Origin: Actinomyces marseillensis
GTDB taxonomy: Bacteria > Actinomycetota > Actinomycetes > Actinomycetales > Actinomycetaceae
Length of the DNA stretch: 64,000 bases
NCBI RefSeq assembly: GCF_900155605.1
Contig: NZ_LT707420.1
Location: forward strand, 1,296,842 to 1,360,841
Reading direction: 5' to 3'
In this document: piece by piece, positions 1 through 64,000 of the stretch
Layout of the letters: each line of letters begins with the position of its first letter
How positions within the stretch are numbered: position 1 is the stretch's first letter
The notes under the pieces: generated by a model
What the model saw: the letters and a program-made list of their open reading frames with translations, nothing else
What the model was told of the DNA's origin: nothing
Database searches by the model: none
Program-made: the position numbers and the translations under genes

Positions 1-130
1 TCCACAGTGCGTGAACCCCGGGATAGGCGAGTGCGACTTCAAGGGTGGAACGTGCTGCCGGGTCACGGCGTTTTGCCGTGCGGAGATCTTCTGCAAGAAG
101 TTCGATTACCTTGCGGGGAGACGAGGCCAT
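1..130 (-). CDS. cysE: Serine O-acetyltransferase CysE, N-terminus only
   Basis: This is the first 43 codons of a gene that runs off the left edge. It starts at the ATG whose first base is 130, behind a good AGGAAAG ribosome site. The visible protein ([19 protein letters not shown], then a stretch with [11 protein letters not shown] and AYPGVHALW) matches the start of bacterial serine acetyltransferases. The enzyme makes O-acetylserine from serine and acetyl-CoA, the substrate of the CysK encoded just upstream on the same strand. The two genes are 153 nt apart with a hairpin between them, so cysE may have its own promoter. The catalytic hexapeptide-repeat domain is outside the window, so the call rests on the N-terminus and the neighbour. 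Confidence 0.8.
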
Positions 131-242
131 GGTCAGTCTTTCCTAAATCACGATCTACACGTGCTGTGCGGTTTCCAGCCTAGCGAGCAGTCTGGAGAAT
201 TGGGCTGACAAAGTCAGTAACTATGCCATCAGCGCAGAAAAT

Positions 243-274
243 CGGGTGGTGGGAGAACATGCTCCCAGCACCCG
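243..274 (-). terminator. Hairpin between cysK and cysE, probable terminator
   Basis: An inverted repeat of CGGGTG and GGGAG arms (with a 2x2 internal loop) closes a 6-nt loop directly downstream of the cysK stop. On the minus strand it is followed by a short ATTTTCT tract. It probably ends or attenuates the cysK transcript before cysE. Confidence 0.45.
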
Positions 275-283
275 TGCGTGACT

Positions 284-1216
284 TCAGTCGCGCAGATTTT
301 CAAAGAGAACGGTAGAAAGGTAACGCTCACCGGTATCCGGAAGGATCACGACAATGCGCTTTCCTTCGTTTTCGGGACGCTTTGCTACCTGAATTGCTGC
401 GGCGAGAGCGGCGCCGGAGGAAATACCGACGAGGAGTCCTTCTTCTGCTGCTGCTCGGCGAGAAGTCTCAAGCGCTAGGGGAGTCTCAATATCAATGACC
501 TCATCGACCACGCTGGGATCGTAGGTCTTCGCTACGAAGTTGGGTCCAAGCCCCTGGATTCCATGGGGAGCAGCCTGACCGCCTGTCAGAAGAGGAGACT
601 CAGCGGGCTGAACAGCAATCACCTTCACTCCCGGCTTAAGTTCCTTGAGCACCGAACCCACGCCAGAAACAGTGCCGCCTGTGCCGACACCGGCAATAAA
701 AATGTCGACGTTCTCGTCAGTATCGCGAAGGATTTCTTCCGCTGTCGTGCGACGGTGAACAGCGGGATTGGCGGGGTTAGTGAATTGCGATGCGATGATC
801 GAACCGGGACGAGAGTCTCGGATCCGTTCGGCTTCCTCAACGGCCGCATTCACACCGCCCTTGGGGTCGGTCAGGACCAGTTCAGCTCCGAAAGCACGAA
901 TAAGGATGCGACGCTCAACGCTCATCGAGGACGGCATGACGATGACAACCTTGTAACCACGCGCCGCACCGACCATCGAGAGTGCAACACCCGTATTACC
1001 GGAAGTCGCCTCGATAATGGTGCCTCCGGGCTTAAGTTCCCCGGATGCCTCTGCAGCATCAACGATGGAACGAGCAATACGATCCTTGACGGAAGAAGCT
1101 GGGTTGAAAGCCTCGACTTTTGCGACGATTTCCGCGCCACCCACATTCAGGCGGTTAATTCGAACCAGGGGAGTGCCACCGATGAGATCGGTGACATCTG
1201 TTGCGATGTTGGTCAT
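284..1216 (-). CDS. cysK: Cysteine synthase A (O-acetylserine sulfhydrylase)
   Basis: Makes L-cysteine from O-acetylserine and sulfide using PLP, in the cytoplasm. The 310-aa protein has the family signature around the PLP lysine (NPASSVKDR, Lys about residue 44), the substrate loop TSGNTG (about residues 71-76) and the phosphate-binding glycine loop GTGGTVSGVG. The chosen ATG (first base 1216) has an AGGAGA site 4 nt upstream; an in-frame ATG 33 bases earlier lacks one. Length is normal for CysK/CysM. Pairing with cysE downstream fits the last two steps of cysteine synthesis. No leader ORF or cysteine-responsive element was seen in front of it; the yigZ gene ends 60 nt upstream. Confidence 0.93.
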   Translation of the reverse strand: MTNIATDVTDLIGGTPLVRINRLNVGGAEIVAKVEAFNPASSVKDRIARSIVDAAEASGELKPGGTIIEATSGNTGVALSMVGAARGYKVVIVMPSSMSVERRILIRAFGAELVLTDPKGGVNAAVEEAERIRDSRPGSIIASQFTNPANPAVHRRTTAEEILRDTDENVDIFIAGVGTGGTVSGVGSVLKELKPGVKVIAVQPAESPLLTGGQAAPHGIQGLGPNFVAKTYDPSVVDEVIDIETPLALETSRRAAAEEGLLVGISSGAALAAAIQVAKRPENEGKRIVVILPDTGERYLSTVLFENLRD

Positions 1217-1276
1217 GATGTCTCCTAGATGTCGCTTCGTGCCATGCACGTAACTGCAACTCTATGGGGAGCCAGA

Positions 1277-1918
1277 TTATTCCGCGATTTCTATGTAACG
1301 TTGTCCCAATTCACGGAAGACGTACTTTCCTGAACTGAGATTGGCCAGGAGTGCAATGGCGGATTCAAGCTGCTCGGGAGTCATTGCTAAGCGGATCAAA
1401 ACACTCTGGCCCCATTCGGTAGACAGTACCTGCGCTCCCACGCGACGCAGTTCGGCCTCGATCCGTCCCGCGTCGATGGGATCAAGCTCCGTTTCAACAA
1501 CCGTAAGTGCTTCCAAGCGGGCAAAGGAAGCCAGCGCGAGGGCCTCACTGGTCGCGCTTGAGTAGGCCCGAACGAGGCCACCTGCGCCCAAGAGAATTCC
1601 TCCGAAATAGCGCGTCACGACGACCGTCACATTCCACAGCTCATTTCTCTTGAGAACATCGAGCATTGGAGTGCCAGCGGTTCCTGAGGGCTCTCCATCG
1701 TCAGAAGAGTGCTGGGATGGCGATTGTCCCTCTTCCGCAATCATCCACGCGGAACAATTGTGACGTGCCTGGGGATGTTGTTCTTTGACGGAATTGATGA
1801 AGGTGCGTGCTTCCTCGGGCGAATCTGTTCGCGCGATCGCAGCAATGAAACGCGATCGTTTGATCTCGATCTCGTGACTCAGAGATGTTCCTGAGCGAAG
1901 GACGCGAAGTGATGACAT
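1277..1918 (-). CDS. YigZ/IMPACT family protein
   Basis: A 213-aa protein of the UPF0029/IMPACT family. It shows the conserved core NCSAWMI, DDGEPSGTAGTPML and TRYFGGILLGAGGLVRAY (about residues 50-120), followed by the C-terminal DUF1949-like alpha/beta domain. Bacterial members have no firmly established reaction; eukaryotic IMPACT acts on Gcn1-dependent translational control. The start at 1918 is chosen because homologues begin just before the SFxR-type N-terminal segment; the longer frame to 2065 has no family similarity. It lies upstream of cysK in the same direction and diverges from rpmF. Confidence 0.85.
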   Translation of the reverse strand: MSSLRVLRSGTSLSHEIEIKRSRFIAAIARTDSPEEARTFINSVKEQHPQARHNCSAWMIAEEGQSPSQHSSDDGEPSGTAGTPMLDVLKRNELWNVTVVVTRYFGGILLGAGGLVRAYSSATSEALALASFARLEALTVVETELDPIDAGRIEAELRRVGAQVLSTEWGQSVLIRLAMTPEQLESAIALLANLSSGKYVFRELGQRYIEIAE

Positions 1919-2058
1919 GGTGGTCTCATTGTCGCATGGTGGGGAGTCTGGCTCGAATGAGACGAGCTTCGCACGAATAATTCCTTTGGAATATGCGTAC
2001 TTTTGGCCCATCGTGCTACAGTGGTCAGGTTGTCGAAAGTCGTATTCGTATGACTGTG

Positions 2059-2077
2059 CACCCAAAGGGGTGTTTTT
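2059..2077 (+). promoter_or_regulatory. Short hairpin with T-run in the rpmF leader
   Basis: CACCC, a 4-nt loop, GGGTG and then five T residues lie 44 nt before the rpmF start. The shape is that of a weak intrinsic terminator or attenuator in the 5' leader. A role in L32 autoregulation is inference only. Confidence 0.35.
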
Positions 2078-2120
2078 CGGCGCGGTAAAACGTCAGAACT
2101 AGAAGAGGAGCGGTAGGGTC

Positions 2121-2291
2121 ATGGCAGTTCCCAAGCGCAAGATGTCCCGAGCAAACACCCGCACTCGCCGGTCCGCATGGAAGGCCGATCTCACTGAGCT
2201 GAACACCATCAAGGTGGGCGGCCGTGAGGTGCGTGTTCCCCGTCGTCTGGCGAAGGCGTACAAGAACGGCCTGCTGGACGTCGAGGACTGA
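2121..2291 (+). CDS. rpmF: 50S ribosomal protein L32
   Basis: A 56-aa basic ribosomal protein starting [17 protein letters not shown] and ending [14 protein letters not shown]. This is the short actinobacterial L32 form without the four zinc-binding cysteines of the classical zinc-ribbon type. It starts at an ATG behind an AGGAG motif about 11 nt upstream and is followed by a strong terminator, so it is probably transcribed alone. The structural position in the ribosome (near the peptide exit tunnel on domain VI side of 23S rRNA) is from knowledge of the family. Confidence 0.93.
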
Positions 2292-2311
2292 TTCCTCCGT
2301 TCGCAAGTTTT

Positions 2312-2345
2312 GTGGGGCCTGGTACCGGTCGGTACCAGGCCCCAC
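2312..2345 (+). terminator. rpmF terminator
   Basis: Perfect 15-bp stem (GTGGGGCCTGGTACC and its complement) with a 4-nt loop, 20 nt after the rpmF stop codon. The 3' tail is only moderately T-rich (ACTGTTGTTT). Confidence 0.8.
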
Positions 2346-2381
2346 ACTGTTGTTTCAGGTTCAGCGTTCTACGATTGACGC

Positions 2382-3098
2382 ATGTGGAACGAACTTATCC
2401 TTGACGCACACTCGATCTACCAACTCTTCATCGGTATCGTGATCATTTCAGCTCACCTGACTCTGACAAAGAAACAGAGTCTCACCCAATTCACTTCCAT
2501 TGACTTCATCGGAAACTTTGTTCTGGGTGGAATCATCGGCGGCATTATCTATAACCATACGGTTTCTACTTTCTCTTACGTTGTGCTGCTGCTTGCAACT
2601 GTTGGGATGATTTCACTCTTTAACTTCATTGCTTCACGCTTTATGCCCGCGCGGCAAATCTTCAAGGGCAAAGCGGTGACCATCATCAATCACGGCCATT
2701 TCGTCATTGATTCTCTCGATGATGAAAGGAGTAATTTTGACATCATTAATTTCACCGAAGAGCTTCGCTCGCGCGGGATCTTTTCAGTTGAAGATATTGA
2801 GTTTGCACAGTATGGATCCAATGGCTCTTTGACCGTTGTCAAGAAGGGCGATGGAAGCTTGAGCTACGTCTTAGTCTCGAAGGGACAGGTTGTTCAGGAT
2901 CAACTTGAAGCCTCTGGCCAGAGCAAGGAGTGGCTTACTAAGGAACTCGAACAACAGGGAATTAAGCTCGAAGACATATTCTTTGCTGAGCTCGAGGGGC
3001 GCGAGAAACTTTATGTCGTGATGAATGATATGACGGCTCGTTCTTTTACATTCAGCCTTGAGAACTCGCAGGAGAATGCGGAGCAAAAAATGGATTAG
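2382..3098 (+). CDS. DUF421/YetF-like membrane protein
   Basis: A 238-aa protein with three hydrophobic segments in the first 90 residues (around FIGIVIISAHLTL, FIGNFVLGGIIGGII and YVVLLLATVGMISLF) followed by a soluble alpha/beta domain, the layout of the YetF/DUF421 family. Function of the family is not well established; Bacillus members are linked to spore germination or envelope stability. The gene looks leaderless: a TACGAT -10 box ends 6 nt before the ATG and there is no ribosome site. It is flanked by terminators on both sides and is probably monocistronic. Confidence 0.75.
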   Translation: MWNELILDAHSIYQLFIGIVIISAHLTLTKKQSLTQFTSIDFIGNFVLGGIIGGIIYNHTVSTFSYVVLLLATVGMISLFNFIASRFMPARQIFKGKAVTIINHGHFVIDSLDDERSNFDIINFTEELRSRGIFSVEDIEFAQYGSNGSLTVVKKGDGSLSYVLVSKGQVVQDQLEASGQSKEWLTKELEQQGIKLEDIFFAELEGREKLYVVMNDMTARSFTFSLENSQENAEQKMD

Positions 3099-3149
3099 GC
3101 GACTTTGTTAAGTCAGCTTTTCGCTCTCCTTTGAACAAGGAAAGTTAAA

Positions 3150-3183
3150 GTGGTGGGGCGGCCATTTTGCGCCGCCCCACCAC
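3150..3183 (+). terminator. Terminator between convergent yetF-like gene and lutC
   Basis: 13-bp perfect stem (GTGGTGGGGCGGC) with an 8-nt loop, followed by TTAATAA. It sits between two convergent genes; the minus-strand side reads CTTTAACT after the stem, so it may serve both directions. Confidence 0.75.
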
Positions 3184-3208
3184 TTAATAACGTGTCAGGT
3201 TGAAGTGC

Positions 3209-3874
3209 TCAGTGAGCGATGATGACCCGCAAGAAGCGGGGACCGTGGACGCCGTTGACTCGAACCAACTCGATATCCGAGGTCGCCGAACCGCCGGCGA
3301 TCCAGGTCGTCGGGCGAGTCGGATTCTGACCCAAGATATCAACCGCCTGAGGAACAGTCGGGACGATCGCGGAGCGCTCCAAAATCACCACATGGGTGTC
3401 GGGAACCAGGGAAATCGCGCGGCGGCCCTGATCGGGTTCACCGTCAAGAACAATCGTTCCTGAAATCGAGATACCAACACGCGAGCGAGTGACCACCGCG
3501 TCGATTTCATCAAGTTCCAGCGTCGGAATAGCCTCCTCGCGCGAGTCCTCGCGAACCGTGCGCTTGTCGCGTCCGGCTGCCTTCTTGAACTGATCATCGA
3601 GGCCGGTGGGAACAACCACGGAAGAAGCCTTCGCCTCGGAAAGGAACTTTGCGATAGCGTCGGCAATGGCCTCGTCATCGCGAGCCTCAACCACCTGTGC
3701 CGAGTAGTCTTCGAGTTTTTCGATCATATCGGCGATGACTTCATCTGAGCCGGGAGCAAACTGCCCTTCTCGGATGTAGTTACGAGGGATCTCGCGGACG
3801 GGGCGTCCTTCCTGCGAGCGCTCGATGGCCTCGCGCGCACGCGCAAGGATTGCGGTCTTTGCATCCATAACCAT
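3209..3874 (-). CDS. lutC: Lactate utilization protein C (LUD domain)
   Basis: Third subunit of the LutABC L-lactate oxidation complex, which converts lactate to pyruvate without FMN-dependent LldD. The 221-aa product has the LUD (LutC/YkgG) fold: a VVVPTGLDDQF segment, the SGTIVLDGE strand and a C-terminal WIAGGSATSDIELVRVNGVHGP motif. The ATG at 3874 is chosen because an AGGAGG site lies 6 nt upstream; two further in-frame ATGs lie close by. The lutB stop overlaps this region with 1 nt between stop and start, indicating translational coupling. Confidence 0.92.
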   Translation of the reverse strand: MVMDAKTAILARAREAIERSQEGRPVREIPRNYIREGQFAPGSDEVIADMIEKLEDYSAQVVEARDDEAIADAIAKFLSEAKASSVVVPTGLDDQFKKAAGRDKRTVREDSREEAIPTLELDEIDAVVTRSRVGISISGTIVLDGEPDQGRRAISLVPDTHVVILERSAIVPTVPQAVDILGQNPTRPTTWIAGGSATSDIELVRVNGVHGPRFLRVIIAH

Positions 3875-3875
3875 C

Positions 3876-5501
3876 TCAGGCCTCCTCATCGTTCGTGTGA
3901 GTAGTCATTCCGTGCTCACTGGCCAAAGGAATGCCACGTGCCGGTGCATCTGTACGCGGGGCGGAGGCATCTGATTCGGGGTGAGTGCGCCGCCACCACT
4001 GGCGGAAGGTTTCCTTCGGAGCAACCGGAAGATCACGAGCTCCCGTCCACAGCGAGGCAGGGAAGGGGAGAGCGCCGATCTTGCCCTTCTTCTTACCAAT
4101 AAGGCGGGTTGCCTTCACGCCGGCCGTTGCCAGCTCCCACGCCTTTGAATTGGACATGACAGGAGTTGAAGCACCCATCGCCAAATCCCAGATATCAGGC
4201 ACGATGCTGTGCTTGATGTCCACCGTACGGGCACGCATATGGAGGAGGATGTTCGGAATCTTGATCTTGACCGGGCAAACCTCGCCGCATGCGCCACACA
4301 GGGAAGAAGCGAAGGGAAGAGTGTGAACCGGGTCCTTCTCGTCCAAACCCTGGGTGAGCTGCGGGGTGAGGATAGCGCCGATGGGGCCGGGGTAAACCGA
4401 ACCATAGGCGTGACCTGAGGTGTGCTGGTAGACCGGGCAGATGTTCATGCAGGAACCGCAACGGATACACGCAAGAGCCTCGCGACCAATCGGGTCTGCC
4501 AAAGTCTTTGTACGGCCGTTATCCATCAAAATGATGTGGAATTCCTGGGGGCCATCGCCTGGGGTGACGCCGGTCCACATCGAGGTGTAGGGGTTCATGC
4601 GCTCGCCGGTTGCCGAGCGGGGGAGCAACTGAGCGAAGACCTCCACGTCCTGGTAGCGCGGAACCAACTTCTCAATACCCATAAGGGTGATGAGGGTATC
4701 TGGAAGAGTCAGGCACATACGGCCGTTACCTTCGGATTCGAAGATCGAGACGGTACCGGTTTCTGCGATGCCCATGTTTGTTCCCGAAACGGCAACCTTT
4801 GCGTGAAGGAACTTCTTGCGTAGGTGCGCGCGGGCAGCGGCCGTGAGTTCTTGCGGATCGTCGGAAAGATCGCGAGGAGCGTCTTCCATGCGGTCGAGGA
4901 AGATGCCACGGACCTCAGAACGGTTGCGGTGAATTGCAGGGACAACGATGTGGCTGGGCATGTCGTCAGCGAGCTGAACAATCATTTCCGCAAGGTCGGT
5001 TTCACGCGCGGAGATGCCTTCGTCCTTGAGGAACTCGTTGAGGTTCGTTTCCTGGGTCGCCATCGACTTGATCTTGACGACTTCATCGACTCCCTTGGAC
5101 TTGATGATGTCGGCGATGATGCGGTTCGCCTCGTGCTTGTCGCGAGCCCAGTGAACAATGCCGCCGCGTGCGGTGACGTTGCGTTCGAACTCTTCGAGAA
5201 GCTCGGGAAGGCGGGATTCGACCTCAAACTTGATGGCTTCAGCAGCGTCACGCAGATCTTCCCAGTCGGGCATTTCGGCAACGCGTTGGCCGCGCTTGGT
5301 GCGAATCGTCCGGGTTGCATGGCCAAGGTTGCGGCGCATCTGCGTATTGGCAAGGGTGCGGTGTGCGCCTTCGGGGAAAGTTGGTCCCCAACGGAGAGTG
5401 TCCTCGGGGATAGTGACGGTCGTCCGCCATCCTCCGGTGTGAACCGTGGCGTCGGAATCGTTACTGACGACTCCTGGCATACCAATAAAGGTTTCAGACA
5501 T
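3876..5501 (-). CDS. lutB: Lactate utilization iron-sulfur protein B
   Basis: A 541-aa iron-sulfur subunit of the lactate oxidation complex. The N-terminal two thirds is an LUD domain (residues about 90-330, with the AVSGTNMGIAETGTV motif). The C-terminal part carries two 4Fe-4S ligand sets, CIRCGSCMNICPVY (about residue 365) and CGACGEVCPVKI (about 415). It lies between lutA and lutC: its start is 1 nt from the lutA stop and its own stop is 1 nt from the lutC start. The N-terminus is about 50 residues longer than in Bacillus LutB, a trait common in actinobacteria. Confidence 0.94.
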   Translation of the reverse strand: MSETFIGMPGVVSNDSDATVHTGGWRTTVTIPEDTLRWGPTFPEGAHRTLANTQMRRNLGHATRTIRTKRGQRVAEMPDWEDLRDAAEAIKFEVESRLPELLEEFERNVTARGGIVHWARDKHEANRIIADIIKSKGVDEVVKIKSMATQETNLNEFLKDEGISARETDLAEMIVQLADDMPSHIVVPAIHRNRSEVRGIFLDRMEDAPRDLSDDPQELTAAARAHLRKKFLHAKVAVSGTNMGIAETGTVSIFESEGNGRMCLTLPDTLITLMGIEKLVPRYQDVEVFAQLLPRSATGERMNPYTSMWTGVTPGDGPQEFHIILMDNGRTKTLADPIGREALACIRCGSCMNICPVYQHTSGHAYGSVYPGPIGAILTPQLTQGLDEKDPVHTLPFASSLCGACGEVCPVKIKIPNILLHMRARTVDIKHSIVPDIWDLAMGASTPVMSNSKAWELATAGVKATRLIGKKKGKIGALPFPASLWTGARDLPVAPKETFRQWWRRTHPESDASAPRTDAPARGIPLASEHGMTTHTNDEEA

Positions 5502-5502
5502 A

Positions 5503-6300
5503 TCAGATCACCTGAGCGCTTTCCGGTGCGAATGAAATGTTGCCAAGGAAGGGCTGGTCCTTGGTTGATGCAAGGATTTCAGCAAGGTGCATCGGGCGGA
5601 TGCCCGAATTCAGACGAGACAAGCCGCCGCCAACATGCATGAGGCAGGAGTAGTCACCCATGACCAGAACCTCTGCGCGGGTAGACATCACGTTTGCGAC
5701 CTTGTCGGCAAGCATTGCTGTCGAGGTCTCTGAGTTCTTCATCGAGAAGGTTCCGCCGAAACCGCAGCAAACTTCGGCGTCGGGCAGATCAATGAGCGTC
5801 AGTCCTTCGACGGCGCGCAAGAGCCGGTAGGGGCGGTCACCCACGTGAGCAATGCGCATTGAGTGGCAGGTCGGGTGGTAAGTGACGGTGTGAGGGAAGT
5901 ATGCGCCAACATTTTCCAGCCCCAGGACATCAGTGATGAGCTCGGTGAGATCGTAAGTGTGCTTGGCGATTTCCTGGGAGCGCTTCGCAAGTTGAGCATC
6001 GCCAACGTGTTCGGCAATGAGCTTTTGCTCGTGGCGAGCAGCACCTGTGCAAGAGCCAGAGGGAACCACAATTGCGTCCCACTCTCCGTCGAGAACTGGT
6101 TCAAATGCCTTGACGTGGTTGCGCGTGATCTTAGCGGCGTCTTCAAAGTAACCGGTGTTTGCGTGCATCTGACCGCAGCAGACCTGGCCTTCGGGGAAGA
6201 CGACTTCATGGCCGAGGCGTTCGAGCAGTGACACTGTCGCCTGGGCTGCCTGGGGGAACATGACGTCTGCCAGGCAAGTTGAGAAGAGAGCGATACGCAC
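5503..6300 (-). CDS. lutA: Lactate utilization protein A (CCG domains)
   Basis: First gene of the lutABC operon; 265 aa. It has the two cysteine-rich CCG domains that bind an iron-sulfur or heterodisulfide-like centre: EGQVCCGQMHANTG (about residue 37) and DAEVCCGFGGTFSMKN (about 175). The start is a GTG at 6300 with an AAAGGA site 8 nt upstream; the protein begins MRIALFSTCLADVMFP, as in Bacillus LutA. Together LutA, B and C oxidise L-lactate imported by the permease encoded about 1 kb away on the same strand. A promoter must lie in the 250 nt upstream, but no convincing operator was identified. Confidence 0.94.
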   Translation of the reverse strand: MRIALFSTCLADVMFPQAAQATVSLLERLGHEVVFPEGQVCCGQMHANTGYFEDAAKITRNHVKAFEPVLDGEWDAIVVPSGSCTGAARHEQKLIAEHVGDAQLAKRSQEIAKHTYDLTELITDVLGLENVGAYFPHTVTYHPTCHSMRIAHVGDRPYRLLRAVEGLTLIDLPDAEVCCGFGGTFSMKNSETSTAMLADKVANVMSTRAEVLVMGDYSCLMHVGGGLSRLNSGIRPMHLAEILASTKDQPFLGNISFAPESAQVI

Positions 6301-6549
6301 TGGGAGATCCTTTCTCGTAGGTGCTATTTCTCAAAGTATGGCTGGGGCTGAGGTCCCAATGGGGGATAACGTGTGAGACCTTTGCTTAGCAGTGGCCAGA
6401 ATTGTTGATGTCATGCGGAAAAGTCGCAGAATTAGATCGCTGAAATGACGGCTTCTCTTGAGCTATTTGTCGCGCCAAAAATGCGACTTAAGACAGAGTA
6501 TCCTTTCCTTTTTCAGTTTTACGACGCTGTGGTACGTGACAAACAAAAA
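6301..6549. other. Intergenic region with the lutA promoter
   Basis: No gene is supported here. On the minus strand it must contain the lutABC promoter. An 8-bp inverted pair, AAGTCGCA at 6421-6428 and TGCGACTT at 6482-6489, is far apart and of unclear meaning. A short open frame running through this region and the adjacent terminator is not protein-like. Confidence 0.4.
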
Positions 6550-6577
6550 CCCGGCCTCGTGGGTTCACGAGGCCGGG
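6550..6577 (-). terminator. Terminator of the lldP-lipoprotein unit
   Basis: 12-bp perfect stem (CCCGGCCTCGTG) with a 4-nt loop. On the minus strand it is followed by TTTTTGTTT, a good intrinsic terminator downstream of the lipoprotein gene at 6661-7215. Confidence 0.85.
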
Positions 6578-6660
6578 TAGTAGTTCCCGTATCTGCGAAA
6601 GGAAGTCTGTTGGGCTTCTCTTTACTTCGCGAGGGTGCTCAGCTGGGGAAACGTGTTGTC

Positions 6661-7215
6661 TTAGCCCCTGATTCCTTCGCCAGTGACGATGATGAGGTTA
6701 CAGTCTGAGGAAGCCGCGAAGCTTGTGATATCGAATGAGCCCCAGTTCGAGTGAGTGTTGTTCTTATCAGTTTGGAGCACAGTATTCGCATGATCGGAGG
6801 GAACAACGAAAAAGTGGCAGTTTTGGGGGACGTACTCGTAGAGGCCTGGATAGATACCGGGAAGAAGTGCGTTATTCCCGCCGCTTCCATTGGCAAGCAT
6901 CTGGATTGTCTCAGGAGGAACACTTGCGACGCCTGTCACCCATAAGTGATGGTCGGGTGAGGGTAAGAGCCACCCCTCTGGAAAGTTGGCTGCCACGACG
7001 TGTCCTTGCGTTGCACGAAGCCCGGGCATCCGTTCGTTGAAGGAATCGGTGCGCTCTTGGATCTTGAGCTCGCCATCAGTTTCGTAGGTGAACTCGGCGA
7101 AGCGTGGGTCTTGGGGTAAACGCGATTGCGTGGCGTTTGAACCGAAGGGAATGCATCCCGTCAGAAGCGTGATGATGACACTGAGAACTGCCAAGGATCG
7201 CAATGGCTTCGCCAT
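6661..7215 (-). CDS. Uncharacterised lipoprotein
   Basis: A 184-aa secreted lipoprotein of unknown function. It has a short basic N-terminus, a hydrophobic stretch and a lipobox LLTGC (Cys about residue 20). The mature part has no family I recognise; visible features are a PSPDHHLWVTGVASVP segment, a GSGGNNALLPGIYPGLYEYVP segment and two late cysteines (QNCHFF and SDCNLI) that could form a disulfide. The ATG at 7215 is chosen because a GAGGAG site is 9 nt upstream; a second ATG directly abuts that site. It follows the lactate permease gene on the same strand with a hairpin between, so it may be read from the same promoter. Confidence 0.7.
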   Translation of the reverse strand: MAKPLRSLAVLSVIITLLTGCIPFGSNATQSRLPQDPRFAEFTYETDGELKIQERTDSFNERMPGLRATQGHVVAANFPEGWLLPSPDHHLWVTGVASVPPETIQMLANGSGGNNALLPGIYPGLYEYVPQNCHFFVVPSDHANTVLQTDKNNTHSNWGSFDITSFAASSDCNLIIVTGEGIRG

Positions 7216-7240
7216 AGCACACATCTCCTCAAGTAGACCT

Positions 7241-7270
7241 TGGGCTCGCAGCCAGAAGACTGCGAGCCCA
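7241..7270 (-). terminator. Hairpin between lldP and the lipoprotein gene
   Basis: 10-bp perfect stem (TGGGCTCGCA) with a 10-nt loop, 6 nt after the lldP stop. There is no strong T-run on the minus strand, so it may be a partial terminator or an mRNA-stabilising hairpin that lowers expression of the downstream gene. Confidence 0.5.
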
Positions 7271-7276
7271 ACGATC

Positions 7277-8947
7277 TTAGGCAACGGGCATGTAGGACCC
7301 CAAATATCCTTGCGAGGCAAGGAAGATCAAGATACACAAGATGAGCAACAAACCGATTGAGTAGGGAGCAGCCTTCTTGAGGATCTCTGCTTCGCTTCCG
7401 GGTTCGTTGATTGCGGTCGCTGCGATGGTGAGATTTTGCGGCGACACAATCTTGCCGATACCTCCACCAATCGTGTTGCCTGCAAGCAAAGTCGATGGAT
7501 CGAGTCCCGCGATCTGTGCGGCAGTGGACTGAAGGTTGGCGAAAAGCGCACCGGCACTGGTTGCCGATCCTGCGACAGCTGTTCCCAACCAACCGAGGAT
7601 GGGGGAGAGGAAGGCGAAGAACACGCCGGTTGTTGCAAGAGCGGTACCGATCGCCCCTGTTTGTCCGGAGAGGTTCATGACGTAGGCCAAGCCCATGACC
7701 AAGCAGATCGTGAGGATAGAAATCTTCAAGGTGGAGATTGTCTTGAAGAGAGTTGCAATTCCCTTTCCGAATGTCATGGGGTAGCGACCGCCCGAACTGG
7801 TGCGACCGTAAATGAAAGCAACGATTAGGGCAGTGACGAAGATCCAGGTTCCGGGGTTAGAGAGGAACTGGAAGGTGTAGATCGTCGAAGAAACTGCCTT
7901 GCCTGCAGAATCTACCAATTCTCCGTGTAATCCAGGGACTGGGATCTTGATGTCTGTCGACTTGAAGATGGCATCAATATCGACGCCGATCTTCCACAAC
8001 TTGGTGATAGCAATGACGACAACAACCAAAACATAGGGGAGAAGTGCCAAGGTAATGCGCGAGGCATTGGGACGATCCTCTTGAGTGCTCTCAGAACGGT
8101 AGTCATCGGGCGTCTTCGGGGTCCACACCAAGAGGAAGATGTAAGAAGCGGCCAATCCCAGAAGTGAAGCAAGGACAGCGGTCAGCTCATAGGAGAACTC
8201 TGAGGTGAAGAAATGCCCGGCAGCGGTCGCAACGCCGGAAATCAGAGCGATCGGCCACAGCTGGGCAACGCCTCGGCCCCCATCAAGGATCCACAAGAGA
8301 AGGAGAGGAATGAAGCAGGCAAAAATCCAGGACAGGTGACCCATATTGGCTGCAACCACAAGGGGGTTTTGGCCGCCCAAACGGCCAGCAGTCGTTGTTG
8401 GGATTGCCATTGCGCCAAAACCAACATTGATCGCGTTGCCAACGATGGTCACAACAGCAGCCTTTACCGGGGGAAGGCCAAGTGAGACAAGCATCGCGGC
8501 AACGATTGCCACGGGCGCACCGAAACCTGCAAGGCCCTCGAGTAGACCACAGAAAGAGAAAGCAATGATCAGTGCTTGGACTCGAATGTCGCCCTTGCCG
8601 ATTGTGTTGAAGACAGCTCGCATATCCTTACTGCGGCCTGAAATCTCGGTGAGGTTATAAAGCCACACTGCAGCGATGATGATGTAGATGATGGGGATTA
8701 AGGCGAAGACAATGCCTTGGCCTGCTGCCAAAAGGCTCATGCTCAGTGGCATCTTGTAGCCGAGGACCGCGATAAGTAGTGCAGCAACCAGTGAAATCAA
8801 TGCGCACCAGTGTGTCTTGACTTTAAAAGCGCCTAGAAGGACGAAGAACAGCAGGAGCGGAAGAATTCCGGCAAGTGCCGTTAGAAAAACATTTGAGCCG
8901 ATAGCCGTCGTTGACGGCGTAAAGCTTGTGCTCACCAAAGAGAACAT
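7277..8947 (-). CDS. lldP: L-lactate permease
   Basis: A 556-aa, 12-14-helix membrane protein of the LctP family (lactate:H+ symport). Diagnostic segments are AFSFCGLLEGLAGFGAPVA (about residue 130), NAINVGFGAMAIP, the long central loop with DDYRSESTQED, and GSATSAGALFANLQSTAA near the C-terminus. The start at 8947 has an AGGAG site 7 nt upstream. Together with lutABC it forms a lactate uptake and oxidation locus, expected when lactate is available as cross-feeding substrate in a mixed community. Confidence 0.93.
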   Translation of the reverse strand: MFSLVSTSFTPSTTAIGSNVFLTALAGILPLLLFFVLLGAFKVKTHWCALISLVAALLIAVLGYKMPLSMSLLAAGQGIVFALIPIIYIIIAAVWLYNLTEISGRSKDMRAVFNTIGKGDIRVQALIIAFSFCGLLEGLAGFGAPVAIVAAMLVSLGLPPVKAAVVTIVGNAINVGFGAMAIPTTTAGRLGGQNPLVVAANMGHLSWIFACFIPLLLLWILDGGRGVAQLWPIALISGVATAAGHFFTSEFSYELTAVLASLLGLAASYIFLLVWTPKTPDDYRSESTQEDRPNASRITLALLPYVLVVVVIAITKLWKIGVDIDAIFKSTDIKIPVPGLHGELVDSAGKAVSSTIYTFQFLSNPGTWIFVTALIVAFIYGRTSSGGRYPMTFGKGIATLFKTISTLKISILTICLVMGLAYVMNLSGQTGAIGTALATTGVFFAFLSPILGWLGTAVAGSATSAGALFANLQSTAAQIAGLDPSTLLAGNTIGGGIGKIVSPQNLTIAATAINEPGSEAEILKKAAPYSIGLLLILCILIFLASQGYLGSYMPVA

Positions 8948-9336
8948 GGCTACTCCTGCGACAGTGCGAGTGGGTGGTTCTAGCCAGATTCTAGGCCTAA
9001 ATTCCTATCTCGGTGAGACTTTTTGGAAAAATTCTGGTGAAAGTACGGGATAAAGGCAAACTGTAGGCTGTTTTTCAGAAGAAAAGCATGCTAAGCGAAG
9101 CTCCGGATTCGTGCCTGGGAGACACGAGGAAGGGGGGCTGGAAACTCCGATATTGCGCGAGAAGTAGCTAATTGAAAGTTGCTCTTTGGTGAAGAAATAT
9201 CGAACAAGGTGATAAGCCTTAGTTTTGCTTCATGTTACAGCTAAGAATGTGACGGAAGAGGTAAAGAAGTGGATGGTGGAAGATTTGAGTGTCTGATTTA
9301 TAGACAGTTTGGCTAGAAGCTAGTTAAATTATTCGT
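8948..9336. other. 389-nt gap between divergent lldP and HTH gene
   Basis: No protein gene is supported. The left part must hold the lldP promoter (minus strand) and the right end holds the promoter of the HTH gene (TAGACA at 9301, TAAATT at 9325). Bases about 9098-9141 can fold into a nested stem: AGCTCC pairs with GGGGCT around an inner TTCGTG/CACGAG hairpin. It matches no RNA family I recognise. Confidence 0.35.
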
Positions 9337-9633
9337 ATGAGTACGAAACTTTCGTCCGCTGCTTTACAAGGTATGACGCTTGCCGAGGTTGTCGCAGAGA
9401 ATGTGCGCGCATACGCTGGTCGTCGCCGTCTCACGCGGTCGGAGCTCGCACGCATGATCGGAATGAATAACACAGCGGCTGGTAGCCGTTGGCGTGGTGA
9501 GATTGAGTGGCGACTGTCAGAGCTTCCCAGTGTCGCAAACGCGCTAGGGGTCTCAATTGACGATTTATTGACACCCCCGCGCGGTGTGGAAGTGTGCCCC
9601 CGACAGGACTCGAACCTGCAACCTCGGGATTAG
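9337..9633 (+). CDS. Small XRE-type HTH protein running into tRNA-Arg
   Basis: A 98-aa frame whose first about 80 residues look like a Cro/C1-type HTH: LTRSELARMIGMNNTAAG for the helix-turn-helix, then LPSVANALGVSIDDLLTP. The gene appears leaderless: -10 TAAATT ends 6 nt before the ATG, with TAGACA 18 bp upstream. The last 13 codons are antisense to the 3' part of the tRNA-Arg gene; the encoded CPRQDSNLQPRD tail is the usual artefact of translating a tRNA in reverse. So the original C-terminus was probably lost and the frame now ends inside the tRNA. It may be a remnant of an element once inserted at the tRNA 3' end. DNA targets are unknown. Confidence 0.6.
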   Translation: MSTKLSSAALQGMTLAEVVAENVRAYAGRRRLTRSELARMIGMNNTAAGSRWRGEIEWRLSELPSVANALGVSIDDLLTPPRGVEVCPRQDSNLQPRD

Positions 9634-9667
9634 AAGGCCCTTGCTCTATCCATTGAGCTACGGAGGC
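9595..9667 (-). tRNA. tRNA-Arg (anticodon TCT)
   Basis: 73-nt cloverleaf on the minus strand. The acceptor stem GCCTCCG pairs with CGGGGGC (one T-G wobble), the D stem is GCTC/GAGC, the anticodon loop is CTTCTAA, and the T arm GCAGG-TTCGAGT-CCTGT has one wobble. Discriminator base is A and CCA is not encoded. The anticodon stem is imperfect: positions 27-43 (A/G) and 31-39 (C/T) do not pair, leaving three G-C pairs. All other conserved bases are present. Confidence 0.88.
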
Positions 9668-9780
9668 GTGCTAGCCAAGCTCTGGCCAGCCCTACATAGT
9701 GTACATGGCGCGAGCCGTCACACTTTCCCAATCTCTGGGCCGGCTGTGCACATCAAAAGAAAACAACGGATAATACAGAC

Positions 9781-9846
9781 ATGCTTGAAAGAAGTTCTGG
9801 ACGTAGTGCCCTTGTGGGTTCGATCCGCGCTCGAATGTGCGCCTGA
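9781..9846 (+). CDS. Putative leaderless leader peptide upstream of metF
   Basis: A 21-codon ORF ending in SIRARMCA-stop. The -10-like GATAAT (9769-9774) ends 6 nt before its ATG, so the mRNA would start at or next to the A of the ATG, with a TGCACA -35-like box 16 bp upstream. Its stop is 51 nt before metF. Between them a GGCGC/GCGCC hairpin (9868-9880) sits 7 nt before the metF AAGGA ribosome site. The geometry (leaderless, about 21 codons, R-M-C-X-stop) matches the leader ORF at 13278-13346. A role in methionine- or cysteine-dependent attenuation of metFE is inference. Confidence 0.45.
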   Translation: MLERSSGRSALVGSIRARMCA

Positions 9847-9897
9847 GTTTTCCGCGCATCCGACCGTGGCGCTTCGCGCCGACTTCCAAGGACTTAT

Positions 9898-10848
9898 ATG
9901 ACACAGCCCTCCCAATCTTCTAGTGACCTCACGACCTTGTCCTTCGAGGTCATGCCTCCTCGTAAAGAAAACCTCATTAAACCTTTCTGGGATACCGTCC
10001 AGCGTCTTCTCTCCGTTACCCCCGATTTCCTGTCGGTGACTTACGGCGCCGCAGGACAAGACCGCCACAGTGCGCGCGATGTTGTGCGCTCTCTCGTACA
10101 GGACAGCCCCGTTCAGCCCATTGCTCACCTCACCTGCGTGGGAACAACTGCAACAGAAGTCGGGGAAGTAGTTTCGGACTACTTGGACGCCGGAGTGCGA
10201 ACCTTCCTTGCGCTTCGCGGAGATCCTCCTGTCGGCCGCCCGGATTGGCAGCCTGCGCCCGGGGGAGTGAGCTCAGCAACCGAACTTGTCACTCTGATCC
10301 GCTCCATCGAGGCCGCGCGCTGTGCGCAATACCCCGGTGCCGCCTTGCGTGCAGCATTCAAGCCTCTCACTATCGCTGTTGCCGCATTCCCTGCTGGAAA
10401 CCCCGCAGCGGGTACCTCTCCCAACCAGGAAGTTGAACGCCTGCTCGTCAAACAATCCGCGGGCGCCTCTTTCGCGATCACGCAGTTGTTCTGGGAGACA
10501 GATACCTACGTGAACTTCCTTGAGAAAGCGCGGAGCAACGGGGTAACAATCCCGATCGTTCCCGGAATTTTGCCTCCGACTGATATTAAGCGCGTCAATC
10601 GAATGACGGAGTTAACCGGGGTTGTTTTCCCCGAGTACCTGCGTCGACGCTTGGAAAGCGCTCAGTCAGTCGAAGAAATGTACTCAGTCGGTGTTTCTTT
10701 GGGAGCACGGCTGGCTCGGGATCTGCATGAAGCGGGAGCCCCGGGCATCCACATGTATACCTTTAATAAAGCGGCACCTGCTCTCGATGTGCTCGATGCC
10801 GCTGGACTTGTTTCTGCAAGCCATTTAGACCCGTCCATTTCACGATGA
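9898..10848 (+). CDS. metF: Methylenetetrahydrofolate reductase
   Basis: Reduces 5,10-methylene-THF to 5-methyl-THF, the methyl donor for MetE. The 316-aa TIM-barrel flavoprotein begins TTLSFEVMPPRKE (the conserved E-x-PP-K segment), and shows VTYGAAG, AHLTCVG, LALRGDPPVG and SAGASFAITQLFW, all typical of MetF. The ATG has an AAGGA site 5 nt upstream. The stop is followed after 14 nt by metE, so the two form an operon. A small leader ORF lies between the probable promoter and metF, hinting at attenuation. Confidence 0.93.
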   Translation: MTQPSQSSSDLTTLSFEVMPPRKENLIKPFWDTVQRLLSVTPDFLSVTYGAAGQDRHSARDVVRSLVQDSPVQPIAHLTCVGTTATEVGEVVSDYLDAGVRTFLALRGDPPVGRPDWQPAPGGVSSATELVTLIRSIEAARCAQYPGAALRAAFKPLTIAVAAFPAGNPAAGTSPNQEVERLLVKQSAGASFAITQLFWETDTYVNFLEKARSNGVTIPIVPGILPPTDIKRVNRMTELTGVVFPEYLRRRLESAQSVEEMYSVGVSLGARLARDLHEAGAPGIHMYTFNKAAPALDVLDAAGLVSASHLDPSISR

Positions 10849-10862
10849 CAAAGGATAAGTAA

Positions 10863-13172
10863 ATGACTCAATTCCCTACGGCGACCATCCTGGGTTACCC
10901 GCGCATCGGTCGTGGCCGCGAGCTGAAGAAGGCGCTCGAAGCCTACTGGGCGGGCCGTATTTCCGCCGAGGAACTTCGCGCGACGGAAGCTCTGCTGCGC
11001 AAGACCACGCATGACCGACTTGTCGAGCTCGGCCTCGGCAGGGATGACGCGTCGATCCCCGAAACCTTCGCGCTCTACGACCAGGTTCTGGACGCGATCA
11101 CCCTTCTGGGTGCAGTTCCCGAGCGCTACCGTTCTTTCGAAGGCTTGGATCTACACTTTGCCCTCGCTCGCGGCAATGCGCAGGTTGCGCCCCTGGAGAT
11201 GACTAAGTGGTTCGATACGAACTACCACCACTTGGTTCCCGAGATTGGCCCGGATACTCCGATTTCTTTCGCTGATCGTACGATCGTCGAGCGTTTCCTC
11301 GCCGCCAATGAAGAGGGCACCGTTGTCCGCCCCGTGCTGGTTGGCCCCGTGACCTTCCTCGCCGTCGCTAAGGCTGATGAAGCAACCCCCGATTACGATC
11401 CCTTCGAGCGCCTTGACGATGTTGTTGCGGCATACGCAGACGTTCTCGCAGAGCTTGCCGAGGCCGGTGCTCCCTGGGTCCAGATCGATGAGCATGCGCT
11501 TGCTTCTGATAACCTCCGCGTCGATCGCACCACCCTGATCGAATACTCGACCCGTGTCTTCCGTGCTCTGGCCGCGCTCGAGAAGCGTCCTGCGCTCTTC
11601 GCTGCCATTGGTTACGGTGATGGTTCACGCGCAGCTGTTTCTCTTGCCACCACCGGCATTGAGGCTCTGGGGCTGGACCTGTGCCGCGGTTCTCTTCCCG
11701 AGGCGACTTCCGTCGATTTGTCCAAGGTCGCCCTCGTTGCGGGTGTCGTTGATGGTCGCAACATTTGGCGCAGCGACCTCGATAGTGCAATTGCACGACT
11801 CGATGACGCGAAGGCACTTCACCCCGCATCCCTGGCCGTCGCCACTTCCACTTCGCTTCAGCACGTCCCGCACGACACTGCACTCGAAAAGTGGGATGAC
11901 CCCGTGCTTGACGCGAACCTCCACGCGTGGCTGGCCTTCGCCGACCAGAAGGTTGCCGAGGTTGTGACCCTTGCCCGCGGCGTCCGCCAAGGCTGGGATT
12001 CGATTTCCGAGGCCGTCGAGGCAACCCGCGAGGTTCTTGCGCAGCGTGCAGCTGCTCCCGGCGTTGTTCGCCCCGAACTGCGTGAGCGTGTCGCAAAGCT
12101 GACCGAAGCCGATCGCCAGCGCGAGGACTTCGCTCTTCGCGATGAACTTCAGCGCGAGCGCCTTGACTTGCCGCTGTTGCCTACCACGACGATTGGTTCC
12201 TTCCCGCAGACCACCGAGATTCGTCGCGCGCGTGCTGCATGGGCCAAGGGCGAGCTCTCTGATGCAGACTACGCCGAGCGTATGCGTGAAGAAATCGCTT
12301 CGGTGATTCGCCTTCAGGAAGATCTGGGACTGGATGTCTTGGTTCACGGCGAAGCTGAGCGCAACGACATGGTTCAGTACTTTGCTGAGCAGCTCGATGG
12401 CTTTGCAGCAACGAAGAACGGCTGGGTGCAGTCTTATGGTTCACGTTGCACCCGTCCGTCGATTCTGTGGGGTGACGTTGTCCGTCCTCACGCAATGACC
12501 GTTGAATGGGCACGCTATGCGCAGTCGCTGACTTCTCATCCCGTCAAGGGCATGCTGACCGGTCCGGTTACCATCATTGCATGGTCCTTCCCGCGTAATG
12601 ACCTGCCTTTGGCTCAGGTTGCTGACCAGATTGGTCTTGCCCTGCGTGATGAGGTTACTGACTTGCAAGAGGCCGGAATTGCGGTCGTCCAGGTCGATGA
12701 GCCCGCATTGCGCGAGCTTCTTCCTTTGGATGCTGCTCGACACAGCGAGTACCTCAAGTGGGCAGTGGATTCCTTCCGCTTGGCCACCGCTGGAATTCGT
12801 CCTGATACACAGATCCACACGCACCTGTGCTACTCGGAGTTTGGCCAGATTCTTGATGCAATCTTGGGCTTGGATGCGGACGTTACCTCGATTGAGGCCG
12901 CGCGTTCTCGCATGGAAGTGCTTCCTGAGCTTGCAGAGCAGGGATTCAACCACGGCGTTGGCCCGGGTGTGTGGGATATTCACTCGCCTCGCGTTCCTTC
13001 GGTGGAAGAACTCACCGAGCTGCTGACGCTGGCTGCCGAATCGATCGAGCTACGTAACCTGTGGTCGAACCCCGACTGTGGTTTGAAGACTCGTGGTTAT
13101 GCAGAGACTGAAGAATCCCTCAGGAACCTTGTTGAAGCAACGCGAATCGTGCGTGCCCAGCTTGAAAACTGA
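10863..13172 (+). CDS. metE: Cobalamin-independent methionine synthase
   Basis: Transfers the methyl group from 5-methyl-THF (triglutamate) to homocysteine to make methionine. The 769-aa double-barrel protein has the N-terminal FPTATILGYPRIGRGRELK motif, the linker around residue 430, and a C-terminal catalytic barrel starting LPTTTIGSFPQT. The zinc ligands His and Cys are visible in IHTHLCYSEF and the second Cys in NPDCGLKTRGY; DPA-type VQVDEPALRE binds homocysteine. It has an AAAGGATAAGTAA ribosome site and follows metF in an operon closed by a strong terminator. No cobalamin-dependent MetH is seen in this window. Confidence 0.95.
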   Translation: MTQFPTATILGYPRIGRGRELKKALEAYWAGRISAEELRATEALLRKTTHDRLVELGLGRDDASIPETFALYDQVLDAITLLGAVPERYRSFEGLDLHFALARGNAQVAPLEMTKWFDTNYHHLVPEIGPDTPISFADRTIVERFLAANEEGTVVRPVLVGPVTFLAVAKADEATPDYDPFERLDDVVAAYADVLAELAEAGAPWVQIDEHALASDNLRVDRTTLIEYSTRVFRALAALEKRPALFAAIGYGDGSRAAVSLATTGIEALGLDLCRGSLPEATSVDLSKVALVAGVVDGRNIWRSDLDSAIARLDDAKALHPASLAVATSTSLQHVPHDTALEKWDDPVLDANLHAWLAFADQKVAEVVTLARGVRQGWDSISEAVEATREVLAQRAAAPGVVRPELRERVAKLTEADRQREDFALRDELQRERLDLPLLPTTTIGSFPQTTEIRRARAAWAKGELSDADYAERMREEIASVIRLQEDLGLDVLVHGEAERNDMVQYFAEQLDGFAATKNGWVQSYGSRCTRPSILWGDVVRPHAMTVEWARYAQSLTSHPVKGMLTGPVTIIAWSFPRNDLPLAQVADQIGLALRDEVTDLQEAGIAVVQVDEPALRELLPLDAARHSEYLKWAVDSFRLATAGIRPDTQIHTHLCYSEFGQILDAILGLDADVTSIEAARSRMEVLPELAEQGFNHGVGPGVWDIHSPRVPSVEELTELLTLAAESIELRNLWSNPDCGLKTRGYAETEESLRNLVEATRIVRAQLEN

Positions 13173-13189
13173 GTAGTTATTGCTGCCTG

Positions 13190-13232
13190 AGAGGGTGGGA
13201 ACATGTGGCCTTCGGCTGTGTTCCCACCCTCT
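13190..13232 (+). terminator. metFE operon terminator
   Basis: 14-bp perfect stem (AGAGGGTGGGAACA) with an inner GCC/GGC hairpin in the loop, followed by TGTTCTTCCTTTT. It isolates metFE from the next promoter, whose -35 box begins 11 nt later. Confidence 0.85.
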
Positions 13233-13243
13233 TGTTCTTCCTT

Positions 13244-13271
13244 TTGACACAAGTTCAGCATTCGATAGAAT
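13244..13271 (+). promoter_or_regulatory. Strong promoter of the Met/Cys-rich leader ORF
   Basis: Perfect -35 TTGACA (13244-13249), 16-bp spacer, -10 TAGAAT (13266-13271). Six bases (AAAGCC) separate the -10 from the ATG at 13278, so the predicted transcription start coincides with the start codon. Confidence 0.8.
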
Positions 13272-13277
13272 AAAGCC

Positions 13278-13346
13278 ATGACTTTTAACGCGACCATGAC
13301 TTGCCGCCCTATGTGCGGCTCCATGTGCTCGCGAATGTGTATGTGA
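13278..13346 (+). CDS. Leaderless Met/Cys-rich leader peptide (22 aa)
   Basis: A 22-codon ORF with 6 Met and 4 Cys residues; residues 7-22 read MTCRPMCGSMCSRMCM. There is no room for a ribosome site: the promoter's -10 lies 6 nt before the ATG, so translation would be leaderless. The Met and Cys codons are concentrated in the last 16 codons, where slow decoding would hold a ribosome just before a set of possible hairpins. It precedes an orphan winged-helix gene and follows metE. Composition, position and promoter fit a sulfur-amino-acid attenuator; the alternative of a metal- or redox-binding micropeptide cannot be excluded. I know of no named family for it. Confidence 0.65.
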   Translation: MTFNATMTCRPMCGSMCSRMCM

Positions 13347-13422
13347 TTGACCTTCGCCCTGTCAATCGCTACCGCCTGAAATTCCACGATGAAAGTGGTG
13401 TGTGCGGTACCAAATAGTTTGG
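13345..13422 (+). promoter_or_regulatory. Possible attenuator between leader peptide and winged-helix gene
   Basis: Several competing stems are visible. GATTGAC (13345-13351, overlapping the leader stop) pairs with GTCAATC (13361-13367). TACCGC (13370-13375) pairs with GCGGTA (13404-13409) around a CCAC/GTGG hairpin. CCAAA (13410-13414) pairs with TTTGG (13418-13422), which covers the only ribosome-site-like GGA before the ATG at 13430. TGTGCGG occurs both inside the leader ORF (13312-13318) and at 13401-13407, so the CCGC segment could choose between partners. There is no T-run, so control would be at translation initiation rather than termination. Confidence 0.45.
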
Positions 13423-13429
13423 ATACATC

Positions 13430-13849
13430 ATGACCCTTGTTTACACCCCTGAAACCCGTCCGTCCGAAGTTCCCACTTCTTTCGAAGACTTCCTCGAGGT
13501 TCTTGCAGGACTCAGGCTCTCGCCAGCATCAACGCACATCGATCTGGACCGCCGTCGCCTTGAGGTATACGGATCTTCAGTGAAGCTGTCGAACAAGGAA
13601 TATGAATTGCTTGCCTACCTTGTTCAGCGCGCAGATGAAGTAGTTTCACGCGAGGAACTACTGGAATCGGTTTGGTACGGCGAAGGCCTCGAGACACAGA
13701 CGCGCACGATTGACGCTCACATCCGTCGTTTACGAGCAAAACTGCCTGAGACGGATCTTATTTCCACCCTGCGAGGCCAGGGTTACCGTTTCAATTCCAC
13801 CCCGACGGTGCGCGTAAGCTGCACGCGCGTTCACACGCTTGCTGCCTAG
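13430..13849 (+). CDS. Orphan OmpR/PhoB-type winged-helix DNA-binding protein
   Basis: A 139-aa protein with a single C-terminal-type transcriptional regulatory domain (residues about 40-125): VKLSNKEYELLAYLVQRADEVVSREELLESVWYG, then the recognition helix TIDAHIRRLRAKL and the wing LRGQGYRFN. There is no receiver domain, only a 35-residue N-terminal segment, so it is not controlled by phosphorylation of its own receiver. The ribosome site is weak and lies in a possible hairpin downstream of a Met/Cys-rich leader ORF. Position after metFE suggests, but does not prove, a role in sulfur amino acid regulation. It converges with ilvA. Confidence 0.8.
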   Translation: MTLVYTPETRPSEVPTSFEDFLEVLAGLRLSPASTHIDLDRRRLEVYGSSVKLSNKEYELLAYLVQRADEVVSREELLESVWYGEGLETQTRTIDAHIRRLRAKLPETDLISTLRGQGYRFNSTPTVRVSCTRVHTLAA

Positions 13850-13874
13850 GCGGAGTGCGTCGTCCAGAGTCCTC

Positions 13875-15161
13875 TTAAATCACCAAACGATAGATTTCGG
13901 AATCTGGGCGCAGCTCTTCAACGTGAAGGGGAGAGGCTTCCATACGCTCGCGCAATCCTGTAATGTCCTCGCGATCAGCAAGGTCGATGCCGACCAAAGC
14001 CGGCCCAGAATCACGGTTATTCTTCTTCGTGTACTCAAAGTGGACAATGTCGTCGCCGGGGCCTAGAACGTCTTCTAGGAAACTACGAAGAGCTCCGGGT
14101 TGCTGTGGGAAGGTCACCAGGAAGTAGTGACGCAAACCTTCATGACGCAATGAGCGTTCCATAATTTCCGCGTAACGAGTCATATCGTTATTTCCGCCTG
14201 AAACCACTGCAACAAGAGCGCCGCTGGCGTCGCCCAGAAGTTGAGAGCGTTGCTCAGGATCAGCAAAGTACATACGTGCTGCAGCCGAGGCCAAAGCGCC
14301 TGCAGGTTCAGCGATCACGCCGTCTGAGTGATACAAATCGAGCATTTCAGTGCAGACTGCGCCTTCAGGAACGACCAAAATATCGTCGACCAGTTCACGA
14401 ACGACAGAGTAGGGCAGGTCTCCAGCTCGGCCGACAGCAGTACCGTCAACAAAAGGATCAACTTTAGGAAGGGAAACGATCTCTCCCTCCTCAAGGGCGG
14501 CATGCATGGAGGCTGCGCCCTTGGGTTCAACGCCGTAAATCTTGACTCCGGGGAAACGGGCACGAACCCAGGTCGCAATTCCCGCAAGGAGGCCACCGCC
14601 ACCGACAGGGACCAGCACAGCCGCGGCCTCGGGAAGAATCTGTTCCTCAAGCTCGACGGCGATTGTTCCCTGGCCGGCAATGGTATAAGGATCGTCGTAG
14701 GGGTGGATGTAGGTGCGTCCGGAGTGGCGCGCGGCTTCTTGTGCTTGTGCGTTCGCGCGGTCGAAAGTCCCGTCGACGATCACCTGCTCAACCCAATCGC
14801 CACCAATCGTTTCAATACGCTGGCGCTTTTGCTTGGGAGTATTGGAGGGAAGATAGATGGTTCCGCGAACCTTCAACTGAGAACAGGCATATGCCAACCC
14901 CTGAGCGTGGTTGCCTGCGGATGCGCACACGACTCCGCGGCGGCGTTCTTCTTCGCTGAGCATACTCATGCGGAAATAAGCGCCTCGTACCTTAAAAGAA
15001 CGGCAGGTTTGCATATCTTCGCGCTTGAGATGAACGGGAACACCCACGAAATCACTCAGGCGCTGGGAGTACATGACCGGTGTCTTCTCAACGACATCGC
15101 CCAAAATTTCCGAGGCCTGGGCGACCAACTCGGCAGAAAGGGGGAACTGATCCGTTGACAT
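13875..15161 (-). CDS. ilvA: Threonine ammonia-lyase (threonine dehydratase)
   Basis: Deaminates threonine to 2-oxobutyrate, first step towards isoleucine. The 428-aa PLP enzyme has the lysine motif CRSFKVRGAYFRMS (about residue 50), ASAGNHAQGLAYAC, the glycine loop PVGGGGLLAG, and SGGNNDMTRYAEI near the end of the catalytic domain. A single C-terminal ACT-like regulatory domain (about residues 340-428, HYFLVTFPQQPGALRSFL) suggests allosteric control by isoleucine, shorter than the two-domain E. coli enzyme. ATG 15161 has an AAGGAG site; the longer frame to 15218 does not. Confidence 0.92.
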   Translation of the reverse strand: MSTDQFPLSAELVAQASEILGDVVEKTPVMYSQRLSDFVGVPVHLKREDMQTCRSFKVRGAYFRMSMLSEEERRRGVVCASAGNHAQGLAYACSQLKVRGTIYLPSNTPKQKRQRIETIGGDWVEQVIVDGTFDRANAQAQEAARHSGRTYIHPYDDPYTIAGQGTIAVELEEQILPEAAAVLVPVGGGGLLAGIATWVRARFPGVKIYGVEPKGAASMHAALEEGEIVSLPKVDPFVDGTAVGRAGDLPYSVVRELVDDILVVPEGAVCTEMLDLYHSDGVIAEPAGALASAAARMYFADPEQRSQLLGDASGALVAVVSGGNNDMTRYAEIMERSLRHEGLRHYFLVTFPQQPGALRSFLEDVLGPGDDIVHFEYTKKNNRDSGPALVGIDLADREDITGLRERMEASPLHVEELRPDSEIYRLVI

Positions 15162-15268
15162 AGGTACTCCTTGAATTGACGATCGGTCTTTATCGTAACT
15201 CACGGCTAGTGAGCGCACTTTTTCACGCCAAACAGTGAAATCTCGGTGAGAAGCCTACACTTGAGAGC

Positions 15269-15901
15269 GTGAGTGATTTGAAAGAACCATTGGTGTGGAT
15301 CGATTGTGAAATGACGGGACTCGATGTCTCCCGCGATGCCTTGATTGAGGTTGCAGTAGTTATTACCGATGCTGATTTGCACATCGTTGACCCGGGTATT
15401 GATGTCCTTATTACCCCTCCCACTGAGGCTCTGGAAGGGATGAATGATTTCGTCCGACAGATGCATACCTCCTCGGGGCTACTTGAAGATCTTGCGTCGG
15501 GAACGACGATGGAAGAAGCGCAAGAGCAAGTTCTGTCCTACATTCGTCGCTTCGTCCCCGCGCCGAACAAAGCACTCTTGGCCGGTAACTCCGTAGGTAC
15601 GGATAAGATCTTCCTCGAAGCGAATATGCCGCAGGTCATTGACCACCTGCACTACCGCCTGATTGACGTATCTTCGATTAAGGAACTTGCAAAGCGCTGG
15701 TACCGTAAGGCTTTCGAGGAAGCTCCTGTCAAGCACGGCGGACACCGTGCATTGGCCGATATCCTTGAGTCGATTCAAGAACTCGAGTACTACCGCCGTG
15801 TTCTTTTCCCCCACGAGCCCATCACGCGCGAGTACGCACGCGAGGTCGCTCAAGAGGTCGTGGCTATGGGAATTCCGGAAATTGGTGAGGAAACCAAGTA
15901 A
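15269..15901 (+). CDS. orn: Oligoribonuclease
   Basis: 3'-5' exoribonuclease that clears 2-5-nt RNAs, including pGpG, in the cytoplasm. The 210-aa DEDD protein has VWIDCEMTGLD (first Asp-Glu pair), AGNSVGTDKIFLEANMP, RLIDVSSIKELA and HRALADILESIQELEYYR, all typical of Orn. It begins with a GTG and looks leaderless: -10 TACACT (15256-15261) ends 7 nt before the start. Divergent from ilvA. Confidence 0.94.
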   Translation: MSDLKEPLVWIDCEMTGLDVSRDALIEVAVVITDADLHIVDPGIDVLITPPTEALEGMNDFVRQMHTSSGLLEDLASGTTMEEAQEQVLSYIRRFVPAPNKALLAGNSVGTDKIFLEANMPQVIDHLHYRLIDVSSIKELAKRWYRKAFEEAPVKHGGHRALADILESIQELEYYRRVLFPHEPITREYAREVAQEVVAMGIPEIGEETK

Positions 15902-15909
15902 CTTTCGAG

Positions 15910-15947
15910 TTTTCCACAGGGCGTACCGGTATCGGCGTTTTCCACAG
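15910..15947 (+). repeat. Paired TTTTCCACAG element, copy 1 (upstream of ssb)
   Basis: Two direct TTTTCCACAG blocks, 28 bp start to start, with GTATCGGCG before the second. The last 19 bp (GTATCGGCGTTTTCCACAG) are identical to those of a second copy at 34622-34659, on the other strand. Here the element lies 88 nt before the ssb start in the same orientation as the gene. TTTTCCACA is close to a DnaA box. The second block also forms the loop of the putative orn terminator. Confidence 0.6.
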
Positions 15948-15961
15948 ACGCTGGTACCGGT
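15925..15961 (+). terminator. Probable orn terminator
   Basis: Imperfect 13-bp stem, ACCGGTATCGGCG against CGCTGGTACCGGT (two mismatches), loop of 11 nt, followed by CTTCCTTT. It overlaps the paired TTTTCCACAG element, so the dyad could instead be part of a protein-binding site. Confidence 0.5.
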
Positions 15962-16035
15962 CTTCCTTTCCCGGTGCGTGTGGGCGCACAGTGGTCGAAC
16001 CCGTTAAGGGAGCCCGACTCTAGGAAGGAAGAACC

Positions 16036-16665
16036 ATGAATAACCAGGGCACTGTCATTCTTCGCGGTCGCGTCGGATCAGATCTACGAAGCATGACGAC
16101 TCAGTCAGGGACAAAGGGAATCCGATTCCGCCTCGCTGCAAGTCAATGGCGAATTAACGATTCTGGAAAGTATGTGGAACGTGACCCCCATTGGTACACG
16201 GTATGCGTGTGGGATCGACTCGCAAAGAATCTTCTCTCGAGCGTTGAAAAGGGAACTCCGATTATTGTCAGCGGGCGGCCAAGTGCTCGTGCGTGGATTG
16301 GATCAGATTCCGAGGCGCGTGCTGAGCTCGTTATTAACGCGAGTTTTTGCGGTATTGACCTTGCTTTCGGCCCAGCGGCAGTGATGAAACCGAAGATTCC
16401 TCAACACAATGTTCAAGAATCAGCAACCGTTGAAGCGGGGGAGTACGCCGCACAGCCGGATACAGAAGTACTTTCTTCTAACGGCGGCTATCGCAATGAT
16501 CTTGGCGCTCCAGATACGCACTGTAGTACAGGCGAAGGCGATGGGATTGGCGCTGAAGCCAGGTGTTTGAGCGAGCACTGCACGGGTGAGTGCGAGCTTG
16601 ATGAGGATCATGATTCATCTTGGGAGGCGGAAGAGTCAGATCTCGATGGAAGTGATGCGGCTTAG
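16036..16665 (+). CDS. ssb: Single-stranded DNA-binding protein paralogue
   Basis: A 209-aa protein with an N-terminal OB fold of the SSB type: VILRGRVGSDLRS, GIRFRLAASQWR, DPHWYTVCVWDRLAKNL and SSVEKGTPIIVSGRPSARAW. The C-terminal half is acidic and low in complexity (ending DLDGSDAA) and lacks the DxDxPF-type tail through which replicative SSB recruits partners. It is therefore probably an accessory SSB (compare the SsbB paralogues of actinomycetes), not the replicative copy next to rpsF/rpsR. The ribosome site AGGAAGGAAG is strong. The upstream region carries the paired TTTTCCACAG element. Confidence 0.82.
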   Translation: MNNQGTVILRGRVGSDLRSMTTQSGTKGIRFRLAASQWRINDSGKYVERDPHWYTVCVWDRLAKNLLSSVEKGTPIIVSGRPSARAWIGSDSEARAELVINASFCGIDLAFGPAAVMKPKIPQHNVQESATVEAGEYAAQPDTEVLSSNGGYRNDLGAPDTHCSTGEGDGIGAEARCLSEHCTGECELDEDHDSSWEAEESDLDGSDAA

Positions 16666-16761
16666 AAGTCCTATATGCCAAAAATGCGACTCGTGCCTTA
16701 GCATTGAGGGGTCTGCCCAACTACGACGGCGTTATGTCACGTGATCCTGAACGGAGAATCC

Positions 16762-18444
16762 ATGGCGGAGTTCATCTACCAAATGATTAAGGCTCGCAAA
16801 GCTATCGGTGACAAAGTCATCCTTGATGACGTCACAATGGCTTTCTTCCCCGGCGCGAAGATCGGCATGGTCGGTCCCAACGGCGCCGGTAAGTCCTCGA
16901 TCCTCAAGATCATGGCCGGACTGGATGAGCCCAGCAATGGCGAAGCTCGTCTAAGCCCCGGATACACTGTCGGGATCCTCATGCAGGAACCCGAGTTAGA
17001 TGATTCCAAGACGGTCATCGAAAACGTTCGCATGGGTGCTGCCGATACTTTCGCGAAGCTTGCGCGTTTCAACGAGATCTCTGAAGAAATGGCAAATCCG
17101 GATGCTGACTTTGATGCGCTGATGGATGAGATGGGTAAGCTTCAAACCGAAATTGATGCCCTGAACGCGTGGGATATCGATTCGCAGCTTGACCAGGCCA
17201 TGGATGCGCTTCGATGCCCGCCACCGGACCAGCAGGTCAGTGTGCTCTCCGGTGGTGAGCGCCGCCGCGTCGCTTTGTGTCGTTTGCTTATTGAAGCTCC
17301 CGATTTGTTGCTTCTTGACGAACCGACCAACCACTTGGACGCCGAATCGGTTCTCTGGCTTGAAAAGCACCTTTCTACCTACCCGGGTGCCGTGATCGCC
17401 GTTACCCACGACCGTTACTTCCTCGATCACGTCGCTCAGTGGATCGCCGAAGTTGACCGCGGTCACCTGTATCCCTACGAAGGCAACTACTCGACCTACC
17501 TGGAGACAAAGGAAAAGCGTCTGCAGGTTCAAGGCCAAAAGGACGCAAAGCTTGCTAAGCGTCTGAAGGAAGAACTCGAGTGGGTCCGGACCTCACCGAA
17601 GGGACGTCAGGCGAAGTCGAAGGCGCGTCTGGAACGCTACGAAGAAATGGCGGCTGAAGCAGAACGCAGTCGCAAGCTCGACTTCGAAGAAATCCAGATC
17701 CCGCCGGGACCGCGTTTGGGCAACATCGTTATCGAGGCTTCGAACCTTCGAAAGGGCTTCGGAGATCGCGTGTTGATCGACGGGCTTTCCTTCTCCCTGC
17801 CTCGAAACGGTATCGTCGGTGTCATCGGCCCCAACGGTGTTGGTAAGACGACACTGTTCAAGACCATCGTCGGTTTGGAGCCGCTTGACGGCGGTGAGCT
17901 CACCATCGGTGAGACCGTCAAGCTGAGCTACGTTGACCAGAACCGTGCGGGAATCGATCCCGATAAGACGCTGTGGGAGGTCGTCTCCGACGGACTGGAC
18001 TACATCCAAGTCGGCAGTGTCGAAATGCCGTCCCGTGCATACGTTTCAGCCTTTGGTTTCAAAGGTGCCGACCAGCAAAAGCCTGCCGGTGTCCTTTCCG
18101 GTGGTGAACGTAACCGTCTGAACTTGGCGCTGACGCTCAAGCAAGGTGGTAACCTGCTGCTCCTTGACGAACCGACGAACGACCTTGATGTGGAAACACT
18201 GTCTTCACTGGAGAATGCTCTCTTGCAGTTCCCGGGTTGTGCAGTGGTGATCACCCACGATCGTTGGTTCCTTGACCGCGTTGCCACGCACATTCTCGCG
18301 TGGGAGGGTACCGATGAGAATCCCGCATCGTGGTACTGGTTTGAAGGAAACTTCGAATCCTACGAGAAGAACAAGATCGAGCGATTGGGACAAGACGCCG
18401 CCGCGCCTCACCGCGTGACGCACCGTAAACTCACTCGCGACTGA
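16762..18444 (+). CDS. ettA: Energy-dependent translational throttle protein EttA (ABC-F)
   Basis: Ribosome-associated ABC-F ATPase that acts at the E site to gate the first peptide-bond step according to ATP level. The 560-aa protein has two nucleotide-binding domains: Walker A GPNGAGKSS and GPNGVGKTT, signatures VLSGGERRRVALCR and VLSGGERNRLNLAL, Walker B LLLLDEPTNHLD and LLLLDEPTNDLD, separated by the charged P-site linker (about residues 245-310, SPKGRQAKSKARLERYEEM). The ATG 16762 with GGAGAATCC is preferred over one seven codons upstream. Closed by a good terminator. Confidence 0.93.
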   Translation: MAEFIYQMIKARKAIGDKVILDDVTMAFFPGAKIGMVGPNGAGKSSILKIMAGLDEPSNGEARLSPGYTVGILMQEPELDDSKTVIENVRMGAADTFAKLARFNEISEEMANPDADFDALMDEMGKLQTEIDALNAWDIDSQLDQAMDALRCPPPDQQVSVLSGGERRRVALCRLLIEAPDLLLLDEPTNHLDAESVLWLEKHLSTYPGAVIAVTHDRYFLDHVAQWIAEVDRGHLYPYEGNYSTYLETKEKRLQVQGQKDAKLAKRLKEELEWVRTSPKGRQAKSKARLERYEEMAAEAERSRKLDFEEIQIPPGPRLGNIVIEASNLRKGFGDRVLIDGLSFSLPRNGIVGVIGPNGVGKTTLFKTIVGLEPLDGGELTIGETVKLSYVDQNRAGIDPDKTLWEVVSDGLDYIQVGSVEMPSRAYVSAFGFKGADQQKPAGVLSGGERNRLNLALTLKQGGNLLLLDEPTNDLDVETLSSLENALLQFPGCAVVITHDRWFLDRVATHILAWEGTDENPASWYWFEGNFESYEKNKIERLGQDAAAPHRVTHRKLTRD

Positions 18445-18462
18445 TCTTTGGGTTCAGACTCA

Positions 18463-18495
18463 ATGGGAGGGAACGGTACAACCGTTCCCTCCCAT
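18463..18495 (+). terminator. ettA terminator
   Basis: 15-bp perfect stem (ATGGGAGGGAACGGT) with a 3-nt loop, followed by GGTTTTGG, 18 nt after the ettA stop. Confidence 0.85.
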
Positions 18496-18562
18496 GGTTT
18501 TGGTAGTTATCTGTAGGAAAAAATACGTGTAAGTTGCACCTTCGATGGCGCAAAGATTAGCG

Positions 18563-19519
18563 CTACGCCATGCCGCTCATCGGTTTGCCGGTCTTGGGAT
18601 CAACCCCAAATCCCCAGTGGCTTGATGTGTGCCCTTCGCTGGGAATACGAAGCATTGCCTCTTGTGTGGCATGGGCAAGCAAAGTCCCGTGCGCAGAAAA
18701 TATCGAACATTCGACTAAAACGCGCCCACCGACAATCTGCGTACAGCGCTGATCGAAAAGGATCCACTCATTGATATCGACATCATGGTGGAACCACATC
18801 GCATGGTCCAAAGAAGCAGCAACAAGTCCCGGAGACATCCACGACAGACCAAGGGTGCGGAGCGCGGGCTCCAACATCACCTGGTCGACAACGTAGGTGA
18901 GAAGCGCTCGGTGAACATACTGCGAGGCACTTTCCGGAACCTTAGCTCGTGGCTTCATCCACAGTCGCTGCGCTGGTTCTCTGAGGGGATCAGCTTTGGT
19001 GTACAGGCTCTGACCGATGTGTCGGACGTCAAAGGCTGCAGTCTTTCCCAAGAATTTTCCGACGGGGTGGTCCATGAGTCTGAAAATCTCAAAAGCGGAA
19101 CGACACTCATCTGCCGAGGGCACCTGCGGAGCAGACGGCGAATAGGAGGGTGCGGCCTCGTGGCCCTGGAAAGAGACGCTCATAGTGAGGATCTCGCGGG
19201 TGTCTTGGAAACAAGAGACCGAACGATTAGTAAATGACCGCCCGTCGAGCACTCGGGTCACGTCGAGGGTAAAAGGACTCTCCGGGTCTCCGCCTCGAAC
19301 AAAATATGCGTGGAGCGAGTGAGGAAGTCGCCCTTCGGGCACAGTCGCACTGGCGGCCAGGAGACCCTGGGCCAGCACCTGCCCCCCATAGACTCGGCGA
19401 ACCTGAGGCAGTGAGCGGGCGATAAAAGAATCTTCACCATTTTCTTTGAGAGAAAGAATGCGCAGTACCGAGGCAACAGGTTCCGTTGAGATGGTGGGGA
19501 CGGGAAGCGGCGTTCTCAT
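18563..19519 (-). CDS. tesB: Acyl-CoA thioesterase II
   Basis: Hydrolyses acyl-CoA to free acid and CoA. The 318-aa protein is a tandem hotdog-fold TesB: VYGGQVLAQGLLAAS and HSLHAYFVRGGDP in the first half, SLDHAMWFHHDVDINEWILFD and GRVLVECSIFS in the second. Start 19519 is chosen because TesB homologues begin here (VASVLRILSLKENGED follows); an ACAAT-like -10 lies close upstream, consistent with a leaderless mRNA. The upstream extension to 19702 has no similarity. Divergent from a PTS EIIB gene. Confidence 0.9.
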   Translation of the reverse strand: MRTPLPVPTISTEPVASVLRILSLKENGEDSFIARSLPQVRRVYGGQVLAQGLLAASATVPEGRLPHSLHAYFVRGGDPESPFTLDVTRVLDGRSFTNRSVSCFQDTREILTMSVSFQGHEAAPSYSPSAPQVPSADECRSAFEIFRLMDHPVGKFLGKTAAFDVRHIGQSLYTKADPLREPAQRLWMKPRAKVPESASQYVHRALLTYVVDQVMLEPALRTLGLSWMSPGLVAASLDHAMWFHHDVDINEWILFDQRCTQIVGGRVLVECSIFSAHGTLLAHATQEAMLRIPSEGHTSSHWGFGVDPKTGKPMSGMA

Positions 19520-19659
19520 AGATCTATTGTGCTCATTCCGCGCCTGAAAGCGCAGTGCACTTATGTATCTCAGGTTGTCATACGTGACGTATTGCACTGC
19601 ATTGGATATCCCGTATATATTTATGAGGTGTATGTCACTTGTGTGGAGAGGGGATAGGC

Positions 19660-19956
19660 GTGGAAACGGCATCGCTTCTTCTCCAATCACTTGGGGGAGC
19701 ATCGAACATCCGCGATATCGAACCGTGCATGCTTCGAATTCGAATCGAAGTGGAGTCGCCGGAATTGGTCGACGAAGAAAGTCTTCGTGTGTCTGAGGTA
19801 TTGGCTCTTGTGCGCTCTGGCAACATCGTTCAGCTTGTAACGGGTGTCAATGCGCGCAGCATTGCTTTGCAGATGCTCCAGTTGTGTTTGCCTCAAGATG
19901 TGTCTGCTGGCACAGGCAAATCGCTGTTCTCACGTATTCCGCAACCCATAAAATAG
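19660..19956 (+). CDS. Stand-alone PTS glucose-type EIIB domain
   Basis: A 98-aa single-domain protein resembling the EIIB domain of glucose/N-acetylglucosamine permeases: SLGGASNIRDIEPCMLRIRIEV, in which Cys about residue 24 is the expected phosphorylation site, followed by VLALVRSGNIVQLVTGVNA. It starts with GTG behind AGGGGATAGG, 31 nt before malQ, likely in one operon. No EIIC is adjacent, so it either serves a permease elsewhere or is regulatory. A second EIIB lies 2.6 kb away on the other strand; their sequences differ clearly. Confidence 0.75.
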   Translation: METASLLLQSLGGASNIRDIEPCMLRIRIEVESPELVDEESLRVSEVLALVRSGNIVQLVTGVNARSIALQMLQLCLPQDVSAGTGKSLFSRIPQPIK

Positions 19957-19987
19957 ACAAAAGCAGCTGTATTTCAGAGAGGACCTC

Positions 19988-22111
19988 ATGGCAAACCAGT
20001 CGGTAACAGAGAAACTACGTGAACTTGCCGAGACCGTGGGGGTCTCTACCGGTTTCTGGGATTGGTACGGCAACTGGAAGCATGTTGAAGATGCCTCCCT
20101 AATCGCCGTTTTGAATTCTTTGGGTTTCTCTCTTTCTTTTGATCCCTCTGAGGCGGAAATTAATGAGGCGTTCCGCCACAACGAAGACTTGGCATGGTCT
20201 GCGCCGCTTCCTCCGACAACCGTGTGTCGTCAGGGCAATGAGGCGGAAATTCCTGTCCACGTTCCTCACGGAACGGGTGTGTGGTGCCACGTTGAGACTG
20301 AAGACGGGCAGCGCCATGAACTTGAGCAGCTTGATCGCCCGATCCCGCCGCGAATGGTCGACGATAACTTGGTCGGTCGCGCGACCTTTAAGATTCCCAA
20401 TTGGTTGCCCCAAGGATGGCACCGGATTGTTGCGCGTCATGAAGATGGCAGCGAGTGCTCCTCGACCTTGATCGTTGTTCCGCAAAGGCTTTCTTGCCGT
20501 CTCGATGATGGCCATAAGCGTTGGGGCGTTGCGGCTCAGCTGTACTCCACGCGTTCGAGTGGCTCGTGGGGAATGGGTGATACCCAGGATCTGGCTGATT
20601 TGGCCGCGATTGTTGCGCGCAATGGCGCAAACTTCTTGCAGGTGAACCCCCTGCATGCACCCCAGCCGTGTTTCCCCCAAGAGACCTCGCCCTACCTTCC
20701 GGTTTCGCGCCGTTGGGCAAGCCCTCTTTACATCCGTCCCGAGGCCATCGATGAGTATGCCTGCATGGATGGAAAGGAACGCGGAGTTATTACGCGCTAT
20801 GCGCATGCCTCGCGATCTCAGGAAGACATCGTTGACCGTGATCTTTCATGGAAATCCAAGCTCAAGGCCTTGCGTAAGATTTTTGAGCTTCCTCGCTCCA
20901 TCAGTCGCCAGGCGCAATTCGAACATTTCTGCGCAGAGGGCGGTGAATCCTTAGAGGATTTTGCTCTCTGGTCTGCTCTGGTTTTTGAAAATGGGGATAT
21001 TGAGCTTCCCGAGCGTTTCGCATCAATCAATGCGCCCGAAGTCGAGCAGGCGCGCCAGCGCTTGGCTGGAGAAATTGAGTTTTGGCAGTGGTGTCAGTGG
21101 ATTGTGTTCGATCAGCTGATCCGTGCACAGGAAAGTGCGCATCGCTTAGGTATGGATATGGGTATCATGTCCGACCTTGCAGTGGGAGTGCACTCTTTGG
21201 GCTCAGAGATTTGGTCGATGCCCGAGATTTTCGCCCCGGGAATGAGCGTTGGTGCGCCTCCGGATATGTATTCGCAGCAGGGACAGAATTGGTCGCAGCC
21301 GCCGTGGTCTCCGCGAGGCCTTGCCCAGGCCGGCTACGCGCCTCTTCGTGACATGTTGCGTTCCGTCCTTTCCTATTCGGGTGCGGTTCGCATCGACCAT
21401 ATTCTTGGTTTGTTCCGTCTGTGGTGGATTCCCGAGGGCATGGAAGCCAGTGCAGGCGCCTACGTTTCCTATGACCACGAGGCCATGGTCGGGATTGTTC
21501 TTCTCGAAGCGCAGCGCGCGGGCGCAGTAGTCATTGGTGAAGACCTAGGAACGGTTGAACCTTGGGTTCGCGGTTACTTGAATGATCGTGGCATCTTAGG
21601 CACGTCAGTTCTTTGGTTTGAAAAAGAAGGAAGCGGATGGCCATTGTGGCCTGACCGCTATCGTCGTTCCTGCCTTGCTGCAGTAACGACGCACGATCTT
21701 CCGCCGACCTTGGGATACCTCGAGGGGGTTCACACTCAACTCCGAAATCGTTTGGGCTTGCTTGTTGAGGACCTGGACCAGGTGCTCGAGGCTGACCGCG
21801 TTGAACGAGAGCGCATGGAGTCTCGCCTGAAAGAAGGCGGCTTCATTCACAGTGAAAACCCCAGCGAGGAAGACCTTGTTTTGGGCTTCCACGCTTACTT
21901 GGCGGCTTCCCCGGCACTGTTGCTTGCAGTTTCGCTTGTCGATGCGGTTGGAGAGAAGGCGCCGCAGAACTTGCCCGGAACCTCAGATCAATATCCGAAC
22001 TGGTGTATCCCTCTTCACGGCAGTGATGGAGAAGAAGCACGCATCGAAGATCTTGCGGGGTCGACGAAAGTGCAGGCCTTCCTCTCGAAGGTGAATCGAT
22101 ATGTGCGCTAA
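19988..22111 (+). CDS. malQ: 4-alpha-glucanotransferase (amylomaltase)
   Basis: Disproportionates maltodextrins by moving glucan chains, in the cytoplasm. The 707-aa GH77 enzyme has an N-terminal extension (about 150 residues) typical of actinobacterial MalQ, then WGVAAQLYSTRSSGSWGMGD, MSDLAVGVHSLGSEIW, VRIDHILGLFRLWWIPEG (nucleophile Asp), VIGEDLGTVEPWV (acid/base Glu) and AVTTHDLPPTLGY (third acid). The ribosome site is GAGAGGAC. It follows a stand-alone EIIB and converges with an EIIA/EIIB pair, so the area is a carbohydrate island. Confidence 0.94.
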   Translation: MANQSVTEKLRELAETVGVSTGFWDWYGNWKHVEDASLIAVLNSLGFSLSFDPSEAEINEAFRHNEDLAWSAPLPPTTVCRQGNEAEIPVHVPHGTGVWCHVETEDGQRHELEQLDRPIPPRMVDDNLVGRATFKIPNWLPQGWHRIVARHEDGSECSSTLIVVPQRLSCRLDDGHKRWGVAAQLYSTRSSGSWGMGDTQDLADLAAIVARNGANFLQVNPLHAPQPCFPQETSPYLPVSRRWASPLYIRPEAIDEYACMDGKERGVITRYAHASRSQEDIVDRDLSWKSKLKALRKIFELPRSISRQAQFEHFCAEGGESLEDFALWSALVFENGDIELPERFASINAPEVEQARQRLAGEIEFWQWCQWIVFDQLIRAQESAHRLGMDMGIMSDLAVGVHSLGSEIWSMPEIFAPGMSVGAPPDMYSQQGQNWSQPPWSPRGLAQAGYAPLRDMLRSVLSYSGAVRIDHILGLFRLWWIPEGMEASAGAYVSYDHEAMVGIVLLEAQRAGAVVIGEDLGTVEPWVRGYLNDRGILGTSVLWFEKEGSGWPLWPDRYRRSCLAAVTTHDLPPTLGYLEGVHTQLRNRLGLLVEDLDQVLEADRVERERMESRLKEGGFIHSENPSEEDLVLGFHAYLAASPALLLAVSLVDAVGEKAPQNLPGTSDQYPNWCIPLHGSDGEEARIEDLAGSTKVQAFLSKVNRYVR

Positions 22112-22117
22112 GTGAAC

Positions 22118-22594
22118 TTAGCTGTCTTTTGATGCCCGGTGCACTCGTGCGCCGGGCATCAGTGTTGTAATCGGTGAACTATCTGCAGGGATGTTCTCGA
22201 GATAGGTCGTGGGTGGGCGCAAGACAACAACAATGACGTCAAGCGGGTAGTTCGCCTCACGGGCTGGCGCAGTGTCCCACGCGATCATCGGGTCACCCGC
22301 ACTGACCTTCTCCCCAAGGCCGCGCATGCTTGTAAAGCCTTCACCCCCAAGCTTCACGGTGTCAATACCCAGGTGGACAAGAATCTGCTGTCCGTCCGCG
22401 CGTGTAATTGCACAGGCATGAGGAAGTAAGTGAGTGAGGATGCCATCCGTAGGAGCACTCACCTTCAAATGGCGCTCGTCTCCTGGTGAGACGGCAAAAC
22501 CGGGACCCATGATCTCCTCAGCGAAAACAGGGTCTGCGAGCGTATTGAGATGTCGAAGCGTCCCGGAAATGGGGGAGTGGAGTTCGAAACTCAC
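22118..22594 (-). CDS. crr: PTS glucose-type EIIA
   Basis: A 158-aa phosphocarrier of the glucose EIIA family. It has LHSPISGTLRHLNTLADPVFAEEIMG at the start, APTDGILTHLLPHACAI, and the phosphorylated histidine in ILVHLGIDTVKLGGEGF. It accepts phosphate from HPr and passes it to EIIB. Its ATG overlaps the stop of the EIIB gene at 22591-22821 by 4 nt (ATGA), so EIIB and EIIA are co-translated. In related bacteria free EIIA-Glc also serves in inducer exclusion. A hairpin at 22131-22160 overlaps its last codons. Confidence 0.92.
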   Translation of the reverse strand: MSFELHSPISGTLRHLNTLADPVFAEEIMGPGFAVSPGDERHLKVSAPTDGILTHLLPHACAITRADGQQILVHLGIDTVKLGGEGFTSMRGLGEKVSAGDPMIAWDTAPAREANYPLDVIVVVLRPPTTYLENIPADSSPITTLMPGARVHRASKDS

Positions 22595-22821
22595 TTGAGC
22601 GAAGCGATTTCCTCAGCGATTTCCTCTGCTTGCGGTCCCATGACGATCTGGGCGTGGGATCCCACCACGACGACACCGAAGGCACCGGCTTCGCGAAGTG
22701 CGGCCTCGTCGATCTTTGAATCATCCTTGAAATCAACGCGAATGCGGGTGATGCAATGCTGAAGATCGGTGATATTATCCCAACCGCCAAGTGCGTTCAG
22801 GATGGTTTCTGCTTGGCTCAT
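22591..22821 (-). CDS. PTS glucose-type EIIB
   Basis: A 76-aa single EIIB domain: ALGGWDNITDLQHCITRIRVDF with phosphoryl cysteine at about residue 23, then GVVVVGSHAQIVMGPQAEEIAEEI. It has a GGGGAGG ribosome site 4 nt upstream and is coupled to EIIA. No EIIC gene lies within the window, so the membrane subunit must be elsewhere. Confidence 0.9.
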   Translation of the reverse strand: MSQAETILNALGGWDNITDLQHCITRIRVDFKDDSKIDEAALREAGAFGVVVVGSHAQIVMGPQAEEIAEEIASLK

Positions 22822-22929
22822 GATGCCTCCCCATTGCGATTTAGCCCTTAGGCCAAGGATAACGCGAAAATGCTCCTGTGTTCAGGGAATTACGTCAGAA
22901 TTTTGGGTGAATAGACTAGTATTCAAGGC

Positions 22930-23952
22930 GTGGAACCAGACATTTTGTTGACAGTCGTGATCCCGGCCTACAACGCACAGGACTACATTGATCGAGCAGT
23001 GACTTCAGTGCGTGGCTTCGATGAAGTTGAGGTACTCATCGTTGATGATGGCTCTGCTGATAAAACCGCCGAGATCTCTGACGAATGGGCTTCTCGTGAC
23101 CCGGAGCATATCCGTGTCATCCATCAGGAGAATGCTGGCCATGGTGGCGCTGTTAATGCTGGCATTGCTTCGGCGCGTGGGCGTTACCTCAAAATCCTCG
23201 ATGCAGATGACTGGTTGGATCGTTTGGCGTTGAAACGTGCCCTTGAGCGCTTAGAGCTTCGCGAAGCTCAGGGCGAGCCCTTGGATCTTTTGGTTGCCAA
23301 TTACGTGTATGAGAAGCAAGGCAAGAGTCATAAAGCAGTCATCCGCTACGGAAATGTGATGCCCAGGGATCGCGTCATCTCATGGGATCAGATTCGCCGT
23401 TGCCGGTACGACCAGTATCTGATGATGCATGCCTTAATCTTGCGGACAGATTTGGTTCGTCGCTCTGGTCTGGTGCTTCCTGAGCACACCTTCTATGTTG
23501 ATTTCATTTACTCTTTTGTTCCGGTTATTGGTGTCCGCGCTTTTGAGTATCTCGATGTTGATCTTTACCGCTATTTCATCGGGCGTGATGATCAATCGGT
23601 CAACGAGCAGGTCATGATTTCGCGTGTGGATCAGTTGCTGCGGGTGAATGCGGCGATGGTTGGTGCCATTCCAGCTCCTGATGAGGTTCCGCCTCATCTG
23701 TACCGCTATCTTGTCCACTATCTGCGTATCAACTGTGTCATCTGTACAGTGATGCTTTTACGCTCGGGAACTAAGGAGAACCTTGCCCGTAAGGATGAGC
23801 TCTGGGCGCAGCTTCAAATGAAGAAGCCGGAAGCCTATGACGCAGTACGCAAGGATCTGCTTGGGCGCCTGATTGCGATGCGCTCAAAGCCGGGACGTGC
23901 GGTGATTATGGCTGGTTATCACATTTCTCAGTGGGTGTTGGGATTTAACTAG
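22930..23952 (+). CDS. Family 2 glycosyltransferase
   Basis: A 340-aa GT-A glycosyltransferase. It begins LLTVVIPAYNAQDYIDRAV, with the nucleotide-binding VDDGSADKTAEI (about residue 40), GHGGAVNAGI and the metal-binding DADDWLD (DxD, about residue 95). The C-terminal 100 residues are basic and may lie at the membrane. Acceptor and sugar cannot be read; cell-wall polysaccharide or glycolipid synthesis is likely. The GTG start appears leaderless: TAGTAT (22917-22922) ends 7 nt before it. Confidence 0.87.
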   Translation: MEPDILLTVVIPAYNAQDYIDRAVTSVRGFDEVEVLIVDDGSADKTAEISDEWASRDPEHIRVIHQENAGHGGAVNAGIASARGRYLKILDADDWLDRLALKRALERLELREAQGEPLDLLVANYVYEKQGKSHKAVIRYGNVMPRDRVISWDQIRRCRYDQYLMMHALILRTDLVRRSGLVLPEHTFYVDFIYSFVPVIGVRAFEYLDVDLYRYFIGRDDQSVNEQVMISRVDQLLRVNAAMVGAIPAPDEVPPHLYRYLVHYLRINCVICTVMLLRSGTKENLARKDELWAQLQMKKPEAYDAVRKDLLGRLIAMRSKPGRAVIMAGYHISQWVLGFN

Positions 23953-23967
23953 GTTCAGGCGGTCCAT

Positions 23968-23997
23968 TTGACTTGAGGCGTGACCACCCTCTTTAAT
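23968..23997 (+). promoter_or_regulatory. Promoter of the anchored-repeat metal transporter operon
   Basis: -35 TTGACT (23968-23973), 18-bp spacer, -10 TTTAAT (23992-23997). The predicted transcription start falls inside the palindrome at 24000-24020. Confidence 0.65.
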
Positions 23998-23999
23998 GG

Positions 24000-24020
24000 G
24001 AATGAGAACGATTATCATTC
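24000..24020 (+). promoter_or_regulatory. Zur/Fur-type operator
   Basis: A 21-bp near-perfect dyad: GAATGAGAA, 3 nt, TTATCATTC (8 of 9 positions paired). AATGAnAAnnnTTATCATT resembles Zur and Fur boxes. It overlaps the transcription start of a zinc/manganese-type ABC transporter operon, the right place for metal-dependent repression. Zur is favoured because the ABC subunits are of the zinc/manganese family. Confidence 0.7.
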
Positions 24021-24033
24021 TAGAGAGTTGGTC

Positions 24034-26424
24034 ATGTCATCATTGTGCCGCAGGACAACACGTGCCCTGTTTTCGCTATTGATCACTATTGCAGTGATGA
24101 GTGCGTGGATTCTTCTTCCAGCCCCGACTCGCGCGGAGGCTCTTTCTTCCTCCAAAGACGAGCACCTTTTAAGCGATAGTCTTCAAGTTTCGACCTGCCT
24201 TGGGGATAACAATGAGACGCTGACGTCTTTGTGTACCGCTGGAGAAAAGGGCGAAGAGTTACCCCTTCATGATGGCGCACTTCGGCTTCGAACGACCCCG
24301 GTTACTCGTGATGCTGATCGCGAAATTGATGGGGGCTATGAACTCTCTGTTAATTTCAACTCTTCTGTGTTTGCACCGGATTCGCGGTATTCCGTTGAAT
24401 TAAGCGCACGAGCAGGTGCTGCAGATCTGGAAAAAATTGCACCGCACTCACTTAGCCTTGAATCCCTGGGGCATCTCGGTCGTGGAAGTGCGTTTGAAGA
24501 AGAGATCGACGGCGCTGACGAATTCTTTCGGGGATTTGTTCTCGAGGCCAGGGGAGAAGACTTCGCAGCCGGCCCCTTGCATGCACGCTTTGCTGAGCTT
24601 GGTATTCGCTCGCTGCGTCTTCGCCTTCAGGAAGTAATCCCGGAGCAGGAGCCTCGTCTCATCGCCGAGGCCGAGTTTAGCGCGAGCATTGAAGCTCCCC
24701 AGGCCCAGACGCAAAAGTCCACACAGAGCACTGAATTCTCGTCCCCGAAGAGCACTCAAGAGCAAGAATCCGTACAAAGTGGGGGAGCCCCGCTCCCAGA
24801 GGCAAGAGAGGCACGCGAAGCTTCGGTGGCCTCGTCGATTAGTGCGCACACCCAAGCGCTTCCTCGCGCAAACTTTGGCGAGCGCCGTCTCACTCTTGAC
24901 CACGGACACATCGACCTCTTCTACATGACGCTCGATCAATCGGGGCATCCTCTTCTCAAAATCATGGAAGACGTCACCGGATCTGGAGTTCAACACGAAG
25001 CAGAAGACATCCGCCTTGTCGTTCCTTCCTCGGCACTCAAGCATTCTCTTCCCCACGATATTGTTGCTGGGGGAAGTGGGTATTTCCTTCCGCAAACTCA
25101 AGATCCAACTCTTCCGTGGCCCGGGTGGGATGTTCTTTCTCTTGCTCCCGCGGGCTTCGAGCGCGTTGAATTTGACGTTTCCTACACAAATTCCAATGGC
25201 GGACGCATTTCGCTGTGGACCGAAGACTTTGCCCAGGGGCGTATGTCGCGACTGCGTTCCGGAGGCTACGAATTAGATCCAAACGGGTCAACAATCGTCC
25301 AAGATTACCTTTCGCACACTCACGCGAACTGGGCCTTCTCTCAAGCGGGAAGCTATGAGCTGAACGTTCAAGCACGTGCCTATCGAAACGATGGTTCCTT
25401 TGAAACGACGCGTAGTACTCACTATCTCATTGAGGTTGGCGCTGCACCGGGTGTGGCGCCCCAGAGCTCGGAGGTCGACAGCGGCGCAGTCCTTCCCCCT
25501 GCAGTTGATGCGGGGAGAACAGGTGAAGAAGAATCACTCACGCGTGATGCACCCCAGCGCGTAGGTAGTGAGCGTTGTATTCCCACGCGGATTACTCGCG
25601 AAGCGAACGAGGATGAGATTTCGCGAATCCGCAGCGCTAGCGAGACTCCAAACCAAGCAGTAACGACCCTGAACGTTCAGGTTGGTAGCGAAGGCGGAAT
25701 TACCGACGGTCACTTCGATCTGGGACCGGCCATTGAAAATGGGCAATTGGTTGCGCGAATTAAGGACGACCGAGCTGTACCTGCAGTGTGGAAAGACCCC
25801 GCATCAATGACCTTTGCACTGGGGGAGAGGGCCAAGATTAAGGCGCCTGAAGCGCTCAGCTATGCCGCGAGTGTGGGACAAGACGTGTGGATGATTCCCG
25901 CTACCCAGATTCGAGGGGTCCCGTGGCTCGGAATGAACTCGCAACGCGAAGAAATCGTGACTGAAACCAGCGGGCAAGTCCGTTTCTCTCTTCTCGATGT
26001 TCAAGGCCCTGGAAATGTCGCAGTTTTTGAATCGGGAAGCTTGGGTGCAGGAATCGGCACTCACGTTTTCGACGGCGCAGGAACGAGCTATACTCTGCCT
26101 GCGAATACTCATGCCCACCAGAATTGGGTCTTTACTGAGCCAGGCTCCTATCAGCTCACGATCGCCATGAATGTCACGCCTCGCGGTGAGGACCTGCGTG
26201 GAAGCGGGAGTGGAACAGCTGGATCTTTGATCGCTGCCGGTGGAACCGGAGAACACGGGCGCCCGATGGTTTACGCAATCGTCGGCCGCACGGCCTCGGG
26301 ACAGCCCTGCACTCTGGCATCAACGGGCGCGGGCAGCGTGGAGCTTGCCCCGATGATCCTCGCGGCCCTGCTGATCGGATGCGGATGCATTGTCACCTCA
26401 ACGCATATGCGGGTGAGACAGTGA
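24034..26424 (+). CDS. Surface protein with anchored repeats and LAxTG-type anchor
   Basis: A 796-aa exported protein. It has a signal peptide (SLLITIAVMSAWILLP, cleavage near TRAEA), a low-complexity Gln/Ser linker around residues 215-270, two copies of the actinobacterial surface-anchored repeat ('choice-of-anchor M' domain; LDHGHIDLFYM to THANWAFSQAGSYEL, and TDGHFDLGPAI to AHQNWVFTEPGSYQL), and a C-terminal sorting signal LASTG, hydrophobic helix, RVRQ tail. It is first gene of a metal ABC transporter operon behind a Zur/Fur-like box. His-rich motifs in each repeat (HGH, HAHQNW) could bind metal, which is inference. Start 24034 is chosen for the signal peptide; the frame extends upstream to a GTG at 23980. 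Confidence 0.85.
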   Translation: MSSLCRRTTRALFSLLITIAVMSAWILLPAPTRAEALSSSKDEHLLSDSLQVSTCLGDNNETLTSLCTAGEKGEELPLHDGALRLRTTPVTRDADREIDGGYELSVNFNSSVFAPDSRYSVELSARAGAADLEKIAPHSLSLESLGHLGRGSAFEEEIDGADEFFRGFVLEARGEDFAAGPLHARFAELGIRSLRLRLQEVIPEQEPRLIAEAEFSASIEAPQAQTQKSTQSTEFSSPKSTQEQESVQSGGAPLPEAREAREASVASSISAHTQALPRANFGERRLTLDHGHIDLFYMTLDQSGHPLLKIMEDVTGSGVQHEAEDIRLVVPSSALKHSLPHDIVAGGSGYFLPQTQDPTLPWPGWDVLSLAPAGFERVEFDVSYTNSNGGRISLWTEDFAQGRMSRLRSGGYELDPNGSTIVQDYLSHTHANWAFSQAGSYELNVQARAYRNDGSFETTRSTHYLIEVGAAPGVAPQSSEVDSGAVLPPAVDAGRTGEEESLTRDAPQRVGSERCIPTRITREANEDEISRIRSASETPNQAVTTLNVQVGSEGGITDGHFDLGPAIENGQLVARIKDDRAVPAVWKDPASMTFALGERAKIKAPEALSYAASVGQDVWMIPATQIRGVPWLGMNSQREEIVTETSGQVRFSLLDVQGPGNVAVFESGSLGAGIGTHVFDGAGTSYTLPANTHAHQNWVFTEPGSYQLTIAMNVTPRGEDLRGSGSGTAGSLIAAGGTGEHGRPMVYAIVGRTASGQPCTLASTGAGSVELAPMILAALLIGCGCIVTSTHMRVRQ

Positions 26425-28046
26425 AATTTGCACGCCTCGTATCAGCTATTGCTACGTGCGTTCTTGCTGGCGCAGTTGGAGGCTGCGCGCCGCATAGCGA
26501 TGCTTCGTCGCACCGTCTGAGCATCGTTGCAACAACGGGTATCTTGGCTGATTTTGCACGAAATGTGGGCGGGGATTACGTCGATGTTCATCAACTCATT
26601 CCCAACGGTGCAGATCCGCATTCCTGGGAACTGAGTCTCAGGGGAATCCGCGATATTGCTTACGCGGATATTGCGGTCACGAACTACCTGATGTTGGAGG
26701 ATCATTCGGTGATCCGCGCGCTCGATGCGAATCTTCCCAAGGATGCTCTCTCCCTGTCCCTTGCAGAAGAAAGCGCAAAGTTTGGCGGCACCTTGATCCC
26801 CCTTGTAGAAGATCGCTCCCTTGATACCCCGTGGCTTGGAATGCGAGTTTACGGTGATGGAAGCCAGATTGGGGCAAAGCGGTCGTCTCAGGTTGAACTT
26901 TCTGTCACTGGTATTGAGGGGCCGGGGCAGGCGTGTGCCTACATCACGACAAGTTTTGGAAGTCCAGAGATTGCCTTTGCCTCTCGAGACGGTTTTGATG
27001 GCGGTAATCATTGGACAACGGATACTTCGATTCTGCCCGTTGGCGCACACCAGCACATGAGTTGGGTTTTTACTCAGCCCGGTATCTACACGCTGCATCT
27101 GCGAGCGCGCGTGCGCGTGACCCCTGACGCCGAGCCCATCGAGCTTCCTCCCTCACACGTGACCTTCGCCGTGGGGATCGATTCAGAAGAAGTTGCCCGC
27201 GAACGTGGACTATTTCTTCTCCGACGAGGCCACAGTGACATTACCGTGGACCTGAAGTCAGGCGCATTAACCCTGATGGTTGACCGAGAAAAAGACGGTG
27301 GAGTACCTGAGGGCGCACCACTACGTGAAAATGCGGAGGAGAGCAACGGCTTACCTGCAACTCTTGCGTCTTTGAATATCGAGCGAGTGCTGATTGATGT
27401 TCCATCACGGACTTTGCGTGAGATTCCCAAAGGCCGGGGATGGGAGTTTATCGGCTCGGGTGATGGGCAGGCCTATGTCCTGCCCCAGGCTGTGCTTGGC
27501 AAACATGTCCACGGTGACATTGATCCACATGCGTGGCATGACATTCATAACGCGCAGGCCTATGTGCGAGTTATTGAGAATGCACTATCAACGCGCGACC
27601 CGGAGCATAGTGCGCAATACGCAGCCAACGCCTCGGCCTATATCGCGAAACTCGATGAGACTGACCGTGAGGTTTCGCAGACGATCGCGGGCATTAATCC
27701 GCTCGATCGAAAGCTAGTCACTACACACGATGCCTATGCCTATCTTGCGCGCGCCTATGACTTTGAAATCGCTGGTTACCTGAGTGCTCAGGACGGGAGC
27801 GAGGCTTCAATTGCAGATCGTAAACGCATCGCTGAAACCTTGAAGAACATGAAAATCTCCGCGGTTTTCTTGGAACCGCAAAAGCGCAACCGTCACCCAG
27901 TGATCGCACAAGTTGCGGAAGAAAACGGCGTTCAGGTCTGCGGGCTGTATGGCGACACTTTGGATGCGGACGCCTCGACGTATATCGACATGATGAAAGC
28001 GAATGCTCGCTCACTGTCGCGGTGTTTAGGAAAGGATCACACATGA
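26421..28046 (+). CDS. Anchored-repeat ABC transporter, metal-binding lipoprotein (ZnuA-like)
   Basis: A 541-aa substrate-binding lipoprotein (lipobox VGGC, Cys about residue 21). The ZnuA/PsaA-like fold is split. Its first part includes ATTGILADFARNVGGDYVDV and the ligand-type GADPHSWELS (residues about 32-130). Its second part runs from HGDIDPHAWHD (about 364) through TTHDAYAYLARAYDFEIAG to the end. Between them are repeat-type segments: a C-terminal half (WLGMRVYGDGS to HMSWVFTQPGIYTL) and then an N-terminal half (RGHSDITVDL to GDGQAYVLPQ). GTG start overlaps the previous stop by 4 nt. It probably binds Zn2+ or Mn2+. Confidence 0.88.
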   Translation: MKFARLVSAIATCVLAGAVGGCAPHSDASSHRLSIVATTGILADFARNVGGDYVDVHQLIPNGADPHSWELSLRGIRDIAYADIAVTNYLMLEDHSVIRALDANLPKDALSLSLAEESAKFGGTLIPLVEDRSLDTPWLGMRVYGDGSQIGAKRSSQVELSVTGIEGPGQACAYITTSFGSPEIAFASRDGFDGGNHWTTDTSILPVGAHQHMSWVFTQPGIYTLHLRARVRVTPDAEPIELPPSHVTFAVGIDSEEVARERGLFLLRRGHSDITVDLKSGALTLMVDREKDGGVPEGAPLRENAEESNGLPATLASLNIERVLIDVPSRTLREIPKGRGWEFIGSGDGQAYVLPQAVLGKHVHGDIDPHAWHDIHNAQAYVRVIENALSTRDPEHSAQYAANASAYIAKLDETDREVSQTIAGINPLDRKLVTTHDAYAYLARAYDFEIAGYLSAQDGSEASIADRKRIAETLKNMKISAVFLEPQKRNRHPVIAQVAEENGVQVCGLYGDTLDADASTYIDMMKANARSLSRCLGKDHT

Positions 28047-29011
28047 TGAAGAGGATGAATACCAGAAATATAGCGCTGGGGCTATCAGCGCTCTTTGTCA
28101 GTATTGCTGTGAGCGCCAGCGTCGTACTGCCAGCGGCAGCGGATGATCCTCTCACTCAGCACGTTGATTCCTCAGAACAAGTGGTGCGCGAAGAAGCCAC
28201 AATTGAACGTGGTCACGTTGACTTGGGGCCAAAGATTGTTGATTCGAAACCTGAGATTCTGGCACGTGATGACTCAGGAGAAACACCGATTTGGCGTCCT
28301 TTGGACACTCTTGTATTTCGCGTGAGCGAGTCGGGTAAGCTTCAGGTTCCCTCAGATCCCAGCTATTCATTCCTGCACGCACACGAGGGAGAGTCCTACT
28401 GGGTCATTCCGCAAACTCAGAACCCTAGGGTTGTTTGGCTAGGATGGAACACTCAAGACCCCGAACTCATTAAGGTCATGGGCAGTGGAGCAACGATGAC
28501 CCTGGGGAATCTTCAGGGTCCAGGCCAAGCATGGCTTTTCCTGCAAGACGGGGCTTTTGGCGCGCCAACAGTCCTGTATGACTCTTCTACTTCCTCCCAA
28601 TCAGACATCTGGGTCGAGGCAAATACACATGTCCACGCAAATTGGGCGTTTTCTGCTCCGGGTGCTTACGCGCTCAGCGTGCGCTGGTGCTTTGGAGACA
28701 AAGAGGCACCGCAATGCGTGTCAGACACACTTAGGTTTGTCGTTGGCGATGAGGTAAATGTCGAAGAAGCCCGCGCGCTCACGCCAAGCGCGCTCGCGGC
28801 CTCGTCGAAAGAAGGGACGCATACTTCCAAGCCGCAGGTAGTGCGTGAACAAGGCGGAAATAGCGAGTATCTGATCTATGGAGCGATCTGTTTGGCCTTG
28901 GGTGTGATTGCCTTTATCGTCGTTGCACATCGGACAAAGAAGTCTCGAAAGCAGATTGAAGAAGCGCGCGAGGAAGTTCGCCGTGACTTCGGGTCGGAGG
29001 ACGGCGCCTGA
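28043..29011 (+). CDS. Membrane-anchored protein with one anchored repeat
   Basis: A 322-aa protein with a signal peptide (IALGLSALFVSIAVSASVV), one surface-anchored repeat (IERGHVDLGPKIVD to THVHANWAFSAPGAYAL, residues about 52-225) and a C-terminal transmembrane helix (YLIYGAICLALGVIAFIVV) ending in a charged cytoplasmic tail. It lacks a sortase motif. AAAGGA lies 6 nt before the ATG, and the start overlaps the upstream stop (ATGA). It is part of the transporter operon, and may help present metal or tether the complex; that role is not established. Confidence 0.8.
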   Translation: MMKRMNTRNIALGLSALFVSIAVSASVVLPAAADDPLTQHVDSSEQVVREEATIERGHVDLGPKIVDSKPEILARDDSGETPIWRPLDTLVFRVSESGKLQVPSDPSYSFLHAHEGESYWVIPQTQNPRVVWLGWNTQDPELIKVMGSGATMTLGNLQGPGQAWLFLQDGAFGAPTVLYDSSTSSQSDIWVEANTHVHANWAFSAPGAYALSVRWCFGDKEAPQCVSDTLRFVVGDEVNVEEARALTPSALAASSKEGTHTSKPQVVREQGGNSEYLIYGAICLALGVIAFIVVAHRTKKSRKQIEEAREEVRRDFGSEDGA

Positions 29012-29766
29012 TGGACGATGAGAACCTTGTGACGGCCCTTGACATTTGCGATCTTGATGTTTCCTACCCTGGGCGCGAGGTACTGAAATCGGTTTCGCTC
29101 ACTGTTGCTCCCGGAGAGTTTTGCGCGCTCATTGGTCCCAATGGTGCCGGAAAAACGACTCTTTTACGCGCAATTCTTGGCGCGATCCCCTCTCGCTCGA
29201 GGCACGTTACCTCAATGGGGGCGCCGCTGCAGCCCCGAGCAGTCGGCTACGTTCCGCAGCGTCATGAGTTTGCATGGGATTTCCCGATAACGATCCGCCA
29301 AGCTGTCCTCAGTGCGCTTGCCCGCCGGATTGGATGGGGGCGTAGAGCTCGTATTGATGATCATCGCGCGGTTGAAGAAGCGCTGCATCAGGTTGGTTTG
29401 GCACAGCTGGGAGAGCGAGTCATCGGTGAGCTATCGGGTGGTCAGCGTCAGCGTGTTCTGGTCGCGAGGGCTCTTGCTCTGCGTCCAAAGCTGCTATTGC
29501 TGGATGAACCCTTTACCGGCCTCGATATGCCCACCCAAGAAAGCCTGATTGATGTTTTTCAAGGGCTTGCACGCAGCGGTTGTGCCATTGTCATGACAAC
29601 CCACGACATTCTTGGGGCAATCGATGCTTGCGACCGGCTTTTCCTACTGAATTCGACGGTTATTGCCTCTGGAAAACCGGAGGAGATTCAAGATCCCGAG
29701 GTGTGGATGCGCACCTTTGATATTCGTCCCTCGAATCCCTTGCTGAAAGTCCTCGGGGTGATGTGA
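29011..29766 (+). CDS. Anchored-repeat metal ABC transporter, ATP-binding protein
   Basis: A 251-aa ATPase of the zinc/manganese (ZnuC/MntB) type. It shows Walker A GPNGAGKTT (about residue 46), Q-loop YVPQRHEFAWDFP, signature ELSGGQRQRVLVARAL and Walker B LLLLDEPFTGLD, then THD at the switch histidine. The ATG overlaps the stop of the preceding gene. It powers the permease encoded next. Confidence 0.92.
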   Translation: MDDENLVTALDICDLDVSYPGREVLKSVSLTVAPGEFCALIGPNGAGKTTLLRAILGAIPSRSRHVTSMGAPLQPRAVGYVPQRHEFAWDFPITIRQAVLSALARRIGWGRRARIDDHRAVEEALHQVGLAQLGERVIGELSGGQRQRVLVARALALRPKLLLLDEPFTGLDMPTQESLIDVFQGLARSGCAIVMTTHDILGAIDACDRLFLLNSTVIASGKPEEIQDPEVWMRTFDIRPSNPLLKVLGVM

Positions 29767-30606
29767 GTGCTGAGCATTATCGATTTTCTGAAGGACTTAA
29801 TGAACCCCTCCTTGGCGTTCTTGCCGCGTGCCATTCTTGTCACCTGCGTTGCTGCTTGCGTATGCGCAGTTGTTGGCTGTCATGTTGTCCTGCGCGGGAT
29901 GTCTTTCATTGGAGATGCCGTCGCTCACTCGGTTTTCCCCGGGCTTGCTATCGCCTTTGTATGCTCGGGATCGCTGGTGCTGGGCGGAACGCTTGCAGGC
30001 GTTGGAACTGCTGTGCTCGTTGCGCTTCTTTCCCAAAATAGGCGTTTGAAGGAAGACTCAATTATTGGTGTGCTCTTCGTTGGGGCTTTTGGTTTGGGAT
30101 TGGTCATCATTTCCTGGGCACCGGGATATGCGGGGTCCCTTCAAGATTTCCTCTTTGGCTCGCTGACGGGTATCCCAGCTTCCGAAGTGCCTTTTGTTCT
30201 CATTGCATCAGCGCTGATCGTGGGAGTCTTTGCGTTCTTTCACAAGGAGATCGTTGCGGTCAGTCTTGACCGGGAAAGCGCGCGAGTCGCGGGGCTGCCA
30301 GTCATGGCTCTAGATCTGCTGGTCTACGTTAGCGTCGCTGGAGCAGTCGTGATTTCTGTTCAGATCATCGGCAATATTCTGGTCCTTGCGCTTTTGATTA
30401 CCCCGGCTGCCAGTGCACGTTTGCTGATGAACTCTTTACATTCGATGATGTGGGGAGCCATCGCTATTGGTGTCCTCAGTTCGATCGTCGGAATCTACGT
30501 GTCGTGGTCCTTGGACCTGCCTGCGGGTGCTTCTATTGTTTGCGTGGTAACCGCGGTTTTCGCTGTTTGTTCGGGATATCGAGCTATTCGTGTTCGTTTC
30601 GCATGA
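29767..30606 (+). CDS. Anchored-repeat metal ABC transporter, permease
   Basis: A 279-aa integral membrane protein of the ABC-3 (ZnuB/MntC) family with eight or nine hydrophobic segments. Typical motifs are VVLRGMSFIGDAVAHSVFPGLAIAF near residue 40, a GSLTGIPASEV loop, and IIGNILVLALLITPAASARLL in the EAA-like region. The GTG start follows the upstream stop directly (TGAGTG). It completes the operon: surface protein, binding lipoprotein, membrane anchor, ATPase, permease. Confidence 0.92.
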   Translation: MLSIIDFLKDLMNPSLAFLPRAILVTCVAACVCAVVGCHVVLRGMSFIGDAVAHSVFPGLAIAFVCSGSLVLGGTLAGVGTAVLVALLSQNRRLKEDSIIGVLFVGAFGLGLVIISWAPGYAGSLQDFLFGSLTGIPASEVPFVLIASALIVGVFAFFHKEIVAVSLDRESARVAGLPVMALDLLVYVSVAGAVVISVQIIGNILVLALLITPAASARLLMNSLHSMMWGAIAIGVLSSIVGIYVSWSLDLPAGASIVCVVTAVFAVCSGYRAIRVRFA

Positions 30607-30675
30607 TGGAATGAAATTGCCCGGAGCATGAGACGTTACTAGGTTTGGCCCTGTATAAGGGAAGGAAACGTCTAC

Positions 30676-32220
30676 ATGAGCACAGCAGCACCAACTGCAA
30701 AACGACGCACGCGCGATACGTGGACCAGCCAAACTGGTTTCTTATTGGCAGCAATCGGTTCCGCGATTGGTTTGGGTAATATCTGGCGATTCCCAGGTGT
30801 TGCCTACACTAACGGTGGTGGAGCATTCCTTGTTCCTTACCTCGTTGCCTTGCTGTTTGCCGGTATCCCGATCCTGTGGCTTGAATACGCTGTGGGCCAC
30901 AAGTTCCGTGGAACTCCTCCGTGGGCATTCCGTCGGATGAGCGCCAAGGGTGAATTCCTTGGCTGGTTCTGTGTCTTCATTTGCTTCGTCATCATCACCT
31001 ACTACGCGGCTGTTGTTGCGTGGTCGAGTAGCTACGTTGTTTATTCGATTAACGAGGCCTGGGGAAACGATTCGAAGACCTTCTTCCTTTCGTCCTTCCT
31101 TGGAACCGTAGGATCCGATGAATTCTCGTGGACGCCGGTCCTAGCTGTTTCTGTGCCGCTCCTCCTTGTGTGGGTGTGCATCCTGCTGATTGTCTCCTTC
31201 GGTGTCTCCAAGGGTGTTGAGAAGGCGAACAAGGTCTTCCTTCCCTTGCTTGTGTTCCTCTTCTTGGCACTCGTTGTGCGCGCACTTTTCCTTCCTGGTG
31301 CGCTTGAAGGACTCAACGCTTTCTTCACGCCGAATTGGAGTGCGTTGACTGACTCCAAGGTATGGATTGAAGCATTTGCGCAAATCTTCTTCTCACTGTC
31401 TGTCGGCTTTGGCATCATGCTGACCTACGCCTCGTACCTCAAGAAGAACTCGAACGTGACCGGCACTGCTCTTGTTGCGGGATTTGCGAATTCTTCCTTC
31501 GAGATTCTTGCAGGTATCGGCGTCTTCTCGGCCCTTGGCTTCATGGCTCACACGCAAGGAGTTGCAGTTTCTGAACTTCAGGGATTGAGGGGTCCGATCC
31601 TGTCCTTCGTAACCTTCCCGAAGATCATTTCCATGATGCCCGGTGGGCCTCTCTTCGGGGTGCTTTTCTTCTCCTCGCTTGTCTTGGCGGGTATCACCTC
31701 CTTGCTTTCGCTGCTTCAGGTTGTTTCTGGCGCGCTTCAGGATAAGTTTGCGATGCAGCCGATTAAGGCCTCGCTCGTCATGGGAATCCCGGCAACGGTG
31801 ATTTCACTGGCCTTGTTTGGCACCCGTTCGGGACTCAACACACTCGATATCGTCGACAACTTCATCAACAACGTCGGAGTCGTTGGTTGCGCGGTCGCAA
31901 TGACGCTGTTCACTGCATTGGTTCGCCCGCGTCTGGCGGGATTGCGCAAACACCTCAATTCGGTTTCTGCCCCGTCGATCCCGCCCGCTTGGGATTTTCT
32001 GGTTGGAATTGTTATTCCCGCAGTTCTCGCATTCATGCTCATTTCTTCACTGATTACGAGCTTGCGAGAGGGATACGACGAATACGCGACCTACTTAGTG
32101 ACGATCTTCGGATGGGGATCGGTGGCATTCGCCCTCATCGCCTCTGCGATTCTCACGCTTGTTCCCTGGTCGCATCCTCAGCGCACCTCGACAACCACCA
32201 CTGATCAGGAGATGGCATGA
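30676..32220 (+). CDS. metP: Sodium-dependent methionine/alanine importer, large subunit (NSS family)
   Basis: A 514-aa transporter with about 12 helices of the neurotransmitter:sodium symporter family. The first helix carries the diagnostic AAIGSAIGLGNIWRFPGVAYTNGGGAF, followed by WLEYAVGHK. Its stop overlaps by 4 nt the start of a tiny MetS-type gene, an arrangement known for the Corynebacterium MetPS methionine importer, which gives the substrate. The ribosome site is AGGGAAGGAA. It may supply methionine when metFE are shut down, but no shared control element was seen upstream. Confidence 0.88.
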   Translation: MSTAAPTAKRRTRDTWTSQTGFLLAAIGSAIGLGNIWRFPGVAYTNGGGAFLVPYLVALLFAGIPILWLEYAVGHKFRGTPPWAFRRMSAKGEFLGWFCVFICFVIITYYAAVVAWSSSYVVYSINEAWGNDSKTFFLSSFLGTVGSDEFSWTPVLAVSVPLLLVWVCILLIVSFGVSKGVEKANKVFLPLLVFLFLALVVRALFLPGALEGLNAFFTPNWSALTDSKVWIEAFAQIFFSLSVGFGIMLTYASYLKKNSNVTGTALVAGFANSSFEILAGIGVFSALGFMAHTQGVAVSELQGLRGPILSFVTFPKIISMMPGGPLFGVLFFSSLVLAGITSLLSLLQVVSGALQDKFAMQPIKASLVMGIPATVISLALFGTRSGLNTLDIVDNFINNVGVVGCAVAMTLFTALVRPRLAGLRKHLNSVSAPSIPPAWDFLVGIVIPAVLAFMLISSLITSLREGYDEYATYLVTIFGWGSVAFALIASAILTLVPWSHPQRTSTTTTDQEMA

Positions 32221-32369
32221 ACGCCGCTGCTATTATCATGATGCTCGTCACCGTGCTTTTGGTATGGGGAGGGCTTGTTGCTTCACTCGTGATGCTTCGA
32301 CTCCTGCCGACTCCTGGCGAGGACGAAGCTGAAACGACTGCTCCTATTACGGAGCCCAACTCGCGATAA
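32217..32369 (+). CDS. metS: Methionine/alanine importer small subunit
   Basis: A 50-aa protein with one transmembrane helix (MNAAAIIMMLVTVLLVWGGL start) and a short acidic cytoplasmic tail rich in Glu and Pro. The ATGA overlap with metP indicates translational coupling. Size, topology and position match MetS, the small subunit needed by MetP. Confidence 0.88.
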   Translation: MNAAAIIMMLVTVLLVWGGLVASLVMLRLLPTPGEDEAETTAPITEPNSR

Positions 32370-32378
32370 GGGGATAGC

Positions 32379-33140
32379 ATGCGCCTCGTAGCTTTCGACC
32401 TTGATGACACATTGGCTCCTTCGAAGTCCGCGCTTCCATCTGCGATGGCTGAGCAACTGCGCGCACTTTTAGATGTCGTTCCAGTGTGCGTCATTTCAGG
32501 TGGGGAGTTCGGCCAATTTCGCGCACAGTTGTTGGAAAATCTGGATGCTTCTTCTGAGCAACTCTCGAAACTTCACCTCATGCCAACCTGCGGTACGCGT
32601 TACTACCGTTGGAATGCGGATCACTCCAGCTGGGATCAGGTCTATGCGAATGATTTGAGCCAGGACGAACGTGAGCGCGCAATTGAGTCGCTACGCCAGC
32701 GCGCTCATGAACAGGGTGTGTGGGAAGCACAGCCATGGGGCGAGATCATTGAAGACCGAGGATCACAGATCACTTTTTCTGCCCTTGGCCAGCAGGCTCC
32801 TCTCGAGGCGAAGCGCGCATGGGATCCCAGCGGAGACAAAAAGCGCAAGCTGCGAGATGCTGTTGCCTTGGACGTTCCTGATCTGGAAGTGCGTGCAGGC
32901 GGTTCAACGTCGGTCGACATCACCCGTCGTGGCATCGATAAAGCCTACGGAATGGCAAAGCTAGTTGAGATGACGGGAATTGCCCCACAGGACATGCTCT
33001 TCATTGGTGATCGCCTTGACGAGGCTGGGAATGACTATCCGGTTAAGGCTGCGGGGTATCCTACGCGTCCTGTTGCTGGCTGGGAAGAGTGCGTCGAGGT
33101 TATTGCGCAGATCGTTTCTGAGCTTTCTGGGCGAGCTTAG
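32379..33140 (+). CDS. HAD-IIB family phosphatase
   Basis: A 253-aa HAD-superfamily hydrolase. Motif I is FDLDDTLAPSK (nucleophile and acid Asp near residue 6-8), motif II VISGGE, and motif IV FIGDRLDEAGND (about residue 210). The C2B-type cap suggests a sugar-phosphate or phosphomannomutase-like substrate; the exact one cannot be read. It lies 9 nt after metS and may be co-transcribed. It overlaps the convergent RNA methyltransferase by 4 nt. Confidence 0.82.
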   Translation: MRLVAFDLDDTLAPSKSALPSAMAEQLRALLDVVPVCVISGGEFGQFRAQLLENLDASSEQLSKLHLMPTCGTRYYRWNADHSSWDQVYANDLSQDERERAIESLRQRAHEQGVWEAQPWGEIIEDRGSQITFSALGQQAPLEAKRAWDPSGDKKRKLRDAVALDVPDLEVRAGGSTSVDITRRGIDKAYGMAKLVEMTGIAPQDMLFIGDRLDEAGNDYPVKAAGYPTRPVAGWEECVEVIAQIVSELSGRA

Positions 33141-33997
33141 TTTCCGATCCTGCGTGTTGCCCACAGGGCAACCGCGCTTGCTGCTGCGACGTTGAGTGAG
33201 TCAACTCCACCCATCATGGGAATTCGAACAACGTAATCAGTCTGGGCGATTGTTGCCTTTTTGAGGCCGTCGCCTTCGGTGCCCATGACGAGCGCGAGGC
33301 GTGCATTCGGTGCGGTCATCACCGGCATCGTGGTGAATTCGTCAAGGCTTACGGAATCATCGCTCAATGCAAGAGCAGCAAGGGTAAAGCCTGCCCCATG
33401 GAGCTCATCCTTTGCTGGCCACTTGTCGATTCTGGTCCACGGGACTTGGAATACAGTGCCCATGGATACTCGCACTGAGCGTCGGTACAGAGGATCTGCA
33501 CACTGTGGGGTGACGAGGACTGCGTCGGCACCTAAGGCGGCAGCGCTTCGGAAAGCCGCGCCGACGTTCGTATGATCGACCAGGTCTTCCAAGATCAGCA
33601 CACGTTTAGGGCCTTCTCCCAATGAACCGAGCAGTTCGCTGACCGGCTGAAGTTCAGGGCGTTGCATCGCAGCGAGCGCACCGCGGTGGAGGTGAAATCC
33701 CGTAATCGATTCGAGTAGTTCTTCGGCAGCGATAAAGACCGGAGTATCTCCGCCGTCTGGCGCGCCCAAGAAATGCTCAAGAAGGGGCTCAAGGTCGGGG
33801 AGCCAACGGGGTGCCATCATCAAGGAACGCGGGCGATGTCCTGCCTCAAGAGCTCGAATGATGACGTTCGTGGATTCCGCCATGTATAAGCCGCGCTCAA
33901 CTTCAAGACTTTTACGAAGATTGACATCCGTCATAGAGGTGTAATCGGCAAGCCGAGGATCGTCTTGTGCTGATAGGGCCGTTAGTTCAATGAGCAT
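33137..33997 (-). CDS. TrmH/SpoU-family RNA 2'-O-methyltransferase
   Basis: A 286-aa protein with a SPOUT methyltransferase domain at the C-terminus: VLILEDLVDHTNVGAAFRSAAALGADAVL (motif 1, Asn-x-Gly-x-x-x-Arg), ALVMGTEGDGL (motif 2) and IPMMGGVDSLNVAAASAVALW (motif 3 knot). A substrate-binding domain precedes it (residues about 15-115). The target nucleotide in rRNA or tRNA is not predictable. CACAAT ends 6 nt before the ATG, so it may be leaderless. Confidence 0.87.
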   Translation of the reverse strand: MLIELTALSAQDDPRLADYTSMTDVNLRKSLEVERGLYMAESTNVIIRALEAGHRPRSLMMAPRWLPDLEPLLEHFLGAPDGGDTPVFIAAEELLESITGFHLHRGALAAMQRPELQPVSELLGSLGEGPKRVLILEDLVDHTNVGAAFRSAAALGADAVLVTPQCADPLYRRSVRVSMGTVFQVPWTRIDKWPAKDELHGAGFTLAALALSDDSVSLDEFTTMPVMTAPNARLALVMGTEGDGLKKATIAQTDYVVRIPMMGGVDSLNVAAASAVALWATRRIGN

Positions 33998-34028
33998 TCC
34001 TTCATTGTGCCACGCCTGCTAGCCTGCA

Positions 34029-34544
34029 TCAGTCCCACCAAAGCCACCAACCGGGGCCGTGAGCCTCGTCCATACACGCGATCGGTTCGCATTCGTCCGG
34101 CCTGCAATAGCCGTCGAATCCCAGTCGTTCTTGAAGACGTTCCCACACACCATCTTCATAGATGAGCGCCCAGGGGGAGTCTTGATAGTCACGAGCTGAG
34201 GAATCCTCGATGTACACCGAATCGATGCTCATTCGTTCATCCCATCGCGGAGAAAGAACCAAATAGCCTCCGAGGAGTACATGCGAATCAGCGAATGCTG
34301 CCTCAAAGAAGGACTCAAGTGGGGGTGCGTTGTTTTGGCGATCAGCAAGGTTATCAACGGGGAGAAGCTGACGTACTTCTTGTGCAACGCGTCCGTTCAC
34401 ACCCGAAAAACGTGCAAAGTCGGCAGAGACGCTGGGGGAGTCAACATAGGGGCGCATGAGTTGCAAAATGCCATTGGCTTCAATCCAACCGGGAGCTCCG
34501 TACAAGCCGCTCGTTGGTAGCGGCGCAAATGAATGGGATGCCAT
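34029..34544 (-). CDS. Unknown protein behind the paired TTTTCCACAG element
   Basis: A 171-aa soluble protein that I do not recognise. Visible traits are a probable helical middle (SADFARFSGVNGRVAQEVRQLLP), a segment FFEAAFADSHVLLGGYLVLSP, and an acidic, Trp-rich end (AHGPGWWLWWD) with two cysteines close together (YCRPDECEPIACMD). No signal peptide or transmembrane helix. The ATG 34544 has an AAAGGA site; the longer frame to 34898 runs through the upstream hairpin and is unlikely. A 38-bp element shared with the ssb promoter region lies 77 nt upstream in the same orientation, hinting at co-regulation with ssb. Confidence 0.7.
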   Translation of the reverse strand: MASHSFAPLPTSGLYGAPGWIEANGILQLMRPYVDSPSVSADFARFSGVNGRVAQEVRQLLPVDNLADRQNNAPPLESFFEAAFADSHVLLGGYLVLSPRWDERMSIDSVYIEDSSARDYQDSPWALIYEDGVWERLQERLGFDGYCRPDECEPIACMDEAHGPGWWLWWD

Positions 34545-34621
34545 CGGAAAGGTCCTTTCGTGAGGGGTGATGGCATCAGTCTGCGCTCGCACATTGCTGC
34601 GCTGCGGGGCATTGAAGAATC

Positions 34622-34659
34622 CTGTGGAAAACGCCGATACGAGTGCATGCTGTGGATAA
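34622..34659 (-). repeat. Paired TTTTCCACAG element, copy 2
   Basis: Read on the minus strand: TTATCCACAG, 18 nt ending GTATCGGCG, TTTTCCACAG. The second half (19 bp) is identical to copy 1 at 15910-15947 and the first block differs by one base. TTATCCACA is a perfect E. coli-type DnaA box. It lies 77 nt upstream of the unknown gene 34029-34544, in that gene's direction. Confidence 0.6.
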
Positions 34660-34663
34660 AAGC

Positions 34664-34703
34664 GAAGTGGTGGGTACCAGCAACAGCTGATACCCACCAC
34701 TTC
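34664..34703 (-). terminator. Terminator of the DUF3043 gene
   Basis: 13-bp perfect stem (GAAGTGGTGGGTA) with a 14-nt loop; on the minus strand it is followed by CTTTTATC. It separates DUF3043 from the next promoter region. Confidence 0.75.
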
Positions 34704-34719
34704 AAAACCTAGAACTCGG

Positions 34720-35337
34720 CTACCTCGTTGGGAACTGCCCGCGAGCAACCTGCGGGCGAGGCGAACGCCACGGGCGAAGCATGATTGCTCGCGAGAAAAC
34801 ATAGAACCACATACGCGGCGGGATCTTCTCACGCGGGTGAACTTCACCAAGCCTGTGCTTGATCTTGCGCCAGACAATCGTGGACTCAACGATGGCAATC
34901 AAGAACAGTCCGTACATGACCAGCATGACGATGAAGAGCGCGCGCTGAGCAAGCTCTGAAGTCGAAGAGAAGAAAGACACTGCGAAGAAAACGACAAAGA
35001 ACACGATCATCACAGGGAACACGAACTCCGATGCCGAGCGACGCGCGTCGATCCAGTCGCGGGTAAAACGCTTGACTGTGCCCTTATCACGCAGGGGCAT
35101 GTGGCGTTCGTCGCCGGTAATCAAGGCTTCTTGCTCGAGGCGGTCGCGTTCAGCTCGCATGGCACGTGCGCGCTCACGCGCAGCCTTCTTAGCTGCTTTA
35201 CGATCGGCGACGATCAAGGAGTGATCATTACGGGCTTGCGCAGCCTTGCGCGTAGGAGTCGGACCGCTCTTTGTTCGGTCACTCGCAGCGCGAATTTCAG
35301 GCGTTTCTTCGGGTTCTGACTTCTTTGAACTCAACAC
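34720..35337 (-). CDS. DUF3043 membrane protein
   Basis: A 205-aa actinobacterial protein of unknown function. A charged N-terminal half is rich in Lys/Arg/Ala (ADRKAAKKAARERARAMRAE, a likely coiled helix). Two transmembrane helices follow (VMIVFFVVFFAVSFF and FIVMLVMYGLFLIAIV). A basic C-terminus ends the protein. The GTG at 35337 is my preferred start (SSKKSEPEETP follows); the ribosome site is poor and a TTG next to it is possible. Confidence 0.75.
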   Translation of the reverse strand: MLSSKKSEPEETPEIRAASDRTKSGPTPTRKAAQARNDHSLIVADRKAAKKAARERARAMRAERDRLEQEALITGDERHMPLRDKGTVKRFTRDWIDARRSASEFVFPVMIVFFVVFFAVSFFSSTSELAQRALFIVMLVMYGLFLIAIVESTIVWRKIKHRLGEVHPREKIPPRMWFYVFSRAIMLRPWRSPRPQVARGQFPTR

Positions 35338-35435
35338 GCTTCTAAGGGTAATAGATAGCAGAGTCGATCGGCACATTGACCAGGCCTTAACCGCGCACTG
35401 ATACAGGTCGCCTCAGACGCGATAGGCTTGGATAC

Positions 35436-36788
35436 ATGGCTATTGACGAACTTCGTGAGCGCCTCGACGCGCTCTTCCCGCAATTGGTCGACGAGCTGTC
35501 ACAGCTTGTTGCAATTCCTTCGGTCTCTTCGGATCCCTCTCACAATGCCGATGTTGAGCGCTCGGCTGAACATATTCGTTCTCGTTTCGAAGCACTGGGT
35601 CTGGATGCCCAGATTCATTCGGTGACCACTCCTGAGGGAGTAAAGGGTAAGCCTGCAATTCTTGCGCGCTCTGCGCACATTGAGGGTGCCCCCACGGTTT
35701 TGCTCTATGCGCACCATGACGTCCAGCCCACGGGTGACCTTTCACGTTGGCACTCTGATCCGTGGAAGACAGTTGTCAAGGGCGATCGTATTTATGGCCG
35801 TGGTACCTCAGATGATGGCGCAGGTGTCATTGTTCACCTTGGCTCTTTGTCCCTCCTGGGCAAGGAGCTGCGCGCAAATGTTGTCGTCTACATCGAAGGC
35901 GAAGAAGAGATCGGATCTCCCTCCTTCACCCACTTCCTTGAGACCTACCGTGATCAGCTCGAGGCAGACGTCATTATCGTCACCGATTCCGACAACTGGA
36001 AGGTCGGAGAACCCGCAGTGACGACCAGCTTGCGTGGTAATTGCGCGTTTACCGTTGACCTGACGATTGCCGATCACGCGGTCCACTCGGGAATGTTCGG
36101 CGGCCCGATGATTGATGCTGCTACCTGTGCTGCTCTGCTCGTTTCCTCCCTCTACGACAAGGATGGAAATATTGTTGTTGAGGGCTTGGGTGGGGACGAC
36201 CATGCCGAGGTCGATTGGCCCGAAGATGAATTTCGTGCAGCCAGCGGAATGCTCGATCAGGTCCGTCTCGCCGGAAGCGGCGATTTGGCAGCACGCACGT
36301 GGACTAAGCCTTCTGTGTCGCTCATCGGATTCGATACGACTTCGGTTGCGAACTCGTCTAATACGATCATTCCTCATGTTCGTTTCCGTCTGTCAATGCG
36401 TACGGTTCCCGGTGTGGACCCGCGTCAAGCAATGGAAGCGATTGAGAAGCACTTGCTCGAGCACGCACCTTTCGGCGCCCGTGTGGAGGTTTCTGATCGA
36501 GATCTTGGACCCGGATACCTTGCCGATGTCGATTCTCCGGTCTCTCATGTCGTCAAGCAGGCCCTCACTGATGCTTGGGGTGTTCAGGCCGTCAATATTG
36601 GTGTTGGTGGTTCGATCCCCTTCATCTCAGAGTTCCAAGAGACCTTCCCCCACGCGCAGGTTGTCGTCACCGGCGTTGAAGATCCTCTGACAAACGCGCA
36701 CTCTGAGGATGAGTCTCAGTCGCTCTCCGACCTGAAAGCCGCTGTGCTCGCCGAGGCCTTGGTGCTCACACGCTTGGCACGCAATTAA
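35436..36788 (+). CDS. M20 family dipeptidase
   Basis: A 450-aa zinc metallopeptidase. Metal and catalytic motifs are visible: VLLYAHHDVQP (His, Asp), GRGTSDDGAG (bridging Asp), YIEGEEEIGSP (Glu-Glu), DSDNW and, near the end, NAHSEDES. A dimerisation lid domain lies at about residues 200-330. The family hydrolyses dipeptides or N-acyl amino acids. TAGGCT (35423-35428) ends 7 nt before the ATG, so the mRNA is probably leaderless. The next gene follows with no gap. Confidence 0.9.
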   Translation: MAIDELRERLDALFPQLVDELSQLVAIPSVSSDPSHNADVERSAEHIRSRFEALGLDAQIHSVTTPEGVKGKPAILARSAHIEGAPTVLLYAHHDVQPTGDLSRWHSDPWKTVVKGDRIYGRGTSDDGAGVIVHLGSLSLLGKELRANVVVYIEGEEEIGSPSFTHFLETYRDQLEADVIIVTDSDNWKVGEPAVTTSLRGNCAFTVDLTIADHAVHSGMFGGPMIDAATCAALLVSSLYDKDGNIVVEGLGGDDHAEVDWPEDEFRAASGMLDQVRLAGSGDLAARTWTKPSVSLIGFDTTSVANSSNTIIPHVRFRLSMRTVPGVDPRQAMEAIEKHLLEHAPFGARVEVSDRDLGPGYLADVDSPVSHVVKQALTDAWGVQAVNIGVGGSIPFISEFQETFPHAQVVVTGVEDPLTNAHSEDESQSLSDLKAAVLAEALVLTRLARN

Positions 36789-37742
36789 GTGGGTCAAGTT
36801 CTGATTTCGGGGCATTGGGGAGGGGATATTAATCCTCTCCCCGCCCTTGATTTAGTGGCGCGGGGTTTTCAATCCTTTGCGCCGACCTGGCAGGCGCACC
36901 GCGCTCCCTTTGGCCCTGGGCGTGCCTTTGTCGAGGCCATGCGTTCTCACGCGGAGATCGCAGTGCTTTCAACTGCTGAGGAGGCGGACCTAAAAGTCTT
37001 AGGTGCGCGCTACCGCGCCGCGATTCTTGCAGGAAAGACTCCTGTTGTGGAGGGTGGGCATCTCGCACATACCGACGGGGGAGTTGCCTTTCTCGAGGGA
37101 CTTTCAGGACTCAGGCGCGCGGATTATTCTGACTTTGACCATTGGTTTTTCGCCGCGATCGAGCGGTCACGAGTATTGTGCAGGCGTGGCGATTTCTACG
37201 CTGCTTTTTCGAGTGCGAGGCCTCTCTTTGGTCCCTCGTCAACGCTTGCTCTTAATCCCGACCTGACCCCGCGAAACGATACGGATGCGGACTTTAATCG
37301 CCAATGGATGAGCCTCTTGCACCAAGTCGCACAACCGCGTCTTCCCCTCCACGGTCAGCCGGCCTCGGTAGTGGAACCCGGGCGTATCGCAGGGTCAGGC
37401 GCAAGCGGGGGAGCAGCTGCTGTAATCTCGGTGCTGGGAGGAAGGCTGATCTCTGATGGGGATTTCCTTACCTACCATACGAATCTTCAATCCCGCTTTG
37501 CTGAGGTCGACCTCGTGATTGTTCTTGAGCCGGAATTGCACTCTCCGGTCCTTGCTGAGTCGACGCTTCCAACGCTTACCGAGGCCGCGGCACGCTTGGC
37601 GCTTCCGGTTCTCGCGATTGGCCGGATTTCTTCACTTTCAGCTCATGAGCGAGCCGAGTGGGGGATTCACGGAGTGTTAACCGACGAAAACGAGGATTAT
37701 GAAACTCTTGGGCAGAGAGCTGCACGAACATGGGCGAGTTAA
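36789..37742 (+). CDS. Glycerate kinase-like protein
   Basis: A 317-aa protein resembling the GckA/GlxK glycerate 2-kinase fold, with GSGASGGAAAVISVLGGRLISDGDFL corresponding to the kinase glycine region and HWFFAAIERS, DLVIVLEPELHSPV in the core. It is shorter than typical (about 370 aa) and the N-terminal DSFKGT-type phosphate motif is replaced by ISGHWGGDINPLPA, so activity is uncertain. GTG start immediately after the M20 peptidase stop, implying co-transcription. Confidence 0.6.
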   Translation: MGQVLISGHWGGDINPLPALDLVARGFQSFAPTWQAHRAPFGPGRAFVEAMRSHAEIAVLSTAEEADLKVLGARYRAAILAGKTPVVEGGHLAHTDGGVAFLEGLSGLRRADYSDFDHWFFAAIERSRVLCRRGDFYAAFSSARPLFGPSSTLALNPDLTPRNDTDADFNRQWMSLLHQVAQPRLPLHGQPASVVEPGRIAGSGASGGAAAVISVLGGRLISDGDFLTYHTNLQSRFAEVDLVIVLEPELHSPVLAESTLPTLTEAAARLALPVLAIGRISSLSAHERAEWGIHGVLTDENEDYETLGQRAARTWAS

Positions 37743-37837
37743 ATGAGTCCTCGCTCTCAGCTTAGAAAATGGCATCAATCCGCGACTAGCCTTAGGCTAG
37801 AACCATTAGCTACAAGCCCAACACATGAAGGAGCAGC

Positions 37838-38191
37838 ATGTCTGAGAACACCACTGAGACTGCAACCCACGAGGTCATCTTGACTGATGTCGCCGCACAG
37901 AAGGTCAAGAGCCTTCTCGAGCAGGAAGGTCGTGATGACCTACGCCTGCGCGTCGCGGTTCAACCCGGAGGCTGTTCCGGACTGATTTACCAGCTCTACT
38001 TTGACGATCGTTTGCTCGATGGTGACGCCGTTCGCGATTTCGACGGCGTTGAGGTTGTTGTTGACCGCATGAGCGTTCCCTACCTTGCGGGTGCAACGAT
38101 CGATTTCTCTGACACCATCGAACGTCAGGGATTCACTATCGACAACCCCAATGCGCAGAACACCTGTGCATGCGGCGAATCTTTCGCCTGA
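37838..38191 (+). CDS. erpA: A-type iron-sulfur carrier (ErpA/IscA family)
   Basis: A 117-aa HesB-domain protein that delivers Fe-S clusters to apo-proteins. The three ligand cysteines are present: GGCSGLIYQLYFDD and the C-terminal NTCACGESFA. GAAGGAG lies 3 nt from the ATG. Clients in this window could include LutA/LutB. Confidence 0.92.
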   Translation: MSENTTETATHEVILTDVAAQKVKSLLEQEGRDDLRLRVAVQPGGCSGLIYQLYFDDRLLDGDAVRDFDGVEVVVDRMSVPYLAGATIDFSDTIERQGFTIDNPNAQNTCACGESFA

Positions 38192-38201
38192 TCGGAGAAA
38201 A

Positions 38202-39173
38202 GTGAAGAAGCTTTCTGTTTTCGGTGCCCTTCTACTGAGCTGCACCTTGGCACTGAGCGCGTGCTCGGGGCAATCCAAGAACTCCCAATCGGCCTCGGCA
38301 AGTGCCTCAACAAGCGCGTCTTCCTCGGCTTCATCATCAGCAGATCAGCCGAAGGTCGATCGCTCCGGTCAGGGAAATTTCCCGGAGGTTACCGGAGGAT
38401 TCGGTGAAAAACCGGAAATTAAGGCTGGATCAGGATCGGCCGGCGACACGGTTCTGGTGAAAACCCTGCATCAGGGTGATGGAGCAACTGTCGGCCTCGA
38501 TGACATCGTCCAGGTTAACTATGCAGGCGTCCTTTTCAAAGACGGCACGGTTTTTGACTCTTCCTTCGCTGATGGGCGCACCCCGATTGCCTTCAGCCTG
38601 AATCAGGTTATTCCAGGCTGGAAGTACGGTCTGGCTGAAGCACATGTCGGTGACCGCGTTGAGCTCGTTATTCCATCAAAGTGGGGATATGGAGCTAAAG
38701 GCGCAGGCTCGTCCATTCCGGCAAACGCTGATTTGGTCTTCGTCGTCGATATCTTGGGTACCGTTAACCCCTCAGACACTTCGGCATTGACCAAGGCAAC
38801 ACCGACTGGAAACGAACTTCCCGCCGGAATTACCGTGACCGGTGACTTGGGAAGCGAACCGAAGATCACTTTCGGTGAAAGTGCCCCCACTGAAGACGCC
38901 AAGATCGTCATCGCGGAAGGCAAGGGCGAGAAGGTCACTATCGGCTCGACCGTCGTATATCAGGCAGTCGGTACCACTTTCGGTGCTGATAGCAAGACCC
39001 AATCCAGCTGGAGCGAGGCTGGCGCTCAAGTGACGACTGTGGCACAGGGGAATCAGCTCGTCGACTTCACCGCTGGTTCACGTGTACTTCTTGTTGGTGC
39101 AGGAAACACAGCTCAAGGCGCGGCTTCTCAGGCAGTTGTCGTGGATATCGTTGCGGTGATTCCCGCGAAGTAA
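38202..39173 (+). CDS. FKBP-type peptidyl-prolyl isomerase lipoprotein
   Basis: A 323-aa lipoprotein (lipobox LSAC, Cys about residue 20) with a Ser/Ala-rich linker. The first FKBP domain is complete: VQVNYAGVLFKDGTVFDSSF, QVIPGWKYGLAEAHVGDRVELVIPSKWGYGAKG. The C-terminal 100 residues look like a second, degenerate FKBP half. It likely assists folding of exported proteins outside the membrane. The GTG at 38202 has GGAGA just upstream and gives a proper signal peptide. Confidence 0.88.
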   Translation: MKKLSVFGALLLSCTLALSACSGQSKNSQSASASASTSASSSASSSADQPKVDRSGQGNFPEVTGGFGEKPEIKAGSGSAGDTVLVKTLHQGDGATVGLDDIVQVNYAGVLFKDGTVFDSSFADGRTPIAFSLNQVIPGWKYGLAEAHVGDRVELVIPSKWGYGAKGAGSSIPANADLVFVVDILGTVNPSDTSALTKATPTGNELPAGITVTGDLGSEPKITFGESAPTEDAKIVIAEGKGEKVTIGSTVVYQAVGTTFGADSKTQSSWSEAGAQVTTVAQGNQLVDFTAGSRVLLVGAGNTAQGAASQAVVVDIVAVIPAK

Positions 39174-39213
39174 ATTCCGCGGCAATGGCCGACTATCGCC
39201 TGAAGACAACGCG

Positions 39214-39243
39214 AGTGGGGAGTTGGAAAACCAACTCCCCACT
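39214..39243 (+). terminator. Terminator after the FKBP lipoprotein gene
   Basis: 13-bp perfect stem (AGTGGGGAGTTGG) with an AAAA loop, about 40 nt after the stop. The tail is TCCGCATTC, poor in T. Confidence 0.75.
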
Positions 39244-39305
39244 TCCGCATTCAAAAGTGGTTAGAATACCCAGAGTAACGATTTCTTAGCGTTGAGGAGT
39301 GCATC

Positions 39306-39698
39306 GTGAGTGAAACGCCCGTGAAGGTCTTGGTATTCAGTGATAATTCGTCCACTCGCCAGGCAGTGATCACGGGCGTCGGATTCAAGGCCTCGAAAGA
39401 TACTGCTCCCATTGAATGGCTTGAGGCTGCTACCGCTTTTGGTGTATTTGAACTTGTCGATTCCCACGATATCGCCGTCCTCGTACTTGATGGAGAGACG
39501 CAAAAAGAAGGCGGAATGTCGGTCGCCAAAGAACTGGCGAATACCCGTGAGAACCTTCCACCGATCCTCATGCTCACCGCGCGTCCGCAGGATCAATGGC
39601 TCGCGACCTGGGCAGGTGCTAGTCGCATTGTGAGCGCACCTTTTGATTCGCAGGAACTGCAAGAAAATCTTGCCGAATTGTTGCGTGCTCGCCGCTGA
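39306..39698 (+). CDS. Stand-alone receiver-like protein (probable pseudo-receiver)
   Basis: A 130-aa protein with the CheY fold and no output domain. The phospho-acceptor Asp is kept (VLVLDGE, about residue 62) and the switch Thr (ILMLTARPQ), but the N-terminal acidic pair is reduced to one Asp (VFSDNSST) and the usual C-terminal Lys is Ala (VSAPFDS). It may therefore work without normal phosphorylation. GTG start; no histidine kinase is nearby. Confidence 0.72.
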   Translation: MSETPVKVLVFSDNSSTRQAVITGVGFKASKDTAPIEWLEAATAFGVFELVDSHDIAVLVLDGETQKEGGMSVAKELANTRENLPPILMLTARPQDQWLATWAGASRIVSAPFDSQELQENLAELLRARR

Positions 39699-39702
39699 AC
39701 GC

Positions 39703-40365
39703 TCAAGAACTGGGTGCGTCTGAAGACACTAGGGGATAGGCCGGAGAGGCGAGTTCCAGCGGGTGTTTTCCCTGCTGATCAATGAGTTCGCACAACTCGT
39801 AGAACAGAAGCCCTGTGGCCAAAGCGTCATCAAGGGCACGATGCTGGCTGCCGCCCAATTCAAAGTGCTCGCGCAAGGTTGTTAATCGATGGTTATCAAC
39901 TGCTGGTCTCGGCAAAGCAAAGCGAGCTAAAGACAAAGTGTCATAGGGGGGAAGTGGTGGAAGACAACAGTTGCACTGCTGCTGGGCGCGGGCCAGAAAA
40001 CCCCAATCAAAAGCGACATTATGGGCAATGAGGCCTGCGAGCTTCCGGTGCTGATGCGCGCCTTCAAGCCAGCTACTAAAACGCGGGAACACTGCACTGA
40101 GATCCTGAGCTTGTGCGAGGAGCTCATCGTTGAGCCCCGTCAAAGAAGTGATAAAGGACGGGAGAGGACGATGAGGATTGACAAGAGCAGAAAAACTATC
40201 AATAACCTGCTTCTCTTCATAGATCACGGCCCCGATTTCGATAATCGAATCCTTTGCACCTAGCCCCGTCGTTTCAAGGTCGACAACGAGCCAAGCAGAG
40301 TCCAACCATCGTGGAACCATTGCGGAAAAAGTAGGCTCGGGCTGTACAGTAGAACCATTGACCAT
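39703..40365 (-). CDS. DnaQ-like 3'-5' exonuclease
   Basis: A 220-aa DEDDh exonuclease. Motif I VVDLETTGLGAKDSIIEIGAV, motif II LIAHNVAFDWGFL and motif III HRALDDALATG are complete, so it should be active. It could be a free epsilon-type proofreading or repair exonuclease. The start is uncertain: ATG 40365 is listed, ATG 40320 gives a normal short lead before motif I. Divergent from plsC. Confidence 0.83.
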   Translation of the reverse strand: MVNGSTVQPEPTFSAMVPRWLDSAWLVVDLETTGLGAKDSIIEIGAVIYEEKQVIDSFSALVNPHRPLPSFITSLTGLNDELLAQAQDLSAVFPRFSSWLEGAHQHRKLAGLIAHNVAFDWGFLARAQQQCNCCLPPLPPYDTLSLARFALPRPAVDNHRLTTLREHFELGGSQHRALDDALATGLLFYELCELIDQQGKHPLELASPAYPLVSSDAPSS

Positions 40366-40402
40366 AACGACGATGCTAGCGGTTGACACCGGTGGAGGAA
40401 AC

Positions 40403-41200
40403 ATGGGTCTGTATAAAGCCTTAAAGCTGACGGGCACTCCGATTCTCAAAGCTGCTTACCGGCCCTGGATTCGAGGGAAAGAGAACATCCCTGAAACAGG
40501 TCCCGCGATCTTGGCATCGAACCATAACGCCGTGTGGGACTCAGTTTTTCTTCCCATGATGATTGACCGTGAGGTTGTCTTTATGGGCAAAGCCGACTAC
40601 TTCACCGGAACCGGGATCAAGGGATGGGCAACGAAGGAATTCATGCGCGCCGTCGGCACTATTCCTGTCGATCGCAGTGGTGGTCGCGCGTCTGAAGCCG
40701 CATTGAAAGCTGGCCTCAAGCGCCTCGGCGAAGGTGAACTTTTTGGAATCTACCCCGAAGGGACTCGTAGTCCCGATGGTCGTCTGTACCGTGGGAAGAC
40801 CGGTGTTGCGCGATTGGCGCTGCTTTCCGGAGCTCCCGTTATCCCCGTTGCGATGATTGGAACACACGCGGCTCAGCCGATCGGGCAGAAGATTCCTTCG
40901 CGAACCAATATCGGTATGGTGATCGGCGAACCCCTTGACTTCAGCCGTTACAAGGGCTTGGACCGTGATCGCTTTGTCCTACGAGCCATCACCGATGAAA
41001 TCATGTACAACCTCATGCTTTTATCCGGACAGGAATACGTCGACTTGTACGCCGCGGATGTTAAAGCCCAGCTTGCTGCAGAAGGCGCTTTCGACGGACC
41101 TGTGCCTTCGAATGGAAAGACTGCACCCGGCGGACGAGTTGCCCCTGACGTCGAAGTTCCCACTCCAACAGAGGAAGAACTTCACGAGGAAGAAAACTAA
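40403..41200 (+). CDS. plsC: 1-acyl-sn-glycerol-3-phosphate acyltransferase
   Basis: A 265-aa membrane-associated acyltransferase that makes phosphatidic acid. It has the catalytic NHNAVWDS (H-x4-D, about residue 38), GTIPVDRSGGR, and the substrate motif YPEGTRSPDG, then GAPVIPVAMIGT. An acidic Pro/Glu tail (TPTEEELHEEEN) is extra. ATG 40403 has a GGAGGAA site; the upstream 15 codons of the frame lack one. Confidence 0.9.
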   Translation: MGLYKALKLTGTPILKAAYRPWIRGKENIPETGPAILASNHNAVWDSVFLPMMIDREVVFMGKADYFTGTGIKGWATKEFMRAVGTIPVDRSGGRASEAALKAGLKRLGEGELFGIYPEGTRSPDGRLYRGKTGVARLALLSGAPVIPVAMIGTHAAQPIGQKIPSRTNIGMVIGEPLDFSRYKGLDRDRFVLRAITDEIMYNLMLLSGQEYVDLYAADVKAQLAAEGAFDGPVPSNGKTAPGGRVAPDVEVPTPTEEELHEEEN

Positions 41201-41326
41201 GTAAAACCGGAGTTGTGTGCTTGTCATCCCTCGTGGACCGATAAAGCGAAGTAATCCCGCACTCGATAAGATAAGTACGTGGCGCAGGTCGTTTGATGTG
41301 CGCGAAGAAGACTGAAAGGTTTACCC

Positions 41327-42541
41327 ATGACGGTTCGTCGTGTTGCCCTCTTGACCGCTGGCGGCTTTGCCCCTTGTCTTTCGGCCGCTGTTGGTGATCT
41401 CGTTGAGCGCTACACTCAGGTCGCTCCCGAAGTTGAGATCATTCTTTACCAGTATGGCTACCATGGCCTGCTCACCGGCAACTACGTTGTCGTTGATGAA
41501 GAAGGACGTCGTGACGCAGCGGTTCTGCGTGAGTTCGGCGGTTCTTCGATCGGTAACTCTCGCGTCAAGCTGACCAACGCGAAGAACCTTGTGGAGCGAG
41601 GCCTCGTTGAAGAAGGCGTCGATCCGCTTGCTTTCGCTGCCGAGCAGCTGCGCAAGGATGGCGTCGATGTCCTGCACACCATTGGCGGCGATGACACGAA
41701 CACGACCGCCGCAGACCTCGCTGCCTACCTGCACGAGCACAACTACGAACTGACCGTTGTTGGTCTGCCCAAGACCATCGATAATGACGTGATTCCGATC
41801 CGTCAGTCCCTGGGTGCCTGGACCGCAGCAGACGAGGGCGCACGCTTCGCATTCAACGTGATCGGCGAGCACCGTTCCAACCCCCGTATGCTCATCGTCC
41901 ATGAGTGCATGGGCCGTAACTGTGGTTACCTGACCGCAGAAACCGCACGTCGCTACCATGAGCTGCTCCAGACGAAGCGCTGGGCACCTTCGCTGGGACT
42001 CACCCGCGAGCGCTGGGATGTTCACGGCCTCTACGTTCCCGAGGCAGCATTGGATATTGCCGGAGAAGCTGCGCGCCTGAAGGCAATCATGGACGAGCAG
42101 GGTAACGTCAACATCTTCCTCTCCGAGGGTGCTGGACTGCCCGAAATCATTGCCGAGATGGAAGCCAATGGCGAAGAGGTTCAGCGCGATCCCTTCGGCC
42201 ACGTGAAGCTTGATACCATCAACCCCGGTCAGTGGTTCGCTCGTAAGTTTGCGGCCCTTATCGGTGCCGAAAAGGTCATGGTTCAGAAGTCGGGTTACTA
42301 CTCTCGCGCAGCTGCGGCTCACGAAGAAGATCTCGCTTTGATCAAGCAGATGTGCGATCTGGCAGTTGAATGTGCGCTGCGCGGCGAGAGCGGCGTTATC
42401 GGCCAAGATGAAGAGAACGGTGACGAGCTGGCTGCCATCGCATTCCCGCGTATTGCCGGCGGCAAGCCCTTCGACATCTCTCAGCCGTGGTTTACCTCTC
42501 TGCTCGCTGAACTCGGTCAGCCCTTGGCTCCGGCGCAGTGA
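41327..42541 (+). CDS. pfp: 6-phosphofructokinase, probably pyrophosphate-dependent
   Basis: Phosphorylates fructose 6-phosphate in glycolysis. The 404-aa protein has the PFK core with LTAGGFAPCLSA, IGGDDTNTTAADL and GLPKTIDNDV. The Asp-Asp of GGDDT and the Lys of PKTIDND are the changes that mark PPi-dependent enzymes, so the reaction is probably reversible and uses PPi rather than ATP. The stop is next to the start of aroG, so the two are likely co-transcribed, pairing sugar flux with aromatic synthesis. Confidence 0.9.
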   Translation: MTVRRVALLTAGGFAPCLSAAVGDLVERYTQVAPEVEIILYQYGYHGLLTGNYVVVDEEGRRDAAVLREFGGSSIGNSRVKLTNAKNLVERGLVEEGVDPLAFAAEQLRKDGVDVLHTIGGDDTNTTAADLAAYLHEHNYELTVVGLPKTIDNDVIPIRQSLGAWTAADEGARFAFNVIGEHRSNPRMLIVHECMGRNCGYLTAETARRYHELLQTKRWAPSLGLTRERWDVHGLYVPEAALDIAGEAARLKAIMDEQGNVNIFLSEGAGLPEIIAEMEANGEEVQRDPFGHVKLDTINPGQWFARKFAALIGAEKVMVQKSGYYSRAAAAHEEDLALIKQMCDLAVECALRGESGVIGQDEENGDELAAIAFPRIAGGKPFDISQPWFTSLLAELGQPLAPAQ

Positions 42542-42543
42542 CC

Positions 42544-43959
42544 ATGAATTTCTCTGCTCATCCGGGGCGTGGCGATTTTTCGCTGCGCCCCGGCGCACCT
42601 GACCTCTTTGCTCCCACGGCTAACCAGGATGCTGCGCCCTGGGAAGCATGGCGTCTTCGACGTGCGCTTCAACAGCCCACCTATCCTGATACGGATGCGC
42701 TTAGCTCAGTTCTTGCTGAGCTTCGTCGCCAGCCGCCTCTGGTTTTCGCTGGTGAAGTAGATGATTTGCGAGCTGGATTGGGTGCGGCCTCGCGCGGTGA
42801 AGCTTTTGTGCTCACCGGCGGTGACTGCGCGGAAACCTTTGCCGAGGCCACTGCCGACCACCTGCGTTTGAAGATCCAAACACTTTTGCAGATGGCGGTT
42901 GTCCTGACCTACGGTGCCTCACTGCCTGTGATCAAGATCGGTCGAATTGCAGGGCAATACGCAAAACCGCGTTCGGCCGATATGGAAACACGGGATGGGG
43001 TAACCCTTCCTTCATATCGGGGTGACGCGGTGAACTCCTTCGAATTTACGCCGTCATCGCGCGTTCCAGATCCTTCGCGTTTGCTTGACCTCTATCATCA
43101 TGCCGCCTCGACGCTCAACCTGATTCGTGCATTTACGCGTGGCGGTTACGCTGATTTGCGACTGGTACACCACTGGAACAGAGGTTTCACCGCCAATCCG
43201 GCGTATGCGCGCTATGAGTCTCTTGCTGAGGAGATTCACCGCGCTGTTAAGTTCCTCGAGGCCGCTGGTGCAGGTTCTGCAGCCCAGATGCGCAGCGTCG
43301 ATCTCTTCTCCTCGCACGAGGCTCTGCTTCTTGAATACGAATCGGCGATGACTCGTATCGATTCGCGAACAGGGGACTCTTACAACACCTCGGGACATTT
43401 CCTGTGGATCGGTGAACGCACGCGCGGAGCGGACGACGCACATGTTGAGTTACTCTCTCACGTGCGCAACCCGATCGGTGTGAAGCTTGGGCCGTCGACG
43501 AGTAAAGAAGACATGTGTCGTCTGATTGATCGTCTTAACCCTGAAGGGGAGGAAGGGCGACTGACCTTCATTACCCGAATGGGCGCGGATAAGATTCGCG
43601 ATGTTCTTCCGCCACTGCTCGAGGCGCAATTAGCTGATGGTCGTCCAGTGACCTGGGTGACTGACCCGATGCATGGGAATACGATTACCTCGTCTACCGG
43701 ATACAAGACTCGTCGTTTTGAAACCATCATGGACGAAGTGACTGGCTTCTTCGAAGCTCATCGCCAGGTCGGGACGGTTCCTGGTGGTATTCACATTGAG
43801 CTCACCGGCGATGATGTCACCGAGGTATTGGGCGGATCTGAGCAGCTTGATGAAGAAGCTCTTCGTGATCGCTACGAAACCTTGGTCGATCCGCGTCTGA
43901 ATCACCAGCAGTCCTTAGAGATGGCTTTCCAAGTCGCTGAGTATTTGAAGAAAGAGTGA
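42544..43959 (+). CDS. aroG: Class II DAHP synthase
   Basis: First step of the shikimate pathway: condenses PEP and erythrose 4-phosphate. The 471-aa class II (plant/actinobacterial) enzyme has the WRLRRALQQPTYPD start, GGDCAETFAE, KIGRIAGQYAKPRS, LVHHWNRGF, EYESAMTR, VKLGPSTS and TDPMHGNT motifs. A GTG two codons upstream (42538) overlaps the pfp stop and is an equally possible start. It corresponds to Mycobacterium Rv2178c, which also lies next to pknL. Confidence 0.93.
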   Translation: MNFSAHPGRGDFSLRPGAPDLFAPTANQDAAPWEAWRLRRALQQPTYPDTDALSSVLAELRRQPPLVFAGEVDDLRAGLGAASRGEAFVLTGGDCAETFAEATADHLRLKIQTLLQMAVVLTYGASLPVIKIGRIAGQYAKPRSADMETRDGVTLPSYRGDAVNSFEFTPSSRVPDPSRLLDLYHHAASTLNLIRAFTRGGYADLRLVHHWNRGFTANPAYARYESLAEEIHRAVKFLEAAGAGSAAQMRSVDLFSSHEALLLEYESAMTRIDSRTGDSYNTSGHFLWIGERTRGADDAHVELLSHVRNPIGVKLGPSTSKEDMCRLIDRLNPEGEEGRLTFITRMGADKIRDVLPPLLEAQLADGRPVTWVTDPMHGNTITSSTGYKTRRFETIMDEVTGFFEAHRQVGTVPGGIHIELTGDDVTEVLGGSEQLDEEALRDRYETLVDPRLNHQQSLEMAFQVAEYLKKE

Positions 43960-43994
43960 GGATCGTTGATCTGAGCGGTTTGCACTTGGCATAG

Positions 43995-44033
43995 AGTTTG
44001 GGGAGAGGAACCGTTGGTTCCTCTCCCCAAACT
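43995..44033 (+). terminator. Bidirectional terminator between aroG and pknL
   Basis: 18-bp perfect stem (AGTTTGGGGAGAGGAACC) with a 3-nt loop between convergent genes. Confidence 0.85.
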
Positions 44034-44048
44034 AGTGGTAATGCTCTT

Positions 44049-46034
44049 TTAGACGATCGTCAAGGTCACGGTAGTACCACGAGGAACGACCGTTCCAGCG
44101 GCGGGGTTTGAGGAACGCACGGTTCCAAATAGGCCACCCATGAATCGTTCAACGCGTACCTGCAGGCCAGCTGCCTCGAGAGCCGAACGTGCTTGGCTCT
44201 CTTGCAGACCTTGAACGGTCGGCACCTCGACGGTTTCGGGCCCCTTGGAGACCGTGTATTGCACTTTGTCCCCACGGTGGAGTGTTGTCCCGGCGGCAGT
44301 TTCTTGTGAAATAACCGTTCCTTGGGCGACCGTCGATGAGAAAGCTTCCGTCGCTTGAGGAACCAAGCCCATCGATTCTAAGGTCTGTCGAACTTCGTCG
44401 GCACTCTTACCGTCAAGAGCCGGCACGCTCAGGGGTTCGCGTCCCTTCGAGACAACAAAGTCAACGTTCGTATCGTGGCGAATCGAGGAACCAGGCTCAA
44501 CTGATTGTGAAATAACCTTGCCCTTTTCGACGTCTTCTGACCAGTCCTCAGTCACATTTCCAACGGCAAGACCGCTGGTCGTCAGGGCATTCTTCGCAGC
44601 GTCGGTTGCCATTCCCTTCAGGTTCGGCGCAGTTCGCATATCGACGCCCTTTGACACGACGACAAGGACCTCAGCACGCTTGTGGACTCTGTCTTGGCTG
44701 CCTGGAGTCGTTGAGATGACGATTCCTGTTTGGACAGTATCGGAGAAGTCCTCGCGCTCTTGGAACTTGAGGTGAAGCGTGCTTAGATCATTCTCCACAT
44801 CGGTAACCAGGCGGCCATCGGTGACCGGCATGGTGATATATGAACCCGGTCCGTATTCGTGCCACCACCACAATCCACCGACGACGCCGACAATGAGGAG
44901 CGAAACGATCAGTGCAACGAGTTTGCCAAATCGGGTACGGCGCGTCTTTCGCGGAGTTACCTGCGTCACCCCACCGGAGACATGGACGATTGCCTGAGAC
45001 GTCGCAGGAAGCTTTTGTGCGGGCAGGGGAGCAGTGAGCTCGACAAGGCCCAGCGCAGCTGTCTTATGCTCATCGTCCTCTTCCGCGGCTTCAATTTCAG
45101 CGCGTTTACCGGCAATTTCAGCAGGGATGGATGCTCGTGCGCGTAGTAAAAGATCGAGAGCTTCTTGAGCGTCCAAAGGACGATCTTCGGGGTCCTTCGC
45201 AGCAAGAGCTGCGACAAGATCGTCGAGCTCACGAGGGATCCAGGGTTCAAATTCTGAGGGAAGAGGAATGGAGTCGTTGACATGGTGATAGGCCATTTGC
45301 ATGGCTGTTTCGCCTTGCCACGGAACCGCGCCGGTGAGCATTTCGTAGAGCATGATGCCCACGGCATAAATGTCGGTTCGCGCGTCGCAGACACCACTTG
45401 TCGCAATTTCGGGAGCCATGTAGGCAACCGTTCCGAGCATCGAGCCGGTAGTGGACATCGAGACTTCGGATGCCGCGCGTGCAAGACCAAAATCGGTCAC
45501 TCGGACGGGACCCTCACTGGGAACAAGAACATTTTCCGGTTTGATATCCCGATGAATGACACCAACACGGTGGGCGGCACGCAATGCCTCAAGGATGTCT
45601 TGTGTGTACTGCAACGATTGTGAAACCGTGAAAGCGCCTTGTGCCTGTAGCAGGGCGCGAAGGTTGGTCCCATCGATGAGCTCCATCACCAAGAAACCTT
45701 GGCCGTGGATGACACCTTGATCAAATACGGAAACAACTCCGGGGGACACGATGCGCGCGGCCGCGCGAGCCTCGCGTCGGAATCGAGCGACAAAGTCTGC
45801 GGATTCAGCTAAGTGAGGATGCATGACTTTCAGTGCGACAGGCCGATCAAGGCGCTCATCATGGGCAACATATACAGTCGCCATCCCGCCTCGGGCAAGG
45901 CGTGCCTGAATCCGGTATCGATCATCTACCAGTAACCCGATCAAGGGATCGGCGGGCATAGACGAGTCTTGACCGTCAGCGTCGATGTGTTCATCGCTGC
46001 GGTTGTCGGGTTCAAATTCCGTCTCAGAAGTCAT
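44049..46034 (-). CDS. pknL: PASTA-domain serine/threonine kinase PknL
   Basis: A 661-aa membrane kinase. The kinase domain (about residues 35-300) has the glycine loop LARGGMATVYVAHD, ALKVMH lysine, HRDIKPENV catalytic loop, VTDFGLA and MAPEIA. One transmembrane helix (LVALIVSLLIVGVVGGLWWW) follows at about residue 375, then four PASTA repeats that bind peptidoglycan or muropeptides. Orientation next to an Rv2175c-type gene, idsA and aroG is that of Mycobacterium/Corynebacterium pknL. ATG 46034 looks leaderless: TAAAAT ends 7 nt before it; the upstream 13 codons are unlikely. Confidence 0.92.
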   Translation of the reverse strand: MTSETEFEPDNRSDEHIDADGQDSSMPADPLIGLLVDDRYRIQARLARGGMATVYVAHDERLDRPVALKVMHPHLAESADFVARFRREARAAARIVSPGVVSVFDQGVIHGQGFLVMELIDGTNLRALLQAQGAFTVSQSLQYTQDILEALRAAHRVGVIHRDIKPENVLVPSEGPVRVTDFGLARAASEVSMSTTGSMLGTVAYMAPEIATSGVCDARTDIYAVGIMLYEMLTGAVPWQGETAMQMAYHHVNDSIPLPSEFEPWIPRELDDLVAALAAKDPEDRPLDAQEALDLLLRARASIPAEIAGKRAEIEAAEEDDEHKTAALGLVELTAPLPAQKLPATSQAIVHVSGGVTQVTPRKTRRTRFGKLVALIVSLLIVGVVGGLWWWHEYGPGSYITMPVTDGRLVTDVENDLSTLHLKFQEREDFSDTVQTGIVISTTPGSQDRVHKRAEVLVVVSKGVDMRTAPNLKGMATDAAKNALTTSGLAVGNVTEDWSEDVEKGKVISQSVEPGSSIRHDTNVDFVVSKGREPLSVPALDGKSADEVRQTLESMGLVPQATEAFSSTVAQGTVISQETAAGTTLHRGDKVQYTVSKGPETVEVPTVQGLQESQARSALEAAGLQVRVERFMGGLFGTVRSSNPAAGTVVPRGTTVTLTIV

Positions 46035-46130
46035 CAGTGCGATTTTACTGGAGATTTCAGGGAATGCGCTCACGATATCCCGCGCGCCGTAGCGAACCGC
46101 TGGTAGCTAAGGGCGCGATATCATAAAGCC

Positions 46131-46481
46131 ATGAGTGAAACTGTTGCCCTGTATTCCGTCGATGAGGTAGCTCGAAAGCTTGGTATTGAACCGCGCCGTG
46201 TGAAGCAACTGATTCGTGACCACATTCTTTTCCAGTACACGAACGATGCGGGTGAAACCGGCGTGCCCCAGGAAATTCTGATCAAGGGCAAAGACGGCTA
46301 CGAGCCGCTCTATAACCTTCCGGGCACACTCACCCTCTTGTCCGATGGTGGTTTTTCTCCTGAAGAGGCGGCGCAGTGGCTGTACACCGAGCATGATGAA
46401 CTCGGAGAAACTCCGATGCAGGCGCTCTTGGGTGGGCGTCATCATCGAGTGAATCGGATCGCTTCCGCTTTGGCTTTCTAA
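46131..46481 (+). CDS. Rv2175c-family DNA-binding protein, PknL substrate
   Basis: A 116-aa protein with an N-terminal MerR-like winged helix (YSVDEVARKLGIEPRRVKQLIRDH) and C-terminal SPEEAAQWLYTEHDELGETPMQALLGGRHHRVNR. It matches the Rv2175c family, whose M. tuberculosis member is phosphorylated by the neighbouring PknL, which weakens DNA binding. It is divergent from pknL, separated by 96 nt, and appears leaderless: TATCAT, 6 nt, ATG. Confidence 0.9.
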   Translation: MSETVALYSVDEVARKLGIEPRRVKQLIRDHILFQYTNDAGETGVPQEILIKGKDGYEPLYNLPGTLTLLSDGGFSPEEAAQWLYTEHDELGETPMQALLGGRHHRVNRIASALAF

Positions 46482-46507
46482 GCGGCGCCAGCGATCAACT
46501 GTTTGCG

Positions 46508-47599
46508 CTACTTCGAGCGTTTGATGAGCATCGCTGCCACCTGAGAGAGGATATCGCGCTGCTCGGGAGTGAAACGACTGGATTCGAGAGCTAAGAATCC
46601 TTGGGCTTCGAAGGTCGAGATCACTTCTTCGTGCAGTTTGCGTCCCCTGCGAGCAACGATATCGCGCAGCTCGTCGAGTTGATTGGCAGTCATCTCCGGA
46701 TTGCCGAGGCCGCGTGCGAGTTTTTCGCGTTCGCTAGCATTTGCGCTTTGCCAGGTCAGCGCGAGCAGATATGTCCTCTTTCCTTCGCGCAGATCATCGC
46801 CTGCTCCCTTGCCGGTGATCTGTGGATCTCCAAAGACACCTAATTCGTCGTCGCGAAGTTGGAAGGCATGACCCCACGGGTTCAACACCATGCCAAGAGC
46901 GTCTGCTTCGAAAGGAGAAGCGCCCATAGCGAGGGCACCCAAAGTTGCTGGAATAACAACAGAGTAGTTGGCAGCTTTATGGGAAACGATGGTCAATGCG
47001 GTTGAGGCATTAATTGCCTCGGAATCGTTGATATCAAGTGGTCGCTGCTCGGCGGAAATATCGAGAAATTGTCCAATTGCAACCTCGGCGTGCATGCGCG
47101 CGTAGAGCTGCATGACGGGATCGCGGAAATGAGACAGGTTCTCGCACTGACGAATCATCGCGGATTCAGCTGCAGAGAAGAGGAGATCTCCGGCAAGGAT
47201 CGCGGAATTGACTCCGAAATCTTCACTATCGCCTCGGAAATGGGACGAACGATGGTACGAAGAAAAAGCCGCATGTGCGGAGGGATTCCCGCGCCTCGTG
47301 GGGGCGTGGTCGATGATGTCATCGTGGACGAGCGCGCTTGCCTGGTAAAGCTCAAGCGAGGCGCCTAAATCACCCAAAGGTAAGGTCTCGATGGGGGTAT
47401 GGGTGAAGAGGCTGCCTCCAACAAAAGCAAGGAAAGCACGGAAACGCTTGCCTTCCTCAAGGCTCTTATGGCAAATCTCTAGCAGGGGAGTGACTTGCTC
47501 AGAGGGGGCAATCGAGTTGGCGAGCTCGGCCAAAATACTGTGGCTTCGTTCCTCAATTCGAGGGCCTAAGGAGAGTAGTTGCTCGCTCAAAATGCTCAT
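46508..47599 (-). CDS. idsA: Polyprenyl diphosphate synthase (IdsA family)
   Basis: A 363-aa trans-prenyltransferase that elongates isopentenyl diphosphate chains (C15-C20 or longer) for quinones or carrier lipids. The first Asp-rich motif is LVHDDIIDHAPTRRG (DDxxD) and the second is QLRDDELGVFGD (DDxxG). GEEGKR-type substrate lysine region is SLEEGKRFRAFL near residue 48. A TATAGA box lies 8 nt before the ATG. Member of the conserved pknL neighbourhood. Confidence 0.9.
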   Translation of the reverse strand: MSILSEQLLSLGPRIEERSHSILAELANSIAPSEQVTPLLEICHKSLEEGKRFRAFLAFVGGSLFTHTPIETLPLGDLGASLELYQASALVHDDIIDHAPTRRGNPSAHAAFSSYHRSSHFRGDSEDFGVNSAILAGDLLFSAAESAMIRQCENLSHFRDPVMQLYARMHAEVAIGQFLDISAEQRPLDINDSEAINASTALTIVSHKAANYSVVIPATLGALAMGASPFEADALGMVLNPWGHAFQLRDDELGVFGDPQITGKGAGDDLREGKRTYLLALTWQSANASEREKLARGLGNPEMTANQLDELRDIVARRGRKLHEEVISTFEAQGFLALESSRFTPEQRDILSQVAAMLIKRSK

Positions 47600-47669
47600 G
47601 TGCCCAGTCTATAGAACATTCACACGCTACTTAGTGATCACGTTTATCATGAGAGAAAATGTGAGGGGG

Positions 47670-48077
47670 ATGATTGTGGCAATTGTTGTGAGCTATTACG
47701 GGAATCGCGAGTCGGATGCTGCCTTGGACGAAGCTGTTCGTGTGGCATCGTGGATGCGAACGTCTCTCATGATTGTCGTTGCTTCGCATGATAGCGGTGG
47801 GACGTTTTCAGACGAGAGTGCTGCAGAGGCTCACTTGTGGGAGCGTTTAGGAGGAAGCGAAGTTTCCTTTGAAGTCAAGCGTTGCCGGAGGGACATGTCA
47901 ATGTCTGACACAGTCTTGGAATGCGCGCGTCTTCTTGAGGCTGACATGATTGTTATCGGATTGCGACCTGGCGGTTCACAGCGGACAACAATTGGTAATA
48001 CTGCAACAGAAATTTTGCTTGATGCGCCGTGCCCGGTGATGACGTCTTCGTGGCGTTTTGACGGTCAGGCGGTATAA
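47670..48077 (+). CDS. Universal stress protein family protein
   Basis: A 135-aa UspA-type alpha/beta protein: IVAIVVSYYGNRESDAALDEA, central VLECARLLEADMIVIGLRPGGSQ, and a C-terminal GNTATEILLDAPCPVM. The nucleotide-binding G-x2-G-x9-G motif is partly kept (GLRPGGSQRTTIGNTA). ATG 47670 follows GAGGGGG; an ATG at 47649 is an alternative. It sits between idsA and sigA. Confidence 0.82.
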   Translation: MIVAIVVSYYGNRESDAALDEAVRVASWMRTSLMIVVASHDSGGTFSDESAAEAHLWERLGGSEVSFEVKRCRRDMSMSDTVLECARLLEADMIVIGLRPGGSQRTTIGNTATEILLDAPCPVMTSSWRFDGQAV

Positions 48078-48127
48078 AAGCGTATTTTGCGTCGTCTTTC
48101 GAGCTGCGCGTGTTAAGTGCGGGCGGT

Positions 48128-48133
48128 TATAAT
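48128..48133 (+). promoter_or_regulatory. -10 box of the sigA promoter
   Basis: Perfect TATAAT about 66 nt before the chosen sigA start. A convincing -35 is not visible at the usual distance; GGT before the box may help as an extended -10. Confidence 0.55.
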
Positions 48134-48199
48134 TGTAGGCAGTATGTCGCCGTCCAGTGGATTGGCGGCTAATTTTGTCCACCCATGAAAGGGATTCGA

Positions 48200-49867
48200 G
48201 TGTCTCCATCCCGCGCTACCGGCGCTCGCGATACTGAAACTGAACCCACTCAGTCGAAGAAGGCAACTCGTACGCGTCGCTCGTCTCAGGCTGCACCGGC
48301 GTCTGTAGAAACGGAAGAGACTGCGACGCCAAAGAAGACGACAGCAAAGAAAGCTAGGAAGACAACGGCGGCAAAGGACGATGCTTCCGTAAAGCCGGAG
48401 GAATCAGCTCCCAAGAAGCGTCGTGCGACTAAGAAGGCAACAGCCGCACAAGAAGAATCTCTTGCACAAGCAGAGGAAACCGCTCCCAAGAAGCGTCGCA
48501 GCGCAAAGAAGGCTCAAGAGCAAGAAACCGCGCAGCCTGAAGCGGAAAAGAAGCCTCGCGCGACCCGTAAGAAGGCGGCGAAGGACGCGCAACCGGATGT
48601 TGTGGAAGAAGCTCCCAAGCGCGCGAAGCGGACGCGGAAGAAGGCAGCTGAGGTCGAGACTCCTCAAGAAGTTGTGCCCGCGCAAGACGATGAGGAACTT
48701 GAAGGCGATATCGCCGAAGACGCTGATCTGGAAGTAGTCGAAGACATTGAACCCGATGTCGACGATCTGGAAGATCCCGAGATCGAAGCTGACGATGACG
48801 ACGTAGAAGACAAAGATTCTGAAGATGATGAGTCTTCTGCACATGACCAAGATTCGAAGCCGCAGAGCGCTGCTGAGCTCCGTTCGAAGGGCGGGTTCGT
48901 CGTTTCTGACTCGGATGAGACAGATGAGCCAGTCCAGCAGGTTACCGTCGCTGGCGCGACAGCCGACCCTGTGAAGGACTACCTCAAGCAAATCGGTAAG
49001 GTGTCCCTGCTCAATGCCGAGCAAGAGGTTGATCTTGCCCGTCGTATTGAAGCCGGTCTCTACGCTGAGGAAATCCTCAAGACGAGCTCCAATGAAAAGA
49101 GCTCTCGCGAGCGCCGTGAGCTGCATATTTTGGCGCAAGATGGTCAGCACGCAAAGAATCACCTTCTCGAGGCCAACCTGCGCCTTGTGGTTTCGCTTGC
49201 GAAGCGTTACACCGGACGCGGTATGCAATTCTTGGATCTGATTCAGGAAGGCAATCTTGGTCTGATTCGTGCAGTCGAGAAGTTCGACTACACGAAGGGC
49301 TACAAGTTCTCGACCTACGCTACGTGGTGGATTCGCCAGGCAATTACGCGTGCCATGGCGGACCAAGCGCGAACCATTCGCATTCCCGTGCACATGGTTG
49401 AAGTCATCAATAAGCTCGCGCGCGTTCAGCGTCAGATGCTTCAAGATCTTGGCCGTGAACCGACGCCGGAAGAACTGGCGAAGGAACTGGATATGACACC
49501 GGAGAAGGTCGTCGAGGTCCAGAAGTACGGTCGTGAACCTATTTCTTTGCACACTCCCTTGGGTGAAGACGGAGATAGTGAATTCGGCGATCTGATTGAG
49601 GACTCCGAAGCGATCGTCCCCGCAGACGCAGTGTCTTTCACACTTTTGCAGGAACAACTTCACCGCGTCCTCGATACGCTTTCTGAGCGTGAGGCAGGGG
49701 TTGTTTCTATGCGTTTCGGCTTGGGAGACGGCCAGCCGAAGACTCTCGACGAGATCGGTAAGGTTTACGGTGTCACGCGTGAGCGTATCCGTCAGATTGA
49801 GTCGAAGACCATGTCCAAACTACGTCATCCCTCCCGTTCACAGGTGTTGCGCGACTACTTGGACTGA
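48200..49867 (+). CDS. sigA: Primary RNA polymerase sigma factor
   Basis: A 555-aa vegetative sigma factor. The first about 250 residues are low in complexity: Lys/Ala-rich repeats with APKKRR units, then a long acidic stretch. The conserved part begins with region 1.2 ([16 protein letters not shown]), then region 2 ([35 protein letters not shown]), region 3 and region 4.2 ([19 protein letters not shown]). The GTG 48200 has AAAGGGA 5 nt upstream and is preferred over ATG 48185, which would lie within that site. The charged N-terminal extension is usual for actinobacterial SigA/HrdB. Confidence 0.93.
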
Positions 49868-49882
49868 CAGAGTCGTTTATAG

Positions 49883-49923
49883 ACTTAAGTGGCCGGGACC
49901 TGATAGGTCCCGGCCACTTAAGT
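49883..49923 (+). terminator. Bidirectional terminator after sigA
   Basis: 19-bp perfect stem (ACTTAAGTGGCCGGGACCT) with a 3-nt loop between convergent sigA and the first YbjN gene. Confidence 0.85.
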
Positions 49924-49946
49924 ATCGCTACGTGCGGAAAAGACGA

Positions 49947-50411
49947 TCAGTCGTCCTCTTCCTTTTCGATGCCCAGCGTCTCACGAATGTGATCGTAGAG
50001 AGAAAGCTGAGTGGCAATCGAGCAGTTGATCTGCTGAAGCAGTTGGGCGTCGGTTGCTCCATGCTCGTAATCGACATTGACCTCTGTCATCACGCGCAGG
50101 GTACCATCGTCGGTGGGAGCGTAGAAGGCCTTCGGCCAGATACGATCGCGGTGCCAGTCTTCGATAACTCCGTTGAGCTCTGCTTCTTGTTCCATGGGAA
50201 CTTCTTCTGCCATGCGCGAAGTCACGGACAGGATTTCATTCATCTGTCCCATGAAGAGGAAGAAGAACGGTGCGCCGTCCCAGCGGCCGCATACGTCGTC
50301 GTCATCATCGCGACCGTAGTACCAGCCCTGGCCATCGAAAATCTTCTCGATGCGTTCTTTCGAAATGGGGCGTACGGAATCGCCAGATTCACTGCTGCTG
50401 AACCAACCCAT
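49947..50411 (-). CDS. YbjN domain protein, copy 1
   Basis: A 154-aa protein of the YbjN family (fold shared with type III secretion chaperones; function unclear in actinobacteria). It begins MGWFSSSES and has ISKERIEKIFDGQGWYYG, WDGAPFFFLFMG, NGVIEDWHRDRIWPKAFY and VNVDYEHGATDAQLLQQIN. The gene 19 nt upstream is a paralogue with the same block order. AAAGGAG lies 6 nt before the ATG. Confidence 0.83.
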   Translation of the reverse strand: MGWFSSSESGDSVRPISKERIEKIFDGQGWYYGRDDDDDVCGRWDGAPFFFLFMGQMNEILSVTSRMAEEVPMEQEAELNGVIEDWHRDRIWPKAFYAPTDDGTLRVMTEVNVDYEHGATDAQLLQQINCSIATQLSLYDHIRETLGIEKEEDD

Positions 50412-50429
50412 ATTGACGTCTCCTTTGTG

Positions 50430-50885
50430 TCACAGTCCCAGAGCTGTGCCCAGCTCACGGTAGAACTCGGAAGCGGTTCCAAGAGCACAGCTAACCTGTT
50501 GGTTGATCTGTGCATCGGTTGCGCCATGTTCCCAATCGATTGAATTTTCGCAGAAGATGCGGACTGCGCCTTCGTCGTTAATGCGGTGGTACGCCTTCGG
50601 CCACAGCTTCGTGCGGTGCCATTCGCGGATGAAAGCGCGTGCTTCTTCGAGCTTGTCCATGGGGACCGAGAGGTGCCACAGGGACTGAATGTGAAGAATT
50701 TCCTTATTTTCGCCTCGGAGCATGAAGTAGAACTGGTCGTCGTCCCATGTGCCGCCAAGGTCACCATCGGAATCAACGAAGTAGTGCCACCCCCGTTCTT
50801 TAAAGAGGTCGATCAGGCGCTCCTGGCTGATCGGTGGGGTGAGCGGGGCCTCCTCGGCCGGCTTTGGTCGTGAAAACAGACCCAT
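50430..50885 (-). CDS. YbjN domain protein, copy 2
   Basis: A 151-aa paralogue of the adjacent YbjN gene: MGLFSRPKP start, ISQERLIDLFKERGWHYF, FYFMLRGENKEILHIQS, IREWHRTKLWPKAYHRI and IDWEHGATDAQINQQVS. AAGGAGG is 7 nt upstream. The two genes form a tandem operon and diverge enough (about half identical by eye) that the duplication is old. Confidence 0.83.
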   Translation of the reverse strand: MGLFSRPKPAEEAPLTPPISQERLIDLFKERGWHYFVDSDGDLGGTWDDDQFYFMLRGENKEILHIQSLWHLSVPMDKLEEARAFIREWHRTKLWPKAYHRINDEGAVRIFCENSIDWEHGATDAQINQQVSCALGTASEFYRELGTALGL

Positions 50886-50944
50886 GTTTATTTCCTCCTT
50901 GGAAGGGATTGTCGTTCCAATGATAGGGGATAGCCCCTAGAAAG

Positions 50945-51166
50945 TCAGGATCCTTGCGTGAAGTAATTGCGCTCATCAATAATGTCAAGGGCCTTCGGGG
51001 CAATTGCATCGAGATGCTGATTGGCATGATGCGCGCAGAAGTTTAGTGTTCCCGTAGTAAGAGTGACCCGCACCCACGCGCGCGCTCCGCACTGATCACA
51101 ACGATCGTGGGCGGTCAAAATCGGGGGGAGTGTCTGTCGTGCATTCTCAGTAGTTACGGTATCCAT
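50945..51166 (-). CDS. DUF7455 small zinc-ribbon-like protein
   Basis: A 73-aa actinobacterial protein with one CxxC (HDRCDQCGARAWVRV) and a CAHHANQHLDAI segment that together could bind one metal. It commonly lies between the sigma factor gene and the parE/gyrB paralogue, as here. Function unknown. Confidence 0.78.
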   Translation of the reverse strand: MDTVTTENARQTLPPILTAHDRCDQCGARAWVRVTLTTGTLNFCAHHANQHLDAIAPKALDIIDERNYFTQGS

Positions 51167-51311
51167 GCATCTATAAGACCACGTTAAAGACGATCAAGAA
51201 GCGAAAAATGTCTTTTTCTGCCAATGGCCGAAAATCTGGGAACGTATCACAATTTGTCGATTTCGGTGCGTGAGCGCCTGAGTTGGCACATGCTCTTCGT
51301 ACACTGTCTGG

Positions 51312-53420
51312 GTGAGTGAAACCCAAGCCTCAGACTACTCCGCGCGGCATCTATCGGTTCTTGAAGGACTCGAGGCCGTTCGTAAACGCCCAGGCATGTA
51401 CATTGGTTCGACCGACCACCGTGGGCTTATGCACTGCCTGTGGGAGATTATTGATAATGCGGTCGACGAGGCCTTGGAAGGATTCTGCGACACGATTGAT
51501 GTGCGCTTGCATCCTGACCACTCAGCTTCGGTTGCTGATAATGGTCGTGGTATTCCCGTAGATGATGTCCCCGGAGTTGGCCTTTCGGGCGTGGAAGTTG
51601 TCTTCACCAAGCTTCATGCTGGTGGAAAGTTTGGAAACGGCTCCTATGCTGCCTCGGGCGGCCTCCACGGTGTCGGTGCCTCTGTTGTGAATGCGCTTTC
51701 GGCGCGAATGGACGTCGAGGTCGACCGCGGTGGTAAAACTTGGCAGATGTGTTTCAGGCGAGGAGAGCCCGGCGAATTCGATGATTCTCGTCAGCGCACT
51801 CCGAATTCTCCCTTCCAAGCTTTTACCGATGAGTCTCGACTGAAGACAATCGCTAAAGTCTCAAAGAAAAAAACGGGCACCAGAGTTCGTTTTTGGGCGG
51901 ACTATCAGATCTTCCCTTCGGATGAAGGCTTTACTTGGGACACTCTTCTTGCCCGTGCCCGTCAAACGGCGTTCTTGGTTCCTGGTCTGACGATCAATTG
52001 CTTCGATGAACGCGGTGAAGAAACGATTCACGAATCATTCCGTTTCGACGGAGGCGTTGTCGATTTCGTTGATTGGCTCGCAACTGATGGCCCCGTGACG
52101 GATACCTGGCACATTCAAGGTGAAGGCACCTTTACGGAAACGGTGCAAGCTTTGGATTCTGAGAGCGGTCATTTGAAGGCCGTCGAAACCGAACGCACAT
52201 GTGAAGTTGACTGTGCGTTGCGATGGGGAATCGGCTACGAGGCACAGCTCCAATCCTTCGTTAATATCATCGCAACCCCTAAGGGCGGAACCCACGTTGC
52301 GGGCTTTGAACAAGCCGTTTTGAAGGTACTTCGCGCCCAGGTCGATAAGAATGCACGCAAACTGAAAGTTTCGGCTAAGGACGGTCGTCCTGAGAAAGAT
52401 GACGTGTTAGCTGGTCTTACCGCGGTTGTTACTGTTCGTTTCCCTGAACCTCAGTTTGAGGGGCAAACAAAGGAAATTCTGGGGACTCCCCAGATTCGTT
52501 CAGTCGTTGCGCGCGTGGTCGGCGATTGGCTCGAGGCGAAGTTTGCTTCGTCCAAGCGCGACGATAAGCAGCAAACCAGTGCTCTTTTGGACAAAGTCGT
52601 TGGAGAAATGAAAGCGCGTGTCTCCGCGCGTATTCACAAAGAAATCTCCCGTCGCAAAAATGCTTTGGAGACTTCTTCTCTTCCTGCAAAACTTGCGGAT
52701 TGCCGAGCAGAAGATGTCGAACAGACCGAACTCTTTATCGTCGAGGGCGACTCAGCGCTCGGAACCGCAAAGGCAGCGCGTAATTCGCAGTACCAGGCGC
52801 TTTTCCCGATTCGAGGGAAAATCCTCAATGTCCAGAAAGCCTCGACTGCCGATATGCTCGCTAATGCCGAGTGCGCGAATATTATTCAGGTGATTGGCGC
52901 CGGTTCTGGACGTACCTTCGATCTTGAACAGGCGCGCTACGGCAAAGTCATTTTGATGACTGATGCGGACGTTGATGGAGCACATATTCGCACGCTTCTC
53001 CTGACACTCTTCTTCCGCTACATGCGTCCGATGGTTGAAGCGGGACGAGTCTATGCGGCTGTTCCCCCTCTGCACCGGATTGAAGTCGCTGGAAAGGGGC
53101 GAAAAGGACGGGAGTTCATCTATACCTATTCCGAGGAAGAACTCCATCGCCAGCTTGCTGCCCTGCGAAAAGCGGGCCGCAGCTGGAAAGAGCCAATCCA
53201 ACGCTACAAGGGCCTTGGTGAGATGGACGCCGATCAGTTGGCGGAAACGACAATGGACCGCGCGCATCGTTCACTTAGGCGCATCACACTTAAAGATGAG
53301 GAAGCTCTTCGTCGCGCCGAAGATGTCTTTGAACTTCTCATGGGGCAAGTTGTTGGTCCTCGACGTGATTTCATTGTCGAAGAGGCTGCGGGCATCGATC
53401 GTGACCGTATTGATGCCTAG
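51312..53420 (+). CDS. parE: Type IIA topoisomerase subunit B (ParE/GyrB-like)
   Basis: A 702-aa ATPase subunit. GHKL motifs: LWEIIDNAVDEALEG, VADNGRGIPV and the GGLHGVGASVVNALS lid. The TOPRIM part has VEGDSALGTAK and LMTDADVDGAHIR, and the C-terminus carries QRYKGLGEMDADQLAETTM. It resembles the second GyrB/ParE copy of actinobacteria. No parC partner is adjacent. It starts with GTG and appears leaderless: TACACT (51300-51305), 6 nt, GTG. Confidence 0.9.
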   Translation: MSETQASDYSARHLSVLEGLEAVRKRPGMYIGSTDHRGLMHCLWEIIDNAVDEALEGFCDTIDVRLHPDHSASVADNGRGIPVDDVPGVGLSGVEVVFTKLHAGGKFGNGSYAASGGLHGVGASVVNALSARMDVEVDRGGKTWQMCFRRGEPGEFDDSRQRTPNSPFQAFTDESRLKTIAKVSKKKTGTRVRFWADYQIFPSDEGFTWDTLLARARQTAFLVPGLTINCFDERGEETIHESFRFDGGVVDFVDWLATDGPVTDTWHIQGEGTFTETVQALDSESGHLKAVETERTCEVDCALRWGIGYEAQLQSFVNIIATPKGGTHVAGFEQAVLKVLRAQVDKNARKLKVSAKDGRPEKDDVLAGLTAVVTVRFPEPQFEGQTKEILGTPQIRSVVARVVGDWLEAKFASSKRDDKQQTSALLDKVVGEMKARVSARIHKEISRRKNALETSSLPAKLADCRAEDVEQTELFIVEGDSALGTAKAARNSQYQALFPIRGKILNVQKASTADMLANAECANIIQVIGAGSGRTFDLEQARYGKVILMTDADVDGAHIRTLLLTLFFRYMRPMVEAGRVYAAVPPLHRIEVAGKGRKGREFIYTYSEEELHRQLAALRKAGRSWKEPIQRYKGLGEMDADQLAETTMDRAHRSLRRITLKDEEALRRAEDVFELLMGQVVGPRRDFIVEEAAGIDRDRIDA

Positions 53421-53478
53421 GCGCTGCGCATAGATATTAACTAGGACTGAGGACCCGCTTTCCCGTAGAATATTTCCT

Positions 53479-54498
53479 ATGAATGGACTTGCGGAGCGTT
53501 TAAAGCCGCCCGAGGTAGTCTCTTTTCCAGGTTCTCATCTTGGTTTGCGGTGGCGGCCTTTGATCCCATCGGATCTAGGTGCAGTCGCCGATTTGATCCG
53601 CGAAGTTGAGAAAGAAGATGATGCGATCTTCCGGACAGCCTCGCAGGAGATTGCGGACTTGGCATTAGGACACCGTACGGCTTCCCCTCTCGAGGTGATC
53701 GTGGGAATCGCCCAGGATCATGGCATTGTTGCTCTTGGGAGCGTGAAAGTTTTGACCGGGGTTACCGAGGCCGCGGTTGCCATCGTCAACGCCGTCATTC
53801 ATCCTCTGTGGCGAGGCCGTGGAGTCGGGCGCTCTCTTCTTCACTGGCAAGACGGCCGCGCGCGCCAGATGCTCGTCGAATACTTCGGCGCAGAATCTAC
53901 TCTGCAGGCTTCAATCGCCAACTGGGTCGATGGGCACATGACGGACCGTCGGCGTCTCTACATTGCTGCAGGGTTTTACGCCAAGCACATGTTCCAAGTT
54001 ATGTATCGAGATCTCGAAGGTTCAGAGCATCTTGCTCCGGTCCCTCAGAATATAAAGATTTGCCCGATGAGTGAGGTTTCATTTTCGCAACTGCATCGTG
54101 TGCACTCAGAAGTATTCAGCGATCACCCCCTGACTGAAGCCCGAGATTTCTGGTGGAATCGTGCGCTTGAAGACTATGAGGATCGCTGGTCCTTCGCTGC
54201 GCTTACAGATGAGGGACAGATCTGTGGGTACTGCATGGCCGGTCGGTCTGCAGAAAGCTGGATTGCCCACGGGCGCCTCGAGGCGTATATCAATACCATC
54301 GGTGTGCCTGCCGATCACCGGGGGAGAGGTATCGCCTCGGCATTAATTTCTGCTTCAACTCGCGCCGCTGCTCATGATGGAATGAGCAGGATAGGTATTG
54401 ATGCAGATTTAAAGAGTCCAACGCATGCTCAATCTGTTTATGAACATCTTGGATTTGTTAATGATCGCACCCGCGTTTTTTACAGTATCGATCAGTAG
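53479..54498 (+). CDS. Double GNAT acetyltransferase, copy 1
   Basis: A 339-aa protein with two GNAT domains. The first has HPLWRGRGVGRSLLHWQ (about residue 115) and the second VPADHRGRGIASALISAST (about 275), each a Q/R-x-x-G-x-G/A acetyl-CoA loop. The two-domain form resembles MshD-like acetyltransferases, but the substrate is unknown. TAGAAT ends 7 nt before the ATG, so leaderless. A paralogue follows after 14 nt. Confidence 0.82.
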   Translation: MNGLAERLKPPEVVSFPGSHLGLRWRPLIPSDLGAVADLIREVEKEDDAIFRTASQEIADLALGHRTASPLEVIVGIAQDHGIVALGSVKVLTGVTEAAVAIVNAVIHPLWRGRGVGRSLLHWQDGRARQMLVEYFGAESTLQASIANWVDGHMTDRRRLYIAAGFYAKHMFQVMYRDLEGSEHLAPVPQNIKICPMSEVSFSQLHRVHSEVFSDHPLTEARDFWWNRALEDYEDRWSFAALTDEGQICGYCMAGRSAESWIAHGRLEAYINTIGVPADHRGRGIASALISASTRAAAHDGMSRIGIDADLKSPTHAQSVYEHLGFVNDRTRVFYSIDQ

Positions 54499-54512
54499 AA
54501 GTACGGTAATGA

Positions 54513-55538
54513 ATGGTTTCATTTCAACTCACAGGAAATGAGGACAGCATCCCGCCCTTTCCTCCGGAACATCACGGTATTACGTGGCGTGTTCTCACAG
54601 AGGATGATCTTCACGCACTCGGTGCGCTAATTGCGCGCATGGAGGCGCGTGATAATCCGCCGTATCGCACAGCATTAGCTGAAGTCGCTGAAATGCTTTC
54701 TTTGCCCACTCAATGGAGAGGAATCGTCGGTATAGCAACGAAAGGTATGGCGTCGGGACGCATGGTAGCCTTCGCCCAGACACGATTGCGCGCCTCTGCA
54801 CGCATTGAATGTCTATGCCAAGGAGGCGTCGATCCTGACTTTCGTCGTATCGGGCTCGGACGTGCCTTGGTCGACTGGCAAATCCTTTCAGCGCAGGCGA
54901 TGCTTGAACGCTATAAAGGCAACGGTAGCCGCGCAATCGTGAGCTATGTTGAAAACTGGCAAGACGACCTTGAAGGTGCCTTGAAATCTCAAGGCTTCCA
55001 TTGGGAACGCACCTACTACGACCTGCGAGCAAAACTGCGTCCTCTGCCTGCTATTCCTTCGCTCGGTTCCTATATTTCCATCGAACAATGGAGCCCCCAG
55101 TGGGATGAGGAACTACGTCAGGCTGCAAACTCCATAGCCCAGCAACAGGGCAGGACAGCGATGACTGAAGAACAATGGACCATGGGACGAAGCTCCTTCG
55201 TGCCAGAGTGGTCCTTCATTGCTGTCGACCGACGCTCCGATCGCCCCCGTATCGCGGGTTTCGTCTTATCGTCAAAGTACGAGCAAGATTGGGCTGCACT
55301 TGGTTGGAAAGAAGGCTACATCGATCAGATCGGTGTAGGAGATGAGTGGAGGACGGGTCGCGTCCTTGATGCGCTCGTCGCGACTTCGATGTCTGCTCAG
55401 GCGCAGGACGGTATGGCACATATTGCCACTGGAATCGCACAGGCAGAAGGCTCAGCGATGCTTTCCGTCTTTGAATATCTTGGCTTTAGAGTCGTCGGTC
55501 AATCGCGCTTGTACGCAATCGATGTTCCGGAGGCCTAG
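54513..55538 (+). CDS. Double GNAT acetyltransferase, copy 2
   Basis: A 341-aa paralogue of the preceding gene. The first acetyl-CoA loop is DPDFRRIGLGRALVDWQ. The second domain keeps the fold (VGDEWRTGRVLDALVATSM) but its loop lacks the normal G-x-G/A pattern, so only the N-terminal domain may be active. Translation is probably coupled to copy 1. Confidence 0.78.
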   Translation: MVSFQLTGNEDSIPPFPPEHHGITWRVLTEDDLHALGALIARMEARDNPPYRTALAEVAEMLSLPTQWRGIVGIATKGMASGRMVAFAQTRLRASARIECLCQGGVDPDFRRIGLGRALVDWQILSAQAMLERYKGNGSRAIVSYVENWQDDLEGALKSQGFHWERTYYDLRAKLRPLPAIPSLGSYISIEQWSPQWDEELRQAANSIAQQQGRTAMTEEQWTMGRSSFVPEWSFIAVDRRSDRPRIAGFVLSSKYEQDWAALGWKEGYIDQIGVGDEWRTGRVLDALVATSMSAQAQDGMAHIATGIAQAEGSAMLSVFEYLGFRVVGQSRLYAIDVPEA

Positions 55539-55586
55539 GCTTGCTGGACTTGACCTCCGAAATAGTATGAGTGTTAAGTCTAGTGC

Positions 55587-56039
55587 TTAGAGGACTTTGG
55601 AGAAGAACTCGCGTGTACGAGGGTTTTGAGGACTAACAATTACCCCTCTATCCATAAAGACCACGTGATCAGCGACCTCACGTGCGAAACCGACTTCGTG
55701 CGTCACAACGATCATCGTCATTCCCGCCTGCGCGAGATTTTGCATGACTGTCAGTACCTCGCCAACTAGTTCGGGGTCGAGGGCTGAAGTTGGCTCATCG
55801 AAGAGCATGAGTTCCGGTTTCATCGCGAGCGCGCGAGCAATTGCCACGCGTTGTTGCTGGCCACCTGAGAGCTGAGAAGGATAATGGTTGAGTCGATCTC
55901 CCAAGCCGACTAATTCCAAATATTCTTGTGCTTCTTCTCTTACCTCATTCCGGGGTCGGCCCAAGACGTGGATCGGGCCTTCCATGACGTTCTCAAGCGC
56001 AGTCATATGTGGGAAGAGATTGAAGCGTTGGAAGACCAT
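55587..56039 (-). pseudogene. Truncated amino-acid-type ABC transporter ATPase
   Basis: The frame encodes only the C-terminal about 150 residues of a polar amino acid ABC ATPase: it begins at the Q-loop ([18 protein letters not shown]), then signature [16 protein letters not shown], Walker [15 protein letters not shown] and switch VVTHE. The N-terminal about 90 residues with Walker A are missing; the sequence upstream of 56039 is a terminator and another gene, with no matching code. No permease or binding protein is nearby. It is a decayed remnant or the left-over end of a deletion. Confidence 0.82.
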
Positions 56040-56069
56040 TTGGTTGGGGTGACATCGTCAACAAAAGAG

Positions 56070-56104
56070 CTCAGGCTTGCAAACCGGTGGTCTGCAAGCC
56101 TGAG
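56070..56104 (-). terminator. Terminator of the DUF4191 gene
   Basis: 12-bp perfect stem (CTCAGGCTTGCA) with an 11-nt loop; on the minus strand it is followed by CTCTTTTGTTG. It lies at the truncation edge of the ABC ATPase remnant. Confidence 0.8.
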
Positions 56105-56110
56105 TGTGAT

Positions 56111-56806
56111 TTAACGTCCTCTCAATGCGCGTCGATTCGGACGAGCTCGAGCGGGATCAATTCCCTTAGGAATTGGTGCCGAACGTCTGTCAAGGGCGCT
56201 CAGGCGTTGGTTCACCAATGGCACTTCATCGCGCGTCAGGTTCTTCTTGAGTTTGCGAAGTTCGCGAAGCAGATTGGCAAGGCGCACTTGGCCTTTGCCG
56301 GTACCTACCTGAATTGTCGTGATCTCGACATTGCGCATAATGCGCTGTGCCTTCTTACGTTCTTGTTCGAGAAGGGAGCGAACGCGAGAGCTTGGGCCTT
56401 CTGAGATAAGAACAATTCCGGGGCGTCCGACGAGGCGCCAGACAAGGTCTTGTTCGGCATTGGCAGCAATCGGTTGCTCATTGACAATCCAACCGTTGCG
56501 GATGCGGCTAATGGCGACGTATACCTGGCCAACGCGTCCTTCCACCTGTGCGTAGGTCGCGCGGTCTGTCAGGTTAGACAGAATGAATGTCGCAATGAGA
56601 ACGCCGATTAAGAAGCCTAGGAACGTGAGCGAGAACCAGCCCGAGTGCGTCAATGCGGCTGCAAGAACGCCCAATGCGGTTGCAATCACAACAACGCCGG
56701 CCATGAGCCACCCGACCCAAGGGTAGGTTCGTTGACAAATTCGGAAGGCGTCCATCAAGTTGTGATAAAAACGCCGCTTCTTCTGAGGTGTACTTTTCTC
56801 GCTCAT
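56111..56806 (-). CDS. DUF4191 membrane protein
   Basis: A 231-aa actinobacterial protein with two adjacent transmembrane helices (VGWLMAGVVVIATALGVLAA and FSLTFLGFLIGVLIATFIL), a cytoplasmic domain (GRPGIVLISEGPSSRVRSLL) and a basic C-terminus. The family often lies near lipoate synthesis genes; here sucB and lpd, which carry or use lipoate, are 1-4 kb away. Function unknown. Confidence 0.82.
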   Translation of the reverse strand: MSEKSTPQKKRRFYHNLMDAFRICQRTYPWVGWLMAGVVVIATALGVLAAALTHSGWFSLTFLGFLIGVLIATFILSNLTDRATYAQVEGRVGQVYVAISRIRNGWIVNEQPIAANAEQDLVWRLVGRPGIVLISEGPSSRVRSLLEQERKKAQRIMRNVEITTIQVGTGKGQVRLANLLRELRKLKKNLTRDEVPLVNQRLSALDRRSAPIPKGIDPARARPNRRALRGR

Positions 56807-56853
56807 AACAGCTCCAATGTTAGCGGGTTTTTCTCCCTCAAAGGAATATATAA

Positions 56854-56890
56854 AGGGGGTGTGAAGCTCATGGTGAGCTTCACACTCCCT
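56854..56890 (-). terminator. Terminator of the yagU-like gene
   Basis: About 17-bp stem (AGGGGGTGTGAAGCTCA, one G-T pair) with a 3-nt loop, 13 nt after the stop; followed on the minus strand by TTATATATT. Confidence 0.75.
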
Positions 56891-56902
56891 AAAGTGTCAT
56901 GA

Positions 56903-57481
56903 TCAGCGGGTTGCTGCGGCCAGCGGAACCTCTGCATCAGGCTCGTGTGTGATGCGATTACGAATATCGCGACGGACGATTTCAATCGACCACAACCATA
57001 CGACGTGGCCCAGTGCCTCTGAGAAGTGTTCGGCCCAACTTTGTCCACCTTCAACCCAGGGGAAGGGGGAGGGGACGGTACCCATCAGTGGCATGAGAAT
57101 CAAGTGGAAGCCGATCCATACCAAGAGACCGAATGCTGCACCCTGCCAGAGCTTAATTCCGGGGAAATACTCAGCAACGATGCAGTAGAAGAGGGCGAAG
57201 ACAATTGCAAAAGAGAAGTGAATGATGAAGGAATAGATCGGCAGGTTATCGTTGCCATTGAAGCTGACCGTCGTGTGTACCTGATCCGAGGTCATTCCAA
57301 GCTGCTGCAGCAGCATCTGAGGAGGATTGGTGGCATTACGCTCAGGAGTGCGTGGTGGGAAGGGAACTTCCCAGCCGAACTTGACGATTGCCGAGAAGAC
57401 GCTGGCTAAAGCGCCAACAGCGGCGGCGACACCAACACGACGACGCTTAGAATCGGTTTTCTTGAAAAGATTTTTAAACAT
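56903..57481 (-). CDS. YagU family (DUF1440) membrane protein
   Basis: A 192-aa inner-membrane protein with four hydrophobic segments (VGVAAAVGALASVFSAIV; YSFIIHFSFAIVFALFYCIV; WQGAAFGLLVWIGFHLILM; HFSEALGHVVWLWSIEIV). The E. coli member is linked to acid tolerance; here the role is unknown. ATG 57481 is preferred to the TTG two codons earlier; the ribosome site is weak. Confidence 0.82.
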   Translation of the reverse strand: MFKNLFKKTDSKRRRVGVAAAVGALASVFSAIVKFGWEVPFPPRTPERNATNPPQMLLQQLGMTSDQVHTTVSFNGNDNLPIYSFIIHFSFAIVFALFYCIVAEYFPGIKLWQGAAFGLLVWIGFHLILMPLMGTVPSPFPWVEGGQSWAEHFSEALGHVVWLWSIEIVRRDIRNRITHEPDAEVPLAAATR

Positions 57482-57625
57482 GTTCAAGCTTTTCTATCGA
57501 TACTGATGAGCATTGATACCGAGCGCACCACGAGGCGACGCAACATCGCATACCGGTTGACAGTTTCTCATGTTTGGACGTTGATCGCTAGATGCGGACA
57601 TCGTTTCTGACGCTGCGAAATAAAA

Positions 57626-57655
57626 GTGGTGGGCAAGCACAAGCTTGCCCACCAC
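57626..57655 (-). terminator. sucB terminator
   Basis: 13-bp perfect stem (GTGGTGGGCAAGC) with an ACAA loop, 20 nt after the sucB stop; on the minus strand it is followed by TTTTATTTC. Confidence 0.85.
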
Positions 57656-57675
57656 AGTAATTAGATCAGTGAAGT

Positions 57676-59445
57676 CTACAGGCCGAGTTCTGACTCGAAT
57701 GCAGCTTCTTCAAGTCGGCGCTTCACATCCATGAGGAAACGGGATGCGTCTGCGCCGTCAATCAGACGGTGATCGTAGGACAATGAGAGATAAACCATTG
57801 AACGGATCGCGATCGAATCGTTGCCGAGTGCATCCTTAACTACAACGGGGCGCTTCACAATAGTTCCAACACCCATGATCGCCGTTTCCGGCATGTTGAG
57901 CACTGGCGTATCGAAAAGCGCGCCACCTGAACCAGTGTTCGTGACGGTGAAGGTCGAACCCGAAAGCTCATCAGCACCGATCGTTGCCGAACGTGTGCGT
58001 GCAGCAAGATCGTTGATTGAACGCGAAACGTCGGCGATTGACATTTCCTGGGCCTTCTTGATGACCGGGACCAGCAGGCCACGCTCCGTATCTACCGCGA
58101 TGCCAATGTTCTCGTGATCGAAGTACGTTACTTCCTTGTCATTAATCGTTGCGTTGAGCTTGGGGTGGAAGCGCAGCGCTTCGGTCGCAGCCTTGACGAA
58201 GAAGGGGAGGAAAGTCAGCTTGGTGTTCTCGCGCTGAACAAATGCGTCCTTTGCGCGCGCACGCAGAGCGGCGATCTTGGTGACATCAACTTCAATGACC
58301 GTTGTCAGCTGTGCAGCGGTGCTCAGTGACTCAACCATGCGGCGAGCAATGGTTTGACGCAAACGCGACATCTTCTCAGTGGTTCCGCGAAGCGGTGATG
58401 CCTCGCGGCCGGAGAAGACATTGTCGCCAGGGGCTGCTGCTACGGCAGTCTGAGGTGCTGCACTCGCTGCAGGAGCTGCAGGAGCTTGCACTGCCGCGCG
58501 TGCCTTGATTGCGGCCTCGACATCCTCGCGGCGGATCCTTCCGCCAATACCGCTGCCTGTGATCTCGGCAAGGTCGATACCTGCTTCACGAGCAAGCTTA
58601 CGCACGATGGGCGTGACATAGCCGGTAGCTGTCACTTCAGCCGGTACGGGGGTGGCTAGCTCACCCTTTGCTGCGGTTTCAGCCAACGAGGCCGCAGTCG
58701 GGAATGGGCTGACCGGGGCAGGGGCGCTCGGCGTAAGCGCGACAGGTGCAGGTGCTGCGGGAGCTGTCGGGGCAGAAACGGTAGCCGCAACCGGTGCCGG
58801 CGCGGGGGCTGCCGGAGCTGCCGGCTGAGCGGGTGTAGCAGCAGTCGTTGGAGCCTGAGCAGAAATAACAGCCAGGACAGTGCCGACCTCGACAGTATCG
58901 TCTTCGGCTACACGGATCTCTGCCAAGAAACCGGCTGCGGGGGAGGGAACCTCTGAGTCCACCTTGTCGGTCGATACTTCAACTAGAGGATCGTCGATTT
59001 CAACTGCATCACCGACGCCCTTCAACCAAGTGGTGACAGTGCCTTCGGTGACGGATTCACCCAATGCTGGCATAAGTACCTCGGTTCCAGCGACTGGCGA
59101 CGAAGCAGTCGGAGCGGGAGCCGAAACAGGTGCTTCGATGGGAGTGGAAGCAGCGGGCTCGGGAGTGCTTTCTTGTGCCGGCGCGGGACCATCTTGAGGG
59201 GCCTCGGAAAGATCTCCAATAACGGCCAGCTGTGTGCCGACCTCAACCGTCTCATCTTCTGCGACGAGAATCTGCAGAAGAACGCCCTCTGCTGGGGAAG
59301 GAACTTCAGAGTCCACCTTATCTGTAGAAACCTCGACCAAGGGCTCATCGAGTGCGACGGTATCGCCCACCGATTTCAGCCAGGTCGTGACGGTGCCTTC
59401 TGTTACCGACTCGCCCAAAGCGGGCATGATCACTGCGGTTGCCAT
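57676..59445 (-). CDS. sucB: 2-oxo acid dehydrogenase E2 (dihydrolipoyl acyltransferase)
   Basis: A 589-aa E2 core. Two lipoyl domains at residues about 1-80 and 115-195 each carry the lipoylated Lys in [12 protein letters not shown]. An Ala/Pro-rich linker follows, then a peripheral subunit-binding domain ([19 protein letters not shown], about residue 290) and the catalytic domain with [13 protein letters not shown]. The acyl group (succinyl or acetyl) cannot be fixed without E1. ATG 59445 has AAGGAGA. It follows lpd by 25 nt in one operon. Confidence 0.92.
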
Positions 59446-59470
59446 GTTCAATCTCCTTGTCGGTGGCAGG

Positions 59471-60844
59471 TCAGTTGTGTGCGTGGAGAGGCTTACCGGC
59501 CAGAGCCATCGCTGCTTCGCCAATAGCTTCGTTTTGCGTCGGGTGGGCATGGATCAGTGCTGCAAGATCTTCGGGGTAGGCTTCCCAGTTGACCATGAGC
59601 TCGCCTTCTCCGACCTGCTCACCAATACGTGCGCCGATGCCGTGGAAGCCGACGATGGGTCCATCTTCCACGGAAACGAGCTTAATGAAGCCCGTTGCTC
59701 CAAGGATATTAGACTTTCCGTTGCCCGCAAGGTTGTATTCGACCGTGTGCACCTTGTCGCCGTACTTCTCGCGTGCCTGCTTCTCAGTCAGGCCAACAGA
59801 GGCGATTTCGGGTTCGCAGAAGGTTACTCGTGGAATTCCAGATTCGTCCATCATCGTGGGGGAGAGACCGGCGATTTCTTCCGCCACGAAGATGCCCTGC
59901 AGGAAGCCGCGGTGTGCAAGTTGAAGTCCCGGAACGATGTCTCCGACTGCGTAGATGTTGCCCACACCGGTGTGCAGTCGCTCATTGGTGAGAACAAAGC
60001 CGCGCTCCATCTTGATACCGGCTTCTTCGTAGCCCAAACCTTCGGTGACAGGGCCGCGTCCGACTGCAACCAGGAGAACATCGGCATCGAAGGTCTTGCC
60101 ATCTTCTGTTGCGACGTGAACACCGGAGTCGTCCTGTGTTGCGCTGGCGAAACGGGTATTGGTGTGGAAAGCAATGCCACGCTTGCGGAATGAACGCTCG
60201 AGGTGCTTGGAAACTGCCTCGTCTTCGTTATTTGCAAGGTGGGGGAGCGCCTCGATGATTGTGACTTCCGCGCCGAAGGAACGCCAGACGGAAGCAAACT
60301 CTAGGCCAATGACGCCGCCGCCAAGAACAACTGCGCGCTGCGGGACCCACTCCATTTGGAGCGCTTGGTCCGATGTGATGATACGGCCGCTGATATCGAG
60401 TCCAGGAATTGAGCGCGAGTACGAGCCTGTTGCCAAAATGATGTTCCGGCCGACGATGCGGCGGCCATTGACTTCGATGGTGTCAGGGGAGGCAAGGCGC
60501 CCCCAGCCCTCGATCACGTCAACTCCGCGCGAAGAAAGCAGCCCTTGAACGCCTCGGAAAAGCTTGTTGATGATGGAATCACGATACTGACCAACCTTGG
60601 CCATATCGATTCCCTGCAAAGTTGCCTGGACTCCGAAGGTGTCCGACTCGCGAATCGCATCAGCAGTCTCTGCTGCGTGTAAATATGCCTTTGTAGGGAT
60701 GCAGCCACGGTGGAGGCAGGTTCCACCAACCTTGTCACCTTCGATAAGGGCGACTTTCAATCCCAATTGGGAGGCGCGCAAAGCTGCAGCATAGCCGCCT
60801 GACCCTGCGCCGAGGATGACGAGGTCGTATACAGACTCGCTCAC
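59471..60844 (-). CDS. lpd: Dihydrolipoyl dehydrogenase
   Basis: A 457-aa flavoprotein that reoxidises the lipoyl groups of E2 with NAD+. The FAD-binding start is [19 protein letters not shown], the redox disulfide [14 protein letters not shown] (about residues 42-47), the NAD-binding [16 protein letters not shown], and the C-terminal [15 protein letters not shown] with the catalytic His-Glu pair. GTG 60844 has AAGGAG 8 nt upstream; it is the first gene of the lpd-sucB operon. Confidence 0.94.
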
Positions 60845-61037
60845 GTGTTCCACTCCTTGATAGCGAAGAGAACGGACCTTCAATGTCCGACTTAGGTCCT
60901 ATTCTTCCACTAGTGACTGTATTTGTCCGCGAGAAAATAGCTGCTCAATCGGTTAGACAGCCCACATGTTGTGCAGTCGAAATTGGCAAGCTTTCTCAGG
61001 AAAAACAACTACTATGGCACTAAACGAAGGAGGAGAT

Positions 61038-61538
61038 GTGAGCGAAGCAGCACACGAGCAGTCTCAAGATAACCGGCCACCCTCACGCGGCTCTGGTCGA
61101 CTTGTCATCGCTCTGTACTGGTTGTTCAGTCTTACTGTTACTATCTTGGCCGTTGTTGATGCGTATCATCGGCGCGATGTGCCCCTGTGGGTACGCTTCA
61201 CCGCCATTTTTATCGGTCTAATTTACGTAATTGCCGCCATTGCTCTGACACATAATGGGCGGCGCATGCGCATCCTTGGCTGGTGCATGATCACTTTAGG
61301 ACTTATCGGGCCGCTTGTCTGCGGGCTAGCGCAGAATCATCTGTCGCAGTTTGCTCTGGTGAGAAATGCGTGGAATTCGTTTGGGAGTGACTACTCCTAC
61401 CTTCCGCTTGCTGTTGCACTCATCGGCGCTATCTGGATGTGGCTATCAAATCCGCGCAGGATCGTTGAACTTGCTGAGCAAGTTGAGCGTCCGGGATTGA
61501 GCTTACGCTCGTCAAAAATCTCAGGGGCGAAACACTAA
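61038..61538 (+). CDS. Small polytopic membrane protein, unknown
   Basis: A 166-aa protein with four predicted transmembrane helices (LVIALYWLFSLTVTILAVV; VRFTAIFIGLIYVIAAIAL; ILGWCMITLGLIGPLVCGL; YLPLAVALIGAIWMWL) and short tails. I do not recognise the family. The GTG 61038 has a very strong GGAGGAG site; an in-frame ATG at 61014 has none. It converges with trmL, overlapping by 4 nt. Confidence 0.7.
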   Translation: MSEAAHEQSQDNRPPSRGSGRLVIALYWLFSLTVTILAVVDAYHRRDVPLWVRFTAIFIGLIYVIAAIALTHNGRRMRILGWCMITLGLIGPLVCGLAQNHLSQFALVRNAWNSFGSDYSYLPLAVALIGAIWMWLSNPRRIVELAEQVERPGLSLRSSKISGAKH

Positions 61539-61996
61539 ACTCCATCGGGGAAGCCAAGCTGACGCCAGGCCTCGTATAGGGCGATGGAAGCGGAATTTGC
61601 AAGGTTGAGAGAGCGGATGCCTTCACGCATCTGGATGCGCACGCACTCACTGACTCGGGGGTGAGACATTGCCCAATCAGGTAAGCCGACGGATTCTCGT
61701 CCAAAAAGAAGCCCATCGCCATCGCCGTAGGTGATATCGCTGTAGTGGCGTGATGCGTGTCCAGTGAAAGCCCAGATTCTTCCAGGAACCTCTGCAAGTG
61801 CCTCGTTGAAGGTGTGGTGGACTTTAACGTGTGCGAGGTCGTGGTAATCCAAGCCTGCGCGCTTGAGCTTGGTATCGGACATATCAAATCCCAGAGGCTC
61901 GACCAAATGAAGGAAAGCTCCCGTGCAAGCGGCTAAGCGAATTGCGGCTCCGCTATTTCCGGGGATTTCAGGTTCAAGAAAAATGATGTGAAGCAT
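61535..61996 (-). CDS. trmL: tRNA (cytidine(34)-2'-O)-methyltransferase
   Basis: A 153-aa SPOUT enzyme that methylates the wobble base of tRNA-Leu. It has IIFLEPEIPGNSGAAIRLAA (motif 1 Asn), FGRESVGLP (motif 2) and SLNLANSASIALYEAWRQ (motif 3 knot), with normal length. The start has a 1-nt gap from the PEBP gene upstream on the same strand, indicating an operon. Confidence 0.92.
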   Translation of the reverse strand: MLHIIFLEPEIPGNSGAAIRLAACTGAFLHLVEPLGFDMSDTKLKRAGLDYHDLAHVKVHHTFNEALAEVPGRIWAFTGHASRHYSDITYGDGDGLLFGRESVGLPDWAMSHPRVSECVRIQMREGIRSLNLANSASIALYEAWRQLGFPDGV

Positions 61997-61997
61997 A

Positions 61998-62537
61998 TTA
62001 GTTCAGCGGAGTGGAGAAAGTAGCGGTCAAAGTGGCGCGGGCGATGGAGTGCTCGATTGCGAGGAATGAATACATCGCTAAAGAGACTTCGTCATCGCAT
62101 TGCAAGGTGGGAACGTTAAGCGCGTGGACTGAAAAGATGTAACGGTGCGCACGATCTCCTGCTGGAGGGGCTGCTCCGAAGTAGGAATGATCGCCGTGAT
62201 CTCCGCGTAGATGGAAAGCACTTCCATCAAGTTCAAGATCTGAGTGTCCGACTCCTTGGGCAAGAGAAGTGCAAGAAGAAGGCAGATCGATGATCATCCA
62301 ATGCCAAAAGCCTGAAGGAGTCGGGGCATCCGGATCAAAACAGGAAACAAAAAAGCTTTCTGTTTCCTGAGGGAATCCGCTCCATTGTAGATGTGGCGAA
62401 ACATTTCCTCCCTGTGCGCTATGGAGCAAGGGAAGGGACTGACCATCGATCAGATCGTTGGATTTAAGAGTAAAAGTCTGGGTTGGGGGCAAAGCCTCAT
62501 AAGGATTCGGAGCGGTTGGGCGATCGAAGAGATGCAT
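61998..62537 (-). CDS. YbhB/YbcL-type PEBP family protein
   Basis: A 179-aa phosphatidylethanolamine-binding (Raf kinase inhibitor-like) protein. It has GGNVSPHLQWSGFP, CFDPDAPTPSGFWHWMIIDLP, and GPAPPAGDR-type YFGAAPPAGDRAHRYIF. The ligand in bacteria is uncertain. It is divergent from imuA, with promoters in the 100-nt gap. Confidence 0.87.
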   Translation of the reverse strand: MHLFDRPTAPNPYEALPPTQTFTLKSNDLIDGQSLPLLHSAQGGNVSPHLQWSGFPQETESFFVSCFDPDAPTPSGFWHWMIIDLPSSCTSLAQGVGHSDLELDGSAFHLRGDHGDHSYFGAAPPAGDRAHRYIFSVHALNVPTLQCDDEVSLAMYSFLAIEHSIARATLTATFSTPLN

Positions 62538-62606
62538 GGCGGTATTCTTTCACTTCTTGAAGTGGATCAAAAGTGGACGCAAATGAGGTGGGGCCACATA
62601 CACTAA

Positions 62607-62622
62607 TAGAACATTTGTTCGA
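62607..62622 (+). promoter_or_regulatory. LexA (SOS) box upstream of imuA
   Basis: TAGAACATTTGTTCGA matches the actinobacterial SOS consensus TCGAACnnnnGTTCGA at 11 of 12 fixed positions, with a perfect GAAC/GTTC dyad (62609-62620). It lies just after a TACACT -10-like box (62599-62604), where LexA would block transcription. Confidence 0.85.
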
Positions 62623-62635
62623 TTGGGGTGGTTGT

Positions 62636-63106
62636 GTGACGCGTCTAGATATTGCTCGTCAGGTTTTGAACGATGTTGAAACTCGTCTGGGGATTGAGAA
62701 AAAGCACGGGTCTTGGGAACGTGTATCAAGCTATGCGGGTGTGTGGGAATTTGGGAATAACTACTCACTACTGACCCGGATTTTCGTGGCGCTCACCGGC
62801 GAAGAAAACTCCTGTGCTCTCATAGGCGCTGATGACTTTGGATGGGAATACGCAGCCAAGCAAGGTCTTGATCTTGCGCGTTGCGTGCAAGTTCCATCTT
62901 CCGCGGCAGACGCGCGCGTTATCTCTTTGCTTCTTCCTTACTACAGGGTTCTTTATCTCGGAAAGTGCCCCTTAGAGATTGGCGATATGCGTCGTCTCAG
63001 TGCTCAAGTACGTCAAGAAAGAGCTGCACTTTTTACTGCTGTCCCATGGGGAGGAATGAGCAGGCTCTGGTGCGATCAGATGTATGAAAGACGAAAGGCT
63101 GTTTGA
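62636..63106 (+). CDS. imuA: ImuA-like SOS mutagenesis protein
   Basis: A 156-aa protein of the actinobacterial ImuA' type, adjacent to imuB and downstream of a LexA box. Visible segments: YSLLTRIFVALTGEENSCALIGADDFGWEYAA, and LLLPYYRVLYLGKCPLEIGDMRRLSAQ, a RecA-like fold remnant without an intact Walker A. The GTG 62636 is chosen because the LexA box lies inside the upstream extension of the frame. It should help a mutasome (ImuB, DnaE2) in damage-induced translesion synthesis. Confidence 0.75.
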   Translation: MTRLDIARQVLNDVETRLGIEKKHGSWERVSSYAGVWEFGNNYSLLTRIFVALTGEENSCALIGADDFGWEYAAKQGLDLARCVQVPSSAADARVISLLLPYYRVLYLGKCPLEIGDMRRLSAQVRQERAALFTAVPWGGMSRLWCDQMYERRKAV

Positions 63107-63107
63107 A

Positions 63108-64000
63108 ATGCGCTATGTCATGGTGTGGATTCCTAATTGGCCTGTGAATTCTTTGGTTGTTGACATTCCTCCCGGAGCTCACGGTGCGATTGAAGCAGGG
63201 GGATATATACAGGTCGTCACTCCGCCTGCTCGAAAATGCGGTGTCAGGCAGGGGATGAAACTGTCCATGGCGCGGTATTTATGTCCTGATCTTTTAGTTC
63301 TGCCATTCGATATGCGCCGGGATATTTCTTCGTTTGAAGTAATTTTGCGAGCATGCGAACAGTGGATCGCTCGAATAGCCTGCATTTATCCGGGGCTTGC
63401 CTGGGCTCCGGCCGCTGGAGCTGCTCGCTGGAGTGGGGGAGAAGCGCAATTAGCTGAAAATCTTGTTGACGCTATTTCAGATTGCACTGGTTCAGAGAGC
63501 AACGTTGGAATAGCTTCTGGTCCTCTTGCAAGTTATGGTGCGGCCAGGCGCGGCATTATCCTTGCCCCAGAAGACACTCAAGATTTTCTTGATCAGCTCG
63601 AAGTTCATCAGTGTCTTTCTCTTTTCCCACCCAAACAGCACAATATACTTTCTCAGTTTGTGCAGACGTGTCATTCTGCTGGGATTACAAGAGGAATCGA
63701 TATTCGGAGAATGGGATCTGCTGCCCTGTATTCGCGGTTTGGCAGCATTGGAAAACATGTATGGGAACTTTTTACGGGAAAAGATCTATGGCTTCCCGAG
63801 AGACAGATTCTTCTCGACGATCTTCAAGCGGAAGAAGAATGTGAGGAGAGCATTGAACGCGAGGAGCAAGTTGCGTTTTGTGCGCGCCGCTTAGCTCATC
63901 AAATCTGCGAGAAGTTGGATTTTTATGGACTGCGTTGTTCCAGTATCGCTGTGAGTGCTCAAGATTCTGCATCGCAATCTTATGAACGGCAATGGTGGGG
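63108..64000 (+). CDS. imuB: ImuB, Y-family polymerase-like protein (cut by window edge)
   Basis: Frame open from ATG 63108 to the right edge (297 codons seen), starting 1 nt after the imuA stop. It begins MRYVMVWIPNWPVNSL, as ImuB does: the first catalytic Asp of Y-family polymerases is replaced, so it acts as a scaffold linking clamp, ImuA and DnaE2. Further signs are CGVRQGMKLSMARYLCPDL, GIASGPLASYGAAR and RRMGSAALYSRFGSIGKHVWELF (thumb-like). Probably continues for another 200 residues. Confidence 0.85.
   Translation, partial: MRYVMVWIPNWPVNSLVVDIPPGAHGAIEAGGYIQVVTPPARKCGVRQGMKLSMARYLCPDLLVLPFDMRRDISSFEVILRACEQWIARIACIYPGLAWAPAAGAARWSGGEAQLAENLVDAISDCTGSESNVGIASGPLASYGAARRGIILAPEDTQDFLDQLEVHQCLSLFPPKQHNILSQFVQTCHSAGITRGIDIRRMGSAALYSRFGSIGKHVWELFTGKDLWLPERQILLDDLQAEEECEESIEREEQVAFCARRLAHQICEKLDFYGLRCSSIAVSAQDSASQSYERQWW

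Follow-up and report, generated by a model that had tools for sequence, protein, structure and literature searches.

The regulator gene at positions 13430-13849 of the window, the whole 64,000-nucleotide stretch of Actinomyces marseillensis DNA that was analysed, stands behind a real and deeply conserved leader system. Leaders of the same kind precede metF-metE and metY-metX. Common to the leaders of all three operons is one in-frame CGA-AUG codon pair, while Cys and the other residues drop out. The original prediction, which read the many Met and Cys codons of the regulator leader as the mark of a methionine and/or cysteine sensor, was right in its link to methionine and wrong in its argument from composition. 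There is a somewhat better than even chance that the regulator, metF-metE and metY-metX form a methionine regulon under ribosome-mediated leader attenuation, with CGA-AUG as the sensing site.

The regulator and its leader

Features of the regulator locus:
13244..13271, forward strand: promoter of the regulator leader, TTGACA, 16 bp, TAGAAT; 11 of 12 matches
13278..13346, forward strand: leaderless leader ORF, MTFNATMTCRPMCGSMCSRMCM-stop, kept in 33 of 33 same-genus orthologues
13332..13337, forward strand: CGA-AUG pair, with its AUG three codons ahead of the stop; proposed site of methionine sensing
13430..13849, forward strand: orphan winged-helix regulator of 139 aa, Trans_reg_C only, C-terminal HTLAA

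The promoter hexamers TTGACA (13244-13249) and TAGAAT (13266-13271) are followed, after 6 nt, by the ATG at 13278, and the transcript is predicted to start at or adjoining this codon. The string TTGACA-N16-TAGAAT occurs only once in the genome. The ORF comprises 22 sense codons, including 6 Met and 4 Cys; for comparison, Met stands at 2.0% and Cys at 0.9% across 41 ORFs of the window. Promoter, spacing, leaderless ATG, ORF length and Met/Cys content all agree with the original prediction, as do the two copies of TGTGCGG (13312-13318 and 13401-13407). The leader contains no Cys run near its stop codon of the kind that marks polycysteine uORFs.

The encoded protein has a PF00486 winged-helix DNA-binding domain (E 8.3e-25). 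The domain search found Trans_reg_C alone, with no receiver domain as in OmpR/PhoB proteins. Its C-terminus (HTLAA, 13835-13849) is shared by relatives, with LAA in 30 of 33 orthologues, LVA in two and one unreadable at the end. LAA resembles an ssrA-type degradation tail, and the regulator is probably short-lived, given this ending.

When 213 genomes of the family were searched with the protein, strong orthologues (E below 1e-35) appeared in 33 of 35 same-genus genomes; the best hit outside the genus had an E-value of 5.4e-17. The original prediction had proposed relatives as its own check, and the leader is indeed kept: all 33 orthologues are preceded by a matching ORF of 21-25 sense codons that ends Arg-Met-Cys-x-stop, with 3-7 Met and 2-4 Cys per leader. 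A -10-like hexamer lies 6-7 nt before the ATG or GTG in each, 29 of them found by a strict pattern and four (L006, L028, L031, L065) read by eye; the pattern's pick for L006 was a false inner start, and some leader starts were likewise chosen by eye among nested ATG/GTG codons. Because the sample holds one genome per species, with many near kin, none of these counts represents independent events.

A covariance model of the regulator leader matched 34 of the 213 family genomes, namely these 33 and, weakly, G101 from another genus. Rfam gave no match inside the leader in nine loci at E-values up to 10. At gathering score across the whole window it returned nothing except a tRNA, and so neither a SAM riboswitch nor a T-box nor any other listed family. 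In one genome (G166; L028, 1077-1458) the leader is tandemly duplicated: the upstream copy is intact; its downstream duplicate no longer has a start of its own, and reading there begins at an ATG that follows the upstream copy's ribosome site. The regulator at L034 is 85% identical to that of the window, and its record is titled Trueperella pyogenes, possibly a mislabelling.

A codon pair shared by the leaders of three operons

Features of the sister leaders:
9769..9774, forward strand: -10 box GATAAT of the metF leader promoter (read by eye), 6 nt before its ATG
9781..9846, forward strand: leaderless leader ORF, MLERSSGRSALVGSIRARMCA-stop (ends RARMCA), unannotated, preceding metF-metE; CGA-AUG at 9832-9837
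9898..10848, forward strand: metF, methylenetetrahydrofolate reductase (PF02219)
10863..13172, forward strand: metE, cobalamin-independent methionine synthase (PF01717, PF08267)
G000:C2 286833-286856, minus strand: metY-metX leader MFQRMRS, outside the window in the same genome (loci L299, L204)

The covariance model also matched 3.6-3.9 kb upstream in G153, G154, G156 and G161 and on another contig in G155. The G101 match is a metF leader as well (MSNRALMMTMPCVGMVARMCMDNN). The third kind of leader precedes metY-metX; the copy in the window's own genome is leaderless, spans just 7 codons and has its stop codon inside a GCTGAC/GTCAGC hairpin. In G144 the leader precedes metX, and the metY of that genome has none. 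Since metF-metE and metY-metX have leaders of the same kind, the tie to methionine is stronger than the original prediction knew. Its placing of the regulator beside metFE holds in the window, where metF and metE lie directly upstream, and does not hold as a universal arrangement: in the flanks fetched for the 33 orthologues, mostly just 1.5 kb long, metE turned up in 22 cases, one of them a remnant.

The strict pattern CGAATGTGYNNNTGA had 81 matches in the 35 genus genomes compared with one for the reversed control (30 loci were fetched). CGAATGN6TGA occurs at 22 places in the window's own genome, and it opened leaderless ORFs at the metY, metF and regulator leaders only. A short ORF with in-frame CGA-AUG lies upstream of all 30 best metF loci of the family, counted without G144 and G170; a loose -10 rule classes 28 of these ORFs as leaderless, and the other two have a Shine-Dalgarno start. 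Such an ORF also precedes metY at 28 of 30 loci. In a further set of 60 metF upstream regions, a leaderless CGA-AUG leader was present in 13 of 13 from genera g7, g8, g14, g30 and g32; none was found in 12 regions from ten other genera of the family or in 35 from other families (about 480 bases upstream each). Three of those 47 (L280, L295, L296) have an in-frame CGAATG in a short ORF with the -10 layout missing. An order-wide pattern search gave nine matches outside the genus, all with two mismatches. The strict -10 pattern recovered 30 of 33 regulator, 23 of 30 metF, 19 of 31 metY and 13 of 61 further metF regions. A tRNA-Arg(TCT) gene on the minus strand (9594-9667) adjoins the metF leader promoter, probably by coincidence.

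In total, 103 leaders were collected (33 regulator, 28 metF, 28 metY and 14 further metF; 82 distinct sequences). The conserved Met lies three codons before the stop in 90 of them, and eight carry two or three CGA-AUG pairs, adjacent in seven. CGA-AUG is present in 33 of 33 regulator leaders. The non-regulator ORFs were gathered by requiring in-frame CGAATG; because CGA is thus partly built into the collection, the per-locus counts (33/33, 30/30 and 28/30) and a search for leaderless ORFs with any Arg codon before Met are fairer guides. Besides CGA leaders, that search returned one unrelated AGA-AUG ORF (L010), and no leader with another codon in the place of CGA. In the 103 leaders, CGA accounts for 17 of the 177 Arg codons that have no Met after them, earlier Arg-Met pairs use a non-CGA codon in 16 of 27, and CGA makes up 155 of 1093 Arg codons (14%) in 41 window ORFs.

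Two other definitions of the leader family were abandoned. An ending in RMC-stop does not extend to metY and other-genus metF leaders, which show RMP, RMR, RMQ and RMF. Met/Cys richness was ruled out as the defining feature by the metF and metY leaders.

These comparisons bear directly on what might be sensed. A sensor of Met and/or Cys set by many such codons, as originally predicted, accords with the 2-4 Cys and 3-7 Met of the regulator leaders. It is quite improbable for the family, as 25 of the 103 leaders are free of Cys and nearly all 7-residue metY leaders have just the start Met and the Met of CGA-AUG; what survives of it is the link to methionine synthesis. Metal sensing by a Met/Cys peptide is harder still to credit. 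Copper-responsive leader peptides occur in Bordetella, and the Met/Cys spacing of the window's regulator leader, that one only, would suit such a role; the spacing is not kept in metF and metY leaders, and the neighbours are methionine genes.

Exact nucleotide conservation of CGAAUG, together with the occurrence of tandem hexamers, is also what would be expected if a protein or another stretch of RNA bound it as an RNA element, with the ORF incidental. This reading has little chance of being correct: CGAATG is in frame in 114 of 114 cases inside collected ORFs (most collected by that rule), the layout of -10 box, start codon and stop is kept, and no Rfam family matches.

More weight, if still on the unlikely side, attaches to nascent-peptide arrest, in which a nascent chain ending in Arg or Arg-Met would stall the ribosome in response to free methionine, SAM or another small molecule. 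Such small-molecule-dependent arrest is known from the TnaC and Erm leaders. Arg-Met is kept in all three operons and R-A-R-M-C is common across genera, as a peptide signal would require. A peptide alone needs no fixed codon, however, and the Arg codon here is fixed as CGA; the peptides also differ widely upstream of Arg-Met, and 22 of 28 metY leaders have just 7 residues, too short to reach far into the exit tunnel. Were arrest the mechanism, which is similarly doubtful, the same downstream structures would then be used.

The tRNA set of the genome suggests why CGA itself might matter. ARAGORN found Arg tRNAs with anticodons ACG, CCG, TCT and CCT and no tRNA-Arg(UCG) among the 51 tRNA hits in the genome; one partial match was not called. 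Bacterial tRNA-Arg ACG is deaminated to ICG. Since no tRNA-Arg(UCG) was found, CGA must be read via I·A wobble.

Leader RNA structure and the proposed response to methionine

Structural features of the regulator leader:
13303..13319, forward strand: stem P1 inside the ORF, GCCGC (13303-13307) with GCGGC (13315-13319); 95.7% of alignment cells paired
13343..13369, forward strand: hairpin A, GTGATTGAC (holds the stop codon) with GTCAATCGC; 96.5% paired
13371..13408, forward strand: hairpin C, ACCGC/GCGGT with inner CCAC/GTGG; helix 3 91.4% and helix 4 78.8% paired
13410..13422, forward strand: hairpin D, CCAAA/TTTGG, which hides the GG within the weak ribosome site GGATAC; 95.7% paired
13337..13428, forward strand: proposed helix H, GUGUAU (13337-13342) with AUACAU (13423-13428), from minimum-energy folds of the window leader (L002) and of L016

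Stems P1, A, C and D covary. The five helices (P1 is helix 1, A helix 2, and D helix 5) are paired in 92.1% of alignment cells, compared with 30-39% when partners are slid by 1-3 columns. Double changes occur in 19 of 28 pairs, compared with 7.8 in shuffles: 2/4 in P1, 5/9 in A, 5/6 and 5/5 in helices 3 and 4 of C, and 2/4 in D. These pair counts (31 rows, 29 distinct, with both L028 copies included and L022, L023 and L025 omitted as exact or near duplicates) lean towards the structure because the alignment was fitted to a model carrying it. RNAalifold, applied to a plain alignment, found P1, A and D and did not find C. The competing stems and hidden ribosome site of the original prediction are thus present, the hairpin at 13410-13422 covering the GG of GGA. 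The covariation that it proposed to test is seen for the stems; the Cys codons drop out when the three operons are compared. Part of the Cys content arises because P1 (TGC CGC ... TGC GGC) lies inside the ORF: two Cys codons of the window leader sit in this stem, and other species build P1 with non-Cys codons, which argues further against a sensor set by composition. A trp-like pairing of the ORF's GCGGC with a later GCCGC (segment 2 with segment 3) was seen by eye, left uncounted and dropped.

Enclosure of the stop codon in a local hairpin extends beyond the regulator. Its pairing is 0.93 in regulator leaders (0.45 shuffled) and 0.87 in metY leaders (0.55 shuffled), where an exact stem is present in 23 of 28. 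The hairpin is weaker in metF leaders (0.61 compared with 0.43 shuffled) and absent in eight metF leaders of other genera (0.26 compared with 0.51 shuffled). One metY leader (L186) has lost the stop codon and retained the stem by a double change.

Helix H would join the CGA-AUG/stop region to the bases before the regulator start codon and thereby form a four-way junction together with A, C and D. Covariation of H falls short of significance: 86.2% of cells are paired, only one change is compensatory (L012), and a register shifted by two columns pairs 81.6%. The helix is partly lost in four rows with another last codon (L018, L020, L029, L065).

A possible mechanism can be built on these elements. 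Each operon opens with a leaderless mini-ORF, whose sensing site would be the CGA-AUG near its stop. Reading of CGA by tRNA-Arg(ICG) through a poor I·A wobble would make decoding of the AUG depend unusually strongly on Met-tRNA supply. With ample methionine, the ribosome would complete the ORF and depart, and the regulator mRNA would form helix H, hiding the ribosome site. When methionine is short, a stall at CGA-AUG would block H and open the regulator ribosome site; the regulator would then bind a shared promoter element and raise transcription of the met operons. That CGA in the P site sensitises the next AUG as a hungry codon, and that the methionine regulon of the family is built on this effect, could about equally be right or wrong. 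Sensing by a single hungry codon would be unusual, as known attenuators use runs, and severe starvation could halt leader translation because the start codon itself needs methionine.

Folding models are consistent with part of this scheme. In refolds of 31 sequences, the masked ribosome footprint reached 15 bases upstream and 13 bases downstream from the first base of the P-site codon. Masking at CGA-AUG raised the unpaired fraction of the bases before the regulator start codon from 0.39 to 0.78, a rise that follows directly from the removal of one strand of H. At CGA it exceeded 0.1 in 28 of the 31 sequences. The unpaired fraction was 0.74-0.79 for P-site positions between the second codon ahead of CGA and the third beyond it, and 0.42-0.59 for stalls further upstream. 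Accessibility of the regulator AUG itself fell by more than 0.1 in 19 of 31 sequences and rose in one, and hairpin D still covered the GG when H was open. The model therefore supports release of the upstream bases, and this support does not extend to the initiation site as a whole.

A different read-out must operate in the metF and metY operons, because masking folds of two leaders of each showed no opening at the Shine-Dalgarno bases. In the window, the first codons of the metF leader pair with the metF Shine-Dalgarno bases in the fold, so that a queued second ribosome could be the effector there. Terminator-like sites in 9660-13500 number three, compared with 4.0 expected in shuffles, and none follows the regulator leader. 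A weak one at 9826-9841 runs across the metF leader's CGA-AUG, and it, like the queued ribosome, is a speculative candidate for the effector.

A shared promoter element and comparison with known systems

Element matches in the window:
9715..9740, forward strand: shared element (candidate operator) upstream of the metF leader; score 16.2
13242-13267: operator-like 26-mer over the core promoter of the regulator leader; score 10.3

A motif search of 56 genus promoters, those left of 79 after similar ones had been removed (no leader start was obtained for four metY loci), returned one element, CTGTYACAnAnTCcCannaTGtGGAC, with a log-likelihood of 629 compared with 65-70 in three shuffled sets. It scores at least 9, a cut-off chosen after the scores were known, in 53 of the 56 non-redundant promoters of the regulator, metF and metY. 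The element lies 65-69 bases before the leader start in 50 and 77-79 bases in three, a shift of roughly one helical turn. The three promoters that fall short are those of the regulator at L002 and L004, from the window's lineage, and the metY promoter of G158, a genome without the regulator. In other genera, the 21 leader promoters scored in register all stay below 9, with a maximum of 6.2; of the 23 listed, L174 and L176 have no fixed start and were scanned over 500 bases, and the ORFs behind the L154 and L166 promoters have a Shine-Dalgarno start. Among 400 random 95-nt stretches of the window, the top score is 7.9. The right half of the element also occurs at about -66 in several genomes without the regulator.

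Among the promoters tested, the element reaches threshold only in genomes with the regulator. The regulator most likely binds it ahead of the leader promoters. In relatives the element is situated upstream of the -35 box, and it lies over the core promoter of the regulator leader in the window, so control there may have flipped from activation to repression, and autoregulation may differ in the window's lineage. A both-strand scan of the window gave weaker matches at 40945-40970 (9.3) and 1293-1318 (8.8).

If a single codon pair does serve as a sensor, it would join the fields of attenuation and inhibitory codon pairs. One AUG could then report the supply of Met-tRNA, the pair being repeated up to three times in some leaders. 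The orphan regulator also gains a likely regulon and a recognisable candidate binding site.

The nearest precedent for the decoding step comes from fungi. Yeast inhibitory codon pairs that involve I·A-wobble CGA are slow, order-specific and conserved in place, according to the accessible part of that study (PMC6379720). CGA-AUG is not named among them in that part, and the leaders here are bacterial; we infer that similar slow decoding applies to CGA-AUG in these organisms.

Ribosome-mediated attenuation has its classical example in trp. The leaders described here resemble classical attenuators in having codons for the relevant amino acid in a leader peptide and candidate alternative RNA structures: the regulator leaders have a short ORF at the predicted transcript start and a Met codon at a conserved place. 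They differ from such attenuators in having no cluster of regulatory codons and no terminator-like site after the regulator leader. In M. tuberculosis, ilvB1 is given as a classical ribosome-mediated attenuator in the accessible sections of PMC13236596. No methionine-sensing bacterial leader-peptide attenuator appeared among the papers listed by the literature searches, most subscription journals being outside the reach of that search. In Actinobacteria, Seliverstov 2005 (PMC1262725) described leader peptides, some without terminators, and leaders with Cys runs, and in its accessible text reported no RNA elements upstream of methionine operons. The present leaders are similar in being actinobacterial leader peptides, some of them terminator-less.

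The closest parallel is with the mycobacteria, in which leaderless polycysteine uORFs control sulfur-metabolism genes by translation attenuation (PMC13236596, citing Canestrari 2020) and leaderless Cys-rich uORFs were reported earlier (Shell 2015, PMC4633059), as far as the accessible portions of these papers describe them. Both systems place a leaderless short ORF before sulfur-metabolism genes in Actinobacteria. The mycobacterial uORFs are Cys-rich, whereas the leaders here share a single CGA-AUG, with Cys dispensable, before methionine operons. Unlike the mycobacterial uORFs as portrayed in those portions, they are also accompanied by covarying stems and by a dedicated transcription factor within the likely regulon.
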